NCBI GenBank assembly: GCA_024103135.1 | Contig: JAGFIZ010000025.1 | Span: 1 to 64,000, forward strand | Reading direction: 5' to 3' | From: Bradyrhizobiaceae bacterium | GTDB taxonomy: Bacteria; Bacteroidota; Ignavibacteria; Kapaibacteriales; Kapaibacteriaceae | DNA: 64,000 nucleotides | Shown here: piece after piece, positions 1 through 64,000 of the stretch | Numbering within the stretch: position 1 is the first letter of the stretch | Layout of the letters: each line of letters opens with the position of its first letter | Translations under genes and position numbers: made by a program | Notes under the pieces: generated by a model | Told to the model about the DNA's origin: nothing | Seen by the model: only the letters and a program-made list of their open reading frames with translations | The model's database searches: none

Positions 1-16
1 AATCTACCGCTCTAGC

Positions 17-625
17 TCACTGTCGTACACCGAGCAGCACAACTAATTGAGAGCTGTAGGATGGGTGCTGGCCGTAGGCGACGCCGACTACCGTAAACGT
101 CGGATTCAGCATTGCCTCTCGATGTCCGCGTGATGGTGTTGATTCATCAACCAAGAACGCAGCCAACATGAGCGACGTACTCAGACTGCCGTAGGTAATG
201 GCTTCGGACAGACTGGAGAACTTGCCATATCGTGCTGCTCGCGTTGCAGGGTTGGACTTATCGGAACCGATATGCCCCAGGAACCCTGCCTTTGCACCAT
301 CTTCCATGTGGTCTTGAGCAGCCCTCTGAAGCGCACTGTCGGCTGCCAGGGCAGGAAGTGGTTGTTGCGATGCAAGGATCTTCTTGATTTCTGCTACGGC
401 TTTTGAGAGGGCCTTCTTGTCGCGGACAAAGCTGCGCACCTGTTGTTGGTATGCGTCGATGACCGGAATGAATGCCGCCGGATTTGCACGCATGGCGTTA
501 AGCGTATTGATGAACTCCTCACTCACATCAGTAGCAGGCTGCTGAGCACGTGATGTAACGATGGTCGTTACAAGCAGCAAGCACAAGAGAGAGCAATGCA
601 TAATTCGTACGAAAGCGTTCGTCAT
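17..625 (-). CDS. Secreted CAP (SCP/PR-1-like) domain protein
   Basis: A 202-residue protein with a hydrophobic signal peptide (about residues 1-27, cleavage after SRA) and a CAP-superfamily domain over about residues 36-200. The opening helix reads LNAMRANP (42-49). A conserved His lies in GHIG (H118), a Glu in SEAITYG (E140) and a second His in SRGHREAML (H169), which matches the Glu/His set of CAP cavities. It probably acts in the periplasm or outside the cell, but CAP proteins have no single reaction and the substrate is unknown. It is the last gene of a minus-strand run after prfA and a MarR regulator, with 27 bases to the MarR stop, so cotranscription is likely. Confidence 0.8.
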   Translation of the reverse strand: MTNAFVRIMHCSLLCLLLVTTIVTSRAQQPATDVSEEFINTLNAMRANPAAFIPVIDAYQQQVRSFVRDKKALSKAVAEIKKILASQQPLPALAADSALQRAAQDHMEDGAKAGFLGHIGSDKSNPATRAARYGKFSSLSEAITYGSLSTSLMLAAFLVDESTPSRGHREAMLNPTFTVVGVAYGQHPSYSSQLVVLLGVRQ

Positions 626-652
626 AGGCGATGCACTGACGTGAAAGTCGTG

Positions 653-1120
653 CTATGGTTGTATCAGCACGTCGCACAGTCGGGCTAACGTTGCAACGTC
701 ATCGGGTGACAACCTTGAAGCCAATTCGCGTTCAATGGTAGACATGTCCGCCTGCATGGTCTCAAGTAAGTCCAGTCCTTTTTGCGTGATGACGGTTATC
801 GACAGCCGGCCATCCTCATGCGACCTATCGCGCATTGCATAGCCTTGGCTGACCAAGCGATTAATCAGTCGTGTAACGTCAGGAGCACGCTGAATCATGC
901 GATCCATGATGTCGCATCGTGGATGCCCGTCAGGGTGGGCTCCACGGAGGATGCGCAGCACATTGTACTGCTGCACCGTGATGTTATGTTCAGCACAGAC
1001 TGCCTCGAACCGACGGTTGATCTCTTCGGCAGCAACCAGCACGGCAAGTATTGCCTCCAGATGCACCGATGCGAAGGTTGGCTGATGGAGTCTGCGACTA
1101 AGGTGCTCGCCCATGCACAA
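653..1120 (-). CDS. MarR-family transcriptional regulator
   Basis: A 155-residue protein with the MarR winged-helix layout: a long N-terminal dimerisation helix (about 18-45), helix-turn-helix (about 50-90, recognition segment APDVTRLINRLV at 79-90), a wing with the typical DRSHEDGR turn (98-105), and a C-terminal dimer helix. It should bind DNA as a dimer and repress nearby or distant genes; no ligand can be read from the sequence. It lies between prfA (66 bases upstream) and a CAP-domain gene (27 bases downstream). A second Met at residue 3 is an equally possible start. Confidence 0.85.
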   Translation of the reverse strand: MCMGEHLSRRLHQPTFASVHLEAILAVLVAAEEINRRFEAVCAEHNITVQQYNVLRILRGAHPDGHPRCDIMDRMIQRAPDVTRLINRLVSQGYAMRDRSHEDGRLSITVITQKGLDLLETMQADMSTIERELASRLSPDDVATLARLCDVLIQP

Positions 1121-1186
1121 AACTACTCACCAAAATCCTGGTTAGGTGTCGTTGCGGACGGTGATTAGGTGGACGTGGACGGCTGA

Positions 1187-2248
1187 CTATGCATCCAGTG
1201 CATTGGCTGCACGGAGTGCAACAATCAACGACTCAAGATCACCTGCTATGATCTGTTCAAGGGGATAGTTCTTGTACTCGCCCTCTAAACGATGATCGGT
1301 CACGCGATTCTGTGGGTAGTTGTAAGTGCGAATCTTCTCCGACCGATCGCCACTTCGAACCATGTCCTTTCGCGATCCAGCAATGGCGCTCTGCTGCTTC
1401 TCCAGCTCCAGCTCATACAGCCGAGCACGCAGGACCTTCATGGCCTTATCCTTGTTCTTGAGCTGCGATCGCTCGTCCTGACATTGCACGACGATGCCCG
1501 TCGGGTTGTGGACGATGCGTACGGCAGTCTCGACCTTGTTCACATTCTGTCCGCCCTTTCCTCCAGAGCGAAAGATGTCGATGCGCAAGTCGGACTCGTT
1601 GATCTGTACGTCGACTTCTTCAGCTTCCGGGAGTACGGCTACAGTAGCAGCACTCGTGTGGATTCTGCCTTGAGCTTCGGTTTCGGGGACGCGTTGTACG
1701 CGATGGACGCCACTTTCGAACTTCATCTGTCCATAGGCATCGTCGCCACTTACGCCAAAAATCACCTCTTTATATCCGCCCCTTTCCCCTTCGGTAAAAT
1801 CAATGGCTTCAATCGTCCACCCATTCCTTTCGGCATACCGCGTGTACATACGATAGAGGTCACCAGCAAAGAGCGCTGCCTCGTCGCCACCCGTACCAGC
1901 CCGGACTTCGACGATACAGTCCTTCATATCGTTCGGATCCTTGGGGATGAGCAGGATCTGCAGGTTGGCTTCCGAAGCTTCGATCTCCTGGTCAAGGCGA
2001 TGTAGCTCTTCGTATGCAAGGTCGCGAAGATCCTTGTCCGTATCGGCATCGTCAATGAGCTCACGGGTTTCGCGCCTATGCTCTACCAAGCCAAGGTAGT
2101 GCTTGGCAGCATCGGCGATAATCTTCATGCTCTTGTACTTTCGTGCTGCATCGCGCAAGGCACGTTGATCATTTACCACTGAAGGGTCGGTAAGTGATTG
2201 CTCTACGGATGCAAATTCATCGAGCAGGGCTTGGAGACGTTCTTCCAC
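1187..2248 (-). CDS. prfA: Peptide chain release factor 1
   Basis: A 353-residue class I release factor that recognises UAA/UAG in the ribosomal A site and triggers peptidyl-tRNA hydrolysis. The codon-recognition tripeptide is PET at 188-190, inside the RF1-type context [19 protein letters not shown], which separates it from RF2 (SPF). The catalytic GGQ is at 232-234 in [13 protein letters not shown], with the usual glutamine that is methylated by PrmC (no prmC is visible here). Length is normal for RF1. It is first in a minus-strand run with the MarR and CAP genes and divergent from the DUF4397 lipoprotein gene. Confidence 0.97.
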
Positions 2249-2342
2249 AAAATCCTAGGTGATTACAATTATTGGAGTCCGAAAATATCGCATGTTGCCA
2301 TTCGTTGCGGAAACACTCTTGTCAATTGACGTTATCGTACGC

Positions 2343-4331
2343 ATGGGATCGACCCGATTTATCGCTTTCAGGTATGCACCTCTCCTCATTGCCATTCTTG
2401 CATTGGCTGGCTGTGCGTCGGAAGATCCGAACATCGTGAATCCGCAGCCGGGATCGGCAAAGGTGCGTGTGCGGATGGTGAATATGGTGCCGGATGCCAA
2501 GCTCCGTCGGCTAGTCATGGAAAAAGGATTTCAGACGAGTGCCGTAGCTCTTGGCGGGATTAGCACTGCAGTCGATGCTCCGGCAGACAGCTCCTTCATT
2601 GAGGTGTTGGCAAATGATAGCACGGAGTTGCGGACGCCTGAGAGGGTACGGTTTGCCCGGCAAAGTGTGTATGACATCATTGCCGTGGGCAGGCCGAATG
2701 GTGCGACTGGCTTCGACACGATCGTAGTATCCAATGCCAATCAAACGTTGACTACGCAACCAGTAGCACAAGTGCGTGTGATCAACGCCTATCCCGATAC
2801 GTTGAGTCAGTTTGACGTTGCCTTGGGTTGTCCTAACGGTCCATCCATCGTCCTGGCACCTGTCCCATTCAAACAGTACTCGTTGTATCGCGAGGTGTTA
2901 CCTGGACAGGTAGTGTTTAGCTTCCGGCAGAACAAGTCTGGCAATACCGACCAGCTAGGCACATTTGAATGTACGTTGGAACAGAGTACGCCATATTCCA
3001 TTGTCATCAGACAGGATCAAGGCAGCAGTAATCCAGTGTTCGAACTGATCAACGAAGCAGATCTAACGGATCAAGCAGAACGCGCACTCTTGCCCGTAAC
3101 GGAACGAAGTGCCAACATCCGGCTGCTTAACCTGAGCGAGACAACGGCATCGCTTGTACTCGATAAGGCCGGACAAACACTTACAAGCAACTTGCCGTCC
3201 AGGTCAATCGGCCCGTACAGCGCCGTTCCAACCTGTGAGCAACTCTCAGCCGATGTACTCACCGTGAGTCTGTCCAACGGTAAGTCGATTACCGATAGTA
3301 CGTCGTTGGTACTTCGTGGCTCCTACACCATTGTAGCATCGGACAATCACGATTCTGTTTCAATGACGATTGTTCCGCCCCTTCCCACATTGTTCGACAT
3401 TGCAGGAAAGAGCATTGTCCGCATCGTCCATGCTTCTGCCTCGCTTGGTAAGGTTGTCGTAAGTACTGGTGCGCGCACCGATGCAGCATCGCCCAACAAC
3501 GTAGTATCTGGTGTAGTGCTTGCCAAGGACATAACCTATGGTAAGGTCTCGGCACCCGTTGTGCTCTCTGCTGGCCCCCTTCCCATCACGGTCTCGTCTA
3601 CGCAGTTCCCAACCACGTTGATTGATGTGCGCAGGGCTGCCGTAGAACCCAATGCATCCTACCTCCTGGTGCTTTCGCAGACAGTAGACGGACTACCAAC
3701 GGCGTATCTCATCCCAGATGGAGGAGGACAGGGGGCTATTCAAGCGATGGACGATGCATCCCTACTCACCTTCGTCAATGCATCGGCATCAACCGAGAGC
3801 ATTACCACAAGCATTGGTGCAGAAATCTCGAATGCCAGGGTGTTCTTCCGTAACTCGTTGGCAACGAGTGTAGACGAAGGTACCGTAGCCGTAAACGCTG
3901 GAACGGCACAAACGACTGTGGACATTCAGCAAGGACTCCGATCGCTTGTCGTGTTCACAACCCGAATGGGTACGGAGACGTTGTTCAGCATCACGGCCGA
4001 CCACCTACGTCAGACAATCGGTAAAAGCGATAGGAGAGTCATCAATGCCACGGCCGACCTTGACGCAATTACCGTCACCTACGATACACTGTACCACCTC
4101 TATCCCGATAGCTCCGAAGCTATCGTGCGCGATCTCGCTTTTGGTCAGACGTCACCAACACACGTCTTGCAGAGCGACCGCAGAGGTTCGATGTACGTTT
4201 ATGATGCAACCACACGCAATCTTATTTACACCTTGCCCATCACCATCGGACCGCTCGGGAATAGCTATTCACTCATCGTAGTTGGCAGAAAGGAAAACGG
4301 ATACGAGGTTATTGTTCTTCAGGAATTCTAG
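2343..4331 (+). CDS. DUF4397-type lipoprotein
   Basis: The start is set at the ATG at 2343, because a lipoprotein signal follows at once: a basic n-region, a hydrophobic stretch and the lipobox LALAGC. An in-frame ATG at 2259 would put 28 unlikely residues in front of it. The mature 640-residue protein repeats a beta-rich module resembling DUF4397 (openings such as VRMVNMVPDAKLR, VRVINAYPDTLSQ, IRLLNLSETTASL, VRIVHASASLGKV), probably a string of Ig-like folds on an envelope surface. Function is unknown. It is followed 29 bases later by a T9SS cargo gene and then an IgGFc-barrel gene, suggesting a three-gene envelope unit. Confidence 0.75.
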   Translation: MGSTRFIAFRYAPLLIAILALAGCASEDPNIVNPQPGSAKVRVRMVNMVPDAKLRRLVMEKGFQTSAVALGGISTAVDAPADSSFIEVLANDSTELRTPERVRFARQSVYDIIAVGRPNGATGFDTIVVSNANQTLTTQPVAQVRVINAYPDTLSQFDVALGCPNGPSIVLAPVPFKQYSLYREVLPGQVVFSFRQNKSGNTDQLGTFECTLEQSTPYSIVIRQDQGSSNPVFELINEADLTDQAERALLPVTERSANIRLLNLSETTASLVLDKAGQTLTSNLPSRSIGPYSAVPTCEQLSADVLTVSLSNGKSITDSTSLVLRGSYTIVASDNHDSVSMTIVPPLPTLFDIAGKSIVRIVHASASLGKVVVSTGARTDAASPNNVVSGVVLAKDITYGKVSAPVVLSAGPLPITVSSTQFPTTLIDVRRAAVEPNASYLLVLSQTVDGLPTAYLIPDGGGQGAIQAMDDASLLTFVNASASTESITTSIGAEISNARVFFRNSLATSVDEGTVAVNAGTAQTTVDIQQGLRSLVVFTTRMGTETLFSITADHLRQTIGKSDRRVINATADLDAITVTYDTLYHLYPDSSEAIVRDLAFGQTSPTHVLQSDRRGSMYVYDATTRNLIYTLPITIGPLGNSYSLIVVGRKENGYEVIVLQEF

Positions 4332-4360
4332 GTAGCTCCTGCCGTATCTTCGAGCGAGTC

Positions 4361-5125
4361 ATGGTTTCTCAATTCACATCTCGGACGTTCATAGCGCTCA
4401 TGGCAGTAATGCTTTGGGCTACACTGGCCAACGCACAGGATGTCGTGTCACTACCATATGCAATAAAGGCAGGACGGGGCGCCGTTGTGTCCGTAACCGT
4501 TAACGGCTCCCTCGTTGCCAACGGTCACACCCGAGTTGTGTTCGAGTACCCTGCCAATGTGATGAGAGTCAGAAAGGTGGTAGGGGGCAATGGTTTCGCA
4601 TTCAACTGTCCTACGTTGTTTGTGGGCGGTGATTCCTTGATTGGCACAACAACCGGACAGTTAACGGTTGAATGCTGGGAGACCGTCCAAGCGTCAAACA
4701 CTGCGCTGTTTGCCTTGGAAATTGAAATGCTCATGGGACCAGGCACCGAAGGCGTCCTGAAGGCCGTACGATTTGACCGAAACAAGGTACCAGTAACATC
4801 GGCTCAACTATCGCAGGCAACCATCACAGCTGACGGACAAGCGGCGGTACCTGATGGAGTAGAGGGCATCACTGGCAACTATCCCAATCCTTTTGTTGAC
4901 AACAGTGAGTTTGTATTTTCTCTGGTAGAGCCAGGTCCTGTACATCTATCCATCCACACCTTGTCGGGACGGAAGGTGTATGACCTCGGCACCATTCAAG
5001 CAACTGCAGGTGAAAATCACTACCATTTTTCTGGGGCTGTATGGGAGTTGGCTAGCGGACCCTACATCATGGTGATGGAAACCGAGATACAGTCGTTCAT
5101 GTACCAGTTTATGATACTCAAGTGA
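4361..5125 (+). CDS. Small secreted protein with T9SS type A sorting domain
   Basis: A 254-residue protein with a signal peptide (about 1-25, cleavage after ANA), a beta-rich central domain (about 28-160) resembling a cohesin-like or Ig-like fold, and a C-terminal region (about 170-254) starting at GNYPNPFVDNSEFVFSL. That motif is the hallmark of the Por_Secre_tail (type A) sorting domain, which sends cargo through the T9SS and is then cleaved. The TGA stop overlaps the GTG start of the next gene (GTGA), so the two are probably translationally coupled. The function of the cargo domain is not recognised. Confidence 0.75.
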   Translation: MVSQFTSRTFIALMAVMLWATLANAQDVVSLPYAIKAGRGAVVSVTVNGSLVANGHTRVVFEYPANVMRVRKVVGGNGFAFNCPTLFVGGDSLIGTTTGQLTVECWETVQASNTALFALEIEMLMGPGTEGVLKAVRFDRNKVPVTSAQLSQATITADGQAAVPDGVEGITGNYPNPFVDNSEFVFSLVEPGPVHLSIHTLSGRKVYDLGTIQATAGENHYHFSGAVWELASGPYIMVMETEIQSFMYQFMILK

Positions 5126-7491
5126 TAAAGCCCCTTTCCATATTCGTCGTTCTCTGTGCCATGCTTGGATGCTTTGCTAGTGGCACGGTTTCGGCGCGTG
5201 ATCCTGAGTACATAACCAAGAATTCCGAAGGACGAGAATTCTGGCTTTGCTTTATGAAGAACTTCAGGTCGGTCGGCTCAGACGTAAAGAACCGTCAGGC
5301 AACCCTCCGTCTGCAGCTCTTTATCACGAGCAGCTTCGATGCATCGGTGACCATTGATATCGAGGAGATCGACTATCACACAACCATTGAAGTAAAGTCG
5401 AATACCGTTATCCCAATCCAGATCCCTGCAAAGGCGCAACTCCGTGCGCTGGAAACGGCAGAACGGTTGGCAGTGCATATCACGGCTGACACGACGATTT
5501 CGGTATACGGACTCAATAGTCGCTATCAGACTACGGACACATTCCTTGGCTTGCCAACAACGGTGCTTGGCACCGAATATCGTGCCGTCGGGTACACCAA
5601 GCTTGCAAGCGACCTGCTATCGGCTGTTTCGATTGTGGCAACCGAAGACGAGACCGACGTTGAGATTACACCAACCGTAACCACCACCACTGGACGTCCA
5701 CCAGGCGTACCATTCAAGGTGCGGCTACGTAAGGGCGACGTCTACACCGTAGGTGCACGATGGGAGAGCATTGGCACGTGCGACCTAACAGGTACACGTA
5801 TTGTCGCCAACAAGAAGATCTCCGTCTTTAGCGGACATAACTGTGCATACGTTCCTTCGAAGGTCGAAGCATGTAATCACCTTGTAGAGCAGCTTCCGCC
5901 AGTAACGGCATGGGGCTTGCATTACTACGTTGGCAACTTGAAAGAGCGTTCACGCTACACCTACCGCGTGATTGCATCGGAGGACAAGACCCGTGTATTT
6001 GAGAATTCACGTCTCATTAGCGTACTGAATGCTGGCGAGTTGTTCGAAAGTCTGAACACCTACAACAGCGTTCAGATTACGGCCGACAAACCAATCCTGG
6101 TTGCGCAGTTTGCTCAGGGCTTCAAGAATGGCGATAGCGTCGGCGACCCCATGATGATTCTCGTGAGCCCAACACAGCAGTTCTTGAATCAGTACCGCTT
6201 TGCAACACCAATTAGCGGTGATTGGCATCACTACATCAACGTTGTTGCGCCAACCGAAAGTATTGGTCAGCTCCGCCTTAACGGTAAGCGCGTAGACAGT
6301 ACCATCTTTACCGTGCTTGGAGAAAGTCGCTATTCACTTGCGCAGATCCAGGTGCCATACGGAACCCACGTGATCAAGTCTGACGCTCCGTTTGGCTTGT
6401 ATTCCTACGGTTTCGGCTATAAGAGCGATGCATACGACGCGTATGGGAACATGGCGGGGCAGAGTTTCTTTGAGCTCAACACCCTCGTCGACTCGACGCC
6501 ACCAACTGCCGATGCAGTAATGCAACGCGATGAGTTCCTGGTAACGTTCCGGGACGACAGAGTGATGGATAGGGGGCTTGCCACGGTAGCTACCGTTAGT
6601 GCCGTCTCGCTTGAAGCCATCATTCCGAAGATTGAACCAGGGACACCGCAGGTTACTGTGAAGGTACGTCCTGCAACCCCTGGCAAGAGTGGTCGGCTTG
6701 TCTTCGAAGCATTCGACGTTGCAGGCAACCGTTCCCGGTTTGCCGTATGCTATGTGTTCGACAGTCGGTCGGAGCGATATACCTTCTCACTTAGCGATGA
6801 TCCATTGGTTGAATGTATCGGCGAAGAGACATGGATCCTTGGTGCCTATGGTATGATTCACGATAGTTATCACACTGCAGATTTCAATGCAGTAGGCGAT
6901 CTGGTTGGTCAGCAATCATTCGGTGAATCTGAAGGTGTAGGTGTTGGTTTTGGTGCATTGATAGGACGTAGACTCTGGCCTGACGTCATCGTCAACGGTC
7001 GGCTTTCCATCAGCACCGTAGGTGGTACCTTGGTGTCACCAGACACGGTTGTATCGAGCGTGCTCGACACGGCATCGGGCATGTTCGTCCCATATCAAGA
7101 GTCAACCAGACTTTCTCCATCAGCCCCCTACCTTAAAATCGGTGGTGCAGCTCAATGGTTTGTCCAGCGATTCTTTTACTTGATGGGCGGCTTTAACATT
7201 TCGATGGCCTTGGGCAGCGCTGCGGAGACCTATCGTACCGTTGAACGTCCGACCGGCTGGTTGTTGCCAAGTGGTAACAAACGCGATCCTGTAGGAAGTC
7301 AGAGCGTTACCACGTTGAATTCACTTGGATTCGAGGTGTACGGCGGACTTGGCTTTAGCTATCCTGTGAGCTTCCACTCATCGCTATTCATGGAAGCTGT
7401 GTACACATCGCGACTAGGTTCGGTTGTGAGTGATGCGTCATGGAAGACGCAGCTCTTTGGACTGAATGTTGGTTTGCTGTACCGACTCTAG
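5122..7491 (+). CDS. IgGFc-binding-domain protein with C-terminal predicted beta-barrel
   Basis: A 789-residue protein starting at a GTG that overlaps the previous stop. A signal peptide ends near VSA (about residue 25). Residues about 30-460 match the IgGFc-binding family (PF17517) pattern: EGREFWLCFMKNF, VYGLNSRYQTTDTFLGLPT, KISVFSGHNCAYVPSK followed by ACNHLVEQLPPVTAWG. An Ig-like linker follows (about 465-555). The last 230 residues are amphipathic strands with Gly/aromatic alternation, ending in FGLNVGLLYRL, as in Bacteroidota outer-membrane barrels. The paralogue at 20041 instead ends in a T9SS sorting domain. A surface-exposed, barrel-anchored adhesin is the simplest inference; no ligand is known. 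Confidence 0.75.
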   Translation: MIKPLSIFVVLCAMLGCFASGTVSARDPEYITKNSEGREFWLCFMKNFRSVGSDVKNRQATLRLQLFITSSFDASVTIDIEEIDYHTTIEVKSNTVIPIQIPAKAQLRALETAERLAVHITADTTISVYGLNSRYQTTDTFLGLPTTVLGTEYRAVGYTKLASDLLSAVSIVATEDETDVEITPTVTTTTGRPPGVPFKVRLRKGDVYTVGARWESIGTCDLTGTRIVANKKISVFSGHNCAYVPSKVEACNHLVEQLPPVTAWGLHYYVGNLKERSRYTYRVIASEDKTRVFENSRLISVLNAGELFESLNTYNSVQITADKPILVAQFAQGFKNGDSVGDPMMILVSPTQQFLNQYRFATPISGDWHHYINVVAPTESIGQLRLNGKRVDSTIFTVLGESRYSLAQIQVPYGTHVIKSDAPFGLYSYGFGYKSDAYDAYGNMAGQSFFELNTLVDSTPPTADAVMQRDEFLVTFRDDRVMDRGLATVATVSAVSLEAIIPKIEPGTPQVTVKVRPATPGKSGRLVFEAFDVAGNRSRFAVCYVFDSRSERYTFSLSDDPLVECIGEETWILGAYGMIHDSYHTADFNAVGDLVGQQSFGESEGVGVGFGALIGRRLWPDVIVNGRLSISTVGGTLVSPDTVVSSVLDTASGMFVPYQESTRLSPSAPYLKIGGAAQWFVQRFFYLMGGFNISMALGSAAETYRTVERPTGWLLPSGNKRDPVGSQSVTTLNSLGFEVYGGLGFSYPVSFHSSLFMEAVYTSRLGSVVSDASWKTQLFGLNVGLLYRL

Positions 7492-7523
7492 TGCGCTGAC
7501 GACCGTGCCTTGCACAGTCAACA

Positions 7524-8258
7524 TCATGCGTGAATCCGTCCGTACGATGTGATTACACCATTCAAGAAGTCTTCCGGTAACGACGTACACGTGATGTGGA
7601 GTTTTTGCTCTACACCTAGTACGGCTCTGTGGAGGACGGCAGCACCTGCTGCTGGGGCCAGACCATTCTTAAATGCAAACAGCGCATCACGTAGGACTTG
7701 TACATCCTCGTCCGTCAGGTACCGTGCTTCTGGATAGAGAACGGTTTCCGAAGAATCATTGACTGAAAGTGCAAGCTGGTCGAGTGATACGGCCTGGCTG
7801 ACCTTCACCACCGTTGTGCCGGCCGCCATGTCGCCCAGTCGTTGATTGTTCCTGCTTAGCAACACGGCAATGAAGGCTACAGAACCAGCGAGTAGCGGGA
7901 TCTCGACGAGGCCGATTAACCATCGGATCAGATAGGCGCCGAAGGTAGGACGGGAACCATCGAGGCAAGCAACGCGAATTCCGATGATGCGTTTGCCAAC
8001 GGTCTGTCCGTTCATGATGAACTCGGCAAGCAGTGGGTAGAGCGTCAACAGAATGAACACTGCCCAGCCGAGCACTTCTAGTGCATCGCTATCCAGGAGA
8101 TTGGCGCTCCCCGCAATGTCCGCCCCCCAGACAAAGGCTACAACTACAACGATGTACAGGAGGAAATCAATCATCAACGCACCTACGCGGTGCATGACTG
8201 ATGCAGACTCTTCGTGGAGCTCTACGTTCTGCGTTGTGTTGATATGAATTTTGGCCAT
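7524..8258 (-). CDS. RDD-family membrane protein
   Basis: A 244-residue inner-membrane protein. The RDD domain runs over about residues 18-155: an Arg near the first helix (VMHRVGALMIDFLLY), an Asp in that helix, and later GKRIIGIRV and NQRLGDMAAGTTVVKV, the typical end of the domain. Two to three hydrophobic helices are visible at about 25-48, 60-85 and 110-135. The C-terminal 90 residues are soluble and not recognised. It is divergent from the SpoIIM/MoxR/DUF58 operon, and RDD genes are often found with SpoIIM-like and MoxR genes, so it probably belongs to the same membrane system. Confidence 0.85.
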   Translation of the reverse strand: MAKIHINTTQNVELHEESASVMHRVGALMIDFLLYIVVVVAFVWGADIAGSANLLDSDALEVLGWAVFILLTLYPLLAEFIMNGQTVGKRIIGIRVACLDGSRPTFGAYLIRWLIGLVEIPLLAGSVAFIAVLLSRNNQRLGDMAAGTTVVKVSQAVSLDQLALSVNDSSETVLYPEARYLTDEDVQVLRDALFAFKNGLAPAAGAAVLHRAVLGVEQKLHITCTSLPEDFLNGVITSYGRIHA

Positions 8259-8319
8259 GCTTCCAATCCTGCTTTCGGCGAAGATAGTGGAGTGGGGTGC
8301 TGAATCGGCAATGGTGGAC

Positions 8320-8327
8320 TACATTTG
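8320..8327 (+). promoter_or_regulatory. Possible Bacteroidota-type -7 element
   Basis: TACATTTG matches the Bacteroidota primary sigma factor -7 consensus TAnnTTTG and lies 22 bases before the ATG of the SpoIIM-like gene. No clear TTTG -33 element was found at the expected spacing, so this is a weak call. Confidence 0.35.
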
Positions 8328-8348
8328 TTGCACTAGCCGGCACTCACC

Positions 8349-9311
8349 ATGAGAGAAGTCACCTTCATCCGTCGTAACCAACAACGCTGGAAAGAGTTCG
8401 AGCAGATGTTGGAAGCGCCAGACTCCGTCAACGCAACCACGTTGTCCGATGCCTACGTGCAGATCATGGACGATCTGGCCTTTGCTCGAGCACAATACCC
8501 TGATGCCAAGACCACAGAGTATCTGAATGCCGTAAGTACACGATTGCATTCCACGCTAACGAGGAATAAACGACTACGAGCTGACAAGGTTCGCAGGCTG
8601 TTCTTTTACGAGATACCCTTGGCCTTTGTACAGCTTCGTATGCACATGCTGATTGCGGCTGGCGTATTTCTCACCTGTGCAGTGATTGGCTACTTGTCGG
8701 CAGTGAACAACGAAGACTTCGCACGAACAGTGCTAGGGTATGGCTATGTAGAGATGACCATTGAGAACATCAAGAGCGGACAGCCACTCGACGTGTATAA
8801 TCAATCGGAACCATGGAGGATGTTCCTGCACATTGCCTACAACAACATCATGATCTTGCTTCGCACGGTAGGATTTGGCTTGCTGCCAGTTGTGGGTGCT
8901 GCCTATCTGCTAATACCCAACGGCGTGATGGTAGGAACGTTCATGGGATTGTTTGCCAAATACAATCAGCTACCCACGGCAACTCTCGGCATCTGGATTC
9001 ATGGAACGCTGGAGATTTCTGCAATTGTTATCGGTTGTGGGGCGGCAATACGCGTCACCGAAGCCGTCCTCCATCCCCACACCTATCCACGCATGGAGGC
9101 CTTCGTAAGGGGCGTAAGACAGGCCGTTCTAGTTGCAATTGGTATGGTGCCGCTCTTGCTCGTTGCAGCACTCCTTGAAGGATACGTCACCCGATTCTAC
9201 GCCACATCTGCATTGCTGAATCTTTCGATCATCCTTGCATCAGCGGCATTTGTCGTCTGGTATGTGGTGATCTGGCCTGGAATACTTGTACGGAGGTCAC
9301 ATGGAGTTTAA
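8349..9311 (+). CDS. SpoIIM-like (stage II sporulation protein M family) membrane protein
   Basis: A 320-residue protein with a soluble helical N-terminus (about 1-80, starting REVTFIRRNQQRW) and about five hydrophobic segments, including LIAAGVFLTCAVIGYL (about 98-114), a segment around 175-215 and two near the C-terminus. This matches the COG1300/SpoIIM layout found beside MoxR genes in non-sporulating bacteria, so the name does not imply sporulation. It heads a plus-strand operon; its TAA stop lies inside the start of the next gene (11-base overlap). A TAnnTTTG element sits 22 bases before the ATG. Confidence 0.8.
   Translation: MREVTFIRRNQQRWKEFEQMLEAPDSVNATTLSDAYVQIMDDLAFARAQYPDAKTTEYLNAVSTRLHSTLTRNKRLRADKVRRLFFYEIPLAFVQLRMHMLIAAGVFLTCAVIGYLSAVNNEDFARTVLGYGYVEMTIENIKSGQPLDVYNQSEPWRMFLHIAYNNIMILLRTVGFGLLPVVGAAYLLIPNGVMVGTFMGLFAKYNQLPTATLGIWIHGTLEISAIVIGCGAAIRVTEAVLHPHTYPRMEAFVRGVRQAVLVAIGMVPLLLVAALLEGYVTRFYATSALLNLSIILASAAFVVWYVVIWPGILVRRSHGV
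9292..9296 (+). promoter_or_regulatory. Shine-Dalgarno GGAGG deciding the start at 9301
   Basis: GGAGG lies four bases before ATG 9301, which argues for that start over the in-frame TTG at 9286. The site is inside the end of the SpoIIM-like gene. Confidence 0.6.
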
Positions 9312-10215
9312 CGCCGGCTTCTTGAATAGAGTGTTCGGGTTTTCTGACATCATTACGCAGGTGTTTGACCTGGTACGTGAGACGTTCAGGACGACGATTG
9401 TGGCTACGATCAAGATATGCGGACCCTGGCTTGTCATGACTGCAATACTCATGGCCTTTAGCATCTCATGGTTCATTCGACTATTTACAGGACTGTCGGG
9501 TGCTGAGCAGACAGCAGAGTGGGATGCTTCGTTTGACTCAATGATTTTAAGCTCATTGCTTATTGGCCTTGGCATTCTCCTTGTCCTGGTAGTGCTCTAT
9601 GCCATTGCAGCTGCCTTTCAAACCTGTGTTACGTACATAACCATCAAGCATCTGAACGAGACGGGACACCTGCCCACGTATGACGAGGTCAAGGCCAGCA
9701 TCAAGAAACGGTTCTGGAAGGTTGTCCTGGGTATGATCGTGTCGACCATCATCATCAACACGGCAAGTCAGTTCTTCTACCTGCCCGGGATCTTCGTGTC
9801 TGTCCCCCTGTCCATTATGGTTGCTGGTATCATAGCTGACAACCTCGATCTTGGCACCGCCCTCTCTGCATCCTTCAAACTGATCAAGAACCGCTGGTGG
9901 TTTTCGTTTGGCGTGTTGGTGGTAAGCGGACTTGCCCAGGTGGCAGCGGCGAGCATCTTGATGCTGCCAGTGGTTGTGATCCTCATCGGCTTGTATGCCT
10001 TGGGCTATTGGACAGACCTTTCAAGTCTGTCGATTGTCATCGGAGCACTCGGTTCGATAATCATGATTGTTGCCTACACCTTTGCCAACTTCATCGGGCA
10101 GGTTGCTCACATGGTGCTGTACTACTCTCATAGGGAGCGTAATAACGGACAGCACTTGATGCAACGAATAGAACATCACTTCCCACTGGCCAACACAGAT
10201 GGAGTGGCGCTTTGA
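9301..10215 (+). CDS. Polytopic membrane protein of the MoxR/DUF58 operon
   Basis: A 304-residue protein starting at ATG 9301, supported by the GGAGG ahead of it. About six hydrophobic helices are visible, for example around TIKICGPWLVMTAILMAFSI, LLIGLGILLVLVVLYAIAAA, and two adjacent helices after RWWFSFGVLVV. The pattern resembles large uncharacterised multi-pass families such as DUF4013 or the glycerophosphodiesterase-type membrane domain, but I cannot assign one. It sits between SpoIIM-like and DUF4129 genes and overlaps both by a few bases, so it is almost certainly a component of that membrane system. Confidence 0.65.
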   Translation: MEFNAGFLNRVFGFSDIITQVFDLVRETFRTTIVATIKICGPWLVMTAILMAFSISWFIRLFTGLSGAEQTAEWDASFDSMILSSLLIGLGILLVLVVLYAIAAAFQTCVTYITIKHLNETGHLPTYDEVKASIKKRFWKVVLGMIVSTIIINTASQFFYLPGIFVSVPLSIMVAGIIADNLDLGTALSASFKLIKNRWWFSFGVLVVSGLAQVAAASILMLPVVVILIGLYALGYWTDLSSLSIVIGALGSIIMIVAYTFANFIGQVAHMVLYYSHRERNNGQHLMQRIEHHFPLANTDGVAL

Positions 10216-10841
10216 CTCCAGATACGCTTTCGAAAGCGGCGGTAACGGTTAGCGAATCCTGGCGAACGGGGGTGCTCAGGAACCCGGACTACTACTACTC
10301 CACAAAGCCACGGGGAGAAAGCTGGTTGGACGAGCTGTGGATGTGGTTTATGCGCTGGGTGAGTGAAGTGTTTGACGTTTCGTATGACGGAGCAGGCGAT
10401 ATCATTGGCTATCTCATTGTTGCTGTTGTTCTAACGCTTGCTGTGCTGTTCTTTGTCCGGTCTCGCAAACAAGGAATGTTCGAGAGTAAGGGACGTAAGC
10501 TAGGCACCGTCGAAGAAGCAGAACTCGAACCAACCGAAGATATCGACAGACTCATCGGTACTGCAGTTGCCAATGGTGAGTTCCGTCAAGCTGTGAGACT
10601 GCAGTATCGGCGGACACTTGCCGAACTACGTGACCGTAATGTGGTTGTGTACCGACCTGAGAAGACTGACTCTGAATACCTCCATGAACTCCGTTCTCAG
10701 TCCTACTATCAAGCAATGCGCGACGCCGTGAGTTTGTTTCAAGTTGCTTGGTATGCATTGGAGAGCATCACCGAAGATCAGTATCGCACGGCGGAGCAAG
10801 CGTTCAGTATAGTTCGTTCACAAATGCAGCATACGGCATGA
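10212..10841 (+). CDS. DUF4129 domain membrane protein
   Basis: A 209-residue protein. The start is a TTG at 10212 overlapping the previous stop, with a GGAG just upstream. One transmembrane helix lies at about residues 57-78 (IIGYLIVAVVLTLAVLFFV). The cytoplasmic C-terminus (about 110-205) matches DUF4129: ANGEFRQAVRLQYRRTLAELRDRNVV, then YRPEKTDSEYLHEL. DUF4129 proteins are regularly found with DUF58, MoxR and DUF4350 genes. Its stop overlaps the next ATG in an ATGA. Confidence 0.8.
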   Translation: MTPDTLSKAAVTVSESWRTGVLRNPDYYYSTKPRGESWLDELWMWFMRWVSEVFDVSYDGAGDIIGYLIVAVVLTLAVLFFVRSRKQGMFESKGRKLGTVEEAELEPTEDIDRLIGTAVANGEFRQAVRLQYRRTLAELRDRNVVVYRPEKTDSEYLHELRSQSYYQAMRDAVSLFQVAWYALESITEDQYRTAEQAFSIVRSQMQHTA

Positions 10842-12097
10842 ATCGCATAGGGTGGGTGCTTGCCGTCATCTTGGTCATCGTGCTGCTGATCCTGGCCGTA
10901 CGTTCGGACAATGCAATTCGGTTCAATCCAGATTTCCGTTCTACAAGTACCGCGCCATACGGATCCAAGGCCATGGTGGATTGGTTGCGCGATGAGGCGG
11001 GAAGTAAGGTTCAGATCTCGACGAAGCCACTACGAACGGTTGCTGACTCGACGCATGATCCAGTTACGCTGATCATTGCTTCTGATTTATTCGACCCTGA
11101 TTCAGTCGATGTCGATGCCATCGATACCCTGCTTAAACGTGGGTCGACCATCATTGTCAGCTCTGCCTTCATAGGCTTCGACCTTCTAAGTCGGTATGGT
11201 ATCAGACACGACATCGGCATCGACAACGAAACGTCCATTCGACTGGCGTCGAATCCCGATGTTGCACTTACTGATTCAACTCGTATTCCAGGACTGCATC
11301 AAAGCTTCGATGAATTTCAACCCGACACAGCGGACGAGTATGAAAATCCGGATCGTGAACCCGGTGGCGATACCCTTCATGCCGACTTGCTAAACGCACA
11401 GGTCATCCATAAACATGGCAAGTACGACTGGCGAGGCATACTCGTCACAAATCAGTCCGACACACCGATTGTAGCAGCTACAGCAAGGGTGTATGCTGGC
11501 CGACTTGTCGTGTCGACCATGCCACAGCTCTTCACCAACTATGGCATGCTCTATCATCGACTCTGGAATGCAACGGAAGTCGTGCTTTCCTACGCGCCCT
11601 TACAAACCGTTATCTGGGACGACTACTACAAACCACGAAGCGTACAGCAAGAGCAACAGCATCGATTGGAGCTCATCGGACAGTACAAGGGACTTACCCT
11701 GGCATACTGGATTCTGTTAGGGGGCTTGGTAGTGTATTTGTTGGTTGGGGCAAAGAGAAGACAACGCCCTATACCAAGCATTCCAGCAGTGAAGAATACT
11801 GCCATGGAGCTTGTTGATAACGTCACTGCACTGTACTGGCTCAAGAAGGACAACTGTGCCGTAGCACAACGCATTGCAGGGCAGGTTAGAAAGTATGTCG
11901 TACACCGACTTCGACTTTCATGGACAACAAACACCGCCGCCCTTGTATCATCGGTAGCTGCATCTACGGGAGCACCCATCGATGTGGTGCAACGAATGAT
12001 TTCGCTCTGCATGATTGAGATACCTGCTGACTTGTCGGATGAAGCCTTGTTGCGCATTGGCGAGGATGCAACACGGTTCTTCCGGACAGAGATTTAA
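10838..12097 (+). CDS. DUF4350 domain protein
   Basis: A 419-residue protein starting at ATG 10838 (ATGA overlap). An in-frame upstream start at 10748 would add 30 non-membrane residues and run deep into the previous gene. It has an N-terminal helix (about 4-20), an extracytoplasmic alpha/beta domain (about 30-290) matching DUF4350 (STAPYGSKAMVDWLRDE near 40, then DPVTLIIASDLFDPD), a second helix (about 305-325, AYWILLGGLVVYLLVG) and a cytoplasmic helical tail. The DUF4350 region resembles a GATase-like or Rossmann fold that may sense or bind a ligand (family-based inference). A 38-base gap separates it from the moxR gene. Confidence 0.75.
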   Translation: MNRIGWVLAVILVIVLLILAVRSDNAIRFNPDFRSTSTAPYGSKAMVDWLRDEAGSKVQISTKPLRTVADSTHDPVTLIIASDLFDPDSVDVDAIDTLLKRGSTIIVSSAFIGFDLLSRYGIRHDIGIDNETSIRLASNPDVALTDSTRIPGLHQSFDEFQPDTADEYENPDREPGGDTLHADLLNAQVIHKHGKYDWRGILVTNQSDTPIVAATARVYAGRLVVSTMPQLFTNYGMLYHRLWNATEVVLSYAPLQTVIWDDYYKPRSVQQEQQHRLELIGQYKGLTLAYWILLGGLVVYLLVGAKRRQRPIPSIPAVKNTAMELVDNVTALYWLKKDNCAVAQRIAGQVRKYVVHRLRLSWTTNTAALVSSVAASTGAPIDVVQRMISLCMIEIPADLSDEALLRIGEDATRFFRTEI

Positions 12098-12135
12098 CTA
12101 CCACAGTAACTGAACAATCACCAACCTTTACCACC

Positions 12136-13077
12136 ATGAGCACACAAACCGCACTTACCACGATTCGCAACGAAGTTGCAAGGGTCATCGTTGGTCAACA
12201 TCATGTGATTGATCAGATGTTGATTGCCATGCTGTCGGGCGGACACATCCTGTTGGAAGGTGTACCTGGCGTAGCAAAGACTCTTGCTGCTAGGCTTATG
12301 TCCAAGCTCATGCAATGCAGTTATGCAAGGATTCAGTTTACGCCTGACCTAATGCCTGCCGACGTTATTGGTACTAGCGTTTTCGACCCAGCGTCGCTGC
12401 AGTTTACGTTCAAGAAAGGTCCGGTCTTTGCGAACATCGTTCTGGCTGACGAGATCAACCGTGCTCCAGCCAAGACGCAGAGTGCACTCTTCGAAGCAAT
12501 GGAAGAGAAGCAAGTCACCGTCGACGGAACAACTCACCTACTACCAAGCCCCTTTCATGTACTTGCAACGCAGAATCCCATCGAGCAGGAAGGAACATAC
12601 CGTCTGCCGGAAGCCCAGCTTGACCGGTTTCTTATGAAGATTGTCGTCGAGTACCCATCCTTCGAAGAAGAGCAAGACATTCTTCGTAGACATCACAGCA
12701 ACGGATCAACGATGAACCTTTCAGATGTGAAGGCTGTGCTCAGCATCGACGATCTGGCTGCCATGCGCGAGAGCGTGAAGAATGTAACGGTCGAAGACGG
12801 CATCATCAAGTATGTGGCAACAATTACGCAAGCAACACGCGACTCGGCTGGACTCGATCTTGGCGCATCGCCACGCGGCAGCATTGGCATGCTTGCAGCA
12901 TCGAAGGCGCGGGCTGTGCTTGAAGGTAGGACGTTTGTACTTCCGGACGATGTTCAGGCTGTTGCACCACCAGTGCTTCGTCATCGCATTCAAGTTGCAC
13001 CAGAGCGAGAAATGGAAGGAACTACGGCTGATCAAGTGATTGCTGATATTCTCCGTTCAATCGACGTACCACGATGA
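12136..13077 (+). CDS. MoxR-family AAA+ ATPase
   Basis: A 313-residue AAA+ ATPase. Walker A is GVPGVAKT (42-49), Walker B is VLADEINRAP (D105, E106), and ATQNPIEQEGTYRLPEAQLDRF carries the sensor 1/arginine-finger region. The C-terminal lid domain includes GASPRGSIGMLAASKA. MoxR ATPases act as chaperones that remodel vWA-type partners, and the next gene, DUF58, is the usual partner. The stop overlaps the DUF58 start (ATGA). Confidence 0.93.
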   Translation: MSTQTALTTIRNEVARVIVGQHHVIDQMLIAMLSGGHILLEGVPGVAKTLAARLMSKLMQCSYARIQFTPDLMPADVIGTSVFDPASLQFTFKKGPVFANIVLADEINRAPAKTQSALFEAMEEKQVTVDGTTHLLPSPFHVLATQNPIEQEGTYRLPEAQLDRFLMKIVVEYPSFEEEQDILRRHHSNGSTMNLSDVKAVLSIDDLAAMRESVKNVTVEDGIIKYVATITQATRDSAGLDLGASPRGSIGMLAASKARAVLEGRTFVLPDDVQAVAPPVLRHRIQVAPEREMEGTTADQVIADILRSIDVPR

Positions 13078-14411
13078 TTACACTCTGGAAGGCGTGGTTC
13101 TTAACCCGGCGGACGTACATCATCGGCTTTGCTCTGGCATTGCCGGCAGTGCTGTCCGTGTGGTTCGATCCGCTATACTACTTCGTCCTCGCATGCCTCA
13201 TTGCGCTATGCCTAGCACTCGTGACCGACACAATTTGGTTGTGGGCAGGCAATCGCAGGCTTCAGGCACACCGAAAGATGGCCGAGCGGCTGAGTAACGG
13301 AGAGCAGAATCCAATAGAGCTTACCCTTCAGAGCAGTTATCCGGTTCGTGTTAGAGCAACGGTGATTGACGAGATACCAATACAGCTTCAAGAGAGAAAG
13401 TTTGCCCTTAAGGTAAACGTCGACGCACATGGTTCGCATCATACAACGTTCATGATCAGACCCGTTGAGCGTGGCATCTACACGTTTGGAGCAGTCAACG
13501 TTTACGTAAAGGGTCGGCTTGGCTTCGTCGAACGAAAATTCACCTGGGAAGCCAACAAGAGCGTAGCAGTGTATCCATCGGTGATGGAGATGCGCAGGGC
13601 AGAAATGTATGCCTTCAGTCACAAGCTCTCACGTCCGGGTATGCGCAAACAACGTCGCATTGGACACACCATGGAGTTCGAGAAGATCAAGGAGTATGTA
13701 GCTGGTGATGATGTGCGGACGATTAACTGGAAGGCCACGGCGCGAACGGGAAGCATGCGTGTAAACCTCTACCAGGATGAACGTTCGCAAGACGTCGTGT
13801 CGGTCATTGATGCAGGACGCGTAATGCGTGCCCCATTCAACGGCATGACGTCGTTGGACTATGCCGTAAACGCTGCGTTGGCATTCAGCAACGTCGTGAT
13901 CAAGAAACACGACCATCCAGGTCTGGTTGTGTACGGTAGCAAGTGGAGCACTTGCGTAAAACCATCGGGTTCTACGCTGCAGCTAGGGATGATCAACGAA
14001 GCGTTGTATGGTTTGTCGACCGAGTTTGACGAGAGCAACGACGAGCAGCTCGTCCTTCAGATCCGCTCAGCCCTCCGGCGAAGGTCGCTTGTGATGTTGT
14101 ACACCAACATCGACACACTCGGCACGCTTCGACGTCGGCTCCCCAGTCTATTGCACATTGCCAAACGTCATCTACTTGTTGTTGTGTTGTTTGACAATAC
14201 CGAAGTACGGTCAGTAGCTCAGTCAACATCAATTGCAACACTGGAGGACGTCTACACCCAGATGGTCGCCCGCGACGCAGTGCAGCAGAAGCGTGACATC
14301 GCCATCGAACTCAAGCATCACGGAATTCACTGTGTGGTATCACCACCGGAAAAGCTTAGCATTGCCAGCATTAATCAGTATCTCGACCTAAAGTCCCGTG
14401 GCGTCATCTAG
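13074..14411 (+). CDS. DUF58 (vWA-like) protein, MoxR partner
   Basis: A 445-residue protein with two N-terminal hydrophobic helices (about 15-30 and 36-56), a beta-rich middle (about 80-170) and the DUF58 core with the signature GDDVRTINWKATART (211-225), followed by a vWA-like segment (VVSVIDAGRVMR from about 241, where the metal-site motif is not the classic DxSxS). It probably sits in the inner membrane with a cytoplasmic vWA-like domain acted on by the MoxR ATPase. Overlaps: ATGA with moxR upstream, and 14 bases with ccmB downstream. Confidence 0.88.
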   Translation: MITLWKAWFLTRRTYIIGFALALPAVLSVWFDPLYYFVLACLIALCLALVTDTIWLWAGNRRLQAHRKMAERLSNGEQNPIELTLQSSYPVRVRATVIDEIPIQLQERKFALKVNVDAHGSHHTTFMIRPVERGIYTFGAVNVYVKGRLGFVERKFTWEANKSVAVYPSVMEMRRAEMYAFSHKLSRPGMRKQRRIGHTMEFEKIKEYVAGDDVRTINWKATARTGSMRVNLYQDERSQDVVSVIDAGRVMRAPFNGMTSLDYAVNAALAFSNVVIKKHDHPGLVVYGSKWSTCVKPSGSTLQLGMINEALYGLSTEFDESNDEQLVLQIRSALRRRSLVMLYTNIDTLGTLRRRLPSLLHIAKRHLLVVVLFDNTEVRSVAQSTSIATLEDVYTQMVARDAVQQKRDIAIELKHHGIHCVVSPPEKLSIASINQYLDLKSRGVI

Positions 14412-15075
14412 TCTCAGGCGAACCCTGGCGGTATTTCAGAAAGACTTGCAAAGCGAGTTGCGGACCCGTTATGGCATCACTGCTCTGCTGTTGTTCGTTG
14501 TAGTCACCGTTACCCTTGTGGTACTCTCGGCAGCCGACGAACCAATTCCACCTCCCATCGTTTCGGCAGTGTTATGGGTAATCATGTGTTTTACGGCCAT
14601 GACGGGTTTGGGAAGGGGCTTCATAAGCGAGGAGGAGCGCGGAACTGCCTTGTTCTTGCGTATGAACAGCACTCCACTTGCCGTTTATGCAGGCAAGCTT
14701 CTCATCAACATTGCTCTGGCGGTGATCACGAACTTCCTGGGTGTGTGCATGCTGTTTCTGTTCATGAGCAGAACCTCCGTCGGCTCGTGGCTCATGTTGT
14801 TGATGATCACGGTTGTTGGAAGTATTGGTCTAGCAGTAGTGCTCACCATTGTCTCGGCCTTGGTTGCAAAGGCCGGTAGTCGTTCTCCACTTCTTCCCGT
14901 GCTAAGCTTTCCCATACTGGTGCCCATACTCATGCTTGGAACGAAAGCCACGCTGGTTGCGCTGGCAGGGATGGAGTTTGCCGACCTTGCCTCTGACCTT
15001 CAGCTTATTCTGGTGTACACCGGATTGCTTGTGGTTGTGAGTACGTTGCTGTTCGACGTACTATGGTCAGAGTAG
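14398..15075 (+). CDS. ccmB: CcmB-like heme exporter permease subunit
   Basis: A 225-residue six-helix permease of the CcmB family. It begins FQKDLQSELRTRYGI (about 12-26), has helices at about 27-45, 55-70, 98-125, 130-155 and 160-185, and the CcmB feature GRGFISEEERGTALFLRMN (about 77-95) between helices 2 and 3. CcmB normally works with the CcmA ATPase and CcmC/D in cytochrome c maturation (system I). No ccmA or ccmC lies next to it; instead it ends the MoxR/DUF58 operon, with its GTG start inside the DUF58 gene. The GTG is favoured because the homologous N-terminus begins just after it. Confidence 0.8.
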   Translation: MASSSLRRTLAVFQKDLQSELRTRYGITALLLFVVVTVTLVVLSAADEPIPPPIVSAVLWVIMCFTAMTGLGRGFISEEERGTALFLRMNSTPLAVYAGKLLINIALAVITNFLGVCMLFLFMSRTSVGSWLMLLMITVVGSIGLAVVLTIVSALVAKAGSRSPLLPVLSFPILVPILMLGTKATLVALAGMEFADLASDLQLILVYTGLLVVVSTLLFDVLWSE

Positions 15076-15080
15076 TCAAG

Positions 15081-15097
15081 CCGGCGCTATGCGCCGG
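15081..15097 (+). terminator. Perfect GC-rich hairpin after ccmB
   Basis: CCGGCGC-TAT-GCGCCGG is a perfect 7-base-pair stem with a 3-base loop, six bases after the ccmB stop. No T-run follows, so it may be a pause or RNA-stability hairpin rather than a full intrinsic terminator. Confidence 0.4.
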
Positions 15098-15125
15098 GCA
15101 GTGAACAAACGATGAACATCAATTC

Positions 15126-16397
15126 ATGTGGAGGTTTGCGCCAAGCGTGCGATCTTTCACATTCATGCAGGGACTACAAGTCATCATGCGCAATGCATTC
15201 TCGGTACCGCAGTCAGTGGCTGTGCCAGAGAACACGCACGTGGCACAGGGAAAACGTGTTGCCGACGGTAGACTGTATGCACTTGATCTAGCACGGTTCA
15301 TTGCAATGATGTTCATGATGCAAGGGCATGTGATTGATGCACTTGTGAGCAGGTCTGAAATGTCGGTTGCCGACTTTCCATGGAACATCTGGCATTTCAT
15401 TCGTGGGTTTACGGCACCCATCTTTCTCATGGTCTCTGGTGCCGTGCATGCATTTGCTACGAAGCGCAACGAGGATGGAAGCGTACGTGCCGACGTGTTG
15501 CAGAAGCGCATTCGCTGGGCGTTCACGATCATTGGCATTGGATACATCCTCACCTTCCCAGCATCACGTGTGTGGGACCTGCCATTTGTGAGCCATGAAG
15601 GATGGCGAAACTTCTTGTCGGTGAACATCCTTCAGCTTACTGGTGCAACCATGCTGCTCTTCACGTTGGTGATAGCCGGCACCAAGAGTGTTGCACAGAT
15701 GGGTAAGCGTGGATTGGCTACGGCAGGAGCATTGCTTGTTTTGACGCCGGTGATGCAAGTGTTGCCAGGTATTGAGCACCTTCCGCTATGGCTCAGAGCA
15801 TATCTCAACGACGCAACGGGTTCGATCTTCCCCATGTTTCCGTTCAGTGGTTATCTGTTCGTAGGACTGTACGTTGGGTCGAAGCTAGCAGCACAGCCAA
15901 AGGAGCAGCGCGACGAGTATCTGCAACACACATCGTGGCGTTATGGGATTGTCATCACGGCAATCGGACTGGTTGTACAGTATGCACTTAAGGCAGCAGG
16001 TGTGCCTGAAAGCATGACTGATGGACCCATGAGCGTGCCACTGTTTGTTTGGCGAGTAGGCGTAGTGCTCATGGTGTTCAGCGCCGCAGTGTGGGTGTTG
16101 AATCACACCTGGCACCTACGGAATTGGTATTCGTTGTTTGGCACGAAGTCATTGTGGATTTACATCATCCACCTGCTCATACTCTTTGGTACGCCTTGGA
16201 CGTCGAGTATTGGTCGAGTGTACTATCACTCGTTCTCAGCACCCGTAAGCATCGCCATCGCCTTGGGAATTGTAGCAACAACGCTTGTTTGTGCCTGGCT
16301 GTTTGACCTGTACTCCAAACAATCGTGGGCAAGCCGATGGCGCAATCCGCTGATGTATTCCGCCTATGCAGCGTTGATACTCACGCTGCTGGTGTAA
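15126..16397 (+). CDS. Membrane acyltransferase-like protein (DUF1624 type)
   Basis: A protein of up to 423 residues. The conserved region begins near residue 49 with RLYALDLARFIAMMFMMQGHVIDAL, the pattern of DUF1624/acyltransferase-3-like membrane acyltransferases, with a His in the first helix. About ten hydrophobic helices follow, including FTAPIFLMVSGAVHAF and FPFSGYLFVGLYVG. It would move an acyl group across or at the inner membrane; donor and acceptor are unknown. Starts at 15165 and 15186 are also in frame and all precede the domain, so the N-terminus is uncertain. A distant paralogue lies at 54818-55951. Confidence 0.7.
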   Translation: MWRFAPSVRSFTFMQGLQVIMRNAFSVPQSVAVPENTHVAQGKRVADGRLYALDLARFIAMMFMMQGHVIDALVSRSEMSVADFPWNIWHFIRGFTAPIFLMVSGAVHAFATKRNEDGSVRADVLQKRIRWAFTIIGIGYILTFPASRVWDLPFVSHEGWRNFLSVNILQLTGATMLLFTLVIAGTKSVAQMGKRGLATAGALLVLTPVMQVLPGIEHLPLWLRAYLNDATGSIFPMFPFSGYLFVGLYVGSKLAAQPKEQRDEYLQHTSWRYGIVITAIGLVVQYALKAAGVPESMTDGPMSVPLFVWRVGVVLMVFSAAVWVLNHTWHLRNWYSLFGTKSLWIYIIHLLILFGTPWTSSIGRVYYHSFSAPVSIAIALGIVATTLVCAWLFDLYSKQSWASRWRNPLMYSAYAALILTLLV

Positions 16398-16420
16398 GTA
16401 GCGGAAGCATCAACACTGCG

Positions 16421-17080
16421 TTAGTCCAAGCCCCTTTCCAGCTTTGACTGAAGTCGGCTAGCCAACATGTGACGTGCCTGTTCCGAAAGCAGGCCATATC
16501 CGATCAAGCTCTGCCTAAACGTATAGGCCTTGTCGAGTGGAAAGCCACCGCCATCAAGCACCCAAGCCAAGAACACTCCATCGTTGATTCCTGTTTCGAG
16601 CAGGGCAAAGGCCTGGGCATCTACATTGGTAAACCAGCCCTGCTGGATTAACTCTTTTGTCAGTTCGGCACCAAGGTTGTTCAGGAATCTACGCGTAGCA
16701 TTGATGCGATTAAGAAAAGCCGGATTGTCGGTGCGCAAAGCATGAGCCCACAGTTCCAGTAACAATGGTGCTTGACCAGCACGTTGTTGGTAGAACTCCA
16801 CGGTGCTATCGCGAACGGCTTCGACCTTGGCGAGTGTATCGGTGGCCTGTTCGACATTCCGAGCAACAAGCTCCTCGTAGTCCGTCATCCAGGCATCGTA
16901 CACGGCTAGGAACAAGTCCTCCTTCGTAGCAAAGTACTCGTACACGGTACCCTTGCCAATTCCGGCTTGCCGGGCGATGTGCTGAATAGTAGTCTCGTGG
17001 TATCCGGTTTGAGCGAATACCACGGCTGCTGCGTTGACGATGTCTCGACGTTTCTTTTGCTTGTCGACGATTGCTGGCAT
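16421..17080 (-). CDS. TetR/AcrR-family transcriptional regulator
   Basis: A 219-residue protein with a TetR N-terminal DNA-binding domain: RRDIVNAAAVVFAQTGYHETTIQHIARQAGIGKGTVYEYFATKEDLF over about residues 11-57. The all-helical C-terminal ligand/dimer domain (about 60-210) is variable, so the inducer cannot be named. It follows talC with 12 bases between them and may be cotranscribed; whether it controls that operon or acts elsewhere is open. No efflux pump is adjacent. Confidence 0.92.
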   Translation of the reverse strand: MPAIVDKQKKRRDIVNAAAVVFAQTGYHETTIQHIARQAGIGKGTVYEYFATKEDLFLAVYDAWMTDYEELVARNVEQATDTLAKVEAVRDSTVEFYQQRAGQAPLLLELWAHALRTDNPAFLNRINATRRFLNNLGAELTKELIQQGWFTNVDAQAFALLETGINDGVFLAWVLDGGGFPLDKAYTFRQSLIGYGLLSEQARHMLASRLQSKLERGLD

Positions 17081-17092
17081 GTAGTGCTGACC

Positions 17093-17752
17093 TTAGCCTT
17101 TTTGTGCCTGCATCTTCTTTGCATCGGCAAGGAATGCTTCGAGCCCCTTATCCGTAAGCGGATGATTCAAGCACTGCATTAGCACCTTGTAAGGCACGGT
17201 AGCAATGTGGGCACCGGCTTGAGCGCAGGCCAGTACGTGCATGGGGTGACGTAGCGATGCTGCAATGATCTGGGCATCGAGCTGGTGAACGTCCCAAATC
17301 TCCGTAGCGTCTTCGATGGCCTGAATACCGTCGGTGCCGATGTCGTCAAGTCGACCAAGGAAGATGCTCACATAGGTCGCACCAGCATTGGCTGCAATCA
17401 ACCCTTGAATGGCTGTGAAGCATAGCGTTACGTTGGTTGGGATGTTCTGCTTCGAGAGTGCTGCAACAGCCGTCAGTCCTGCAGGAATGAAAGGGATCTT
17501 GATGGTAGCTTCAGGGAACCAGGAGAGAATCTCATCGGCTTCGCGAAGCATGCCATCGGTATCGGTGCTTACGACTTCGACGCTCACGTGACCACCGACG
17601 CTCTTGTGAATGTCAAGAATCAGCTCCTTGATGTCGAGCGAAGGATCTTCTTTGGCTAGCAATGATGGATTGGTTGTAACGCCGCTTACAAAGCCAAGCG
17701 AGGTTGCATGTTTGATGTCTTTCAGGTTAGCACTGTCTACGTACAGCTGCAT
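17093..17752 (-). CDS. Transaldolase / fructose-6-phosphate aldolase family (TalC type)
   Basis: A 219-residue (beta/alpha)8 aldolase of the small transaldolase/FSA family (usual length 212-222). The Schiff-base Lys is K85 in ATIKIPF, TTNPSLLAKE (26-35) forms the phosphate/substrate region, and TNVTLCFTAIQGLIAANAG and FLGRLDDIG match family signatures. The residue that separates aldolase from transaldolase activity cannot be settled by eye: the position after NVTL is C-F, where E. coli FsaA has V-F. A role in non-oxidative pentose phosphate metabolism is the likely one. It lies between the MqnA-like and tetR genes on the same strand. Confidence 0.9.
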   Translation of the reverse strand: MQLYVDSANLKDIKHATSLGFVSGVTTNPSLLAKEDPSLDIKELILDIHKSVGGHVSVEVVSTDTDGMLREADEILSWFPEATIKIPFIPAGLTAVAALSKQNIPTNVTLCFTAIQGLIAANAGATYVSIFLGRLDDIGTDGIQAIEDATEIWDVHQLDAQIIAASLRHPMHVLACAQAGAHIATVPYKVLMQCLNHPLTDKGLEAFLADAKKMQAQKG

Positions 17753-17797
17753 GGTTTCCTCATCGTCAAATAAAGTGGTCAGAATCGTGTAATCAAG

Positions 17798-18556
17798 TTA
17801 CGCATCGAACTTAAGGAGCTTGATATCCGGAAGGTTAGGCAATCGCTGGTGAAAGTACAAGAGGTTGAGAACGGCCAGGAGACCTTCTTCGACATCATCG
17901 GACCAGCGGTAGTGTATGCGACCTTCGCGCACAAAGTGGTCATCGCAAAGATGGACATGTTCTTCCACGGTATGTTCGACGATCTCTGGGTCGGCCATGT
18001 CCGTTAATGCCTCTGGTAACACCGATACATCAGCGTCGAGTCGGCAGACCCACAGGTAGGCAGGGAGCGGACATTCCGCGAGGTCGGAGAACTCCTCGCT
18101 CACGTCGAGCGTTGCCGTTGGTCCGTCCTCGGTTGGACGTGCAACGATACAATCTGCAGCAATCGAATCCCGTTCGAGCGTAAGCACTGCAGCATCTTCT
18201 GCTTCGTATCGTTCACGAAGGATAACCACGCCCATCTGTTCCATGAAGTTATCGGGGTTCTCGGCACCGATGTGGGTGATCGTAGCGATGTTCTGCGTGA
18301 AGTAAATACCTGCCGTATTGGTGAAGTCGGCCAGTGCTACACATGGACCAGGCACGATGTTATAATCCACCACACCGGCAGCCCGACCATAGGCAAGGGG
18401 GGAGACAAGGGCTACGTCCACCATGTTGTTGGCAAGTAACTCTGCGCAGCCTTGTTCTGTAGACGTCCGTAAGGTCCACCCACGCTCTGCACACACCGTC
18501 TCTGCACGAGCAACGATGGGTGCTACCAGGGCATCTTCAGGGATTGCAATTCGCAT
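17798..18556 (-). CDS. MqnA/MqnD-like protein (VitK2_biosynth fold), divergent
   Basis: A 252-residue protein resembling the periplasmic-binding-like fold of the futalosine-pathway enzymes MqnA/MqnD (PF02621). The best local match is AELLANNMVDVALVSPLAYG (about 43-62) followed by DYNIVPGPCVALAD, which parallels the MqnA segment that ends in an IVP-type motif. It lacks an obvious MqnA N-terminal motif and is shorter than usual (about 270-290), so it may be a remote homologue with another ligand. It has no secretion signal. It lies 9 bases after the trmH-like gene and 45 bases before talC; no other mqn genes are visible. Confidence 0.5.
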   Translation of the reverse strand: MRIAIPEDALVAPIVARAETVCAERGWTLRTSTEQGCAELLANNMVDVALVSPLAYGRAAGVVDYNIVPGPCVALADFTNTAGIYFTQNIATITHIGAENPDNFMEQMGVVILRERYEAEDAAVLTLERDSIAADCIVARPTEDGPTATLDVSEEFSDLAECPLPAYLWVCRLDADVSVLPEALTDMADPEIVEHTVEEHVHLCDDHFVREGRIHYRWSDDVEEGLLAVLNLLYFHQRLPNLPDIKLLKFDA

Positions 18557-18565
18557 GACGGCAAA

Positions 18566-19096
18566 TTACGGCATCTGCCTTACCGCTTCATACATGGCAA
18601 TGCCAGCAGCAACGGCAACATTGAGCGAATGCTTTACCCCATGCATCGGAATGTGCAGTGAACCCTTGCATCGTTCAAGTACATCAGCAGAAACACCCTC
18701 CAGCTCGTTACCAAGAATCAAGGCCAAGGGAAAGTGCGATGGTGTGAGCTTCGAAATCTCCGTCGACGGTGTGGCAAGCTCCAAGGCAAAGGTCTTCCAG
18801 CCAGCATTCTCTACATCGTCCAAGGCTTGATGGATGTCCCTGACATGTCGGTAAGGTACGGTAAGCTCAGACCCCAGCGCCGTCTTACTGATCTCGGTGG
18901 AAGGGGGCGATGGAGTGTAGCCACAGAGGATTAGCTCATGAATCCGAAAAGCATCGGCACTTCGGAAAATACTGCCTACATTGTATCGGCTTCGAACATC
19001 CTGGACGATTACCGTTATCGGATGACGTGGAGTCGAGGCAAGAGCCGATGGCTGCAATCGCTGTGCAACTAATTCTTCATGAGTGAATCTTCGCAT
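18566..19096 (-). CDS. SpoU/TrmH-family RNA 2'-O-ribose methyltransferase
   Basis: The start is set at ATG 19096 (176 residues), giving MRRFTHEELVAQRL. SPOUT motif 1 is IVQDVRSRYNVGSIFRSADAF, motif 2 is FPLALILGNELEGVS and motif 3 is LHIPMHGVKHSLNVAVAAGIAMYEA, which together form the knot that binds S-adenosylmethionine. It methylates a ribose in tRNA or rRNA; the substrate cannot be assigned from sequence alone. It is divergent from the acid phosphatase gene with only 8 bases between the two ATGs, so its promoter must lie inside that gene or the start is elsewhere. An upstream in-frame ATG at 19132 would overlap the phosphatase gene. Confidence 0.88.
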   Translation of the reverse strand: MRRFTHEELVAQRLQPSALASTPRHPITVIVQDVRSRYNVGSIFRSADAFRIHELILCGYTPSPPSTEISKTALGSELTVPYRHVRDIHQALDDVENAGWKTFALELATPSTEISKLTPSHFPLALILGNELEGVSADVLERCKGSLHIPMHGVKHSLNVAVAAGIAMYEAVRQMP

Positions 19097-19104
19097 CTGC
19101 AAAA

Positions 19105-20034
19105 ATGAAACGTCGCGAATTACTAGCATCATTGTTGGCCTTGCCGTTCGGCATCCGCTCGGCCTTCGCTACCTGTGAAGTCAAGGGTAAGCCAGGCACG
19201 GTAGAGAAGGTAACAGTGCCGGATGGACTCCAGAACGTCCTGGTGATAGGCGACTGGGGGACGGGCGGCTCACTGCAGAAAAAGGTAGCCCGGTCCATGA
19301 ATGCCTGGGCAGACAGCCATGGGATACCCAAGGCTGTTGTGTCGGTTGGCGACAATATCTATCCCTCGGGCGTATCGGGTGCCAACGATCCTCAGTGGAA
19401 GACAAAATTTGAGAATATCTACGACCTCGAGCATCTGAAGGATCTGTCGTGGATTGCCGTACTTGGTAACCATGACTACCGTGGCAGCGTTGATGGACAG
19501 ATTCAATACGGTAAGCTGAATAAGCGATGGATTATGCCTAGTGCATACTTTGTTAGTCCATGTCCCGGAGCAGAAACCCTAGTGACGTTTTTCTGTCTTG
19601 ATACACAGGCAATACTGCAAAGGAACGATGGCTGGAAAGAACAGTTGCAGTGGCTGGATAAGGCACTCTCCCATGGCACGACGCCGTGGAAGATTGTGGT
19701 AGGACATCATCCGATGAGATCATACGGACACTACAAGGACCAAGCATGGATGCTTGAACACGTGAAGCCGCTGCTGGAGAAGCACGGGGTTGCAGCGTAC
19801 TTGTGCGGACATGATCACGACCTCCAGATCATCCAGAATCCTGCCGACAGATTTACATGCATTGTCTCTGGTGGTGGCGGCGGTTGTAGAACTACAACAT
19901 GGGGCAAGCACACCAAGGCAGCAGGAGCCCACGGCGGTTTCTGCACGCTTGAGTTTAATCAGCACAGTCTGTATACCAGAATGATTGATGCCAGCGGGTC
20001 GGAATTAGGAGCAGTTCGGATTAGTGGTACATAA
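19105..20034 (+). CDS. Purple acid phosphatase-like metallophosphoesterase, exported
   Basis: A 309-residue protein with an N-terminal twin-Arg export signal candidate (MKRRELLASLLALPFG) ending near AFA (about 22). Metallophosphoesterase blocks appear in order: GDWG (about 49), VGDNIYPSG (about 81), LGNHDYRG (about 113), VGHHPMRSYG (about 200) and GHDHDLQ (about 235). The order and spacing match the tartrate-resistant (type 5) acid phosphatase group, which uses a two-metal centre on phosphomonoesters in the periplasm. It is followed after 6 bases by the 1004-residue IgGFc-type protein, so the two are probably one transcript. Confidence 0.88.
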   Translation: MKRRELLASLLALPFGIRSAFATCEVKGKPGTVEKVTVPDGLQNVLVIGDWGTGGSLQKKVARSMNAWADSHGIPKAVVSVGDNIYPSGVSGANDPQWKTKFENIYDLEHLKDLSWIAVLGNHDYRGSVDGQIQYGKLNKRWIMPSAYFVSPCPGAETLVTFFCLDTQAILQRNDGWKEQLQWLDKALSHGTTPWKIVVGHHPMRSYGHYKDQAWMLEHVKPLLEKHGVAAYLCGHDHDLQIIQNPADRFTCIVSGGGGGCRTTTWGKHTKAAGAHGGFCTLEFNQHSLYTRMIDASGSELGAVRISGT

Positions 20035-20040
20035 CACACA

Positions 20041-23000
20041 ATGGTCCACCCTTTCCATATTGCACGTGGAGTTTGCATTGCCCTTTTTCTGGCATGCACC
20101 GCAACCACAGCTTTGAGTCAGACCTTCCCCGACAGCAAGGGAAGAGAGTTCTGGTTCTCCTTTCTTCCTAACCTGCATAACAATCACGACTCGCTTGCCT
20201 TTAACCCCGAGCTCAAGCTCCAGCACGAAGTGTACATCTACGTTGGTGCTGATGTGCCGACCAAGGGTACGATTACGTTAACCGACCGCCTTGGGGTGAA
20301 AAGGGTAGAGACGTTCAATATCACCGACCCGACCGTTATCTATGAGTTCCACACATTCTTCCAGCCATACGAGTTGGTTGGTTATTGTCGGGGAACGATC
20401 ATTGACTATTCCAACATGCAGACTGAGTCTGTTGCAAAACAGTCTGTACACATAGTCGCAGATAACGATGTAACCGTCTACGCTCTTAACCAGGCATCGC
20501 TTACCTCGGATGCATTCCTGGTTCTACCACAAGATGCCCTGGCCGAGGACTATATCGTCAGCTCCTACTACTCCGATGTTGATTGGGCATTGTCAGGTGT
20601 TCCCATCGGTTCACCAACTCCCTCGCAATTCTGTGTGGTTGCAACGGCTGACAATACTGTTGTCGACATTTACCCAAGCGCACCTACATTCTTAAGCCCA
20701 AACCTGGAACCGCAACAAATCGTTCTCAATGCTGGTGAAGTGTACCTTGTTCAAGCCGACCCGCGTATTCAGATGCGATCTGACCTGACGGGCACGGTAG
20801 TCCGTGCATCCAAACCAGTTGCTGTATTTGGCGGACATCAACGTGCGCTGATACCGCTGGAAGAGAAGGGAAAACTATCGTCGCGTGATTGTTTGATAGA
20901 GCAAATGAACCCCATTCGTACTTGGGGCAAGAGCGCCTACATCTTTCCACTAGCTCTGGGCTCTACGGAAGATCCTGTGGGAGAGAGCAAGTTCAGGGTG
21001 GTTGCTGGGTTTGATTCGACGAATGTTGCCGTCGGTGGTGCCACGGTGGCAACGCTAGGCAGAGGTGAATTCTACGAGGGTAACCTGACCAGTGCTCAGG
21101 AGGTTACGAGTTCCAAGCCAGTATTGGTGTCGATGCTTAAGAAAACATCTGGTGGCGGCAACACCACACGTGTTGGCGATCCCTTTATGATGTTGGTGCC
21201 GCCAGCTGAGCAGTTTATGAATTCCTATCGCTTTGTGAATATCCAGGCCTACCAGTACTTCACAAAGCCATTCTCGAATGACGTGGTGAAAGGTCCACCC
21301 GTCTATGTTGAACAGTATCTAACCGTGGTGATTCCTACCGTTGCCCTTTCATCGCTCACGTTGGACGGCGTGCAGGTTGATGCAACTGGGTTTGCACCCA
21401 TACCGGGGACAACATACTCATGGAAGAACTTCAGCATGACGGATGGGATCCATTCCATCTTAGCTGATACCACGTTTGGTATTTACGTCTATGGTTACGG
21501 CGAAGCCAACTCGTATGGGTATATCGGTGGCATGGCCTTCCGTCCGCTCGATGTTCAGCCACCCGTCCTCACGGGCACAAGCATCTGTGGTGTGTTCAAG
21601 GGAACGGCAACCGACAGCGTGATTGGTGATACGAGAATTTTTACGGCGCGCATTCTCCCGTCGTCAGAAAAGAACACCACGGCAACCCTAGCCCCCTTCA
21701 CACCGCCAGAACGTGTCGTGCAGGTTAGTGCAACATTGATCAATCCGTATGACGATGGAGAGTTTGCCGTAGAGGCAACTGACAACGTGAAGCAGACAAC
21801 ATCGACGGTATTTTCTGTGCCCGGCTTTACCATCGGTGCTGTTGGGCAAGGGGCTACGGGTGCTTTGCAACAACAGCGTAGCATCATTGCGCAATACCAT
21901 CAGCGATGTGATACGGTAGTGATCGAGAACTATGGCAAGTTCCCTCACACAATTCGTAACGTGCGAACATCAAGTGGGACGAAGGTGTCCACCACCAACC
22001 TCCCAACAACGCTTCAGCCGGGTGAGTCGATGGCTATCGTCGTATGTCACCAGTATGATAGTGCAGGTATGCAGGTGGATACGCTCTTTGTCGATGACAC
22101 ATGTACAAGTCGCCCCGTATTTGAGTACATAGCCGACGTACGAGCAGATCAAGAACCGCCATACACATCGCTGAGTGCGAAACCGTGCAGTACGGAACAC
22201 TTTGCAACGGTGGGCGACGACAGGGAGTTTGACTACGGACTGCTGAACAGTACGATCAACACGGCTGTCATTACGAACTGTACGGTAACATTGGTTGACC
22301 AGAATGCCTACCGAGCTCAGTATAAGGTTGTCGTAACCGATCCTCTGTTTGATGCCGTGTATGGATTCATAGCAACCGACAGTGCTGGGAACACAGCATC
22401 GTACATCGACACCATACCTGGATTCACGCTCTCGATTGACAATGGTGGTGGATACTTCCAGCAAGACACCCTGCCACAAGCCACAGTGGGTACCATGGTG
22501 TGCGACACCATCTGGCTTGGGAACTACGGTGCGTTCACACAGGTTGTAAGTGCAGTACGTGTTCATCGCAACGTTACATTTTCGATACCGCAAAGTCAGC
22601 TGCCAATAGTCGTTGCCCCCGGTGAACGCAAGCCACTGCTGGTTTGTTATGAACCCAGCCTGGTTGATGGAATTGCTGATATCGACACGCTTGATTTTGT
22701 GGATAGCTGTCTTGTGAAGGCGCTCGAAGTGCAGGGCAACTCTGCTCATGCAGAGTACACAGGACTTAGCCGTTGCGACGTCCGCATCCTTACATCACAG
22801 TATGCTACAGGCCACGGTCTGGTGGTAGCTCCCAACCCAGCTACCGGTTCGGTGAACCTACTGCTCGACCAGGAAGTGAGCTCCATAACCGTGCGTGTTG
22901 CAACGGTTCAAGGCACCGAAGCGCTTCGGAAGTCATGGAGTGGAACGGCAACCAACACCTTCATGCTTGACGTAACCCCGTTACCTGCCGGGACGTATGT

Positions 23001-23055
23001 GGTGACCGTGCAGACGGAACACTTCCTGAAAAGTAGCGTCTTAAGCATCCGGTAA
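20041..23055 (+). CDS. Large secreted IgGFc-binding-domain protein with T9SS sorting domain
   Basis: A 1004-residue protein with a signal peptide (about 1-26). Residues about 30-500 match the IgGFc-binding family: DSKGREFWFSFLPN near the start, VTVYALNQASLTSDAFLVLP, then KPVAVFGGHQRALIP and CLIEQMNPIRTWG. Three to four Ig/anchor-type beta domains follow (about 510-910), with repeated VSNYGAF-like motifs (VIENYGKFPHTI, WLGNYGAFTQVV). The C-terminus (about 925-1004) is a T9SS type A sorting domain beginning VVAPNPATGSVNL. It is a paralogue of the barrel-fused protein at 5122. A cell-surface adhesin or matrix role is inferred. Confidence 0.8.
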   Translation: MVHPFHIARGVCIALFLACTATTALSQTFPDSKGREFWFSFLPNLHNNHDSLAFNPELKLQHEVYIYVGADVPTKGTITLTDRLGVKRVETFNITDPTVIYEFHTFFQPYELVGYCRGTIIDYSNMQTESVAKQSVHIVADNDVTVYALNQASLTSDAFLVLPQDALAEDYIVSSYYSDVDWALSGVPIGSPTPSQFCVVATADNTVVDIYPSAPTFLSPNLEPQQIVLNAGEVYLVQADPRIQMRSDLTGTVVRASKPVAVFGGHQRALIPLEEKGKLSSRDCLIEQMNPIRTWGKSAYIFPLALGSTEDPVGESKFRVVAGFDSTNVAVGGATVATLGRGEFYEGNLTSAQEVTSSKPVLVSMLKKTSGGGNTTRVGDPFMMLVPPAEQFMNSYRFVNIQAYQYFTKPFSNDVVKGPPVYVEQYLTVVIPTVALSSLTLDGVQVDATGFAPIPGTTYSWKNFSMTDGIHSILADTTFGIYVYGYGEANSYGYIGGMAFRPLDVQPPVLTGTSICGVFKGTATDSVIGDTRIFTARILPSSEKNTTATLAPFTPPERVVQVSATLINPYDDGEFAVEATDNVKQTTSTVFSVPGFTIGAVGQGATGALQQQRSIIAQYHQRCDTVVIENYGKFPHTIRNVRTSSGTKVSTTNLPTTLQPGESMAIVVCHQYDSAGMQVDTLFVDDTCTSRPVFEYIADVRADQEPPYTSLSAKPCSTEHFATVGDDREFDYGLLNSTINTAVITNCTVTLVDQNAYRAQYKVVVTDPLFDAVYGFIATDSAGNTASYIDTIPGFTLSIDNGGGYFQQDTLPQATVGTMVCDTIWLGNYGAFTQVVSAVRVHRNVTFSIPQSQLPIVVAPGERKPLLVCYEPSLVDGIADIDTLDFVDSCLVKALEVQGNSAHAEYTGLSRCDVRILTSQYATGHGLVVAPNPATGSVNLLLDQEVSSITVRVATVQGTEALRKSWSGTATNTFMLDVTPLPAGTYVVTVQTEHFLKSSVLSIR

Positions 23056-23088
23056 AGCAGGTCCTTACACTGCCGGGCCTACCACATC

Positions 23089-23108
23089 GTCACGTCGACC
23101 TACGTGAC
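23089..23108 (+). terminator. Possible intrinsic terminator of the 20041 gene
   Basis: GTCACGT and ACGTGAC form a perfect 7-base-pair stem with a 6-base loop 34 bases after the stop, followed by a T-rich stretch (TCTGCTTTGTAGTTTT). Outer bases AAAGCAG (from 23054) and CTGCTTT (from 23110) could extend the structure. Confidence 0.4.
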
Positions 23109-23117
23109 TCTGCTTTG

Positions 23118-23125
23118 TAGTTTTG
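23118..23125 (+). promoter_or_regulatory. Possible Bacteroidota-type -7 element for ctpA
   Basis: TAGTTTTG matches TAnnTTTG and lies 22 bases before the ctpA ATG, directly after the candidate terminator hairpin. No convincing -33 TTTG was found. Confidence 0.35.
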
Positions 23126-23147
23126 CAGGTTCTAGCTCAAGGAAACA

Positions 23148-24770
23148 ATGAAACTTTCAACCCCTAAGCTTACGCTTATCGTTGTCCTTGCCGTAGCGCT
23201 CGGCATTGGCATGGCTCTCTACGTGCAACCAGCAGTTGGTGGCGATAGTGTCATGCAGCAAGTTCAAAAGATGGGCGACGTGCTATCGCTTGCCACCAAG
23301 AACTACGTCGAAGATGTCGACACACAAAAGCTCACTGAAGCTGCCCTCCGTGGTATGCTCTCTGAGCTTGACCCACACAGTGTCTACATCCCGGCCAAGG
23401 AAATGGAGCGCGTAGAAGAAGAATTCTCAGGATCGTTCGAAGGCATCGGTATTGAGTTCGATGTGGTGAACGACACCATTACCGTAGTATCGCCGATTGC
23501 TGGAGGACCAAGTGAAGGACTCGGCATTCAGGCAGGCGACAAGATTGTCCGCATCGACGACTCGACGGCCATTGGCCTAAGCAGGTCAGTTGTCCCCAAG
23601 AAACTCCGCGGTCGTAAAGGCACGATCGTCAAGGTTCACATTCGTCGTGCCGGTGAGAAGGACCTGCTAGTCTTCGACATCACACGCGACAAGATTCCAC
23701 TCAATTCCGTTGACGCATCCTTCATGATCGAAGGAACCGACATTGGGTATATCACAACCAATCGCTTTAGTGCAACAACGCATAACGAAGTCGTTACGGC
23801 TGCCCGTAACCTCAAGGCCCAAGGAATGAAGCGACTGCTGCTTGACCTTAGAGGAAATCCCGGCGGCTATCTGGAACAGGCCTACCGTATCGCTGATGAG
23901 TTTATCCCGGCTGGGAAGAAGATCGTGTATACGAAGGGACGTCGGGCTGAGTTCGACGAGGACCTCGTTGCCACCTCACATGGTGAGCTAGAAAACATAC
24001 CATTGGTGGTGATGATCAACGGCGGATCAGCCTCTGCAAGCGAGATCGTTTCCGGTGCCATTCAGGATCTTGATCGTGGTATCGTTGTCGGCCAGACCTC
24101 ATTTGGTAAGGGGCTTGTCCAACGCCAATACGAACTCGGCGATGGCTCTGCAGTGCGCATTACCATTTCGAGATATTACACCCCGTCAGGCCGTCTAATC
24201 CAGCGTCCATATAGCAACAAGGAAGCCTACTACAGCGGCGAAGGTAGAGTGGAAGGTGAAGAGGGCGACAACATCGCACACGATCACGACGTGGACGATA
24301 AAGGCACCAAGGACAGGCCGGTGTACAAAACCGCAAGTGGGCGTACCGTATACGGCGGCGGAGGCATTACGCCTGACTACATCGTGAAGGCCGACACCAT
24401 TGGCATGTTGGCTCGTAAACTGCGTGCACGCAATCTGTTCTGGAAAACAGCCGACCAGATTATGAAGTCGCGCGGACGTGAACTGCGGAGTACGTATGAA
24501 CACGACATGTCGAAGTTCCTCAACAGCTTCTCTGTTACGGAAAAGGACATCGACATCATGCGTGAGTTTGCAAAGAAGGATAGCATTGAATGGAAGGCCG
24601 ACGAATATGCATTCGACGAAGACTTCTTGAAGACCGTCGTTAAAGCACAAATCGGTCGAGCCATTTTCAACAATAATGGCTACACAGCCGTCATGTTACG
24701 TATCGACGCACAGACGAAGAAGGCCATTGAGCTGTTCGACGAAGCCAAGCGCATCGCTCGTCTTAACTAA
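23148..24770 (+). CDS. S41-family C-terminal processing peptidase (CtpA/Prc type)
   Basis: A 540-residue periplasmic serine protease anchored by an N-terminal hydrophobic segment (about 7-28). A PDZ domain lies at about 95-180 (GIGIEFDVVNDTITVVSPIAGGPSE), followed by the S41 catalytic domain. The nucleophile is S296 in GGSASASEI and the general base is K321 in SFGKGLVQ; their 25-residue spacing agrees with E. coli Prc (S452/K477). A helical C-terminal extension of about 150 residues follows. CtpA proteases trim or degrade envelope proteins, including murein hydrolases. The neighbouring kinase and LD-carboxypeptidase genes make a cell-wall role plausible. Confidence 0.95.
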   Translation: MKLSTPKLTLIVVLAVALGIGMALYVQPAVGGDSVMQQVQKMGDVLSLATKNYVEDVDTQKLTEAALRGMLSELDPHSVYIPAKEMERVEEEFSGSFEGIGIEFDVVNDTITVVSPIAGGPSEGLGIQAGDKIVRIDDSTAIGLSRSVVPKKLRGRKGTIVKVHIRRAGEKDLLVFDITRDKIPLNSVDASFMIEGTDIGYITTNRFSATTHNEVVTAARNLKAQGMKRLLLDLRGNPGGYLEQAYRIADEFIPAGKKIVYTKGRRAEFDEDLVATSHGELENIPLVVMINGGSASASEIVSGAIQDLDRGIVVGQTSFGKGLVQRQYELGDGSAVRITISRYYTPSGRLIQRPYSNKEAYYSGEGRVEGEEGDNIAHDHDVDDKGTKDRPVYKTASGRTVYGGGGITPDYIVKADTIGMLARKLRARNLFWKTADQIMKSRGRELRSTYEHDMSKFLNSFSVTEKDIDIMREFAKKDSIEWKADEYAFDEDFLKTVVKAQIGRAIFNNNGYTAVMLRIDAQTKKAIELFDEAKRIARLN

Positions 24771-24815
24771 CCAGCAGCGATGCATCACAGTTAACAACCG
24801 ACACTAATCCTGAAC

Positions 24816-25604
24816 ATGAAACTCACTAGCATTCTAGCACTCATCATCGTCTTTGGTACGGTAGTAGTCAAAGCAGCCGGTCCGAACAGCATGTTCTACC
24901 CTGGCGAAGAACTCACCTACCGAGTATCCTACCTGAACATTACCCTCGGAACGGTTCGCACCGTTGTGGAACCGTTTACGCAGCTTGATGGAAAGAAGGT
25001 TGCAAAGGTTAAGATCTACATCGACTCTCATCCCAACATTCCGTTCGTGAGCTTGCACTCAGTGTATGAAAGTTGGATTGATACCACAGGTGCTTTTTCC
25101 TATAAGTTCAATGCCAACACTCGTATTGATGACAATACGTGGGATTTCGACCAGTATCTCTTTGACTACGCCGGGAAGAAGGCAACTATTGAAAAATGGA
25201 GAAACAAGGAGAAGGTCAACAGTTCTTCGTTTGAGCTTTTGAAAAAGTATAACGATGGATCGTCGCTGCTCTTTGCTGCACGAGCATTGCTGTATGCTGG
25301 AAAGAGCTACAAGGTTCCAACGGTGATTATGGAGAAGGCAGTAAGCACCGTGATCAACTTTGCCGGTAATCGTGCCAAGACGGAGATTGATGCCTGCGAC
25401 TATCCAATCAAGACCGTCTACCTGAATGGCGATGCAAATTGGACAGGCGTATACGGTCTCACCGGACGGTTCGAAGGATGGTTTGCCGACGATGATAGTC
25501 GCATTCCTATTCAGGCGAAAATGAACGTCTACGTTGGCTCCGTAACAATCGAACTCCAAAAGTGGAAGCGCGGTAGTTGGGCTCCGCCCAAGGCATCGTC
25601 GTAA
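24816..25604 (+). CDS. DUF3108 domain periplasmic protein
   Basis: A 262-residue protein with a signal peptide (about 1-20) and a DUF3108 beta-rich domain over nearly the whole length: FYPGEELTYRVSYLNITLGT near the start and RIPIQAKMNVYVGSVTIEL near the end. DUF3108 proteins are periplasmic or outer-membrane-associated and of unknown function; the fold is a large twisted beta-sheet. It lies 45 bases after ctpA, and the next ATG follows its TAA directly with no gap, so the three genes are probably one operon. Confidence 0.85.
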   Translation: MKLTSILALIIVFGTVVVKAAGPNSMFYPGEELTYRVSYLNITLGTVRTVVEPFTQLDGKKVAKVKIYIDSHPNIPFVSLHSVYESWIDTTGAFSYKFNANTRIDDNTWDFDQYLFDYAGKKATIEKWRNKEKVNSSSFELLKKYNDGSSLLFAARALLYAGKSYKVPTVIMEKAVSTVINFAGNRAKTEIDACDYPIKTVYLNGDANWTGVYGLTGRFEGWFADDDSRIPIQAKMNVYVGSVTIELQKWKRGSWAPPKASS

Positions 25605-26528
25605 ATGTCCTGGCAAATTCTCATTGATATCGGCGGAACTGCAACAAAGGTCTGCGTCGCAACCAGCGGACGAATAGTTCACCGCACAGAGTTTGCCTCC
25701 TTTAAGCCACAACCATTCGACAATCGCACTGCCGACCTGTGTAGATCACTCGGTACGTGGCTTGCATCGATGGACGAAACGCTACTGCACCCGAGCTTTG
25801 TGCTAATCGGCACGGCTGGTGTATGGGGACGTGTGGAACGGCAGTCCTACCTGAATGCCTTTACCGATGCATGGTTAACGTACGTCGACGTGAACATGCC
25901 ACGATGCTCCGTGTTGAGCGACATGGAGCTGTCCATGTTTGCAGCATTTGGCAACAACACTGGATTACTGTTGATTGCCGGCACGGGCAGCATCGCAGCT
26001 CAAGGATCGGCAGGTGGTACGATTACCAGGTGCGGTGGGTGGGGTCCACGAATCGACGATGCTGGAAGCGGACTCTTGATAGGCAAGGAAGCGCTGCGCG
26101 CTGTTGCTCGAATGCTCGATGGTAGAGGAGCGAGTACCTTGCTGGTACGCCCGGTTGCCGCCTACCTGCGATGTTCCGAAACGGATACCGAAACTCTGTC
26201 GGCTGCTCTCCGCTCTGCGAACACCGACGGTGCTGCGCGTCTTGCTCAAGCCGTTCTTCAGTATGCCGAAGAAGCCGATGAGGTAGCACAGGACATTCGC
26301 CACGCAGCAGCATCAGCACTTGCAGAGCTTGTGGTGCCATTGATTCGTCAATCACATGAGCCACCAACCGAAATCTGTCTTCACGGCTCACTCTTCGTCA
26401 ACGAAGCCTTTACACGTTGCTTTGGTGCTGAACTCAAGAAGGTTGCACCAACCATGACATGCTCGGTGTTGACCAGCATGATGGATAACGTCGCACTACG
26501 CCTGCAAAGCAGCACCGGTGAGCTGTAG
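25605..26528 (+). CDS. N-acetylglucosamine kinase-like (BadF/BadG ATPase family)
   Basis: A 307-residue ASKHA-fold kinase. PHOSPHATE 1 is LIDIGGTATKVCVA (about 6-19), a second phosphate loop is LLIAGTGSIAAQG (about 124-136) followed by RCGGWGPRIDDAGSGLLIGKEAL, the signature of the eukaryote-like GlcNAc kinase group. It would phosphorylate GlcNAc (or MurNAc) from murein turnover; the sugar is inferred, not proven. Its end overlaps the end of the convergent LD-carboxypeptidase gene by 33 bases, and it follows the DUF3108 gene with zero spacing. Confidence 0.82.
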   Translation: MSWQILIDIGGTATKVCVATSGRIVHRTEFASFKPQPFDNRTADLCRSLGTWLASMDETLLHPSFVLIGTAGVWGRVERQSYLNAFTDAWLTYVDVNMPRCSVLSDMELSMFAAFGNNTGLLLIAGTGSIAAQGSAGGTITRCGGWGPRIDDAGSGLLIGKEALRAVARMLDGRGASTLLVRPVAAYLRCSETDTETLSAALRSANTDGAARLAQAVLQYAEEADEVAQDIRHAAASALAELVVPLIRQSHEPPTEICLHGSLFVNEAFTRCFGAELKKVAPTMTCSVLTSMMDNVALRLQSSTGEL

Positions 26529-27437
26529 GCCATAGCGCGAAGACACCTTGCAATTGACTCCCACAGGAAGCGTGAGCTTGCTCGGCTCATGTCCGTACAT
26601 CAGGTTGGACAATACCGGACCCGTGCTTACATCGGCTACTTCCGTCAACACCTCATGGATGTTGCGTGTTGGTGTTGTACGACCAGGTGCTTGCTGACCT
26701 TGTGACCACTGACCAAACACCATAGCGGCAAGTGCATCAAGACATCCTGCAAGGCGCAGTTGGTTGAGCATTCTGTCGACTCGGTACGTTTCTTCGGCAA
26801 CGTCTTCTACCGTAAGCACTGCACCCTTGACCGATGGCATGTATGGCGTGCCAATCAGCGATGTAATGATGCTAAGGTTGCCAGCAAGCAGCTGACCCGA
26901 CGCAGAACCATTCTTAAGCACGGTTAACGGCCATGGCTGTCTAACGGTTCCAAGTGGCTTGGTGGACGTCATCGTCCGCCAGAACCACTCTTCGGTTTCT
27001 GCTCGCATGTTGTCGGCCATCTCGACGCTTGGCATCACACCACTAAAGGTTACGAGCCCAGTCTTTCTTAGCAAGGCAAGCTGCAAGGCCGTGATGTCGG
27101 AAAATCCCAAGAGGATCTTCGGGTTGCGCCGAATCAGACGATAGTCAAGCAGGTCAAGCAATCGTGCAGATCCATAGCCCCCTCTCGCACAAAAAATTGC
27201 ATCAACTCGCTTGTCGGCGAACATTGCATGTAAGTCGTCCGCTCGTTGCTGGTCGGTTCCAGCCAGGTAGCTACCATGTACGGCATGTAGGTTCTTGGCA
27301 CAGACAACCGTATAGCCAAGTCCTTCAAGGTAGGCGATGCCCCGAGCCAATCTGCTCGGGTCACGCTGTGGTGATGCAGGTGCAACGATGCCAATCGTTC
27401 CTCCGCGGCGGAGTGGCTTGGGAAGGCGTAGGGTCAT
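26496..27437 (-). CDS. ldcA: LD-carboxypeptidase (S66 family, LdcA-like)
   Basis: The start is set at ATG 27437 (313 residues), since residues before it do not align with the family; an in-frame ATG at 27473 exists. The nucleophile is S90 in ARGGYGS, followed by GFSDITALQLAL. The other triad members are the Glu in VLTVEDVAEETYRVDRML and the His in YGHEPSKLTLPVG. LdcA removes the terminal D-Ala from murein tetrapeptides in the cytoplasm so that tripeptides can be reused. The adjacent kinase and CtpA genes fit a murein-recycling neighbourhood. Confidence 0.93.
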   Translation of the reverse strand: MTLRLPKPLRRGGTIGIVAPASPQRDPSRLARGIAYLEGLGYTVVCAKNLHAVHGSYLAGTDQQRADDLHAMFADKRVDAIFCARGGYGSARLLDLLDYRLIRRNPKILLGFSDITALQLALLRKTGLVTFSGVMPSVEMADNMRAETEEWFWRTMTSTKPLGTVRQPWPLTVLKNGSASGQLLAGNLSIITSLIGTPYMPSVKGAVLTVEDVAEETYRVDRMLNQLRLAGCLDALAAMVFGQWSQGQQAPGRTTPTRNIHEVLTEVADVSTGPVLSNLMYGHEPSKLTLPVGVNCKVSSRYGLQLTGAALQA

Positions 27438-27446
27438 GTGCGAAAC

Positions 27447-27509
27447 TGTGGAAACATGTGGGTAATTCCACACAAAGATGTGGAATACCGGGCAGATGAG
27501 TGTGGATAA
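27447..27509. promoter_or_regulatory. Cluster of DnaA-box-like sites with an inverted repeat
   Basis: A perfect DnaA box TGTGGATAA (27501-27509, i.e. TTATCCACA on the minus strand) follows TGTGGGTAA (27457-27465, one mismatch), TGTGGAATA (27479-27487, two) and TGTGGAAAC (27447-27455, two). Two of these also form an inverted repeat, ATTCCACA (27465-27472) and TGTGGAAT (27479-27486) with a 6-base spacer. It lies between ldcA and the divergent T9SS gene, so it could be a repressor or DnaA site for those promoters. Confidence 0.4.
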
Positions 27510-27633
27510 CTTGCAGACTAATCGCTTGCTGTATATGGACTTATGTCAGGATTCCGTAAAATTGCGGCTCACCGTTCGTTACTGGCACGACATTTGGAGG
27601 CCTACCTTTCCCTCTGAAAAGATCGATGCTTCA

Positions 27634-30180
27634 ATGATGTCCTTGGGTCGGATCACACATATAGCGTCGTTCATGCTAGCCCTCATGCTGGCATCGTATG
27701 CCCATGCGCAAACGCAAATTGGCGGCATCGTCAATCGCTACGTGTCGGTACTCAAGGTCGTACCCTGCGACAGTCTCATCGAAGTTGGCAACGCACAAGG
27801 TTTCAAACCAGGCGACCTGGTCTTCATCATTCAGATGAAGGGGGCTGTGGTTTCGAAGGCAAAGGACAGTACGAGTGGACTCATCATTGATCTTGCTCAT
27901 GCTGGTGCAGCAGAGTTCCTGACGATCGAGAGCATTCAGGGTAACAACATCACGTTCACAACACGCCTGGCCAACACTTACGATCCAGCTGGCCTCGTGC
28001 AACTCATCTCCGTACCGCGCTATTCAACTGCGCGAATAACAAGCCCCCTAACATGTCCGCAATGGAATGGTACAACGGGTGGCGTCGTGGTAATCGACGT
28101 CGAGCATGACTTGATTATGGATGCCGACATTACGGTAGACGGACTCGGTTTTGCAGGTGGCAATGCATCGAGCAACTTCCAGACAACGGAGATTCCGGAC
28201 TGGATTTCCAACTGGGTCGAAGGTCGCGCAGGTGAGAAAGGTGAGAGTATCGCATTGATCCCTGGCTTCCTTCCCATTGCTGCACGCGGTCGGTGGGCCA
28301 ATGGTGGTGGTGGTGGCAACGGCGGCAACGCTGGTGGTGCCGGTGGAAGTAACGGAGGCAGTGGCGGCCATGGCGGTAGGGCCTTGGTTTATAACAGACA
28401 GTATCCGAACGTTGGTGGCGAGCCAGGTGTAGTGCTCGACTCCGCAACACGCAAATACGGTCGACTATTCATGGGCGGTGGTGGTGGTGGTGGACATCAG
28501 AATGATGGACTCGGTACTGCCGGTGGAAATGGAGGGGGCTTGGTAGTACTCAAGGCAGAACGAGTAATACCACGTGGACATAAAATTTCGGCCAACGGAT
28601 TGAGCTCTCGCGCGACCATCTCTGCGGAAAAGGGTGACGGTACAGGTGGCGGTGGTGCTGGTGGTACGGTACTGCTGGATGTGCAGAGCATAACGGCGGT
28701 GCTAACCATTACGGCAACTGGTGGGAACAGTGGTGATATCAACGCCATGTACAATGCTCACGGACCAGGTGGTGGCGGTGGCGGTGGAACTGTGATCTGT
28801 GTATCATCACAATCGAATCTGAGCATTAATGTTGGTGGTGGCATACCAGGAAGGCACAACAATCCGACGAACGAAGACTACCTTGGTTCTTGGGGCGCAC
28901 AACCTGGCAGAACAGGTGTGGTCCTGGATTCTTTTGCCTGGAACAAGCCGTTGAGTATCGGGTTGCAAGCATGGGGCGGTGGACCATTCTGTGGGACGCA
29001 AACCGTCGAGCTTCATGCAACACCAGGATTTGCATCCTACCTATGGAGCAACGGTGCTACTACGCCAACGATCAGCGTGAATACGCCAGGCAACTATACA
29101 CTTACGGCAATAGATCCAAGCGGCTGTGCACATACCGCTGGACCAGTTCGTGCGTGGGAGAATAGTCCGCAGTATTCACTTTCTGCCACTCTTGACTTCG
29201 GCACGGTAGACTACAAACGCAAGTACATCAAGATTGTGCCGCTGACGAATACGGACGACGAAGACATCGTTGTTGCCGGTATCTCTTCGGCACCGAACTT
29301 TAGCATTCTTGCACCGAACAGTTTCCCGATTGTTGTTCCGGCAGGCAAGAGCATCAACATTGTGATTCAGCTGTTCACGAATGAAGTTCGTGATTATCAC
29401 GAAGTGTTTACGGTTGAGATTTCGAGTCCATGTCCTGACACTGGTACCATTGCTGTTGATGCAATCATCAACGTCGTGCATGCAACCTACACAGCTCCCG
29501 ACACCACTGCTCCTGTTGGTGTAACGGGCTATGGAATTCCGATCACCGTAAGACTCGAGCCAGATACGTTGGTATTGCCTAACACACACATGTTGTTGTC
29601 GGTGCGGTTTGACTCACGAATTTTCGCACCATCGTTGGTTACCCAAGGCAGGATCGTCGGCGATGTAATCGACGTGGTAGCTAGTACGCGGACGCTAACT
29701 ATTGAGTTTGACTCAGTGGATATCGTTGGGCCGGAGATGACGCTTACGTCCGTCATTGGCACGATACTGAATAGCTATGTTTCAAAAAGCATACTGGACA
29801 TCGTTAGCGTAGAATACCTAGAGGTGTTCCAGATGCCTGTAGACTCGATCGACGACGGCTCTTTACATGTTGCTCCAGTCTGCTTCCAGTTTGGTCGGCA
29901 AGTCAAGCTCTACGGCAACTCTTCGGCACGTGTAGTGCCTAACCCTGCGACTGACGGTGCTACGGCACAGCTTGAAATGAGTGCACCTGGAAACTATGTG
30001 CTAACGATAACCGACGTGACGGGTGCGTTGGTAGAGCAGTTCGAGTTTGTGAAGTCGAACGAAAGCACCGAGGTGCGAGCCGTCAACCTCAACACGGCAA
30101 CCTTGCCCAGTGGTTTGTATAGCGTGGCATTTACGTCGCCACTCACCACAACCATTTCTACGCTGATTATCAATCGCTAG
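27634..30180 (+). CDS. Glycine-rich secreted protein with T9SS sorting domain
   Basis: The start is chosen at ATG 27634 (27637 also possible) because a clean signal peptide follows (ITHIASFMLALMLASYAHA); upstream in-frame ATGs back to 27478 precede it by 52 unlikely residues. The mature protein has a beta-rich N-domain, three glycine-rich blocks (near 28300-28375, 28470-28550 and 28640-28800), a PKD-like SFLWSN-type segment (ASYLWSNGATTPTISVNTPGNYTLTA), a choice-of-anchor-like domain, and a C-terminal type A sorting domain (VVPNPATDGATAQLEM). The Gly-rich blocks resemble those of PE-PGRS-like or beta-roll surface proteins. Function unknown; cell-surface structural protein inferred. Confidence 0.75.
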   Translation: MMSLGRITHIASFMLALMLASYAHAQTQIGGIVNRYVSVLKVVPCDSLIEVGNAQGFKPGDLVFIIQMKGAVVSKAKDSTSGLIIDLAHAGAAEFLTIESIQGNNITFTTRLANTYDPAGLVQLISVPRYSTARITSPLTCPQWNGTTGGVVVIDVEHDLIMDADITVDGLGFAGGNASSNFQTTEIPDWISNWVEGRAGEKGESIALIPGFLPIAARGRWANGGGGGNGGNAGGAGGSNGGSGGHGGRALVYNRQYPNVGGEPGVVLDSATRKYGRLFMGGGGGGGHQNDGLGTAGGNGGGLVVLKAERVIPRGHKISANGLSSRATISAEKGDGTGGGGAGGTVLLDVQSITAVLTITATGGNSGDINAMYNAHGPGGGGGGGTVICVSSQSNLSINVGGGIPGRHNNPTNEDYLGSWGAQPGRTGVVLDSFAWNKPLSIGLQAWGGGPFCGTQTVELHATPGFASYLWSNGATTPTISVNTPGNYTLTAIDPSGCAHTAGPVRAWENSPQYSLSATLDFGTVDYKRKYIKIVPLTNTDDEDIVVAGISSAPNFSILAPNSFPIVVPAGKSINIVIQLFTNEVRDYHEVFTVEISSPCPDTGTIAVDAIINVVHATYTAPDTTAPVGVTGYGIPITVRLEPDTLVLPNTHMLLSVRFDSRIFAPSLVTQGRIVGDVIDVVASTRTLTIEFDSVDIVGPEMTLTSVIGTILNSYVSKSILDIVSVEYLEVFQMPVDSIDDGSLHVAPVCFQFGRQVKLYGNSSARVVPNPATDGATAQLEMSAPGNYVLTITDVTGALVEQFEFVKSNESTEVRAVNLNTATLPSGLYSVAFTSPLTTTISTLIINR

Positions 30181-30326
30181 ACCACTGCACAAGTGAAGTG
30201 ATGAACGTGCATCATGCATTCGGTGCGTGGTGTAGCGCAGGTGCCATGCCGACGCAGATTCAATTTTGACTGCTGATCTAGCAATTCTTGTCGTGAACAG
30301 TTCTTGTTGTCGGCTTACGGTCTGGA

Positions 30327-31706
30327 CTACCGATGTGCAGGACTAATCGGCGAATGGCTTAGTGGCTTTACATGCGACATTGCCTTGTCCAAGGCCTGCA
30401 ATGCCCTGCCACTGGTCCAATCCATTTTGACCTCTTGAATCTCAAGTAGCGAATCAACAAGCTGTGCGTTGGCCCGGCTTATACGCTGGGCTTCGCTATA
30501 CGGCACATCTTCGTGGAACGTTACCAAGGAGTATTGTGGCACAAACTTGTCCGGATACCGTTGGTGCAGGAATGCCTCAAGCTGCTTGCGTCGCAAGAAA
30601 TGCACGTCGGCTACCTTATCTCGCATTTCAACAAAGTTCTCGATAGCAAGGTCGGCAATAGCATCAGCGTCCGGCTTGCGATACTGCATGTACAACTGCA
30701 TGGCTTCTGGCCATGAGTCGTGCGTTTCTGTAAGACAGTCAAGCAACACTCGGCAGTCTTCGAAGCCGCAGTTCATTCCCTGTCCGTAAAACGGCACTAC
30801 GGCATGTGCAGCATCACCGATGAGCATGACGTTGTTCATCGTCCAAGGTGAACACTTGACGGTAACGAGCGACGACTCCGGGTTGGTGAAGAAGTCTTCC
30901 ATCAGTGTTGGCATGAGCGGTAACACGTCCGGGAAGTAACGCTCGAAGAATTCCTGCACATCGGCTTCCGTCTTCAATGATTCAAAGCCAGGGTTTCCCT
31001 TATGCGCAAGGAACAACGTACAGGTAAACGAGCCGTCCAGATTCGGAAGAGCAATGAGCATGAAGCTATGTCGCGGCCAGATGTGCAGAGCATTCTTTGC
31101 CATTCGAAAACCCCCGTCAGCCGCTGGTGGAATGTGCAATTCCTTGTAGCTGTGATCCAGGTATGACTGGGAGTAGGCAAACCTATCGTGTTGCTGCATG
31201 CGTGATCTGACGGCGCTAAATGCACCATCAGCGCCAATGATGATGTCGGACTTGACGTTGTATCGCTCACCAGAGTCCGTACGCTCAAACGTTGCCGTTG
31301 TAGAGTTAACGTCAATGTCGACGCAGCGTTGTTCAAACTCAATCGTCACACCATGCTGCTCGGCAATCGACATCAAGGTCTTGTTCAGCTCACCACGTGA
31401 AACGCTGTTGATTGCCTGGCCAGCAGTACCGTATGGTTGTTCGCGTAGGTTACCCTGCTCGTCGTGCATCATCCGGCAGTACATCGGAATGGCAATGCTC
31501 TGGATGTGCTTGTCGAGTCCGGCTATCTGCAGTGCGCGAAGACCACGATTGGACATAGCAAGGTTGATGGACTTGCCCGCGCTGATGGAGGCGGACCGCA
31601 TATCGGGACGCCGTTCGAACATCTTCACGCTGTAACCACGTTGTGCGAGCATCGTCGCCAAAAGCGAACCCACAAGTCCTGCGCCACTTATCGAAACTGT
31701 CATCAA
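30327..31706 (-). CDS. kmo: Kynurenine 3-monooxygenase
   Basis: A 459-residue flavin monooxygenase that hydroxylates kynurenine to 3-hydroxykynurenine with NADPH and O2. The N-terminal FAD motif is SISGAGLVGSLLATMLAQRG (6-25); GKSINLAMSNRGLRALQIAGL is the Kmo signature, GADGAFSAVRSRMQ the second FAD motif and IGDAAHAVVPFYGQGMNCGFEDC the third. Length matches the bacterial enzymes. It is last in the eight-gene minus-strand run. No kynureninase or 3-hydroxyanthranilate dioxygenase genes lie in this window, so the pathway is completed elsewhere or Kmo supports quinolinate/NAD synthesis. Confidence 0.95.
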   Translation of the reverse strand: MMTVSISGAGLVGSLLATMLAQRGYSVKMFERRPDMRSASISAGKSINLAMSNRGLRALQIAGLDKHIQSIAIPMYCRMMHDEQGNLREQPYGTAGQAINSVSRGELNKTLMSIAEQHGVTIEFEQRCVDIDVNSTTATFERTDSGERYNVKSDIIIGADGAFSAVRSRMQQHDRFAYSQSYLDHSYKELHIPPAADGGFRMAKNALHIWPRHSFMLIALPNLDGSFTCTLFLAHKGNPGFESLKTEADVQEFFERYFPDVLPLMPTLMEDFFTNPESSLVTVKCSPWTMNNVMLIGDAAHAVVPFYGQGMNCGFEDCRVLLDCLTETHDSWPEAMQLYMQYRKPDADAIADLAIENFVEMRDKVADVHFLRRKQLEAFLHQRYPDKFVPQYSLVTFHEDVPYSEAQRISRANAQLVDSLLEIQEVKMDWTSGRALQALDKAMSHVKPLSHSPISPAHR

Positions 31707-31764
31707 TTCTCCAATGAACGGTCAGAGCAAAGCACTCTGACGTAGAGTGTTACACAACTGCAAA

Positions 31765-32412
31765 CTACCGTCCAAGGTACCTTGCCATAATCGTCTCTGC
31801 TTCCTGAACATACAGATCGGCGATTTCCCTGAACGTAGGGTCAACCAATCGCACGGCCGATCCGTTGGATGGCACTACACTAATCCACTGTGTAGATGGT
31901 TTGGGAGTAACAAACCGACCAATGGTCGTGCAGGCAACCTCAACGTCTGTATACCTGCCATGCTGCGTCACCACGATCCTGAACGGTTGTTTGACGGATG
32001 CAGTGATTGGGACTGCACGGCTTCCTGTTGGGGTGGTTACGACCACCATGCCGCTGCCAGCCGAGATGCCCACCGTACTGTCGGCACTCACGTGAATGCG
32101 CATGGCGTTTACGCCACCCTTGGTGCTATCGTCAAACGGAGTAGACCGCATGACGAGGTCGAATCCCGTACCCTTCTCAATTAGCACCTCGGTGTCGAAC
32201 TCCCCATCGGTAATCTGCTGTGCTCTAAAGGCAACCGTACCCGGTGCAGCTACGGCAAAGGCATTGGTGCCGAGTATGCGTACGTGTTCCTTGCCCGTGA
32301 GTATTCGACCTTCGATCGGGAAGTCGGCATTCTGCTGCAGTGAAAAGCGCCATGGACTGCATGCCGTTACCACCACGGTAAACGACAACACGATGAGCGA
32401 TAGTCTACTCAT
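31765..32412 (-). CDS. Lipoprotein of unknown function
   Basis: The start is set at ATG 32412, giving 215 residues beginning MSRLSLIVLSFTVVVTACSP: a lipobox (VTAC) for lipid attachment. An upstream in-frame start at 32562 lies inside the neighbouring gene and adds 50 unlikely residues. The rest is beta-rich (for example FRAQQITDGEFDTEVLIEKGTGFDLVMRS) and resembles a jelly-roll or LamG/laminin-like sheet, but no family is recognised. Its start overlaps the stop of the upstream barrel gene by 8 bases, so the pair is probably coupled. Confidence 0.6.
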   Translation of the reverse strand: MSRLSLIVLSFTVVVTACSPWRFSLQQNADFPIEGRILTGKEHVRILGTNAFAVAAPGTVAFRAQQITDGEFDTEVLIEKGTGFDLVMRSTPFDDSTKGGVNAMRIHVSADSTVGISAGSGMVVVTTPTGSRAVPITASVKQPFRIVVTQHGRYTDVEVACTTIGRFVTPKPSTQWISVVPSNGSAVRLVDPTFREIADLYVQEAETIMARYLGR

Positions 32413-33796
32413 GCGGCAGGTTCCTTCCGTATCGAAGGTCGCCACGACCAAATATCTTGTCAAACACCGATAGTCCGATACCTGCATAGAACACGCTAAA
32501 GTCACGCGATACCTGGGGCAGTCCCACAAGGTCGAAGTTTTCCGGTGACGCAGGTGTACCACTCATGTAGGCCGCGAGCACAGTGAGTCCAAGCTGGTTG
32601 TTAAAGGGCAGAGCAGCGCGGACGCCAATCTGGATGTACGACGATGGAGCGAAAGCCACTTCTGCAAAGGGTTCGACAGTAAACTTGCCGCTGCCTGGCT
32701 GCCAGAAATAGCCAACACGAATTGGTAAGCATGCCAAGGCATACTCGCGCACACCGGCAATGATGAACGACATGGCACTGGTGCCAACGTAGAAGCGATA
32801 GTCAAGCGCAGGAATGGCAACCTTTGCATTCAAAGCATGAGCAGAGAAACCATTGATCGGACTCTGCTTGTCGGCATTAGCGTTCTTCCTTGAAAAGAAT
32901 GAGCTATCCGCACTCGAAGAAATGAACACGAAGTCAAGTGCGCCAATCTCCCAGCCACTGTGCTCGTGATCCTTCCATTCGACTTCTAGTTCGTCTTCCT
33001 GGTTCAGGAAGTCCAGCAGTCCAACGCCAACACCAAGGTATGGGAAGTTGACGCCTCGAGATTCACCACTAAACAAACTGGTCTGACCATACACATAGCC
33101 AGCAGTCAGGCGCAGGTTGACGCCAGCCAGACTACCGATCTCCGCTGCAACGTTCAGGTGTGCGTAGGCCGATGGAACAAAGGCAACATGGAATCCTGGC
33201 GTAACGGCAACGTAGGGGATCTTGCTGCGGAAGTAGTAACGCTTTCTGATCGACATTACGCCAATGCCCGTAAGCGTGTTTTCAGCGTCGTCATCAGGAG
33301 CAAACCGTTCCCATGCCGTGAGACCATACGTCCAGTTAGGATCGTCTCCCAAAAAGTTCAGCTTCCACTCGCCGATACCAACCTTGTACTGATAACCAGC
33401 AAACAGTTTGTTGCCTTCCGGATCGGGCTTTATACCAAAGAGCAATTCATCCAGGTCCATGAACATGCCGAACAAACCAGTCTGAGTGCTGTTGCCGCTA
33501 AGCTGCGAGCCAATCAGACCAACACCTTCCCAAGCAGCTAGGCGGATGAAGCCAGGATACTCTCTCGTCTCCACACTATCATACTGCAGCATGTTACGTT
33601 CTACCGAAACCGTGCGTGACGAAGGATAGATGATGCCGTTATTCCTGTCGTTCGGTTGGTTGGTTACCTGCTCGGTAATCAGTGAGTCAACCTCCGTGAT
33701 GGTGTACCGATCTTCTTCAATGCGTGTGATTGAGCCACATGCAGTAATCAGAAGCGATAGCACGGCAGCCACGACTATCATGTATTGATGTTTCAT
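32405..33796 (-). CDS. Outer-membrane beta-barrel-like lipoprotein, unknown
   Basis: A 463-residue protein with a lipoprotein signal (MKHQYMIVVAAVLSLLITACGS). The remainder shows alternating hydrophobic/polar strands with frequent Gly and aromatic residues (KRYYFRSKIPYVAVTPGFHVAF, LRLTAGYVYGQTSLF), suggesting a 12-16 strand outer-membrane barrel, unusual together with a lipobox. No family is recognised. It overlaps the FAH gene by 4 bases (ATGA) and the downstream lipoprotein by 8. A plug-and-barrel or lipid-anchored assembly with the downstream lipoprotein is a guess. Confidence 0.55.
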   Translation of the reverse strand: MKHQYMIVVAAVLSLLITACGSITRIEEDRYTITEVDSLITEQVTNQPNDRNNGIIYPSSRTVSVERNMLQYDSVETREYPGFIRLAAWEGVGLIGSQLSGNSTQTGLFGMFMDLDELLFGIKPDPEGNKLFAGYQYKVGIGEWKLNFLGDDPNWTYGLTAWERFAPDDDAENTLTGIGVMSIRKRYYFRSKIPYVAVTPGFHVAFVPSAYAHLNVAAEIGSLAGVNLRLTAGYVYGQTSLFSGESRGVNFPYLGVGVGLLDFLNQEDELEVEWKDHEHSGWEIGALDFVFISSSADSSFFSRKNANADKQSPINGFSAHALNAKVAIPALDYRFYVGTSAMSFIIAGVREYALACLPIRVGYFWQPGSGKFTVEPFAEVAFAPSSYIQIGVRAALPFNNQLGLTVLAAYMSGTPASPENFDLVGLPQVSRDFSVFYAGIGLSVFDKIFGRGDLRYGRNLPHE

Positions 33797-34455
33797 GCGA
33801 ACCTCACCGTAAGCTCGGTCAATTTGTCTAAGCTGGCTCGTACGACGTCACCCGCAACAACGGGTCCCACACCGTGCGGTGTGCCCGTAAATATTGCATC
33901 ACCAGCTCTAAGCGAAAACGTCGCAGCAAGAAATGAAATCAAGTGTGGTATGCTCCGTTCCATCTGGTCGGTTGATTCTTGCTGACGTAACTGTCCATTT
34001 ACTTCCAACCGCAGATTCCATGGCCCCCTTCCACTTTCTGATAGGGGAACGATGGGACTTACGGGTGCAGAGCCAATCCAGCTCTTGCTGATAGCCCAAG
34101 GATCACCGTTGATCTTGGCATCGCGTTGTACGTCACGTGCGGTAAGGTCCAGGCCTACACCTACACCGGCAAGCACGTCCCATGCATCGTCATCGGCAAC
34201 CTCCCACACGTCCTTGCCAACAACAAGTACAAGCTCGACCTCATGGTGAACATTGCTGCTGAACCGAGGTAAGGCAATGGTGAACCCCGTTGGCATATAG
34301 GCGGCAGGGGGCTTGATAAACACTACAGGATTGGGTGTGTGCGGCGCTCCCATCTCTTCGGAATGCAACGTGTAGTTGCGTCCGATGCAATACATCGTGC
34401 CAATGGGAAGGTTGCCCGTAGGGAGGAACCAGGTACGATTATCGGGTAGTGCCAC
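33793..34455 (-). CDS. Fumarylacetoacetate hydrolase (FAH) family protein
   Basis: A 220-residue protein of the short FAH family. It carries NLPIGTMYCIGRNYTLHSEEMG near the start, KPPAAYMPTG, the metal-binding acidic set HHEVELVLVVGKD, VGVGLDLTARDVQRDAKINGDPWAISK, and IFTGTPHGVGPVVAGD near the end. Members hydrolyse or decarboxylate 2-oxo acids such as acylpyruvates or oxaloacetate; the substrate is not fixed by the sequence. It overlaps the PBP1A gene by 17 bases and the barrel gene by 4. The kmo gene two positions downstream may hint at aromatic amino acid catabolism, but the link is weak. Confidence 0.88.
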   Translation of the reverse strand: MALPDNRTWFLPTGNLPIGTMYCIGRNYTLHSEEMGAPHTPNPVVFIKPPAAYMPTGFTIALPRFSSNVHHEVELVLVVGKDVWEVADDDAWDVLAGVGVGLDLTARDVQRDAKINGDPWAISKSWIGSAPVSPIVPLSESGRGPWNLRLEVNGQLRQQESTDQMERSIPHLISFLAATFSLRAGDAIFTGTPHGVGPVVAGDVVRASLDKLTELTVRFA

Positions 34456-36580
34456 TGTCGGAGTCTTCTTGAGTTGAGCTGAGTTCGTTGGGAGGATTGA
34501 TGATGTCTTCTACACGCACACTGTCTTCAGAAGCTGCTTGCGTCGGGAACTTGCTTGCGCGGTAGGGGAGGTTTGGGTCAGCAGAGACCTTCTGCATGAG
34601 ACGTCCCCAAATCGGTGCTGCAGCACGTCCGCCCTGTCCGTAATCACCGGTGAAGTGAACGCGTCGGTCGTCGAACCCTGTCCACACTCCTGCCACCAGC
34701 TTTGGCGTAAACCCAACGAACCAGGCATCGGCAAAATCATTGGTCGTACCAGTCTTCCCGGCAGCATCGCCTTTGTAAAACTGTCGTACCCGCGAACCTG
34801 TGCCGCCATCTACCACACCACGCATCATACCCATCATTGAGTAGGCTACCTTGGCGCTTAATGCATCTTCGACCTTGGTGGGGAGCTTGGCTTCCCAGAG
34901 GACGTTGCCCAGCTTGTCTTCAATGCGGGTGATGGCTACAGGGGGGACGCTGAGCCCCATGTTGACGAAGGGGATGTAGGCAGCGGTAAGTTCAAGAGGT
35001 GATACTTCTACGGCACCCAAGGCAATTGATGGTACGGCATGCAGCGTACTCGTTATGCCCATGCGCCTGCAGAGGTCAACGACGGCAATAGGATTCGTCA
35101 CTCCGGTGATCAGTCGAGCAGCAACGGTGTTAACCGAGAGCTTCAGACCTTGTCGTAGCGACATCATGCCACCGTCCTTACTTGCACCTCGGGGCGACCA
35201 AACGGTGCCGGACGGTAGAGTAATGGAGAATGGTCCACTGTCGACCAATGAATCAGGAGATAGTCCTGACTCCAATGCCGACGCATAGAGGAATGGTTTG
35301 AACGATGAGCCTGGCTGTCTGCGGATTTGTGTGACGTGATTCAACGAGTATCGTGCTGCCGGATCAAGCTTCATTGCCTGTGGTGATGCGCCGACCATGC
35401 CCAGGATGGCTCCAGTGTGAGCGTCGATAACAACAACACCTGCCTGGATTGTCGACGTGATGCGACGCACACTGTCAACGAATGATTTGTTGCGACTGAG
35501 CTTTCGTACCAATGCATCTCGTTCCGATGCCGAAGCACTGATATACTCAGGACGTTGCCTAATGGCCTTGAGCACGAGTTTGGACAGCACTTGTTTGTTG
35601 GCAGTCCACGACCAACTATTGTCAAACAGCTTCTGATACTGAGAGAGATGCTCTGCAACGGCCTCATTGGCGTAACGCTGTACGCGCGAGTTCAGCGTTG
35701 TTGTGATGACCAAGCCGTCACGGTAGAGATCATGTCCGGCCAGTCGTTCTGCCCACTCCCCGTCCCTCCCAAGCTGCTGTCTGATCATCTCGACGAAGTG
35801 TGGAGCAATACCGCGTGCTACGTCTGTCGGTGCGGGTCGGTTAAGCGACTCCGTGCTTGCCTTTGCATAAACGTCAGGCGTGATGTAGCCTTCGTCTCTC
35901 ATCATGGACAGGATGAGATTGCGTCGGGCAATCCCGGCACTATCGTCACGATTGTATCGCTCCGGTGCCTTGAACAATCCTACCAGGTAGGCACACTCGG
36001 CAGTAGTGAGCTGCATTGGCTCCTTGTTGAAGTACGTGTTGCTAGCAACGCGTAGTCCAAATGCCCCCTTCCCGTAGTATACCGTGTTTGCATACATCTC
36101 CAGGATTTCGTTCTTGGTGTAGGTGCGCTCGATCTGTAGAGCCGTCCACGCCTCACGAATCTTCCGAGCTAACGATTGTTCGCGTTTGAAATACAGGTTC
36201 AATGCTAGCTGCTGCGTGATGGTGCTTGCACCTTCACGCGTTTCCATCGCCGCAACGTTCTTGACTGCTGCCTTGAAGATTCGCATCACATGCACACCCC
36301 AATGGTCGCGGAATGCTCTGTCTTCCGTTGCAATCAGTGCATGGATAAAGTCCGAAGGAATACTGTCGTACGGCACATACGTCCGCCTGGTTGTAGCAAA
36401 ATGATCCAGCACCACACCATCGGCACTCAGAACCTGCGTGGCCAGATCTTGTCGTGGGTTCTCCAACTCTTGAAGTGTGGGCAGACCGCTTGAGAGCACG
36501 ATGATGATGTACACGCCGGTACAGAGAAACAGTGCCAACGTGCCGTAGAGAACGATGCGCCATGCTCGTGAGGGGTTCAT
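34439..36580 (-). CDS. Class A penicillin-binding protein 1A
   Basis: A 713-residue bifunctional murein synthase. A signal-anchor helix lies at about 8-30. The GT51 domain (about 45-235) has the catalytic Glu in TEDRAF (E86) and the second motif GASTITQQLALN (about 117-128). The transpeptidase domain (about 380-660) has SSFK (S425, K428), SVN (482-484) and KTGTT (609-613). It polymerises lipid II and cross-links stem peptides at the outer face of the inner membrane. Overlaps: 17 bases with the FAH gene and 4 (ATGA) with the OmpA-like gene, which would tie murein synthesis to an envelope anchor. Confidence 0.95.
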   Translation of the reverse strand: MNPSRAWRIVLYGTLALFLCTGVYIIIVLSSGLPTLQELENPRQDLATQVLSADGVVLDHFATTRRTYVPYDSIPSDFIHALIATEDRAFRDHWGVHVMRIFKAAVKNVAAMETREGASTITQQLALNLYFKREQSLARKIREAWTALQIERTYTKNEILEMYANTVYYGKGAFGLRVASNTYFNKEPMQLTTAECAYLVGLFKAPERYNRDDSAGIARRNLILSMMRDEGYITPDVYAKASTESLNRPAPTDVARGIAPHFVEMIRQQLGRDGEWAERLAGHDLYRDGLVITTTLNSRVQRYANEAVAEHLSQYQKLFDNSWSWTANKQVLSKLVLKAIRQRPEYISASASERDALVRKLSRNKSFVDSVRRITSTIQAGVVVIDAHTGAILGMVGASPQAMKLDPAARYSLNHVTQIRRQPGSSFKPFLYASALESGLSPDSLVDSGPFSITLPSGTVWSPRGASKDGGMMSLRQGLKLSVNTVAARLITGVTNPIAVVDLCRRMGITSTLHAVPSIALGAVEVSPLELTAAYIPFVNMGLSVPPVAITRIEDKLGNVLWEAKLPTKVEDALSAKVAYSMMGMMRGVVDGGTGSRVRQFYKGDAAGKTGTTNDFADAWFVGFTPKLVAGVWTGFDDRRVHFTGDYGQGGRAAAPIWGRLMQKVSADPNLPYRASKFPTQAASEDSVRVEDIINPPNELSSTQEDSDSGTTR

Positions 36581-38277
36581 TCTTGCATGACCTTTACTAG
36601 TTCTACACGACGTGCTCGTTTACGCCAGAGGATGATGCTTTCGCCCTTTCGTCGGGCGGGGAGTAGCGTCTCACCTGCCGACCTTCCTTCGAGAATCTCG
36701 CGTGGAGCCCCTCGGGATACGAGTTGATTGATGATGAAGTCGACGCGATTCTTTCCAAGGACAAGATTGTTAGCGTCGGTATCTACGTCGTCGGTATGAC
36801 CAATGAGTACGATCCTCCGTAAACGATTCCCGCTTGCCTTGATGTTGGCAGCCAGGTCATCCAATGCCTGTTGCCATGTGGTTGATGTTTCCAGTCCATT
36901 GCTATCAAGCACGTTTGGATAGGGCTTGTCGAAGATTGCCGTAGGGAAGTTCACACGAAGCACAAACGTTGTTGGTAGTGAAAGTGGTTTTTCGATACGG
37001 ACAGTGTCAGCCGAACGTCCAGGCCGCAACTCTACATGCGTATTCGTCGAAGGTACGGTGATGCGCACCTTGTCGAAAAACAACTCAGGTGTTTGCGCCT
37101 GAATGTCGATTGGCTTGTTAGGTGGAACATTGAGTTCGTAGTTACCGCTTGTATCGGTCGTTGTCTTGGCAATAACCACGTTCTCCGTAGCACTCGTGGC
37201 AGTCACATCAGCGTTAGGTACGGGCTCCTTGGTGTCTTCGCGTATCACTGTTCCCGTTACCGTAACAAGCGGAGCATCGTTTTGCGTTGGAAGCTCAAGG
37301 TCAGGAGCAATGTCGACAATGTCCATCGTCGGCTCGTCGGTGGTAAGGCGAACAGACGTGAGCACAAACACATCGAAGTCCTTCCTTGTGGTACTGCCCC
37401 TGCTGGGCTGGTCGCTGCCATAGTACAATGTGTTGCTCGAATGCCAGGAAGGGAAGAGTTCGTCAAAAGGAGTATTGACAGGTGGACCCATGTTGCGGGG
37501 CTCGCCGAGTTCAACTACGCTATCAGCTTGAATAATGGTGGCCGAGAACAGGTCATAGCCGCCGACAGTGCTATGACCGGCAGAAGAGAACAGGAGGACT
37601 GAGTCTGCCGCGAACTGCGGACATAGCTCGTCGCACGGAGTGTTGACCACACCTTTGACTAACGACGGAGTAGACCACCCATTCTCCTTGCGTACACTGT
37701 ACCACAAATCCGTACCGCCTTCGCCGCCCGGACGGTCAGAGGCAAACACCAAGATCTTGCCAGACGGACTCAGCGTTGGATGTCCGTCCCAATACAACCC
37801 CGTGTTCACAGGGAACCATCGCGAAAGGTCGGCCACGGCCACACCATTGGCAACAAAAGCCGGCACAACCGACGCATCGCCCATGACGGCAGCTGGAGCA
37901 ACATTGGTTATGAAAACCGGGTTGGCTGACGACTGGCTGGTTGTTGTCACCACATCATGTCGGTCGATTTTTACTGTCGTGTACGATGCCCTAGCTGGCG
38001 TCCCCCCGCTCACGAGCAAGTTCACATCGGCATGTTTGAGCAAGCCCCATTCATGTGTAGCCGAGCTTGCGCCCAGCACTCTGCGGATGCTCCAGCGTAC
38101 GGACCCGATCATTCGCGATGTATCGTACACAACGGTGTTTGTGTATCCCGGCGCACACGGTGGAGGTGCAGGTGGTGGCGGACATGGCGGAACATTCCGC
38201 TGATAGGACAGCGTTGTGCATGCCGTCAGCAGGATTGCTGCTGCGAGCGGAACGAGAAGACTACCCAAACGTAACAT
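36577..38277 (-). CDS. PorE-like OmpA lipoprotein with beta-propeller and CRD-type domain
   Basis: The start is set at ATG 38277, giving a lipoprotein signal (LLVPLAAAILLTAC) of normal length; an in-frame ATG at 38295 is an alternative. Domains in order: a proline-rich linker, a WD40/PD40-type propeller (about 130-320 of the ORF; repeats such as GHPTLSPSGKILVFASDRPG and NTPFDELFPSWHSSNTLYYGSD), a carboxypeptidase-regulatory-like fold (TGTVIREDTKEPVPNADV), and an OmpA C-terminal domain with murein-binding residues (LIGHTDDVDTDANNLVLGKNR). This order matches PorE, the T9SS outer-membrane lipoprotein that binds murein, but the N-terminal TPR of PorE is not evident. It precedes pbp1A on the operon. 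Confidence 0.75.
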   Translation of the reverse strand: MLRLGSLLVPLAAAILLTACTTLSYQRNVPPCPPPPAPPPCAPGYTNTVVYDTSRMIGSVRWSIRRVLGASSATHEWGLLKHADVNLLVSGGTPARASYTTVKIDRHDVVTTTSQSSANPVFITNVAPAAVMGDASVVPAFVANGVAVADLSRWFPVNTGLYWDGHPTLSPSGKILVFASDRPGGEGGTDLWYSVRKENGWSTPSLVKGVVNTPCDELCPQFAADSVLLFSSAGHSTVGGYDLFSATIIQADSVVELGEPRNMGPPVNTPFDELFPSWHSSNTLYYGSDQPSRGSTTRKDFDVFVLTSVRLTTDEPTMDIVDIAPDLELPTQNDAPLVTVTGTVIREDTKEPVPNADVTATSATENVVIAKTTTDTSGNYELNVPPNKPIDIQAQTPELFFDKVRITVPSTNTHVELRPGRSADTVRIEKPLSLPTTFVLRVNFPTAIFDKPYPNVLDSNGLETSTTWQQALDDLAANIKASGNRLRRIVLIGHTDDVDTDANNLVLGKNRVDFIINQLVSRGAPREILEGRSAGETLLPARRKGESIILWRKRARRVELVKVMQE

Positions 38278-38857
38278 CGCGCAACAATGCCTCATGAAGA
38301 AGTTGTTGATAGACTCTGTCTGGTATCTCAATTGCGCCGAGCGACTCGGTGAAGTCGTTGATGTACTGCGTATCGAGTAAGGTAAGTCCGCGTTCCCTCA
38401 TCCTCGCCACCAAATGTGCGAAGGCAACCTTGCTAGCATTGCTCCGAGTGGAGAACATCGACTCGCCGAAGAATGCACCAGCAACAGACACGCCATACAA
38501 GCCCCCTACCATGGCGTCATCCAACCACACTTCGATGGAGTGGGCAAAGCCCAGATGATGGAGCATGATATAGGCATCGATGATTTCTGGAGTGATCCAC
38601 GTGTCGGCTCTCCGTGAGCATGCATGAATCACGAACGGGAAGTCGACATTCTCGGTAACTCTGAACGTACCACTAGCAATCACTTTCCGTAATGACCGTG
38701 AAATCCGCACACCATCCAGAGGTATGATTGCCCGAGGATCTGGACGGTGCCACTGCACATTACCAGAGTGTGCCTCGGCCATTGGGAAGAAACCATTGCG
38801 GTATCCCAAGAGCAAAACCTCCGGTAAAAGAGTCGTGGTGCCTTTGCTTCTGTGCAT
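38261..38857 (-). CDS. aat: Leucyl/phenylalanyl-tRNA--protein transferase
   Basis: The start is set at ATG 38857 (198 residues, MHRSKGTTTLLPEVLLLGYR), which leaves 26 bases to the trmB stop; an in-frame ATG at 38932 would overlap trmB. Signatures: GYRNGFFPMAE near residue 18, WHRPDPRAI, the long motif VGGLYGVSVAGAFFGESMFS followed by NASKVAFAHLV, and DTQYINDF. Aat transfers Leu or Phe from tRNA to N-terminal Arg/Lys residues, marking proteins for ClpSAP. Its stop lies inside the PorE-like gene start (17-base overlap). Confidence 0.95.
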   Translation of the reverse strand: MHRSKGTTTLLPEVLLLGYRNGFFPMAEAHSGNVQWHRPDPRAIIPLDGVRISRSLRKVIASGTFRVTENVDFPFVIHACSRRADTWITPEIIDAYIMLHHLGFAHSIEVWLDDAMVGGLYGVSVAGAFFGESMFSTRSNASKVAFAHLVARMRERGLTLLDTQYINDFTESLGAIEIPDRVYQQLLHEALLRDVTFG

Positions 38858-38883
38858 GTGTGGTCTTGTACTAACACGTGAAT

Positions 38884-39564
38884 CTAACGGAACGCACGAT
38901 ACAGACCATAAGGAATACCCTTCCGGTCGCAAAAAGACTGTTGATCCGTTGGAAAATCAAAGGGCCACAGATCACGAGAAACTTCTTCGAACCGAAACAC
39001 CCCATGTTCTGCAATCACATCACGCTGGTGCTCCTGAACGTCAGCCCTGTCCGATGCCAGGTACAGAATCCCGTCTACCTTCATCACACGATCAAGTTCG
39101 TCGAGTAGGGGGCTAGAGAATGCGCGACGTTTTTGATGACGTTTCTTTGGCCACGGATCGGCGAACAAGTAGACGGCTGTTTCGATGCACGAATCAGGAA
39201 TCCACGACAGACCATTGGCAACCGAGTACCAGAGAGCACGAGCGTTTGGAATGTGTTCACCGCTAACCACGCGGTTGATCCAGTTGACCAAGGTTTCTCG
39301 AACCTCCAGGCCAAGCACATTGTGCTCCGGGCGGCGGATGGCATACTGCAGCATGAAGCCACCGCGGCCACAGCCAATGTCCAGAACTGACGGAGCATTT
39401 CCGTCGGCAAACCACAGATCCCACTGGGCCTTATCGATTTCAGGCGGGTACCATGCCGGCTGCACATGATGCTGCTCTGCAGGCAGGTAGCATTGTGGAC
39501 TCACGTGGTGCCTGACCCGTGGCATCGGGTATTTGTGCAGGGGGAGATTTCGGGGCGATTGCAT
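38884..39564 (-). CDS. trmB: tRNA (guanine-N7-)-methyltransferase
   Basis: The start is set at ATG 39564 (226 residues); the in-frame extension to 39681 lies in the secD upstream region and does not align with the family. The SAM-binding motif is VLDIGCGRGGFMLQYA, and FADPWPKKRHQKRR is the TrmB signature that helps bind tRNA; DQQSFCDRKGIPYGLY occurs at the end. It makes m7G46 in tRNA variable loops. First gene of the minus-strand run of eight, divergent from secD across 100 bases. Confidence 0.93.
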   Translation of the reverse strand: MQSPRNLPLHKYPMPRVRHHVSPQCYLPAEQHHVQPAWYPPEIDKAQWDLWFADGNAPSVLDIGCGRGGFMLQYAIRRPEHNVLGLEVRETLVNWINRVVSGEHIPNARALWYSVANGLSWIPDSCIETAVYLFADPWPKKRHQKRRAFSSPLLDELDRVMKVDGILYLASDRADVQEHQRDVIAEHGVFRFEEVSRDLWPFDFPTDQQSFCDRKGIPYGLYRAFR

Positions 39565-39595
39565 ATTCACAAAACTACATTGTAGCCTTGCCGTG

Positions 39596-39603
39596 TATAT
39601 TTG
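39596..39603 (+). promoter_or_regulatory. Possible Bacteroidota-type -7 element for secD
   Basis: TATATTTG fits TAnnTTTG exactly and lies in the trmB-secD divergent gap, 61 bases before the secD TTG. No -33 TTTG was found at normal spacing. Confidence 0.4.
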
Positions 39604-39653
39604 CGTTCTTGTCCCGACCCTCCGGTGCTCGGTGGGTCGTTCCTGTTCGTTCC

Positions 39654-39659
39654 AGGAGG
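39654..39659 (+). promoter_or_regulatory. Shine-Dalgarno AGGAGG for the secD TTG start
   Basis: AGGAGG ends five bases before TTG 39665. It decides the secD start, because in-frame residues from ATG 39533 to here do not resemble SecD, while those after it do. Confidence 0.7.
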
Positions 39660-39664
39660 CATTC

Positions 39665-41731
39665 TTGAAGCAGAAAAACATAAGTCGTTGGCTAATTCTT
39701 ACACTGCCACTGTTGGCAGCAGCCTATCTATTCTACCCCACGTACGAGTACTATCAGCTTGACGGGGAGCGTAATGCTCTAAAGTCGGACTCGGCAGCGC
39801 TTGACGAGTGGGATCGTACAAACGAAGAAGCATACGAGAAAGCCAAGGCCGGTCGCCTGAAGCTTGGTCTTGATCTTCGTGGCGGTATGTACGTAACACT
39901 CGAGGTCGACGTGCTCAAGCTCATCGAAGAGTCAGCTCTTAAGGAAGCGGTGGACGATGACTTTTTGCGCATCGTGGAGGAGACACGGAAGCAGACGGAC
40001 AACACCGACCTGGATGTGTTGGACACGTTCCTTGCCAACATGAAGAAGCAAAACAAGCAGCTGATTCAGTACTTCACCGTCAGCAACCAGCTTGACGTGA
40101 ATGAAGAAGCAGTCGAAACCAAGCTTCGCAAGGACGTTGATGATGCAATCGAGCAGGCCCTGCAGGTTATCAAGCAGCGTATCAACAAGTTCGACGTGTC
40201 GGAAGCGCAGATCGAGAAGGTTGGTTCACGGAGAATTCAGCTTGAACTTCCTGACGTGAAGGACGAGACAGAAATCCGCAAGCTTCTGCAGACAACAGCC
40301 CGTCTTGAATTCAAGCGCGTACTTAATGGTCCACGTCTGATTGCCATTGCCCAGAATCTTGACAATGCTCTCAAGGGCATTGTTGCTCCAGTGGCTGACA
40401 CTGCAGTTGCCGACACAACTAAGGCCGACACCGTAAAGGCAGATTCAGCAGCGACGGCAAAGCGTGACAGTACGTCTGTTGCCAAGGCCGATTCGGCAAA
40501 GGCCGACTCTGCTAAACCAGCCGATACTGCGAAGAAGGATCCTTATGCAGGATTGAGCGATGAAGAGCGTGCACGAAGAATTCGTGCCGACTTCCCCTTC
40601 ACGTGGATGCTGTCCGGCATGTACGCCGCCAACGAGCAAGCACAGGGTCAGCAATTCTCTCTCTCCGGTGCCGACCTCAAGGCCTTCCCAGAGAGCGGCT
40701 TGTACAGCTTCTATGTAGGTGCTCGCGAAGTATCGCGGTTGTTGGCCTTGCTTGACCGTCCAGACGTACGTAGGGCAATCCCTGCAGACGTCTCGATCGT
40801 GGTCGACGCCAACCCAAGCGGTGCCAAGGATGCGCCCGAATCCGAAAAATTCTACAGTGTGTATTTGCTTGCCGCGGAGCCAGAGCTTACTGGTGATGTG
40901 ATCACTGAGGCCTATCCTACGTTCGATCCAACGAACAATGCGCCAGTAGTCCACATGCAGATGGACGCCGTTGGTTCAGAGCGTTGGGCTCAGATTACCG
41001 GTGCCAACGTTGGCAAGCGTATTGCCATCGTACTCGACGATCGTGTACACTCGGCACCAAACGTTATTCAAAAGATTCCAAACGGCTCGTCACAAATCAC
41101 TGGTTCTGGTAGTGCCGAAGAAGCCAATCTTCTGGCCGTTGTACTCAAGGCTGGTGCACTGAAAGCGCCAGTAAAGATTATCGAAGAACGTGTAGTTGGA
41201 CCTTCGCTTGGTGAAGACTCCATCCGTCGAGGTATTACGAGCTCCATCATCTCGTTTGTTATCGTAATCCTGTTCATGCTTGCCTACTATGCAGTGGGTG
41301 GTGCATTTGCCGATATCGCCTTGATGGTGAACGTCATTCTTGTTGTTGCAGCGCTTATCGCCTTCGGGGGAACGCTTACGCTGCCTGGCATTGCCGGTAT
41401 CATTCTGGCTACGGCCATGGCTGTGGACGCTAACATCCTGATCTTCGAGCGCATACGCGAAGAGCTTGCAGCGGGCAGGACGCTTAGGTCGGCCGTTGAT
41501 CTTGGTTTTGCCAAGGCATGGAGCGCCATACTTGACTCAAACCTTACGAACATGCTTTCGGGCTTGGTGCTCATCTTCTTGGGTACAGGTCCAGTGAAAG
41601 GCTTCGCTGTTACCCTCATCATTGGTGTGTTGATGACGTTGTTCACCGCTGTGGTCATGACCCGCACGATGTTCGAACTAGCCATCTCTGCCGGTGCAAC
41701 TTCAATCAACCTAGGTCAGAAGAAGGCCTGA
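39665..41731 (+). CDS. secD: Protein translocase subunit SecD
   Basis: 688 residues from a TTG start supported by AGGAGG. An N-terminal transmembrane helix (LILTLPLLAAAYLFYP, about 9-24) is followed by the large periplasmic P1 region (LGLDLRGGMYVTLEV at about 76-90) and five C-terminal helices with GTLTLPGIAGIILATAMAVDANILIFERIREE, the SecD hallmark. It pulls preproteins out of SecYEG using the proton gradient. Residues about 240-290 are an odd low-complexity insert rich in Ala, Asp, Lys, Ser and Thr (units such as KADSAKADSAKPAD). The secF gene follows after 19 bases. Confidence 0.95.
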   Translation: MKQKNISRWLILTLPLLAAAYLFYPTYEYYQLDGERNALKSDSAALDEWDRTNEEAYEKAKAGRLKLGLDLRGGMYVTLEVDVLKLIEESALKEAVDDDFLRIVEETRKQTDNTDLDVLDTFLANMKKQNKQLIQYFTVSNQLDVNEEAVETKLRKDVDDAIEQALQVIKQRINKFDVSEAQIEKVGSRRIQLELPDVKDETEIRKLLQTTARLEFKRVLNGPRLIAIAQNLDNALKGIVAPVADTAVADTTKADTVKADSAATAKRDSTSVAKADSAKADSAKPADTAKKDPYAGLSDEERARRIRADFPFTWMLSGMYAANEQAQGQQFSLSGADLKAFPESGLYSFYVGAREVSRLLALLDRPDVRRAIPADVSIVVDANPSGAKDAPESEKFYSVYLLAAEPELTGDVITEAYPTFDPTNNAPVVHMQMDAVGSERWAQITGANVGKRIAIVLDDRVHSAPNVIQKIPNGSSQITGSGSAEEANLLAVVLKAGALKAPVKIIEERVVGPSLGEDSIRRGITSSIISFVIVILFMLAYYAVGGAFADIALMVNVILVVAALIAFGGTLTLPGIAGIILATAMAVDANILIFERIREELAAGRTLRSAVDLGFAKAWSAILDSNLTNMLSGLVLIFLGTGPVKGFAVTLIIGVLMTLFTAVVMTRTMFELAISAGATSINLGQKKA

Positions 41732-41750
41732 GGGTCAAATAGGGATTATC

Positions 41751-42698
41751 ATGGATCTGATTAAAAAAACCAACATCGACTTTATCTCGCCACGGAAGAC
41801 ACTCTTCATCGTGTCGGCAGCAATTGCTGTGTTTGGTCTCATTGCAAGTTTTGCTCTGGGCATCGACCGTGGTATTGACTTCACTGGCGGTACGCAGGTA
41901 ACGGTACGCTTCGAGAAGAACACTGCTTCAACGGAGCAAATCCGTACTGCAATCGGTTCGCTAGGTTATGAGGGTGCAGAACTCAAGAGCTTCGGTGCTC
42001 CAGGCGAATATCTGATTCGCATCGGAGTGGTTGGCAATCCGACCGAAGTGTCGCAGAATGTAGTCAGTGCACTTCAAACAAAGTTTCCAGCAGACAATGT
42101 GACGTTGCTTGGCACCGATAACGTTGCCAGCAAGGTCTCGAAGGAGCTTGCCATTGATTCGTTCATAGCTCTTGTTGTTGCTGTGATCGCCATCCTGCTG
42201 TACATCGCCTTCCGCTTTGAGTTCACCTTTGGTCTGGGATCGGTTGTTGCTCTTGTGCATGACGTGGTCCTGGCCTTTGTGATCTCCTCGCTCTTTAACA
42301 AGCTCGGTCTTGTCAATCTGGATTTGAGCATCAACTCTATCGCTGCCTACTTGACGATCCTTGGTTACTCTATTAACGACAAGGTGGTGGTGTTCGACCG
42401 TATTCGTGAGAATCGCGAGAAGCACAAGGGTATGAGCTTGCCAGACCTGATCAACTTGAGCATTAACGAAACACTTGGCCGTACCATCGTTACGGGTGTT
42501 TCGGTACTTGCTGCCTTGCTTGTACTGGTGTTCTTTGGTGGCGACGTGCTTGAGGGCTTTGCCTTTACCATGTTCGTTGGTATCGTTATCGGTACCTATT
42601 CTTCGATCTACATCGCTGCATCGTTCGTGCTGTGGTATACCGATCGCGTCAAGCACAAGAACGTAGGCAAAATGCACACGGCAGCAGCAAAGGGATAG
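41751..42698 (+). CDS. secF: Protein translocase subunit SecF
   Basis: A 315-residue SecF. Helix 1 lies at about 18-38, a periplasmic P4 domain at about 40-135 (GIDFTGGTQVTVRFEK), and five C-terminal helices contain YSINDKVVVFDRIREN, the SecF signature, plus FAFTMFVGIVIGTYSSIYIA. It forms a complex with SecD. Separate secD and secF genes are visible here, in contrast to fused SecDF in several Bacteroidota. The STAS gene starts 2 bases after its stop. Confidence 0.97.
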   Translation: MDLIKKTNIDFISPRKTLFIVSAAIAVFGLIASFALGIDRGIDFTGGTQVTVRFEKNTASTEQIRTAIGSLGYEGAELKSFGAPGEYLIRIGVVGNPTEVSQNVVSALQTKFPADNVTLLGTDNVASKVSKELAIDSFIALVVAVIAILLYIAFRFEFTFGLGSVVALVHDVVLAFVISSLFNKLGLVNLDLSINSIAAYLTILGYSINDKVVVFDRIRENREKHKGMSLPDLINLSINETLGRTIVTGVSVLAALLVLVFFGGDVLEGFAFTMFVGIVIGTYSSIYIAASFVLWYTDRVKHKNVGKMHTAAAKG

Positions 42699-42700
42699 GG

Positions 42701-44310
<1,610 letters not shown>

Positions 44311-44456
44311 GGCGATTGCCGCAGGGCATTCACGTCCTCGCGAAGCAGCAGGCAGGAACAGCTGCCATACACGTTTAAGCAATTGCGTTGCAAGTCCCTA
44401 ACATTTAACGGTGTTGTTGGGTAACCACAAACGCGAAAATCTGTTATGTTTCCTGC

Positions 44457-47400
44457 ATGCGGATTCGGTTTGTACTGGTTACGCTGCTCTTCCTTGCAGC
44501 ACTTGTTCCCACGCTAGCTCAGCGCTGGGCTCAAGCGCAGTTGCCTAGTCCGTACGATCAAGGGTATTATCTGGACATCTACTTCCTGCCCAGCAATCAG
44601 CTCTATGGCTGGGCTTGTGATAACGATAGCGGCTATGTTGTGCGCACCACCAACGGTGGAAAGTCCTGGCAAGGCACACGCGTAACGCCATCGGGATTCT
44701 GCCACCTCGAATACATCCAATTCCTTACAACAACCACGGGCTACTGCAGTGGACCCTGCGGCGTGTTCAAGAGCACCGATGGTGGAGCCTCGTGGACGCA
44801 AGTGATGGCTGGCACACCAAGCATTGTTGTGTGGGGCGGCTGGTTCAAATCCGAACAAGAAGGATGGGTTCTGGGAGGGGGCTGTGGCGTGAATAATTTC
44901 TACCACACCACCGATGGCGGAACAACATGGTCGCTGTTTCAAGACACGACGGTTAAACGTTCCAATCTTTCTGATCCATTGTGGCAGGCCGACATGGCCA
45001 GCGGCGAGCTCTATGCTTCTGGCAATGGTACACTCTGGCATTCAACCAACGATGGTGACAGCTGGTTTGTCGAGAGTTACACCGGTACCGATGCACCGTG
45101 GCAGGAAGAGCTTGCACGATACTCTACGACATTCATGATTGCTTGCTCCCAGAGCAATTGCGTTGCAAACACCGGCTTTGGTGGTATGCGGTGGAGTCAT
45201 GATGATGGTGCTACATGGAATCAGTACAACACTGGTGCCGACATGTTTGGCTGTTACTTGCTAAGTGAGCAAAAGGCCTGGGCATCAGGTAGAAGTGCCA
45301 ACGTGTGGTATACGGCGAATGGTGGCACAAGCTGGTCGAAGTATAACTGTGGGTTGAGCGGGAAGAATTTGGACGACATTTTCTTTCTGAACGACAGTAC
45401 TGGGTGGGTAGTTGGGGATGGACTATTCTACCTTGCACCACCAAGGAGAACACAGACCGATTCTCTCTTGGAGTTTCTTGGTGCATGTCCAGACTCAACC
45501 GTCCGTGATACCGTATGGGTTACCAACGAGAATTTCACGGAGAGTCCATGGACTATTGAGCTAACAGGAACGGACGCATGGATGTACCGTGTTGCCAACG
45601 TCATTCCCAAGCCCCTTCCAGCATGTACACCTGTCCCCGTAATCGTTGAGTACAAGGCCGTTGCACCCGGCAACCATCCTGCACAGATGGTTATTCGGAT
45701 CAACAATCCCGACACGGTGTTGGTGGTTGACCTTGTTGGACTGCGCCGAACATTAAATGCTGGTCCACGAGACACACTCATCGAGTTTTCGCAGAAGGTA
45801 GGCGTCCCCATCTCACGAGTCCTGGAGTGGCGTGCCACGGCAGCACCGATTGAACAGATTGTGAACATTCAGAGGGACACGGGTTCAGCCATCCTTTCAA
45901 TGATTGCTGCTTATCCGCAACCAATCAACGTCGTTGCACCGATATGTCAGACGCCAATCATGGGCACACTTGTAGACACGGGATGGGTGAGTGCGCGATT
46001 CCGCGTGACACTTGCACCGTGTTATCGCGATACGCTGGTGACGGTGAGAGTGTATGGTCAGAGTGGAATCATCAATGCGCCCAAGACATTAGGAGCCGAT
46101 CTGTTTTGTGCTACGTCGGACACCTTGCTTGTACCGATAAGCAATACAGGTAACATGGACCTGACGGTTTACAATGCCGAGCTTGGCGGACTGAATCCAG
46201 AGTCCTTTGCCATACTCGAGATGAAGCGTGCAGGTAAGACGAATCCGTGGAAGATTGCACCGGGTGAGGCAGACACGTTACTCGTGTTTGTTCAACCTCG
46301 CAGCAACGTGCAGCAAGCGGTGCTTCGTATCAATCATGACGATGCAACTACAGTACGTGGCATCGTGCAGCCATGGGAAATTCGATTGACGGCTACGGCT
46401 GCAGCTCAGGCAGAGACAACGGTGTTGCCTACGGAGATCGACCTAGGAATCATGTGCGTCGGGTCGGCAGTTGATACATTGTTTACCGTGAGCAATGCCA
46501 GCTCATTCGATGCTAACTACATCGTCACCACTGGCAGCACAAACATTACGCTGGCATCATTTGCCACGACGCGTGTAAAGGCCAACGCTTCCAAGATTGA
46601 ACGATTCTCCTATCAATGTGCCACAGTGGGCAACGTCACGGACACCATCGCAGTGCGTGTAAGTCCTTGCAACGTTCTTCATTCGGTTATTGTAAGAGCA
46701 CAAGTTGTCGAAACCGAATTGCAAGTAGTACCAAGCCCCCTACAAGACTCAGTCTTCGTTGGCGATGTACTCACCACGTCGGTTGCCATTCGTAATACCA
46801 CAAACAGACCAATCACCATAAACAGCGTCCGCTCATCAATCACCGACACAGAGCTCAGCGTGAAGGTGAACGTGCCAACAACAGTGGCACCAACCGATTC
46901 GTTGATGGTCCAGCTCACCTGGAAACCAAGTACTGTGCGAATACTCGCATCGCAGCTCATTGTTGAGTCGGATGCCGCTTGTGTCGTCCAATCCAATTTT
47001 GAACTGCATAGTCTGAGCAACCTCGTCGAAGTGAGCCCACCGCAGCTCTCGCTCAGACAGCATTGCAGTGCAGAAGTCAAATACGACAGCGTACGAGTTA
47101 CTGCACGAAGTTCGTCAGTGAGCTTTGCTGCACCTCGGCTAAGTGTTGCAGATGGGTTCAGCATTGTGCGTCCCGTCGGTCCCTTTGTCGTTGATCCTTC
47201 CACACCAGTGTACGTTGTCGTTGCCTTTGACCCATCGGTAAGTCTTGGCGTGAGTGACACGCTTACGCTTGCAACGGCTGACCATTCGAGCGTATTCACT
47301 GTACCTCTTGTGGGCTCGGCCTACCTAGCAGAGTGGACCGTTGATCCACGTGATCTTGATCTTGGCATCGTGCATGGTTGTGATACCATAGTGTCCACGC

Positions 47401-48674
47401 AAGTCGTTGTGCAGAATCTTGCTGCAAACCCACTCGTGGTTGACAGGATTGCCATCAGTGGTGCTTGGCTGAGTATACCAGCGGCCGGCAATCTCCCGTT
47501 GGTTGTTGATGGCATGTCAGCCGATACGTTGATGGTTGAGTGCAACCCAGCACAAGTGCCTGCTGGTGTTGCAACAGCAACCATTGAGTTTAACGACCAC
47601 AACTGCAACACCACAAAGGTGGTCACACTAACGGTTCAACGTGTGGAGGACATGCTGGTCCTTGCCCCTAACCCTGTTGACGCTGGCGTGGTAGATACAG
47701 GGCTAACGGTTCAGCGGACAGCTTACGTCTACAATCCAACCAACACTCCACTTGCCATTGCCTCACTTAGCGTTGCAACGGGTCAGTCAGAGTGGGTGAT
47801 GATGGACAACGTCGACGGTACCGTTGTACAGCCGATGGATACCGTCTTTGTCCAGCTCTCGTTCACGCCACACACGGATGCTACGCACGTAACGCAGCTC
47901 ACACTCGTGCAAGGAGAGCCATGCAAGAGTAGCATGACAATAGAGCTACGAGGTCGGGGTCGGATTCCCGGAGTACCACCACAGTACGTCTGTATGATCG
48001 AAGCACCAGAGCAGCGCGTGGTACATGGCGATCGAGTTCAAGTGCCCATCACGTGGGTTGGAGATGTATCCGCAGCACGCATTGATTCCGTTGCTTTTAC
48101 GGTGGACTTCTATCATCTGCTATTCCATGTGGATGCAGTGATTCCAGCAACCATGCCAGACGTCGAGACCGCGTACACGCATGCAAACGGCACCCTGACA
48201 GTTATGATGAGGGCCGACAGTATGGGGCTGGGTAGACCGGGGACGCTAATCACGCTTGGCGGTATTGCCTCGCTAGCGATACCGGACAGCACATTGTTTA
48301 CGTTTAGGGACATTCGCGTCTGGTCGGCCGATACCGTTACTGTACTCGACAACCCAGGCCTGCTAATCGTTGATGCATGCGGTCCACGGAACATCGTCTC
48401 CCTCACATCGCCAACATCATTGCAGGTGCTTCCACCGCTACCAGCAAGTGATCGGATCATGCTATCCCTTGACGTTGCAAACCGCACGAATGTTAGCGTC
48501 GAGCTATTCAGCATTGAGGGCGACAAGGTCTATGCAATGAACGAGCAGGAAGCACAGCGAGGAAAACTCGCAATTGCCGTACCTGTACACAATCTTGCTT
48601 CAGGCACCTACTTGGTATTGGTGCGGACCACCAATGGCGGTCTGTTTAGTGCTCCGATTCAGGTGGTGCACTAG
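44457..48674 (+). CDS. Large T9SS protein with BNR/YCF48-like repeats and choice-of-anchor domains
   Basis: A 1405-residue protein with a signal peptide (about 1-21, cleavage after LA). An N-terminal six- or seven-bladed propeller (about 35-330) carries BNR/Asp-box-like repeats: NGGKSWQG, DGGASWTQ, DGGTTWSL, NDGDSWFV, DDGATWNQ, NGGTSWSK. Five or more Ig-like HYDIN/anchor-D domains follow (ISNTGNMDLTVYNAEL, VSNASSFDANYIV). The last 85 residues are a T9SS type A sorting domain (LPPLPASDRIMLSLDV). A large extracellular surface protein with possible carbohydrate binding is inferred. A 146-base gap separates it from purA, with a possible TATGTTTC -7 just before the ATG. Confidence 0.8.
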   Translation: MRIRFVLVTLLFLAALVPTLAQRWAQAQLPSPYDQGYYLDIYFLPSNQLYGWACDNDSGYVVRTTNGGKSWQGTRVTPSGFCHLEYIQFLTTTTGYCSGPCGVFKSTDGGASWTQVMAGTPSIVVWGGWFKSEQEGWVLGGGCGVNNFYHTTDGGTTWSLFQDTTVKRSNLSDPLWQADMASGELYASGNGTLWHSTNDGDSWFVESYTGTDAPWQEELARYSTTFMIACSQSNCVANTGFGGMRWSHDDGATWNQYNTGADMFGCYLLSEQKAWASGRSANVWYTANGGTSWSKYNCGLSGKNLDDIFFLNDSTGWVVGDGLFYLAPPRRTQTDSLLEFLGACPDSTVRDTVWVTNENFTESPWTIELTGTDAWMYRVANVIPKPLPACTPVPVIVEYKAVAPGNHPAQMVIRINNPDTVLVVDLVGLRRTLNAGPRDTLIEFSQKVGVPISRVLEWRATAAPIEQIVNIQRDTGSAILSMIAAYPQPINVVAPICQTPIMGTLVDTGWVSARFRVTLAPCYRDTLVTVRVYGQSGIINAPKTLGADLFCATSDTLLVPISNTGNMDLTVYNAELGGLNPESFAILEMKRAGKTNPWKIAPGEADTLLVFVQPRSNVQQAVLRINHDDATTVRGIVQPWEIRLTATAAAQAETTVLPTEIDLGIMCVGSAVDTLFTVSNASSFDANYIVTTGSTNITLASFATTRVKANASKIERFSYQCATVGNVTDTIAVRVSPCNVLHSVIVRAQVVETELQVVPSPLQDSVFVGDVLTTSVAIRNTTNRPITINSVRSSITDTELSVKVNVPTTVAPTDSLMVQLTWKPSTVRILASQLIVESDAACVVQSNFELHSLSNLVEVSPPQLSLRQHCSAEVKYDSVRVTARSSSVSFAAPRLSVADGFSIVRPVGPFVVDPSTPVYVVVAFDPSVSLGVSDTLTLATADHSSVFTVPLVGSAYLAEWTVDPRDLDLGIVHGCDTIVSTQVVVQNLAANPLVVDRIAISGAWLSIPAAGNLPLVVDGMSADTLMVECNPAQVPAGVATATIEFNDHNCNTTKVVTLTVQRVEDMLVLAPNPVDAGVVDTGLTVQRTAYVYNPTNTPLAIASLSVATGQSEWVMMDNVDGTVVQPMDTVFVQLSFTPHTDATHVTQLTLVQGEPCKSSMTIELRGRGRIPGVPPQYVCMIEAPEQRVVHGDRVQVPITWVGDVSAARIDSVAFTVDFYHLLFHVDAVIPATMPDVETAYTHANGTLTVMMRADSMGLGRPGTLITLGGIASLAIPDSTLFTFRDIRVWSADTVTVLDNPGLLIVDACGPRNIVSLTSPTSLQVLPPLPASDRIMLSLDVANRTNVSVELFSIEGDKVYAMNEQEAQRGKLAIAVPVHNLASGTYLVLVRTTNGGLFSAPIQVVH

Positions 48675-49632
48675 CGATAGCAAAGAGTTTGCGCACTGCC
48701 TGATCAGCAGCCTCACGTAAAGCAGTCTTGGAGTCGGTTGTGAACTCCTGCGATGCACTGTGAAGGACCTGATACGTTCCATCAGGGTTCAGCGCGGCAA
48801 AGGACAGGGTGAGCATGGCTGTAGATCTGGAGAAGAAGAGCGTGCCTGTAATCATGGTACTCACGTCGAATCCACGGAGAACACGCATCTCCAATTGTGA
48901 TGTACCTCTGTCGTTCTCTGCTAGCTGAAATCCCGCAAGAGCAAACATCGAGTCGCGCGTTTCGATGTCGACCGTTACCAACGTATCCACGTGCTGCATA
49001 GTACCAACGATGGTCTGCACGAGATCGTACGACGTAATCGTTCGCTCCTTAAACAACTGCCACAAACCAGCTGGCTCGGTCGACGTGAACTCAATACCGC
49101 TAACTGCCACAAGCCGTGCAGGAAGCACCCGGAGGTCACGATGCAAGGTGTCGAATCGTGGAGCAGGATCCAGAACGAATGTCAAGGCTCGTTGGGCTGA
49201 CGACAGAATTGCGGGATCGGCAACCATACCAGCATCGTTTGCATAGGTTACGGCAGCATAGCCAACGCCTGTACGTGGTGGCATTGAAGAGTCTGCAGTT
49301 GCAAGTGTCACCTCAGTGCGTACCAGTCGGAAAAACCGATCACACCGTGTAAACAACACCTGATTGCAGTGAGCCAGCTCAGCCGCCTTTGATAATGTAA
49401 GCGTACTGTCGTTGCGATACTCGCTGAGGATAGAGTCTTGCTCAGCTCGACCGATCATCTTCACCTTGGCAAGATCAGATGCCAGGTATAGCGCTGCTTC
49501 TACCTTGTTTGGGGTAACCAAGGTATCGGTCTCTACGCAATCCAGACTCCCGACCAGAAAGCACGGTGCTTCATGTGCAAGAGTAGTGGACGACGCTGTG
49601 CAAGCAAGCAATAGGACAAGCAGCAGTGACAA
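48646..49632 (-). CDS. Envelope protein of unknown function
   Basis: The best start is TTG 49632, which gives an N-terminal hydrophobic stretch (LLLVLLLACTASSTTLA) with a possible lipobox, and an AGGA lies just upstream. An ATG at 49722 is the only upstream ATG but adds 30 unlikely residues. The roughly 328-residue body is mixed alpha/beta with no recognised domain (motifs such as VGYAAVTYANDAG and SQEFTTDSKTALREAADQAVRKL near the end). Its 3' end overlaps the 1405-residue gene by 29 bases, and it is divergent from the TonB receptor gene. Confidence 0.5.
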   Translation of the reverse strand: MSLLLVLLLACTASSTTLAHEAPCFLVGSLDCVETDTLVTPNKVEAALYLASDLAKVKMIGRAEQDSILSEYRNDSTLTLSKAAELAHCNQVLFTRCDRFFRLVRTEVTLATADSSMPPRTGVGYAAVTYANDAGMVADPAILSSAQRALTFVLDPAPRFDTLHRDLRVLPARLVAVSGIEFTSTEPAGLWQLFKERTITSYDLVQTIVGTMQHVDTLVTVDIETRDSMFALAGFQLAENDRGTSQLEMRVLRGFDVSTMITGTLFFSRSTAMLTLSFAALNPDGTYQVLHSASQEFTTDSKTALREAADQAVRKLFAIASAPPESEH

Positions 49633-49812
49633 GGGGAATCCTGAGAACGTGTAAAAATCAACTGTTTCAAAGCAAGGCACACACAACAATACCTCAATTT
49701 CTTGATTGCCGTGAATCAGCACTGCACATGTCTTGAATGTTAAGAATCGGTAACACGCTGATGTTACGTATTCATAACTCGGAAGGCGAAATGACGAAAA
49801 ATAGTTTCGTGC

Positions 49813-52773
49813 ATGATCACAGCGAAACAGAAAACACGGTGCTGGATGTCAGATGTGAAGGCACCGAAAAACAACGCAGTACGAGTGTGGCTATGCTTGC
49901 TCGTAGTGCTGACGATGGTAGGGGGCATTCAGTTGAATGCACAACATGCCGACTCCACATCAACCGTGATATGTTCGGTAACGAACGCCGAGACTTCCGA
50001 CGCTATCAGCGGTGCATCGGTGGGAGTGCTCGGCACACGCAAAGGAGGGTATGCCGACAAGGATGGTCGGGCTAGGATCGGCAAGCTCAAGCCAGGACGA
50101 TACACGCTAAAGGTATCAAGCATTGGATTCGATGTTGATAGTTCGACGACCGTTATCTGTGAGGCAGGATCTACCGTCAGAGTCGCAGTCGCCCTCATAC
50201 CGTCCAACAAGAACCTCGATGAGGTGGTAGTGGTCGCAGACAACGTCAACGACAATGCTGCAGCTCAGCTGGCAGAACGCAAGAATGCATCTGGCATATC
50301 GGATGGACTAACGAGTCAGCACATTTCTCGGCAGACCGACTCAGACGCCGGTCAAGCCGTCAGCAGAGTAACGGCAGTAACGCTTGTAAACGACAAGCAT
50401 GTGTACATCCGCGGTCTGAGCGATCGGTATAACAACACCACGTTGAACGGTGCACCGATGTCGAGTTCATCTTCAGACCGACGGTCGTTCTCTTATGACG
50501 TTCTCCCAAGCTACATGCTACAGAACATCACGGTTGTAAAGTCGTTCACTCCCGACTTGCCTGGTGACTTCGTGGGTGGTATGGTTCAGCTAAACACTGT
50601 TGACTTTCCATCAGGGTTCAAGGTAAACGTAGGGGGCTCGGCAGCGTATAACGACCAGATTACGTTTACGCGTAACGCCTTCTTGTCGACTCCTGCGGGT
50701 CCGATGGACTGGCTTGGCATGGGCGGCTCCTGGCGCAGCTCGCCTGCGATGCCCTCCGTAGAAGAGTTCGCTTCACTCCGCTCACGAGCCCACGCAGGCG
50801 ATGAAGCTGCGATTGCTGCACACAATGCACTTGGTAGGGGCTTCAACAACACGTTGCTTGCACCTGAACGGTACGCAGCACCAGCCAACACGAGTCTGAA
50901 CATTGGTTTGATGAACATCTACCCGTTAGGGGGCGAATCCAATCTTGGTGTAACGGCGGCCTTGAAGCATGGCGTTAAGTATGATGCGAACACCATGATA
51001 CGTCGCGGTGTTCAGTCAGATGGACAAAGTCTGCTGTATGATTACACTGGAACAGTCACTACAAGGCATACCGCCCTGAGTGCCTTTGCCAATGTTGTTT
51101 TGGCGGTGGACGAGCAGAACAAGCTCAGTCTGAAGAATACGTACTCAAGCACGAGTGCCGACGAGGCAGTGTACCAATTCGGTCACGACGTAACAAAGAG
51201 TCAGCTTCGCAAAAACCTCTCGTTTGAGTACAACCAGAACAGTCTGCTTGCACTCGTACTCTCGGGTGATCACGACGATCTCGCGTCAACCAACGCCAGT
51301 CTTGACTGGACGCTCAGCTACTCGCTGGCACAGAACAGTCAACCCGACTTCAGACGTCTGCGCTTTAGCAAGAGCGAGTTTGCCGATGCCAATGCACCAC
51401 TGGAAGTCGAGATTCCTAACTCTGGTTTCACAACACAAGGACTAGGGTCAGCAGCAGGCAGATTCTTCTCCGATCTGTCGGAACACTTCTGGGTAGGCAA
51501 GTTCAATCTTCGGTTGCCAGATGATCTGAAGAACGTCAAGGTAGGTGCACTCATTTCGGACAAACGACGACAGTTCTCTTCACGCTCGTTTACCTACGTT
51601 CAGTCAGCAAACTCAACGATCGACTATCACCTGCTGACCTATAGCCCCCTTCCCCATGAGGTTCCTGACGTAACGCAGTTGTTTGCTGACTCGAACTTTC
51701 GCTCCGATGGTCTGGGATTAAGCGAAGACAGCAGGCTGCGTGATTCATACAGCGCCAGCGAGTCGCTGTACTCTGCCTATGGCATGGCCGATCTTCCGTT
51801 TACCTTGTTTGGCATTGCAAGTAGGGTAGTTGGTGGTGCTCGCATTGAGCATAGTGTGAACACGCTTGCTTCGTACAACGACTCGGATGTTCCTGTGGAC
51901 GTGAACCTGAGTATTACCGACGTGCTCCCTTCCATCAACGTAGTGCTGACGCCATGGGAGAATGTGAACGTTCGCCTTGGTGCAACGCGCACACTGTCAC
52001 GTCCGGCCTTCCGCGAATTCGCCCCCTTCACCTTCTTCGACTTTCAAACACAGGGGTCGGTACGCGGCAATCCAGAGATCACCCGCACCATCGTGCAGAA
52101 CTTCGATAGTCGACTTGAGTGGTTTATTGGTGCGGACGAGGTGGTCTCGGCATCGGCATTTTACAAGAAGCTGGACCATGCCCTTGAAAGCACAATTGAG
52201 CCAGCATCTTCTGAGCTCATCAGATCATACCGCAACTCCAGCGTGCCAGCCACCATCTACGGCGTGGAATTCGAGGTTCAGAAGAACCTTGGATTCGTAG
52301 CAGGATTCCTTAAGCATTTCTCAATCAACGCCAATGCAGCATTCATGCACTCTTCTGTAAAGGTGATGCAAGGCGTGCTTGAGGATACTCGAGCAATGTG
52401 GGGACAAAGTCCGTACACACTCAACGGTGCACTAACCTATTCGAACCTCGAAACTGAAGCAGCAATAACGCTTTCGTACAACAGGTCAGGCAGACGCATC
52501 ATTCAAGTGGCACCGATCGGCGTATACGAGGTTGGTCAAGCGTTTCTTGAAGACGGACCGCATGTATACGAGAATCCTCGCGACATGGTCGACCTAAGCA
52601 TCATGCAGCAATTCGGTGACTGGAAGGTCAAGCTCGCTTTGCGCGACCTTCTTAACCAACAGCTCACGTGGGAGCAGCTAGGGACTACCGTAGCAGTAAA
52701 TCAGTATGGCAGAGAAATCAGTCTACAATTTTCATACACCTTTACTTCGGATGACGATGAACGCGACAATTAG
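49813..52773 (+). CDS. TonB-dependent receptor with N-terminal CNA-B-like domain
   Basis: Up to 986 residues. A start at ATG 49846 is as likely, since a TAGTTTCG promoter-like element (49802-49809) would leave 49813 almost without a leader. After the signal peptide (to about residue 44) comes a carboxypeptidase-like domain (about 50-130; GRARIGKLKPGRYTLKVSSIGFDVD), then the plug (about 165-290) with VYIRGLSDRYNNTTLNGAPM and VVKSFTPDLPGDFVGGMVQL, and a 22-strand barrel ending in QFSYTF. The ligand is unknown. Coupled to the beta-helix gene downstream (about 20-base overlap). Confidence 0.9.
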   Translation: MITAKQKTRCWMSDVKAPKNNAVRVWLCLLVVLTMVGGIQLNAQHADSTSTVICSVTNAETSDAISGASVGVLGTRKGGYADKDGRARIGKLKPGRYTLKVSSIGFDVDSSTTVICEAGSTVRVAVALIPSNKNLDEVVVVADNVNDNAAAQLAERKNASGISDGLTSQHISRQTDSDAGQAVSRVTAVTLVNDKHVYIRGLSDRYNNTTLNGAPMSSSSSDRRSFSYDVLPSYMLQNITVVKSFTPDLPGDFVGGMVQLNTVDFPSGFKVNVGGSAAYNDQITFTRNAFLSTPAGPMDWLGMGGSWRSSPAMPSVEEFASLRSRAHAGDEAAIAAHNALGRGFNNTLLAPERYAAPANTSLNIGLMNIYPLGGESNLGVTAALKHGVKYDANTMIRRGVQSDGQSLLYDYTGTVTTRHTALSAFANVVLAVDEQNKLSLKNTYSSTSADEAVYQFGHDVTKSQLRKNLSFEYNQNSLLALVLSGDHDDLASTNASLDWTLSYSLAQNSQPDFRRLRFSKSEFADANAPLEVEIPNSGFTTQGLGSAAGRFFSDLSEHFWVGKFNLRLPDDLKNVKVGALISDKRRQFSSRSFTYVQSANSTIDYHLLTYSPLPHEVPDVTQLFADSNFRSDGLGLSEDSRLRDSYSASESLYSAYGMADLPFTLFGIASRVVGGARIEHSVNTLASYNDSDVPVDVNLSITDVLPSINVVLTPWENVNVRLGATRTLSRPAFREFAPFTFFDFQTQGSVRGNPEITRTIVQNFDSRLEWFIGADEVVSASAFYKKLDHALESTIEPASSELIRSYRNSSVPATIYGVEFEVQKNLGFVAGFLKHFSINANAAFMHSSVKVMQGVLEDTRAMWGQSPYTLNGALTYSNLETEAAITLSYNRSGRRIIQVAPIGVYEVGQAFLEDGPHVYENPRDMVDLSIMQQFGDWKVKLALRDLLNQQLTWEQLGTTVAVNQYGREISLQFSYTFTSDDDERDN

Positions 52774-54754
52774 ACGACGCACATTCGTAGCTCTAATACT
52801 TGGAACCTTGATCATGCCAATACAAGTATGGTGTGGTCAACCACAGATCCTCTACCCCGCTGGAGGCGAAGTCTTCCACCCCGGCAGCACGCAGAAGATT
52901 GAGTGGGATACTACCGTTACGTCAACCAGCAAGCGCTGGCACTTCATGTATGCTACAAGTAAGGAGGGTCCATGGGAAAGCCTGGAAGCCCTCACGAACG
53001 TGAAGGATTCGGGCAAGACCAGAGGCACCTGTAACTGGCGGGTTCCTTACTCTTCGACAACTACGGGCTACATCCGCATGGTGGACGTGGCAGATGAATC
53101 AACGTTTGCCGTTTCGAAGAATGCCTTTGCCATCTCGAAGTCGACGCTTGTCTACGTCGACTCTACACTACGCGGCGAGATCAACGACAACATCACACTG
53201 AGCTCCGAAAAGGTTTATGGCTTGGACGGATTCGTTTACGTAAACGGGACACTCACGATTCAACCAGGAACGATCATCGTCGGTGACACCGTAGGACAGA
53301 ACTCCGTGCTATGTGTGAATAGGGGAGGCAAGCTCATCGCCGATGGAACGCCGTCACGCCCAATCGTCTTCACCTCACGAGCCATACCAGGTCAGCGCGC
53401 TTCTGGCGACTGGGGCGGCATCGTCCTCTGCGGTCGTGCACCCATCAATCAACCTGGCGGTCAAACACAGGTAGAAGGTGGCATTGCCGACATCAACCCA
53501 GGGAAGGGATGGTATGGTGGTGATGATGTGAATGATAACAGTGGCATCCTTCGGTATGTGCGTATCGAGTTTGCCGGGATCGCAGTGCTACCCGACAATG
53601 AGCTAAACGGACTCACCCTTGGCGGTGTCGGCAAGGGTACAACGTTGGAGTACATTCAAGTGAGCTATGCAAACGACGATGCCTTTGAATGGTTTGGCGG
53701 TACGGTAGATGCCAAACATCTAGTTGCATACGGCACCCGTGATGACGACTTTGATTGTGACAATGGATGGAATGGCAGAGTGCAATGGGGCATTGTCAAG
53801 CGCTTTCAAAACATAGCCGATCAAAGCACATCCGAAGCACTAGAAATCGACAACGACTCCAAATCATCATACAACTCTCCACGCACAGCGCCAGTGTTCT
53901 CGAATCTTACCATCATCGGTCCGATGCAGGACACATCGTGGACGCCAGGTAATGGTCCAACCAACTACAACTCTCGTTTCGGTGCTGCAATCCAGATTCG
54001 CAGAGCAGCACTCGCTTCGATATACAACAGCGTTATCATCGGCTTTCCACGAGGCATCGAGATTGCTCAGGTACCCACGATGATCGCTGCAAGCCAGGAC
54101 TCATTGGCTGTACGAGCCAACAGTTGGTACGGGTGGAAAAACTCATGGATGAACGTGGCAGGGGGCACGCCACCAAGCGGCTTCGATCCGTCGTGGATCG
54201 CACAAGAGCGCTATGCCAATACAGGCGATGGCTCTAATCCGAACAATGCCTCACTCGTTAATCCATGGTCAACAAACTCAACATTCAACCCAGCACCCAC
54301 GTCAGCAGCACCATACCTCACCACAGCACTGTGGGATGCAGGATTGCCTGGACACTTTACTGACGAGTTCTTCACCAAGGTTGACTACCGTGGTGCATTG
54401 TCGGATGACGAGCAAGAGCGTTGGGATACAGGCTGGACCAACTACGATCCAGTGAACAGCAACTATGTGCCTGTAAGTGTTGCAGGGTACCAGGCAGCTA
54501 CCTCTCAGCTCCACCTTTCACCCAACCCATGTTCGGACTTTGCTACTCTCGTAGTTCCGTCATGCGTTGGCTCCTGCAAGGTCGAAGTCCGCGACCTTCT
54601 AGGAAACGTTCTGCTTCAGCATGCCGCCAGTGGCGAAGAACACCATCAACGAACAGTGCACCTGCGGACAGGCATGCTGCCAAGTGGTGAGTACCTGATG
54701 GTTGTCACCGACCGACAGTCTGTTCGCACACAACTCTTCAACGTTGTGAAGTAG
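52751..54754 (+). CDS. Secreted beta-helix-like T9SS protein, partner of TonB receptor
   Basis: The start is ATG 52751 or 52757, inside the receptor gene; an in-frame ATG at 52706 is less likely. After a signal peptide (RTFVALILGTLIMPIQVWC) comes an Ig-like segment, then a parallel beta-helix region (YVNGTLTIQPGTIIVGDT, GGKLIADGTPSRPIVFTS, ASGDWGGIVLCGRAPIN, LNGLTLGGVGKGTTLEYIQV) typical of a family often next to TonB receptors in Bacteroidota, and a C-terminal type A sorting domain (LSPNPCSDFATL). A substrate-capturing surface partner of the receptor is inferred. Confidence 0.8.
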   Translation: MTMNATIRRRTFVALILGTLIMPIQVWCGQPQILYPAGGEVFHPGSTQKIEWDTTVTSTSKRWHFMYATSKEGPWESLEALTNVKDSGKTRGTCNWRVPYSSTTTGYIRMVDVADESTFAVSKNAFAISKSTLVYVDSTLRGEINDNITLSSEKVYGLDGFVYVNGTLTIQPGTIIVGDTVGQNSVLCVNRGGKLIADGTPSRPIVFTSRAIPGQRASGDWGGIVLCGRAPINQPGGQTQVEGGIADINPGKGWYGGDDVNDNSGILRYVRIEFAGIAVLPDNELNGLTLGGVGKGTTLEYIQVSYANDDAFEWFGGTVDAKHLVAYGTRDDDFDCDNGWNGRVQWGIVKRFQNIADQSTSEALEIDNDSKSSYNSPRTAPVFSNLTIIGPMQDTSWTPGNGPTNYNSRFGAAIQIRRAALASIYNSVIIGFPRGIEIAQVPTMIAASQDSLAVRANSWYGWKNSWMNVAGGTPPSGFDPSWIAQERYANTGDGSNPNNASLVNPWSTNSTFNPAPTSAAPYLTTALWDAGLPGHFTDEFFTKVDYRGALSDDEQERWDTGWTNYDPVNSNYVPVSVAGYQAATSQLHLSPNPCSDFATLVVPSCVGSCKVEVRDLLGNVLLQHAASGEEHHQRTVHLRTGMLPSGEYLMVVTDRQSVRTQLFNVVK

Positions 54755-54817
54755 ACCATTGGTTCACATCAACATGTAGCAGAACAAACCCTGAGCGTCC
54801 AACCCGCTCGGTGAGTA

Positions 54818-55951
54818 CTACCGCAAGAAGAAGATCAGTAGCGTTACTACGATCTGCATGGCCAGTACCCACCGAGCGAGCGTTGGACGCTGACGTTTAA
54901 ACCAGTGCCACCCATACATGGCCACTAACAGTGGAATGGTGAGTGCAATCCACATTGTCGCAACCGTAAGGTAATTGCCCTGGCTCCAGCCAAAGTTTTC
55001 TAAAATGTCAGGCGTATAGGCACCATACACCACCTGAAGGTGACTCAAGTACAAGAACAGCGACTCCATGCCAACGATCTGCAGAAACGTTCCTGTACGC
55101 GACTGTTTGAGCCAATCTTCGATCAGAAACAGTCCACCGAACCCAACCATGAGTCCGCATATCCTAAACCCATGCACACCTGGCGACGTATACCACCACA
55201 CATCGTGCCATGGACTCGGTATGTCGAGCGACTTAATCCAGAAAATCACGACAGGTAGCGTGACGCCAAGGCCAACAAGCCATCGTGAAAGCTTGAGCTT
55301 ATTGTCAACCCTGAAGAACAGATTGCTAAAGAACATGCCAGCAAACAAGTAACCCGACCATGGAACAATTGGAAATGTGGAAGGGGGCTTGTTAGAGAAG
55401 GCATAGGCAAGCCAGTACGGCAAGTCGGAAGCATTGACCCACTGTTGAACGAAGACCGTTGTAGTGAACACCAGTCCAGCAAGTATGCCACATGCAACAG
55501 AGGTCCAGTGTACGCTTCTCAACACCAGGAACAAGCCTAATACGATGAGCGATGCATAGACAATCGTGTGCAGCACGTCGAACTGAAGCCAAGAACGGAC
55601 AGCATCCGTCGGTAGCAGACTAAACTTAGAGAAGGCAAAGACCGGTACATGGAACATGTAAGCCCAGAACAGCACGTAAGACAGTCGGCGCAAGTAGTCC
55701 CAGAGGGCCGGCTGTAGTTGCAGATATGCCGAGCCCTTCCGCGTGAGGGCGATGTACAGTCCGCAGCCAGCGCAAAAAATGAATGCCGGTGCAACAAAAC
55801 CATTTGAAATGTTCAGGAGGTTATACCACCAACCATGCTTGAGTTCATCGGCAAGGACGACGTTGGTGATGTGAACCTGGATCATCCAGATCACGGCAAA
55901 GGCACGGAGTACGTCCAGGAAGACGTACCGCTCGGATTTGGCAGCAGTCAT
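54818..55951 (-). CDS. Membrane acyltransferase-like protein (DUF1624 type)
   Basis: The start is set at ATG 55951 (377 residues), which follows a good GGAGGG (55963-55968) and overlaps the TGA of a 37-residue ORF (ATGA). ERYVFLDVLRAFAVIWMIQVHITNVVL (about 7-33) opens the domain, with a His in the first helix, and ten or so helices follow, including FVAPAFIFCAGCGLYIAL and FPIVPWSGYLFAGMFFSNLFF. It resembles DUF1624 and acyltransferase-3 enzymes that modify envelope glycans. It is a distant paralogue of the protein at 15126, sharing the FPxxPWSGYLFxGxxxS motif. Confidence 0.75.
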   Translation of the reverse strand: MTAAKSERYVFLDVLRAFAVIWMIQVHITNVVLADELKHGWWYNLLNISNGFVAPAFIFCAGCGLYIALTRKGSAYLQLQPALWDYLRRLSYVLFWAYMFHVPVFAFSKFSLLPTDAVRSWLQFDVLHTIVYASLIVLGLFLVLRSVHWTSVACGILAGLVFTTTVFVQQWVNASDLPYWLAYAFSNKPPSTFPIVPWSGYLFAGMFFSNLFFRVDNKLKLSRWLVGLGVTLPVVIFWIKSLDIPSPWHDVWWYTSPGVHGFRICGLMVGFGGLFLIEDWLKQSRTGTFLQIVGMESLFLYLSHLQVVYGAYTPDILENFGWSQGNYLTVATMWIALTIPLLVAMYGWHWFKRQRPTLARWVLAMQIVVTLLIFFLR

Positions 55952-56061
55952 CGCTCTCTCTTCCCTCCAAAGAATCGGCGAAAGAAACCAAGAACAACGC
56001 TGGACAGCAAGATTGCCCCAACGATTACGGCCAAAAACACAATGACGTAGCGTTGCATCAT
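55948..56061 (-). CDS. Putative 37-residue single-span membrane protein
   Basis: A short ORF (ATG 56061 or 56058, TGA 55950-55948). It codes for a hydrophobic segment (VIVFLAVIVGAILLSSVVLG) and a basic tail (FFRRFFGGKRER). Its TGA overlaps the ATG of the acyltransferase-like gene in an ATGA, and the SD of that gene lies inside it. Topology would be N-out/C-in. Coupling and the hydrophobic/basic pattern favour a real gene, but no homologue is recognised. Confidence 0.5.
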   Translation of the reverse strand: MMQRYVIVFLAVIVGAILLSSVVLGFFRRFFGGKRER

Positions 56062-56121
56062 GCGATAATGTGCAAAAAGAACACATTGTGGTGTGAACTA
56101 TGCAACTATTTTTATCGAACC

Positions 56122-57681
56122 ATGAGCGACCACACCTTAGCATCGTCAGATGTGATTGCTGCCATCGACGTTGGCACCAACTCCTTTCACATGGTCATCG
56201 CAACCGTTAGTGCCAGGGGTGTGCTAAAGGTCATCGCACGAAATAAGGAGATGGTTCGGCTCGGATCAGCTGCTGCCGATATGAAGATGCTCCAGCCAGA
56301 TGCCATGCAGCGCGGCGTGCTAACCATGAAGCGGTTTGTCGAAGAAGCACGTCACCACAACGCACACATCCTGGCTGTGGCAACCAGTGCCGTAAGAGAA
56401 GCACTTAATCGCGACGAGTTTGTGCACCAGGTTCTCGAAGCCACTGGCGTCGAGATCGAGGTAGTTAGCGGTACCGAGGAAGGCCGCCTTATCTATCTCG
56501 GGGCCAGCCATGCCTTGCCAATCTCCAACGTCCACACACTCGTGATGGACATCGGTGGGGGAAGCACTGAAACCATCCTTGGCTATAAGGGCGAGGTGGA
56601 CTATGTACACAGTGCCAAACTGGGTCACATCCGGATGACGACGCGCTTCTTCCCCGATGGCAGGGCTACACAGGAGGCTGTGGATGAGTGTCGGGAGGTT
56701 ATTCGCGGTGTGTGGACCCCTGCCTTCCAAGCCATTAACGCTCTAGGATTTGAGCGCGTAGTGGGCTGTAGCGGAACCATCATGGCTTTGGTGAATATGA
56801 CGCTGACGCGGAGGAAGCGACGTACACCAGAAGGTCTCAATGCCGTCCGCCTATCAAGCGAACACCTCCTCGAGACCATTCAGCACGTTGTCGACGTCAA
56901 GATCAACGGCGGCGGCAAGTTGGAAGGGCTCGACCCCAAGCGCAATGACGTGATACTTGCTGGCGCACTCATACTCGAACAAGCCATTCATGGCTTGAAG
57001 ATTGGGGAGATCACCACATCGGCTTATGCACTTCGAGAAGGCATCGTCTTCGACACGGTGCAGAAAACCCGCGACATTGAGGAGTACCATCACCTTTCGC
57101 ACCTGCGATTTCACAGCGTGGATCATTTGTGTGAGCAGTTCAAGGTGAACAAAGCTCACGCAGAGCACGTACGCGACCTGTCACTGATGATGTTCGATGA
57201 GCTCGCTGTCGTTCACGGCTATTCGTACGTGGAGAGGGAGTTGCTTGAAGCTGCTGCCTTGCTCCATGACGTCGGCTATCACATCTCAGCCGATCAGCAT
57301 CATAAGCATGCAGAGTACATCATTCGCAACAGTCAGATGCCTGGCTTCACCAATAGTGAAACAGCGCTCATTGGATGCATCGCACGCTATCACCGGAAGA
57401 GTCATCCAAAGAAGAAGCACCCTACCTACTCCACATTGTCGCAAGAAGACCAGAAGATGGTGAGTACCATGGCGTCGATGCTGCGCATAGCAGAGGGACT
57501 CGACAGACGCCAGCAACAGAATGTGAAATCCATTCGCATCGCCACCACCCCACAGACTATCAACATTGTTGCCATAGCCCCCTCCCAAACACCCGACATC
57601 GAACTGTGGGGGGCAGAGCGCAGGAAGGCCTTGATGGAGGAGGTCTTCCAGCGTGAAGTAGTCCTTGGTAGTACCGGTTAG
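56122..57681 (+). CDS. Ppx/GppA phosphatase-family protein with HD domain
   Basis: 519 residues from ATG 56122; an in-frame ATG at 56053 adds residues unlike the family. The ASKHA-type Ppx/GppA domain (about 10-305) has AIDVGTNSFHMVIATV (14-29), VVSGTEEGRLIYLGA and VMDIGGGSTETILG. The C-terminal HD domain (about 325-490) shows HAEHVRDLSLMMFDEL and LLHDVGYHISADQHHKHAEY. It may hydrolyse polyphosphate or pppGpp; the two cannot be separated by eye. Divergent from the acyltransferase pair across about 60 bases. Confidence 0.92.
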   Translation: MSDHTLASSDVIAAIDVGTNSFHMVIATVSARGVLKVIARNKEMVRLGSAAADMKMLQPDAMQRGVLTMKRFVEEARHHNAHILAVATSAVREALNRDEFVHQVLEATGVEIEVVSGTEEGRLIYLGASHALPISNVHTLVMDIGGGSTETILGYKGEVDYVHSAKLGHIRMTTRFFPDGRATQEAVDECREVIRGVWTPAFQAINALGFERVVGCSGTIMALVNMTLTRRKRRTPEGLNAVRLSSEHLLETIQHVVDVKINGGGKLEGLDPKRNDVILAGALILEQAIHGLKIGEITTSAYALREGIVFDTVQKTRDIEEYHHLSHLRFHSVDHLCEQFKVNKAHAEHVRDLSLMMFDELAVVHGYSYVERELLEAAALLHDVGYHISADQHHKHAEYIIRNSQMPGFTNSETALIGCIARYHRKSHPKKKHPTYSTLSQEDQKMVSTMASMLRIAEGLDRRQQQNVKSIRIATTPQTINIVAIAPSQTPDIELWGAERRKALMEEVFQREVVLGSTG

Positions 57682-57816
57682 AAGACCAAAGTGATGGCTT
57701 GGAGTATGATGCCGACACTACAAAAGCCATTAGATTCGTCAAGTAAGACCGCGGCACGCCCACACTGTGATTCAACCTCGGATGTGCCAGTATCATCATA
57801 ACCATCGGTATTACGT

Positions 57817-59358
57817 ATGAATCGTACTCTGTTGACGGCCATTTCGCTTATCGGCGTTGGCGTTGTTTTTGGTGTTGTACTCATGACAACACTTGGCGAG
57901 AATGCCCTTGAAAAAGTTTTTGCAGCCGAACCAACCCTAGGTGCACAGCAGGCACCTGTATCCGTTCCACCGGCAGTGCGAGCGTTGAACGATCAGTTTG
58001 TATCAGTTGCCGACGCCGTGACAAAGTCGGTGGTGTTCATTGATGTCAAGACAGAGTCGAAGCAACCATCGATGAACATTCCACAAGAGTTCTTCAGGTT
58101 CTTTGGACCAGATGGCGAGCAGGACCTTACTCCACCAGAAGGTGAGGCCGCAGGATCAGGCGTCATCATATCCACTGACGGTTACATCGTCACCAACAAC
58201 CACGTCGTGGAGCATGCCAAGGACGGTGGAATTACAGTAACGACCATCGACCAGAAGGAGTACAAGGCAAAGCTCGTTGGACGTGATCCACTCACGGACC
58301 TTGCTGTGATCAAGATCGAGGGCAGCTTTACTCCTGCACATTTTGCCCAACGATCAATGATTCACGTCGGCGAATGGGTTATCGCCGTTGGCAGTCCACT
58401 TGGCCTCAAGAGCACCGTCACCAGTGGCATTATCTCAGCGATGGGAAGGGGCATTGGCATCGTAGGTACTAACGAACGTTCGTACGAACGTAATCGTTAC
58501 GCAGTAGAGAACTTCATTCAAACGGACGCAGCAATCAACCCTGGCAACAGTGGTGGTGGACTCTTCAACCTTGAGGGTTCGCTCGTTGGTATTAACACGG
58601 CCATCGCATCGCGCTCTGGTGTGAATGCCGGTTATGGATTTGCCATCCCTATCGACATGGTTCGCAGTGTTGCAGAAGATTTGATTGACGACGGTAAGAT
58701 TGAACGCGGATATATCGGTGTTGAGATTTCGTCGGTTGATGAAACCACTGCAAAGGCCGTAGGACTTGACCGCGTTTCTGGTGTGCAGGTAAACCGTGTT
58801 GTCAAAGGCGGGGCTGCAGCTTCTGCAGGCGTAGAAGTTGGCGACGTGGTGTTGGAGGTAGACGGACAAGAAGTACGCACCTCGAACGACTTGCAGAATC
58901 AGATAGTCCTTCGCAGAGCTGGCGATAAGGTTAAGCTTACACTGTGGCGCAATGGCAAGCAGATTACCAAGACCGTTACGCTACGTTCACTTGATGGCGA
59001 GGGTTCCTTTGCCGAAGCCAAGTCTGGCGATTCACAACCAGCCTCGTCGGACGAACCAGAAAAGTTCAAAGGACTTGGCTTTACCGTCTCGCAGCTCACA
59101 TCAGCTCAACGCAAGGAGTTCGATACCGATAACGGTGTGATCGTCACCGACGTTCAGCGGACTGGTCCAACATCACGGAGAGGACTCAAGCCCAACACGG
59201 TAATTATCAAAGCAGATGGTAAGGCAGTAAATTCGCCCGCAGAGCTGCGCAGAATCCTTTCAAGCAAACGAGTAGGTGACGGAGTCTTGTTTGTAGTCAA
59301 GGACAAGGACGGCTCTAAAACTGCCGTTACTGTAGAAGTCCCCGAAGAGAATAGCTAA
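57817..59358 (+). CDS. DegP/HtrA-type serine endoprotease
   Basis: A 513-residue periplasmic protease with an N-terminal anchor (about 4-25). The chymotrypsin-like domain has a catalytic triad of H129 (TNNHVVEH), D161 (DPLTDLAVIKI) and S245 (NPGNSGGGLF). Two PDZ domains follow (about 300-390 with GYIGVEISSVDETTAKAVGL; about 415-505 with GLGFTVSQLTSAQRKEF). It degrades misfolded envelope proteins and probably also acts as a chaperone. Its TAA overlaps the next ATG by 1 base. Confidence 0.95.
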   Translation: MNRTLLTAISLIGVGVVFGVVLMTTLGENALEKVFAAEPTLGAQQAPVSVPPAVRALNDQFVSVADAVTKSVVFIDVKTESKQPSMNIPQEFFRFFGPDGEQDLTPPEGEAAGSGVIISTDGYIVTNNHVVEHAKDGGITVTTIDQKEYKAKLVGRDPLTDLAVIKIEGSFTPAHFAQRSMIHVGEWVIAVGSPLGLKSTVTSGIISAMGRGIGIVGTNERSYERNRYAVENFIQTDAAINPGNSGGGLFNLEGSLVGINTAIASRSGVNAGYGFAIPIDMVRSVAEDLIDDGKIERGYIGVEISSVDETTAKAVGLDRVSGVQVNRVVKGGAAASAGVEVGDVVLEVDGQEVRTSNDLQNQIVLRRAGDKVKLTLWRNGKQITKTVTLRSLDGEGSFAEAKSGDSQPASSDEPEKFKGLGFTVSQLTSAQRKEFDTDNGVIVTDVQRTGPTSRRGLKPNTVIIKADGKAVNSPAELRRILSSKRVGDGVLFVVKDKDGSKTAVTVEVPEENS

Positions 59359-60107
59359 TGCACAACACAATCAGGATCCTCTGGATCACTGTCATCTGTC
59401 TCGGCCTCACAACAAGCAGTACTGTACACGCACAGTCGCTCTTTGTGGGGCCGACGGCTTGGTACCTGATCTCGACCAATGCGCCTGGTTCAAGCAACGG
59501 GGCTGGTCAGCCAACTCGATACATGGTCGGCGCAGCAGCAACGATCCCCTTCAACAAGAAGACGGAGCTACGCACCACGGTTGGCTACCGCTCTGAGTCC
59601 GGCTCGTTCACGACTCCGCTCAACCAACTACCCACTACGGACCAACGAGTTCATCCACCCGTCTCCCTGATCCAGGTGGTAGACAATCCTAATGCTACGC
59701 CACAGCTCCCTAGCACGCTTACAGCATCATCGCTCGAGCTCACAGCGAGTCTTTGCTTTCCAGTGATGCCCCTCGATTCCAGTGGAGCAGCACTTGGATT
59801 TTCGTTAGGGGGCTTGGTAGACTATATGATGAGTGCCCAGCAGGATGATGACTATAGCGCCATCGACAAACACCAAGGTCCTGCACATGTCATCGCCGAC
59901 TACGAATCTCAGCTTGGCTTCGGTGCCCTGCTCGGTCTGTACATCGCCCTACCTGTTGGCACAAACCGACTGAACTTCGATCTTCAGTACGTGTTCCGCA
60001 ATCCCACGACGATTACCTCCACCACTACACCACCAGTGGAACAGTCATCCGGCTGGCTTATCGGCAAGGGCCTGCGCGTAGGCCTGAGCTTCGGCTTCGG
60101 ACTGTAG
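59358..60107 (+). CDS. Outer-membrane beta-barrel protein, unknown
   Basis: A 249-residue protein with a signal peptide (about 1-25, cleavage after HA). The rest alternates strands, for example SLFVGPTAWYLISTN and LELTASLCFPVM, and ends GLRVGLSFGFGL, a typical barrel C-terminus. The first ATG overlaps the DegP TAA (TAATG), so it is probably made with the protease. No family is recognised. A repeat cluster begins directly at its stop. Confidence 0.6.
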   Translation: MHNTIRILWITVICLGLTTSSTVHAQSLFVGPTAWYLISTNAPGSSNGAGQPTRYMVGAAATIPFNKKTELRTTVGYRSESGSFTTPLNQLPTTDQRVHPPVSLIQVVDNPNATPQLPSTLTASSLELTASLCFPVMPLDSSGAALGFSLGGLVDYMMSAQQDDDYSAIDKHQGPAHVIADYESQLGFGALLGLYIALPVGTNRLNFDLQYVFRNPTTITSTTTPPVEQSSGWLIGKGLRVGLSFGFGL

Positions 60108-60354
60108 CGGGGATGACGTAAGAGGCAGTCTTCCCTGCGCAAGCAGGGATCCAGAACGCTATTCGCTGGGCCCCCGCTTCCGCGGGGATGACGACACTTT
60201 CGCGGGGAACGACGTAAGAGGCTGTCTTCCCTGCGTAAGCAGGTCCCGGTTTTCACCGGGATGACGAAAAGGAGCTGGGCCCCCGCTTTCGCGGGGGTGA
60301 CGACACTTTCGCGGGGATGACAACACTTTCGCGGGGATGACGGGGGAGGAACAC
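60107..60354. repeat. Intergenic palindromic repeat cluster (GGGATGACG type)
   Basis: A run of short GC-rich hairpins with tetraloops: CCCTGC/GCAGGG (60133-60148), CCCCGC/GCGGGG (60172-60187), CCCGGT/ACCGGG (60245-60260) and CCCCCGC/GCGGGGG (60280-60297). Most are followed by the tail ATGACG or a near copy (GGTGACGA). Two tandem 20-base units (CACTTTCGCGGGGATGAC core) occur at 60301-60340, and the GTAAGAGGC-TCTTCCCTGCG unit occurs twice (from 60118 and 60214). The arms differ but pair, suggesting hairpin structure is kept. This is the widespread intergenic palindrome family that gives spurious ORFs such as VIPAKAGIQ. The first copy abuts the preceding stop. Confidence 0.8.
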
Positions 60355-60466
60355 GCCACAGTTAACATAGTAGGCAGCAGCGACAAAGAAGACGTAATGC
60401 CGCCTGTGCAATAGCATTGATTGCAACCATTGATAGCGGTGTGCGTAATAGGGGTCTCTCAAGAAC

Positions 60467-60486
60467 ATTCACGTGAATACATTCAC
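60467..60486. promoter_or_regulatory. Palindromic operator-like site with extra half-site
   Basis: ATTCACGTGAAT (60467-60478) is a perfect 12-base palindrome, followed after two bases by a third half-site ATTCAC (60481-60486). It lies 112 bases before the ATG at 60590, after the repeat cluster; a dimeric regulator could bind here. The rest of 60355-60589 holds no gene that I can support. Confidence 0.4.
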
Positions 60487-60580
60487 CTTGGGAGTAACTA
60501 TTTTGCAGCGCTACTAGGCTGCTTCGGATTAATTCTTTTCACATGTGACTGCGATAGCGCAGCACGATTCACAACATTCT

Positions 60581-60586
60581 GGAGGG
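60581..60586 (+). promoter_or_regulatory. Shine-Dalgarno GGAGGG
   Basis: GGAGGG ends three bases before ATG 60590 and supports that start over the in-frame ATG at 60545. Confidence 0.55.
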
Positions 60587-60589
60587 TTT

Positions 60590-61291
60590 ATGTTTAAAGG
60601 TATTTGTGCAACCGCACTAGGAGCAATGTTGCTCACGAGCACCGCCTTTGCCGGTGATGCATGGTTCGGTGTGTATGCAGGACCACGTTTTAATAGCGCA
60701 ACGGGTGATGCCGTAACGCAGATGACCGATGCCGGAGGCAAGAAAGCATCGCATATGGGCATTGCCGGAGGCGTGCTTGCACAGCTACCGCTGAGTCCAC
60801 AAGTGCACCTGCTGCTCGGTGCTGGCTATACACAGCGTGGACTGAAGCTTGAAGCACCTGAGTTGTTTGGTGATGTATCGGTACAGGCAGTTTCTAGCAC
60901 CATGACCACTGTGGCAAACTATCTGGATCTTAACCTTGGTGTTGCATGGCACTTCCTCGGTTCGGAAGGTGTGCTCAATGCTGTAAGTCCATACGTTGGT
61001 GTAGACCTGCTTCCTGGCTTCTTCCTCAGCGGAACATCAACAGCAGAGTTTGGTGGAAGCGAAATGGAAACGAAGCTCACGTCCGATGATATTCAGAGCT
61101 TCCACTTTGCCGTTAGACCAAATGCTGGTGTAGACTTCCCAATTTCTGATGGCGTAAGAATTGGTGCTAACCTTGGTTATGAGTTGGGTCTAACGAATGC
61201 AAACAAGGACGAATCCAGCTCCAACACCACGGAGTCATCCATCAAGTGGAATGGCATTACAACAGCAATTCGACTTTCCTTCAAGCTGTAA
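60590..61291 (+). CDS. Outer-membrane beta-barrel protein (PorT-like family)
   Basis: 233 residues from ATG 60590, behind GGAGGG. A signal peptide (about 1-21, cleavage after AFA) precedes an eight- to ten-strand barrel: DAWFGVYAGPRFNSATGD, LLLGAGYTQRGLKLEAPE, VANYLDLNLGVAWHFLG, and a last strand ITTAIRLSFKL. The pattern (GGVLAQLPLSPQVHLLLGAGYTQRG) resembles small Bacteroidota outer-membrane barrels annotated as PorT-like, but no specific role is claimed. It stands alone between the repeat cluster and the convergent kup gene. Confidence 0.7.
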   Translation: MFKGICATALGAMLLTSTAFAGDAWFGVYAGPRFNSATGDAVTQMTDAGGKKASHMGIAGGVLAQLPLSPQVHLLLGAGYTQRGLKLEAPELFGDVSVQAVSSTMTTVANYLDLNLGVAWHFLGSEGVLNAVSPYVGVDLLPGFFLSGTSTAEFGGSEMETKLTSDDIQSFHFAVRPNAGVDFPISDGVRIGANLGYELGLTNANKDESSSNTTESSIKWNGITTAIRLSFKL

Positions 61292-61316
61292 CTGACTGTA
61301 TCTGGCAACGATGGCT

Positions 61317-63215
61317 CTAGATCTCTACGTTGCCACCAACTTCAAGCACGCGCTTGAAGGGGACGCCAAAATGCTTTACGGGTGTGCGTGAATTACGGTG
61401 GAGGAATACAAAGATTTGTTTCCTCCACCACGCCATCCCGCCGCGGTCTGTGACGGACACAGACTCATGACCTAGCACAAACGTTGCATCCGTAATGTCG
61501 ATCGGGATGTCGAACTCCGGCAAATAGCTGATATCGGTAGCTAGGTCCAGCTTATCCATAAATCCGTACCGCAATACCACCTGATAGAAGTTCTTCGGCA
61601 GCGGCGATACTTCGTACCGCTTACTGCGATGAATACGTGCCTTCGTCGATACTTCAACGGTGAGTAGGATGATCGTTTCATGTCGGCAACGATTATACCG
61701 CACGTTGCTAATCAAGGCCGGTGGAGCAGTACCCTTGTAGCCGCTCATGTAGATCGCTGTGCCGGGGACGACCTGATAGGTGTCGCTATCCTCAATGATT
61801 TCATTCAGTGGTTGTGTTCGACGCTCAATGCTGGCACGCAGGAGATTCCGACCCTTCTTCCACGTGACCATTACGAAGATGATGCCAAAGGCCAACAGCA
61901 GTGGAACATAACCGCCATCAGGAATCTTTGTAGCATTGGCAAGGAAGAATGGTACGTCGACGATGATGAACATGAGCGTGACGGCAAGAGACAGTGCAAC
62001 GCTCCACTTGACAATGTTGCGCATGGCATGCCATGCAATCAAGGTTGTCATGACCATGGTCGTACTCACGGCAATGCCATACATCGCAGCAAGTGAGCCG
62101 GAGTTTCTAAACTGCAATACCAGGTAGACGGTGCAGAAGAACAAGGCCCAATTCACAAAGGGAATGTAGATCTGTCCTCTCTCGTCATGCGACGTATGCA
62201 ACACCTTCAGTCGAGGCAGAAATCCAAGCTGAATTGCCTGCCAGGTTAGTGAAAACGATCCAGCAATCACTGCCTGCGATGCAATGATCGTTGCCAAGGC
62301 ACTAATGATAACGAGCGGGATTACTCCCCACGATGGGACCAAATGGAAGAATGGATTTGCCACCGTTGATGCAATGTGTCCCTCGCGCATCAACAAAGCC
62401 CCCTGACCAAAATAGTTCAAGAGGATGGCGGGGAAGACCAGGTAGAACCAGCCAATGCGGATGGGCTTGGCACCAAAGTGACCCATGTCGGCATAGACTG
62501 TCTCACCACCGGTAACAACGAGGAATACCGAACCAAGTACCAGGGCGCCGTGCAAACCGTGGTGCGAAAAGAACTCGATGGCATACATGGGATTGATGGC
62601 CATGAGTACGCTTGGCGTCTGCACAATCGAGATTAGTCCGATGGCTCCCATCACGGTAAACCACAGGATGATGATTGGACCAAAGATGTTGCCAACATGT
62701 CCGGTACCAAATCGCTGCATGGCAAATAACCCAAACAGGATGAGCACCGTAATCGCAACGATAGCAGTCTCGTTCAATCCAGGTAGGGCGACGTTAAGGC
62801 CCTCCATTGCTGACAACACAGAGATAGCTGGCGTGATTACTCCATCACCATAAAGTAACGATGCACCAAACAGACCAACGTATGAGACAACCAGGACTAG
62901 TGCCTTGTTCTTGACAAACGGCATAACCAATTCCATGAGTGCCATTTGACCGCCCTCTCCCTTGTTGTCAAACCGGGAGATCACACCAATGTACTTTACA
63001 CTCACGACGATGGTGAGTGCCCAGAAGATCAGCGAGAGTACGCCATAGACTTCGCGAATGTTCGTGGCCAGACTATAGTGCGGCGAGAAACATTCCTTGA
63101 GGGCGTAGAGTGGACTTGTTCCGATGTCGCCAAACACCACACCAATGGCGCCAATCGTTAGTGGCAGCAGGCGTTTGGAGAGTGTACTGTGAGGGTCTGT
63201 TGTAGATGAGTCCAT
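61317..63215 (-). CDS. kup: Low-affinity potassium transporter of the Kup family
   Basis: A 632-residue K+/H+ symporter with about 12 helices. The first helix reads GAIGVVFGDIGTSPLYALKECF (17-38), the most conserved Kup motif; GDGVITPAISVLSAMEGL and TGGETVYADMGHFG follow. The hydrophilic C-terminus (about 450-632) is soluble. It starts one base into the stop of the upstream dehydrogenase gene (TAATG). Convergent with the barrel gene at 60590. Confidence 0.97.
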   Translation of the reverse strand: MDSSTTDPHSTLSKRLLPLTIGAIGVVFGDIGTSPLYALKECFSPHYSLATNIREVYGVLSLIFWALTIVVSVKYIGVISRFDNKGEGGQMALMELVMPFVKNKALVLVVSYVGLFGASLLYGDGVITPAISVLSAMEGLNVALPGLNETAIVAITVLILFGLFAMQRFGTGHVGNIFGPIIILWFTVMGAIGLISIVQTPSVLMAINPMYAIEFFSHHGLHGALVLGSVFLVVTGGETVYADMGHFGAKPIRIGWFYLVFPAILLNYFGQGALLMREGHIASTVANPFFHLVPSWGVIPLVIISALATIIASQAVIAGSFSLTWQAIQLGFLPRLKVLHTSHDERGQIYIPFVNWALFFCTVYLVLQFRNSGSLAAMYGIAVSTTMVMTTLIAWHAMRNIVKWSVALSLAVTLMFIIVDVPFFLANATKIPDGGYVPLLLAFGIIFVMVTWKKGRNLLRASIERRTQPLNEIIEDSDTYQVVPGTAIYMSGYKGTAPPALISNVRYNRCRHETIILLTVEVSTKARIHRSKRYEVSPLPKNFYQVVLRYGFMDKLDLATDISYLPEFDIPIDITDATFVLGHESVSVTDRGGMAWWRKQIFVFLHRNSRTPVKHFGVPFKRVLEVGGNVEI

Positions 63216-64000
63216 TATGCGAATGCAGCAATGCCCGTAATGTCCTGTCCCAAGATCAACGTATGCATTTCATGCGTCCCCTCGTAGGTCTTCACGCTTT
63301 CCAGGTTTGCTGCATGCCTCATGATAGGATACTCGTCCAAAATCCCATTGGCACCATGGAGCTCACGTGCAATGCGTGCAATGTTCAAGGCGATTTCGCA
63401 GTTGTTGCGCTTTGCAAGTGATACTTGTTGCGGACGCATCGTGCCTTGATCCTTGAGCTTGCCAAGCCGCCACACAAGCAGTTGTGCCTTGGTGATCTCG
63501 GACAGCATATACACGAGCTTGTCTTGAATCAGCTGGTAGCCAGCAATCGGCTTGTCGAAGGTGATGCGGCTCTTGGTGTATTCGAGTGACGACTCATAGC
63601 AGCCCATCGCTGCGCCAACAACGCCCCATGAAATGCCATACCGTGCCTGCGTCAGACATGAGAGGGGTCCGCGTAACCCTTGCACTCCTGGCAACAAGTT
63701 TGCCTCTGGCACCTCTACATCCTGGAATACCAATTCGCTCGTAACCGAAGCGCGCAGCGAATGTTTGCCCTTCATTTCAGGAGCGGTGAAGCCCTTCATA
63801 CCTTTCTCGACGAGGAAGCCACGCACTACACCATCAAGCTTTGCCCAAACCACGGCAACGTCGGCCAACGTACCATTCGTAATCCACATCTTGGCACCAT
63901 TGAGTACATAGCCACCATCCGACTTCTTGGCCGTGGTTACCATGCCGCCAGGATTTGAGCCGTAGTCAGGTTCCGTGAGACCAAAGCATCCAATGGCTTC
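63215..64000 (-). CDS. Glutaryl-CoA dehydrogenase (partial, 5' end outside window)
   Basis: 261 residues read in frame from base 64000, so the start lies beyond the window; the in-frame Met at 63943 is internal. It opens GCFGLTEPDYGSNPGGM, the flavin-binding motif, has KMWITNGTLADVAVVWAK, and ends LESVKTYEGTHEMHTLILGQDITG. The Glu in TYEGTH is the catalytic base, and the IMRHAANLESVKTYEGTHEMHTLILG pattern fits the glutaryl-CoA group rather than short-chain acyl-CoA enzymes. It oxidises and decarboxylates glutaryl-CoA in Lys/Trp catabolism. The upstream kmo is compatible. Its stop overlaps the kup start by one base. Confidence 0.88.
   Translation of the reverse strand, partial: EAIGCFGLTEPDYGSNPGGMVTTAKKSDGGYVLNGAKMWITNGTLADVAVVWAKLDGVVRGFLVEKGMKGFTAPEMKGKHSLRASVTSELVFQDVEVPEANLLPGVQGLRGPLSCLTQARYGISWGVVGAAMGCYESSLEYTKSRITFDKPIAGYQLIQDKLVYMLSEITKAQLLVWRLGKLKDQGTMRPQQVSLAKRNNCEIALNIARIARELHGANGILDEYPIMRHAANLESVKTYEGTHEMHTLILGQDITGIAAFA

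Follow-up and report, generated by a model that had tools for sequence, protein, structure and literature searches.

Which larger protein, if any, is served by a membrane protein of only 37 residues whose gene lies between an acyltransferase-like gene and a gene of the exopolyphosphatase family? The small gene is found at positions 55948–56061 on the minus strand of the window, i.e. the whole stretch of 64,000 nucleotides analysed here, and encodes a predicted single-pass membrane protein with the sequence MMQRYVIVFLAVIVGAILLSSVVLGFFRRFFGGKRER (37 aa); its second Met (MQR...) corresponds to the start used in several homologues. The TGA of the small gene (55950–55948) shares the nucleotides ATGA with the ATG (55951–55949) of the acyltransferase-like gene, which is likewise located on the minus strand. 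A preliminary description of this DNA had reported an ORF of 37 residues with a hydrophobic segment, a basic tail and an ATGA overlap, and all of these features are present at the coordinates it gave; the strand, which it had omitted, is the minus strand.

The transmembrane (TM) segment comprises approximately residues 6–24, and the basic end has the sequence GFFRRFFGGKRER. The Kyte-Doolittle mean over 19 residues amounts to 3.07, and among the 470 window ORFs of 30–60 aa this ORF is the only one which reaches 2.5 or more. An AlphaFold2 model of the protein consists of a single helix from residue 3 to 31 (mean pLDDT 85). According to the positive-inside rule, the more positive flank of a TM helix is the cytoplasmic one. 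As 22 of 22 small proteins carry more positive charge on the C-terminal flank than on the N-terminal one, the protein is presumably bitopic with an N-out/C-in orientation.

Whole-genome searches included every one of the 23 genomes of the window's own family (f1) and revealed a homologue of the small gene in 22 of them. The exception (G004), a member of the window's genus, lacks both the small gene and the acyltransferase gene and possesses the exopolyphosphatase gene (ppx). Q3, V14, I17, G25, R28 and R29 are invariant across an alignment of 16 rows. Since synonymous sites saturate over all pairs (pooled pN/pS 0.49, with synonymous change near saturation), the case for selection is based on close pairs: dN/dS values were 0.024/0.230 for G012–G020, 0.044/0.256 for G001–G003, 0.063/0.268 for G018–G015, both of which are without the acyltransferase gene, and 0.117/0.481 for G007–G019. 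The resulting ratios of about 0.1–0.25 in these four closest pairs point to purifying selection, the outcome of a dN/dS check which had been proposed for this ORF. Together with the homologues in 22 of 23 genomes they bear out the earlier assumption of a real small protein, and by these sequence comparisons it is strongly supported that 55948–56061 (minus strand) encodes a conserved protein. It is very improbable that the ORF is instead a leader whose translation, and not its product, controls the acyltransferase. The ATGA coupling and the short length would suit a leader, but the conservation at the amino acid level in the close pairs and the invariant residues argue against it, as does the persistence of the small gene where the downstream enzyme gene is gone.

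The product of the downstream gene (54818–55951, minus strand; 377 aa) matches PF07786 (HGSNAT_cat) with 77.8 bits (E 1.1e-21), which is above the cut-off of 22 bits, and is predicted to be an acyltransferase-3-like membrane enzyme of the HGSNAT_cat type. In all 16 coupled loci, namely the window and 15 loci of the same genus or family, the spacing between the end of the small ORF and the acyltransferase start ranges from an overlap of 4 nt to a gap of 21 nt; these values were read from the sequence by the authors, and the start in L004 was taken as GTG. A longer N-terminus of the enzyme, for which there would be room because no stop interrupts the frame before 56143, was considered and rejected because the frame is closed in 7 of the 15 family relatives, 6–24 nt upstream of the homologous start (L003, L005, L007, L008, L012, L015, L017). 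A Shine-Dalgarno-like GGAGGG lies within the small gene (window 55948–55970, minus strand), 11 nt before the acyltransferase ATG; it is unusual, as the phylum is reported to be without Shine-Dalgarno sites (PMC6847099). The window also contains a distant paralogue of the acyltransferase at 15270–16352 (plus strand; 23 % identity, E 2.2e-10), upstream of which nothing similar to the small ORF is seen. Back-translated patterns were also used to look for relatives of the acyltransferase in named genomes, with no match.

The preliminary description took the small protein for a possible subunit or regulator of this enzyme and proposed to look for a similar ORF before orthologous acyltransferase genes. 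Such an ORF is regularly present within the family, where small-protein profiles match at 15 of 15 f1 acyltransferase loci, but not in other families, where two profiles detected the small protein around none of 14 orthologues (best E 0.23). At a threshold of E ≤ 1e-40 the acyltransferase is found in 18 of the 23 f1 genomes. Four of the five genomes without it (G015, G016, G018 and G021) retain the small gene in its head-to-head arrangement with ppx, and a different gene occupies the acyltransferase position. In genomes without the enzyme the small gene still appears to be under selection, as judged from the pairs G018–G015 and G021–G015 (dN 0.069, dS 2.1), G016 being without a close pair. The enzyme was probably lost twice in f1, since on a ppx tree, which is a gene tree and not a species tree, G016 falls among acyltransferase-bearing genomes (support 100/99), apart from G015, G018 and G021 (100/100).

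The retention without the enzyme, the absence at the 14 loci outside f1 and the homologues linked mostly to ppx indicate that the coupling to the acyltransferase is specific to this lineage, and the proposed function as subunit or regulator finds little backing; a role of the small protein as ACYLTRANSFERASE partner is not well supported. Such a role would agree with the tight coupling at 16 of 16 loci, with the membrane nature of both products, with the enzyme gene lying divergently beside the small gene in the eight genomes seen of another family (f3), where a secondary interaction is conceivable, and with a weak co-occurrence of both genes across the order (p 0.016). It is nevertheless unlikely in view of the maintenance of the small gene without the enzyme, under purifying selection where tested.

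On its other side the small gene is adjoined by ppx/gppA (56122–57681, plus strand), a gene of the exopolyphosphatase/pppGpp phosphatase family (PF02541, 226.8 bits; PF21447, 113.1 bits), which is oriented head-to-head with it; a gene for a Do-family (HtrA) protease lies beyond ppx. The TTG at 56053 listed as the ppx start is probably too early, and the ATG at 56122 is assumed here. In the order to which Candidatus Kapaibacterium belongs, an iterative profile detected, at 52 of the 72 ppx loci compared, a small-protein homologue which directly precedes ppx on the same strand. A ppx match was obtained in 74 genomes of the order, and the 72 loci represent all of them except G039 and G119; a short match of 33 aa in G073, on a contig other than that of ppx, was excluded from the counts. 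The stop codon of the homologues is found from 174 nt before to 26 nt beyond the position which corresponds, in the alignment, to the ppx start of the window; in other families of the order it often overlaps the start of ppx.

As an iterative HMM can absorb generic TM segments, a non-iterative control was run. An HMM made from f1 proteins only was compared with 3406 stop-to-stop ORFs from the 72 non-f1 ppx loci. In each of the 17 loci with the highest scores, and in 40 of 72 loci overall, the best ORF was the co-directional one ending at ppx, a position held by 8.4 % of the ORFs. A reciprocal profile of 21 non-f1 proteins had a single match at E ≤ 0.001 in the genome of the window, namely the small ORF (E 4.8e-7). 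With this profile matches were obtained in 12 of the 23 f1 genomes, always at the small gene, and 11, including G004, stayed below the threshold; in the order as a whole 76 of 123 genomes had a match at E ≤ 0.001, with at most one copy per genome. The columns from the start Met to a juxtamembrane G..RR motif align without internal gaps in 26 of 26 rows chosen by the authors, and the motif itself, which is present in most families, occurs in 28 of the 52 homologues, although in only one of 25 in family f2. Most homologues are longer than the window protein, with 60–123 aa as called in 49 of 52, and a loose pattern, which possibly counts too many, assigns a tail-like stretch to 43 of 52. The tail has the consensus V[IL]YxKDDVxVLKGEA and is absent from f1; furthermore, six members of f3 are short or have, by eye, lost the tail and resemble the small protein of the window. 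In a model of a tailed homologue the helix is accompanied by a tail hairpin of low confidence. By these comparisons the window protein belongs to an undescribed small-membrane-protein family, and a 37-residue gene without a Pfam or NCBIfam match is thus part of a family conserved across a bacterial order.

Among 100 order genomes outside f1, the small gene and ppx occur together in 64, the small gene only in six, ppx only in ten and neither in 20 (Fisher p 5.9e-9 from a hand tally which ignores phylogeny); families f4 and f5 lack both genes, and their shared ancestry inflates this co-occurrence. The corresponding numbers for the small gene and the acyltransferase are 41, 29, 9 and 21 (p 0.016). 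Hence both links exist in the same genomes, and the one to ppx is the stronger.

The co-directional state is found only in other families (f2, f3, f6, f7, f9 and f10), and the ORF of the window does not share it. In the eight f3 genomes seen the acyltransferase gene is divergent and adjoins the small gene, which lies on the ppx strand in the seven of them with a ppx match. The f1 small gene is located between the same two genes, on the acyltransferase strand; its distance from the called start of ppx amounts to 14–72 bp. The ppx tree, comprising 19 of the 23 f1 genomes (without L085 and L098, and without G001 and G019, in which ppx is broken) together with selected members of the order, shows f1 as monophyletic (100/100), with a weakly supported branching position of its own (65/70). 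Given this monophyly and the co-directional state in six other families, we infer that the small gene flipped its strand once, in the ancestor of f1. After the flip it would have read into the acyltransferase gene and become coupled to it. The ATGA overlap looks younger than the small gene, and a start-stop overlap with a neighbour can, by itself, point to the wrong partner. A strand switch of a single gene is unusual; the small-protein family is new, its kind an ordinary one.

The 60 bp between the start codons of the small gene and ppx (56062–56121, no strand assigned) presumably form a shared promoter region. An element TAnnTT[TCG][GC] starts 11–12 nt before the ATG of the small gene in 16 of 22 f1 genomes (0.7 expected from shuffles), and 11 of the 22, which belong to a single genus, have a TAnnTTTG facing ppx; the pattern was picked after the sequences had been inspected. 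Both are similar to the Bacteroidota −7 consensus TAnnTTTG, as given in PMC7366714. This suggests back-to-back promoters between the two genes in the f1 relatives, where the mRNA of the small gene may be leaderless. In the window's own species (G000) neither pattern is recognisable. Scans for promoters and terminators found sites no more numerous than in shuffles. In one f1 genus a near-palindrome AAGATAC...GTATCTT is present between the small gene and ppx (e.g. L046, L033, L054), which is consistent with two back-to-back −7 elements.

The best explanation, with a probability of roughly 0.45, is a bitopic C-in membrane protein which acts on or together with Ppx and which in f1 lost its tail while its gene was flipped. 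The small protein would work at the inner face of the membrane, recruiting or regulating Ppx, and the activity affected would be the hydrolysis of polyphosphate or (p)ppGpp. In the ancestral layout the small gene would have stood directly before ppx on the same strand. In f1, with the tail gone and the small gene on the opposite strand, head-to-head with ppx, a divergent promoter could keep both genes co-expressed, and the coupling to the acyltransferase gene would mainly serve translation of the enzyme. If the small protein does act on Ppx, it would provide a means, located at the membrane, of influencing the turnover of polyphosphate or (p)ppGpp. A wider version, in which the small proteins recruit Ppx/GppA to the membrane throughout the order and the micro-inversion in one family was an exchange of partners with retained ppx co-expression, is rather doubtful; if true, the recruitment would couple polyphosphate or alarmone turnover to the membrane.

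Several observations speak against a Ppx partnership. The small gene lies away from ppx in 12 of the 64 genomes with both; six genomes with the small gene show no ppx match at E ≤ 1e-40, and ten with ppx lack the small gene. Furthermore, the homology of the f2 proteins is based largely on the iterative profile and on position, and the loss of the tail in f1 argues against binding of Ppx by the tail there. The contexts read comprise 16 loci (11 of the 12 away from ppx and five of the six in genomes without ppx) as well as G037 and G033. The neighbours vary and include, by eye, genes for a YchF-like GTPase, MurG/PurC-like proteins, a Clp-like ATPase, an ECF-sigma-like and a CrtC-like protein. 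Because of these varied neighbours and of G004, a genome of the window's own genus with ppx and without the small gene, the Ppx role, although the most likely one, is a putative one, with an autonomous membrane function close behind. The protein would then have no dedicated enzyme partner, and ppx and the acyltransferase gene would be convenient neighbours for co-expression. This possibility, which deserves serious consideration, gains from the 16 small genes in varied surroundings, from the six genomes without a ppx match, from the limit of one copy per genome at E ≤ 0.001 and from the four relatives which retain the small gene without the acyltransferase. However, it leaves aside that no other gene adjoins the small gene nearly as often as ppx does (52 of the 64 genomes which have both), and that ppx is still the head-to-head neighbour in f1 after the flip. 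That the small protein serves an ECF sigma factor as an anti-sigma-like membrane partner is hardly credible: a gene which by eye is ECF-sigma-like stands directly upstream in families f8 and f10 (L068, L073, L343, L344), but it was seen in these four genomes only, the remaining contexts having different neighbours, and the sole Sigma_reg_N match (17.9 versus 26.3 bits) concerns a class-level protein of unsure homology.

No known family accounts for the small protein of the window, which has no match at E ≤ 0.001 in Pfam or NCBIfam (best Pfam score 11.8 versus 27 bits) and only E 1.1 as the best value in a PDB profile search. The NCBIfam matches of eight homologues are far below the cut-off. 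One f1 homologue matches DUF5438 (E 6.3e-4), and two of 12 class-level proteins match OAD_gamma (best E 1.3e-5), in both cases with no cut-off given. DUF4834 (PF16118) is a small membrane protein family of Bacteroidota whose members, like those described here, are short and have an N-terminal TM helix and a basic juxtamembrane stretch. However, its matches to homologues are weak (E 0.0076–0.18, best 17.6 bits versus a curated cut-off of 27.8 bits); among those scored, the maximum is 16.6 bits for tailed homologues and 17.6 bits for class-level proteins, one of 16 f1 members gives E 0.18, and the window protein has no match at E ≤ 5. Small bitopic membrane proteins of the AcrZ, KdpF and MgtS types modulate a larger protein and resemble the window protein in having a single TM segment and fewer than 60 aa. 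In contrast to them, the partner here is only putative and the gene lies on the strand opposite to the usual neighbour of its relatives; no significant sequence relation exists, an MgtS-like match being limited to E 0.076 in one of 16 f1 members. The Ppx/GppA family (PF02541) adjoins most of the small-protein family and is not homologous to it. Titles and abstracts yielded no precedent for a small membrane protein or anchor linked to an exopolyphosphatase or Ppx/GppA, and in the literature searched neither DUF4834 nor Kapabacteria together with exopolyphosphatase was mentioned.

Genes for small single-TM proteins whose tail is of the D-x-x-[FY]-E-E type (YEE/FEE) also occur near ppx in other orders of the class, at 12 of 27 loci (L185, L187, L191, L193, L198–L201, L206, L209–L211), usually one GT9-like gene (by eye) upstream of it. 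A class-level profile found such proteins in 49 of the 68 class genomes given (of 75), many of them away from ppx. As a profile comparison with the window's family aligns only 17 TM columns, a similar position and not homology is claimed. In f8 the homologue of the small gene lies away from ppx, and the f8 and f10 tails continue beyond the usual motif with an IRD[AV]x[FY] stretch which by eye resembles the D-x-x-[FY]-E-E tail; a bridge between the window's family and the class-level proteins is possible. Elsewhere in the window, a cluster of imperfect direct repeats of 26–44 nt (CCCGCTTTCGCGGGGATGACGA type) at 60109–60343 resembles REP-like intergenic elements.
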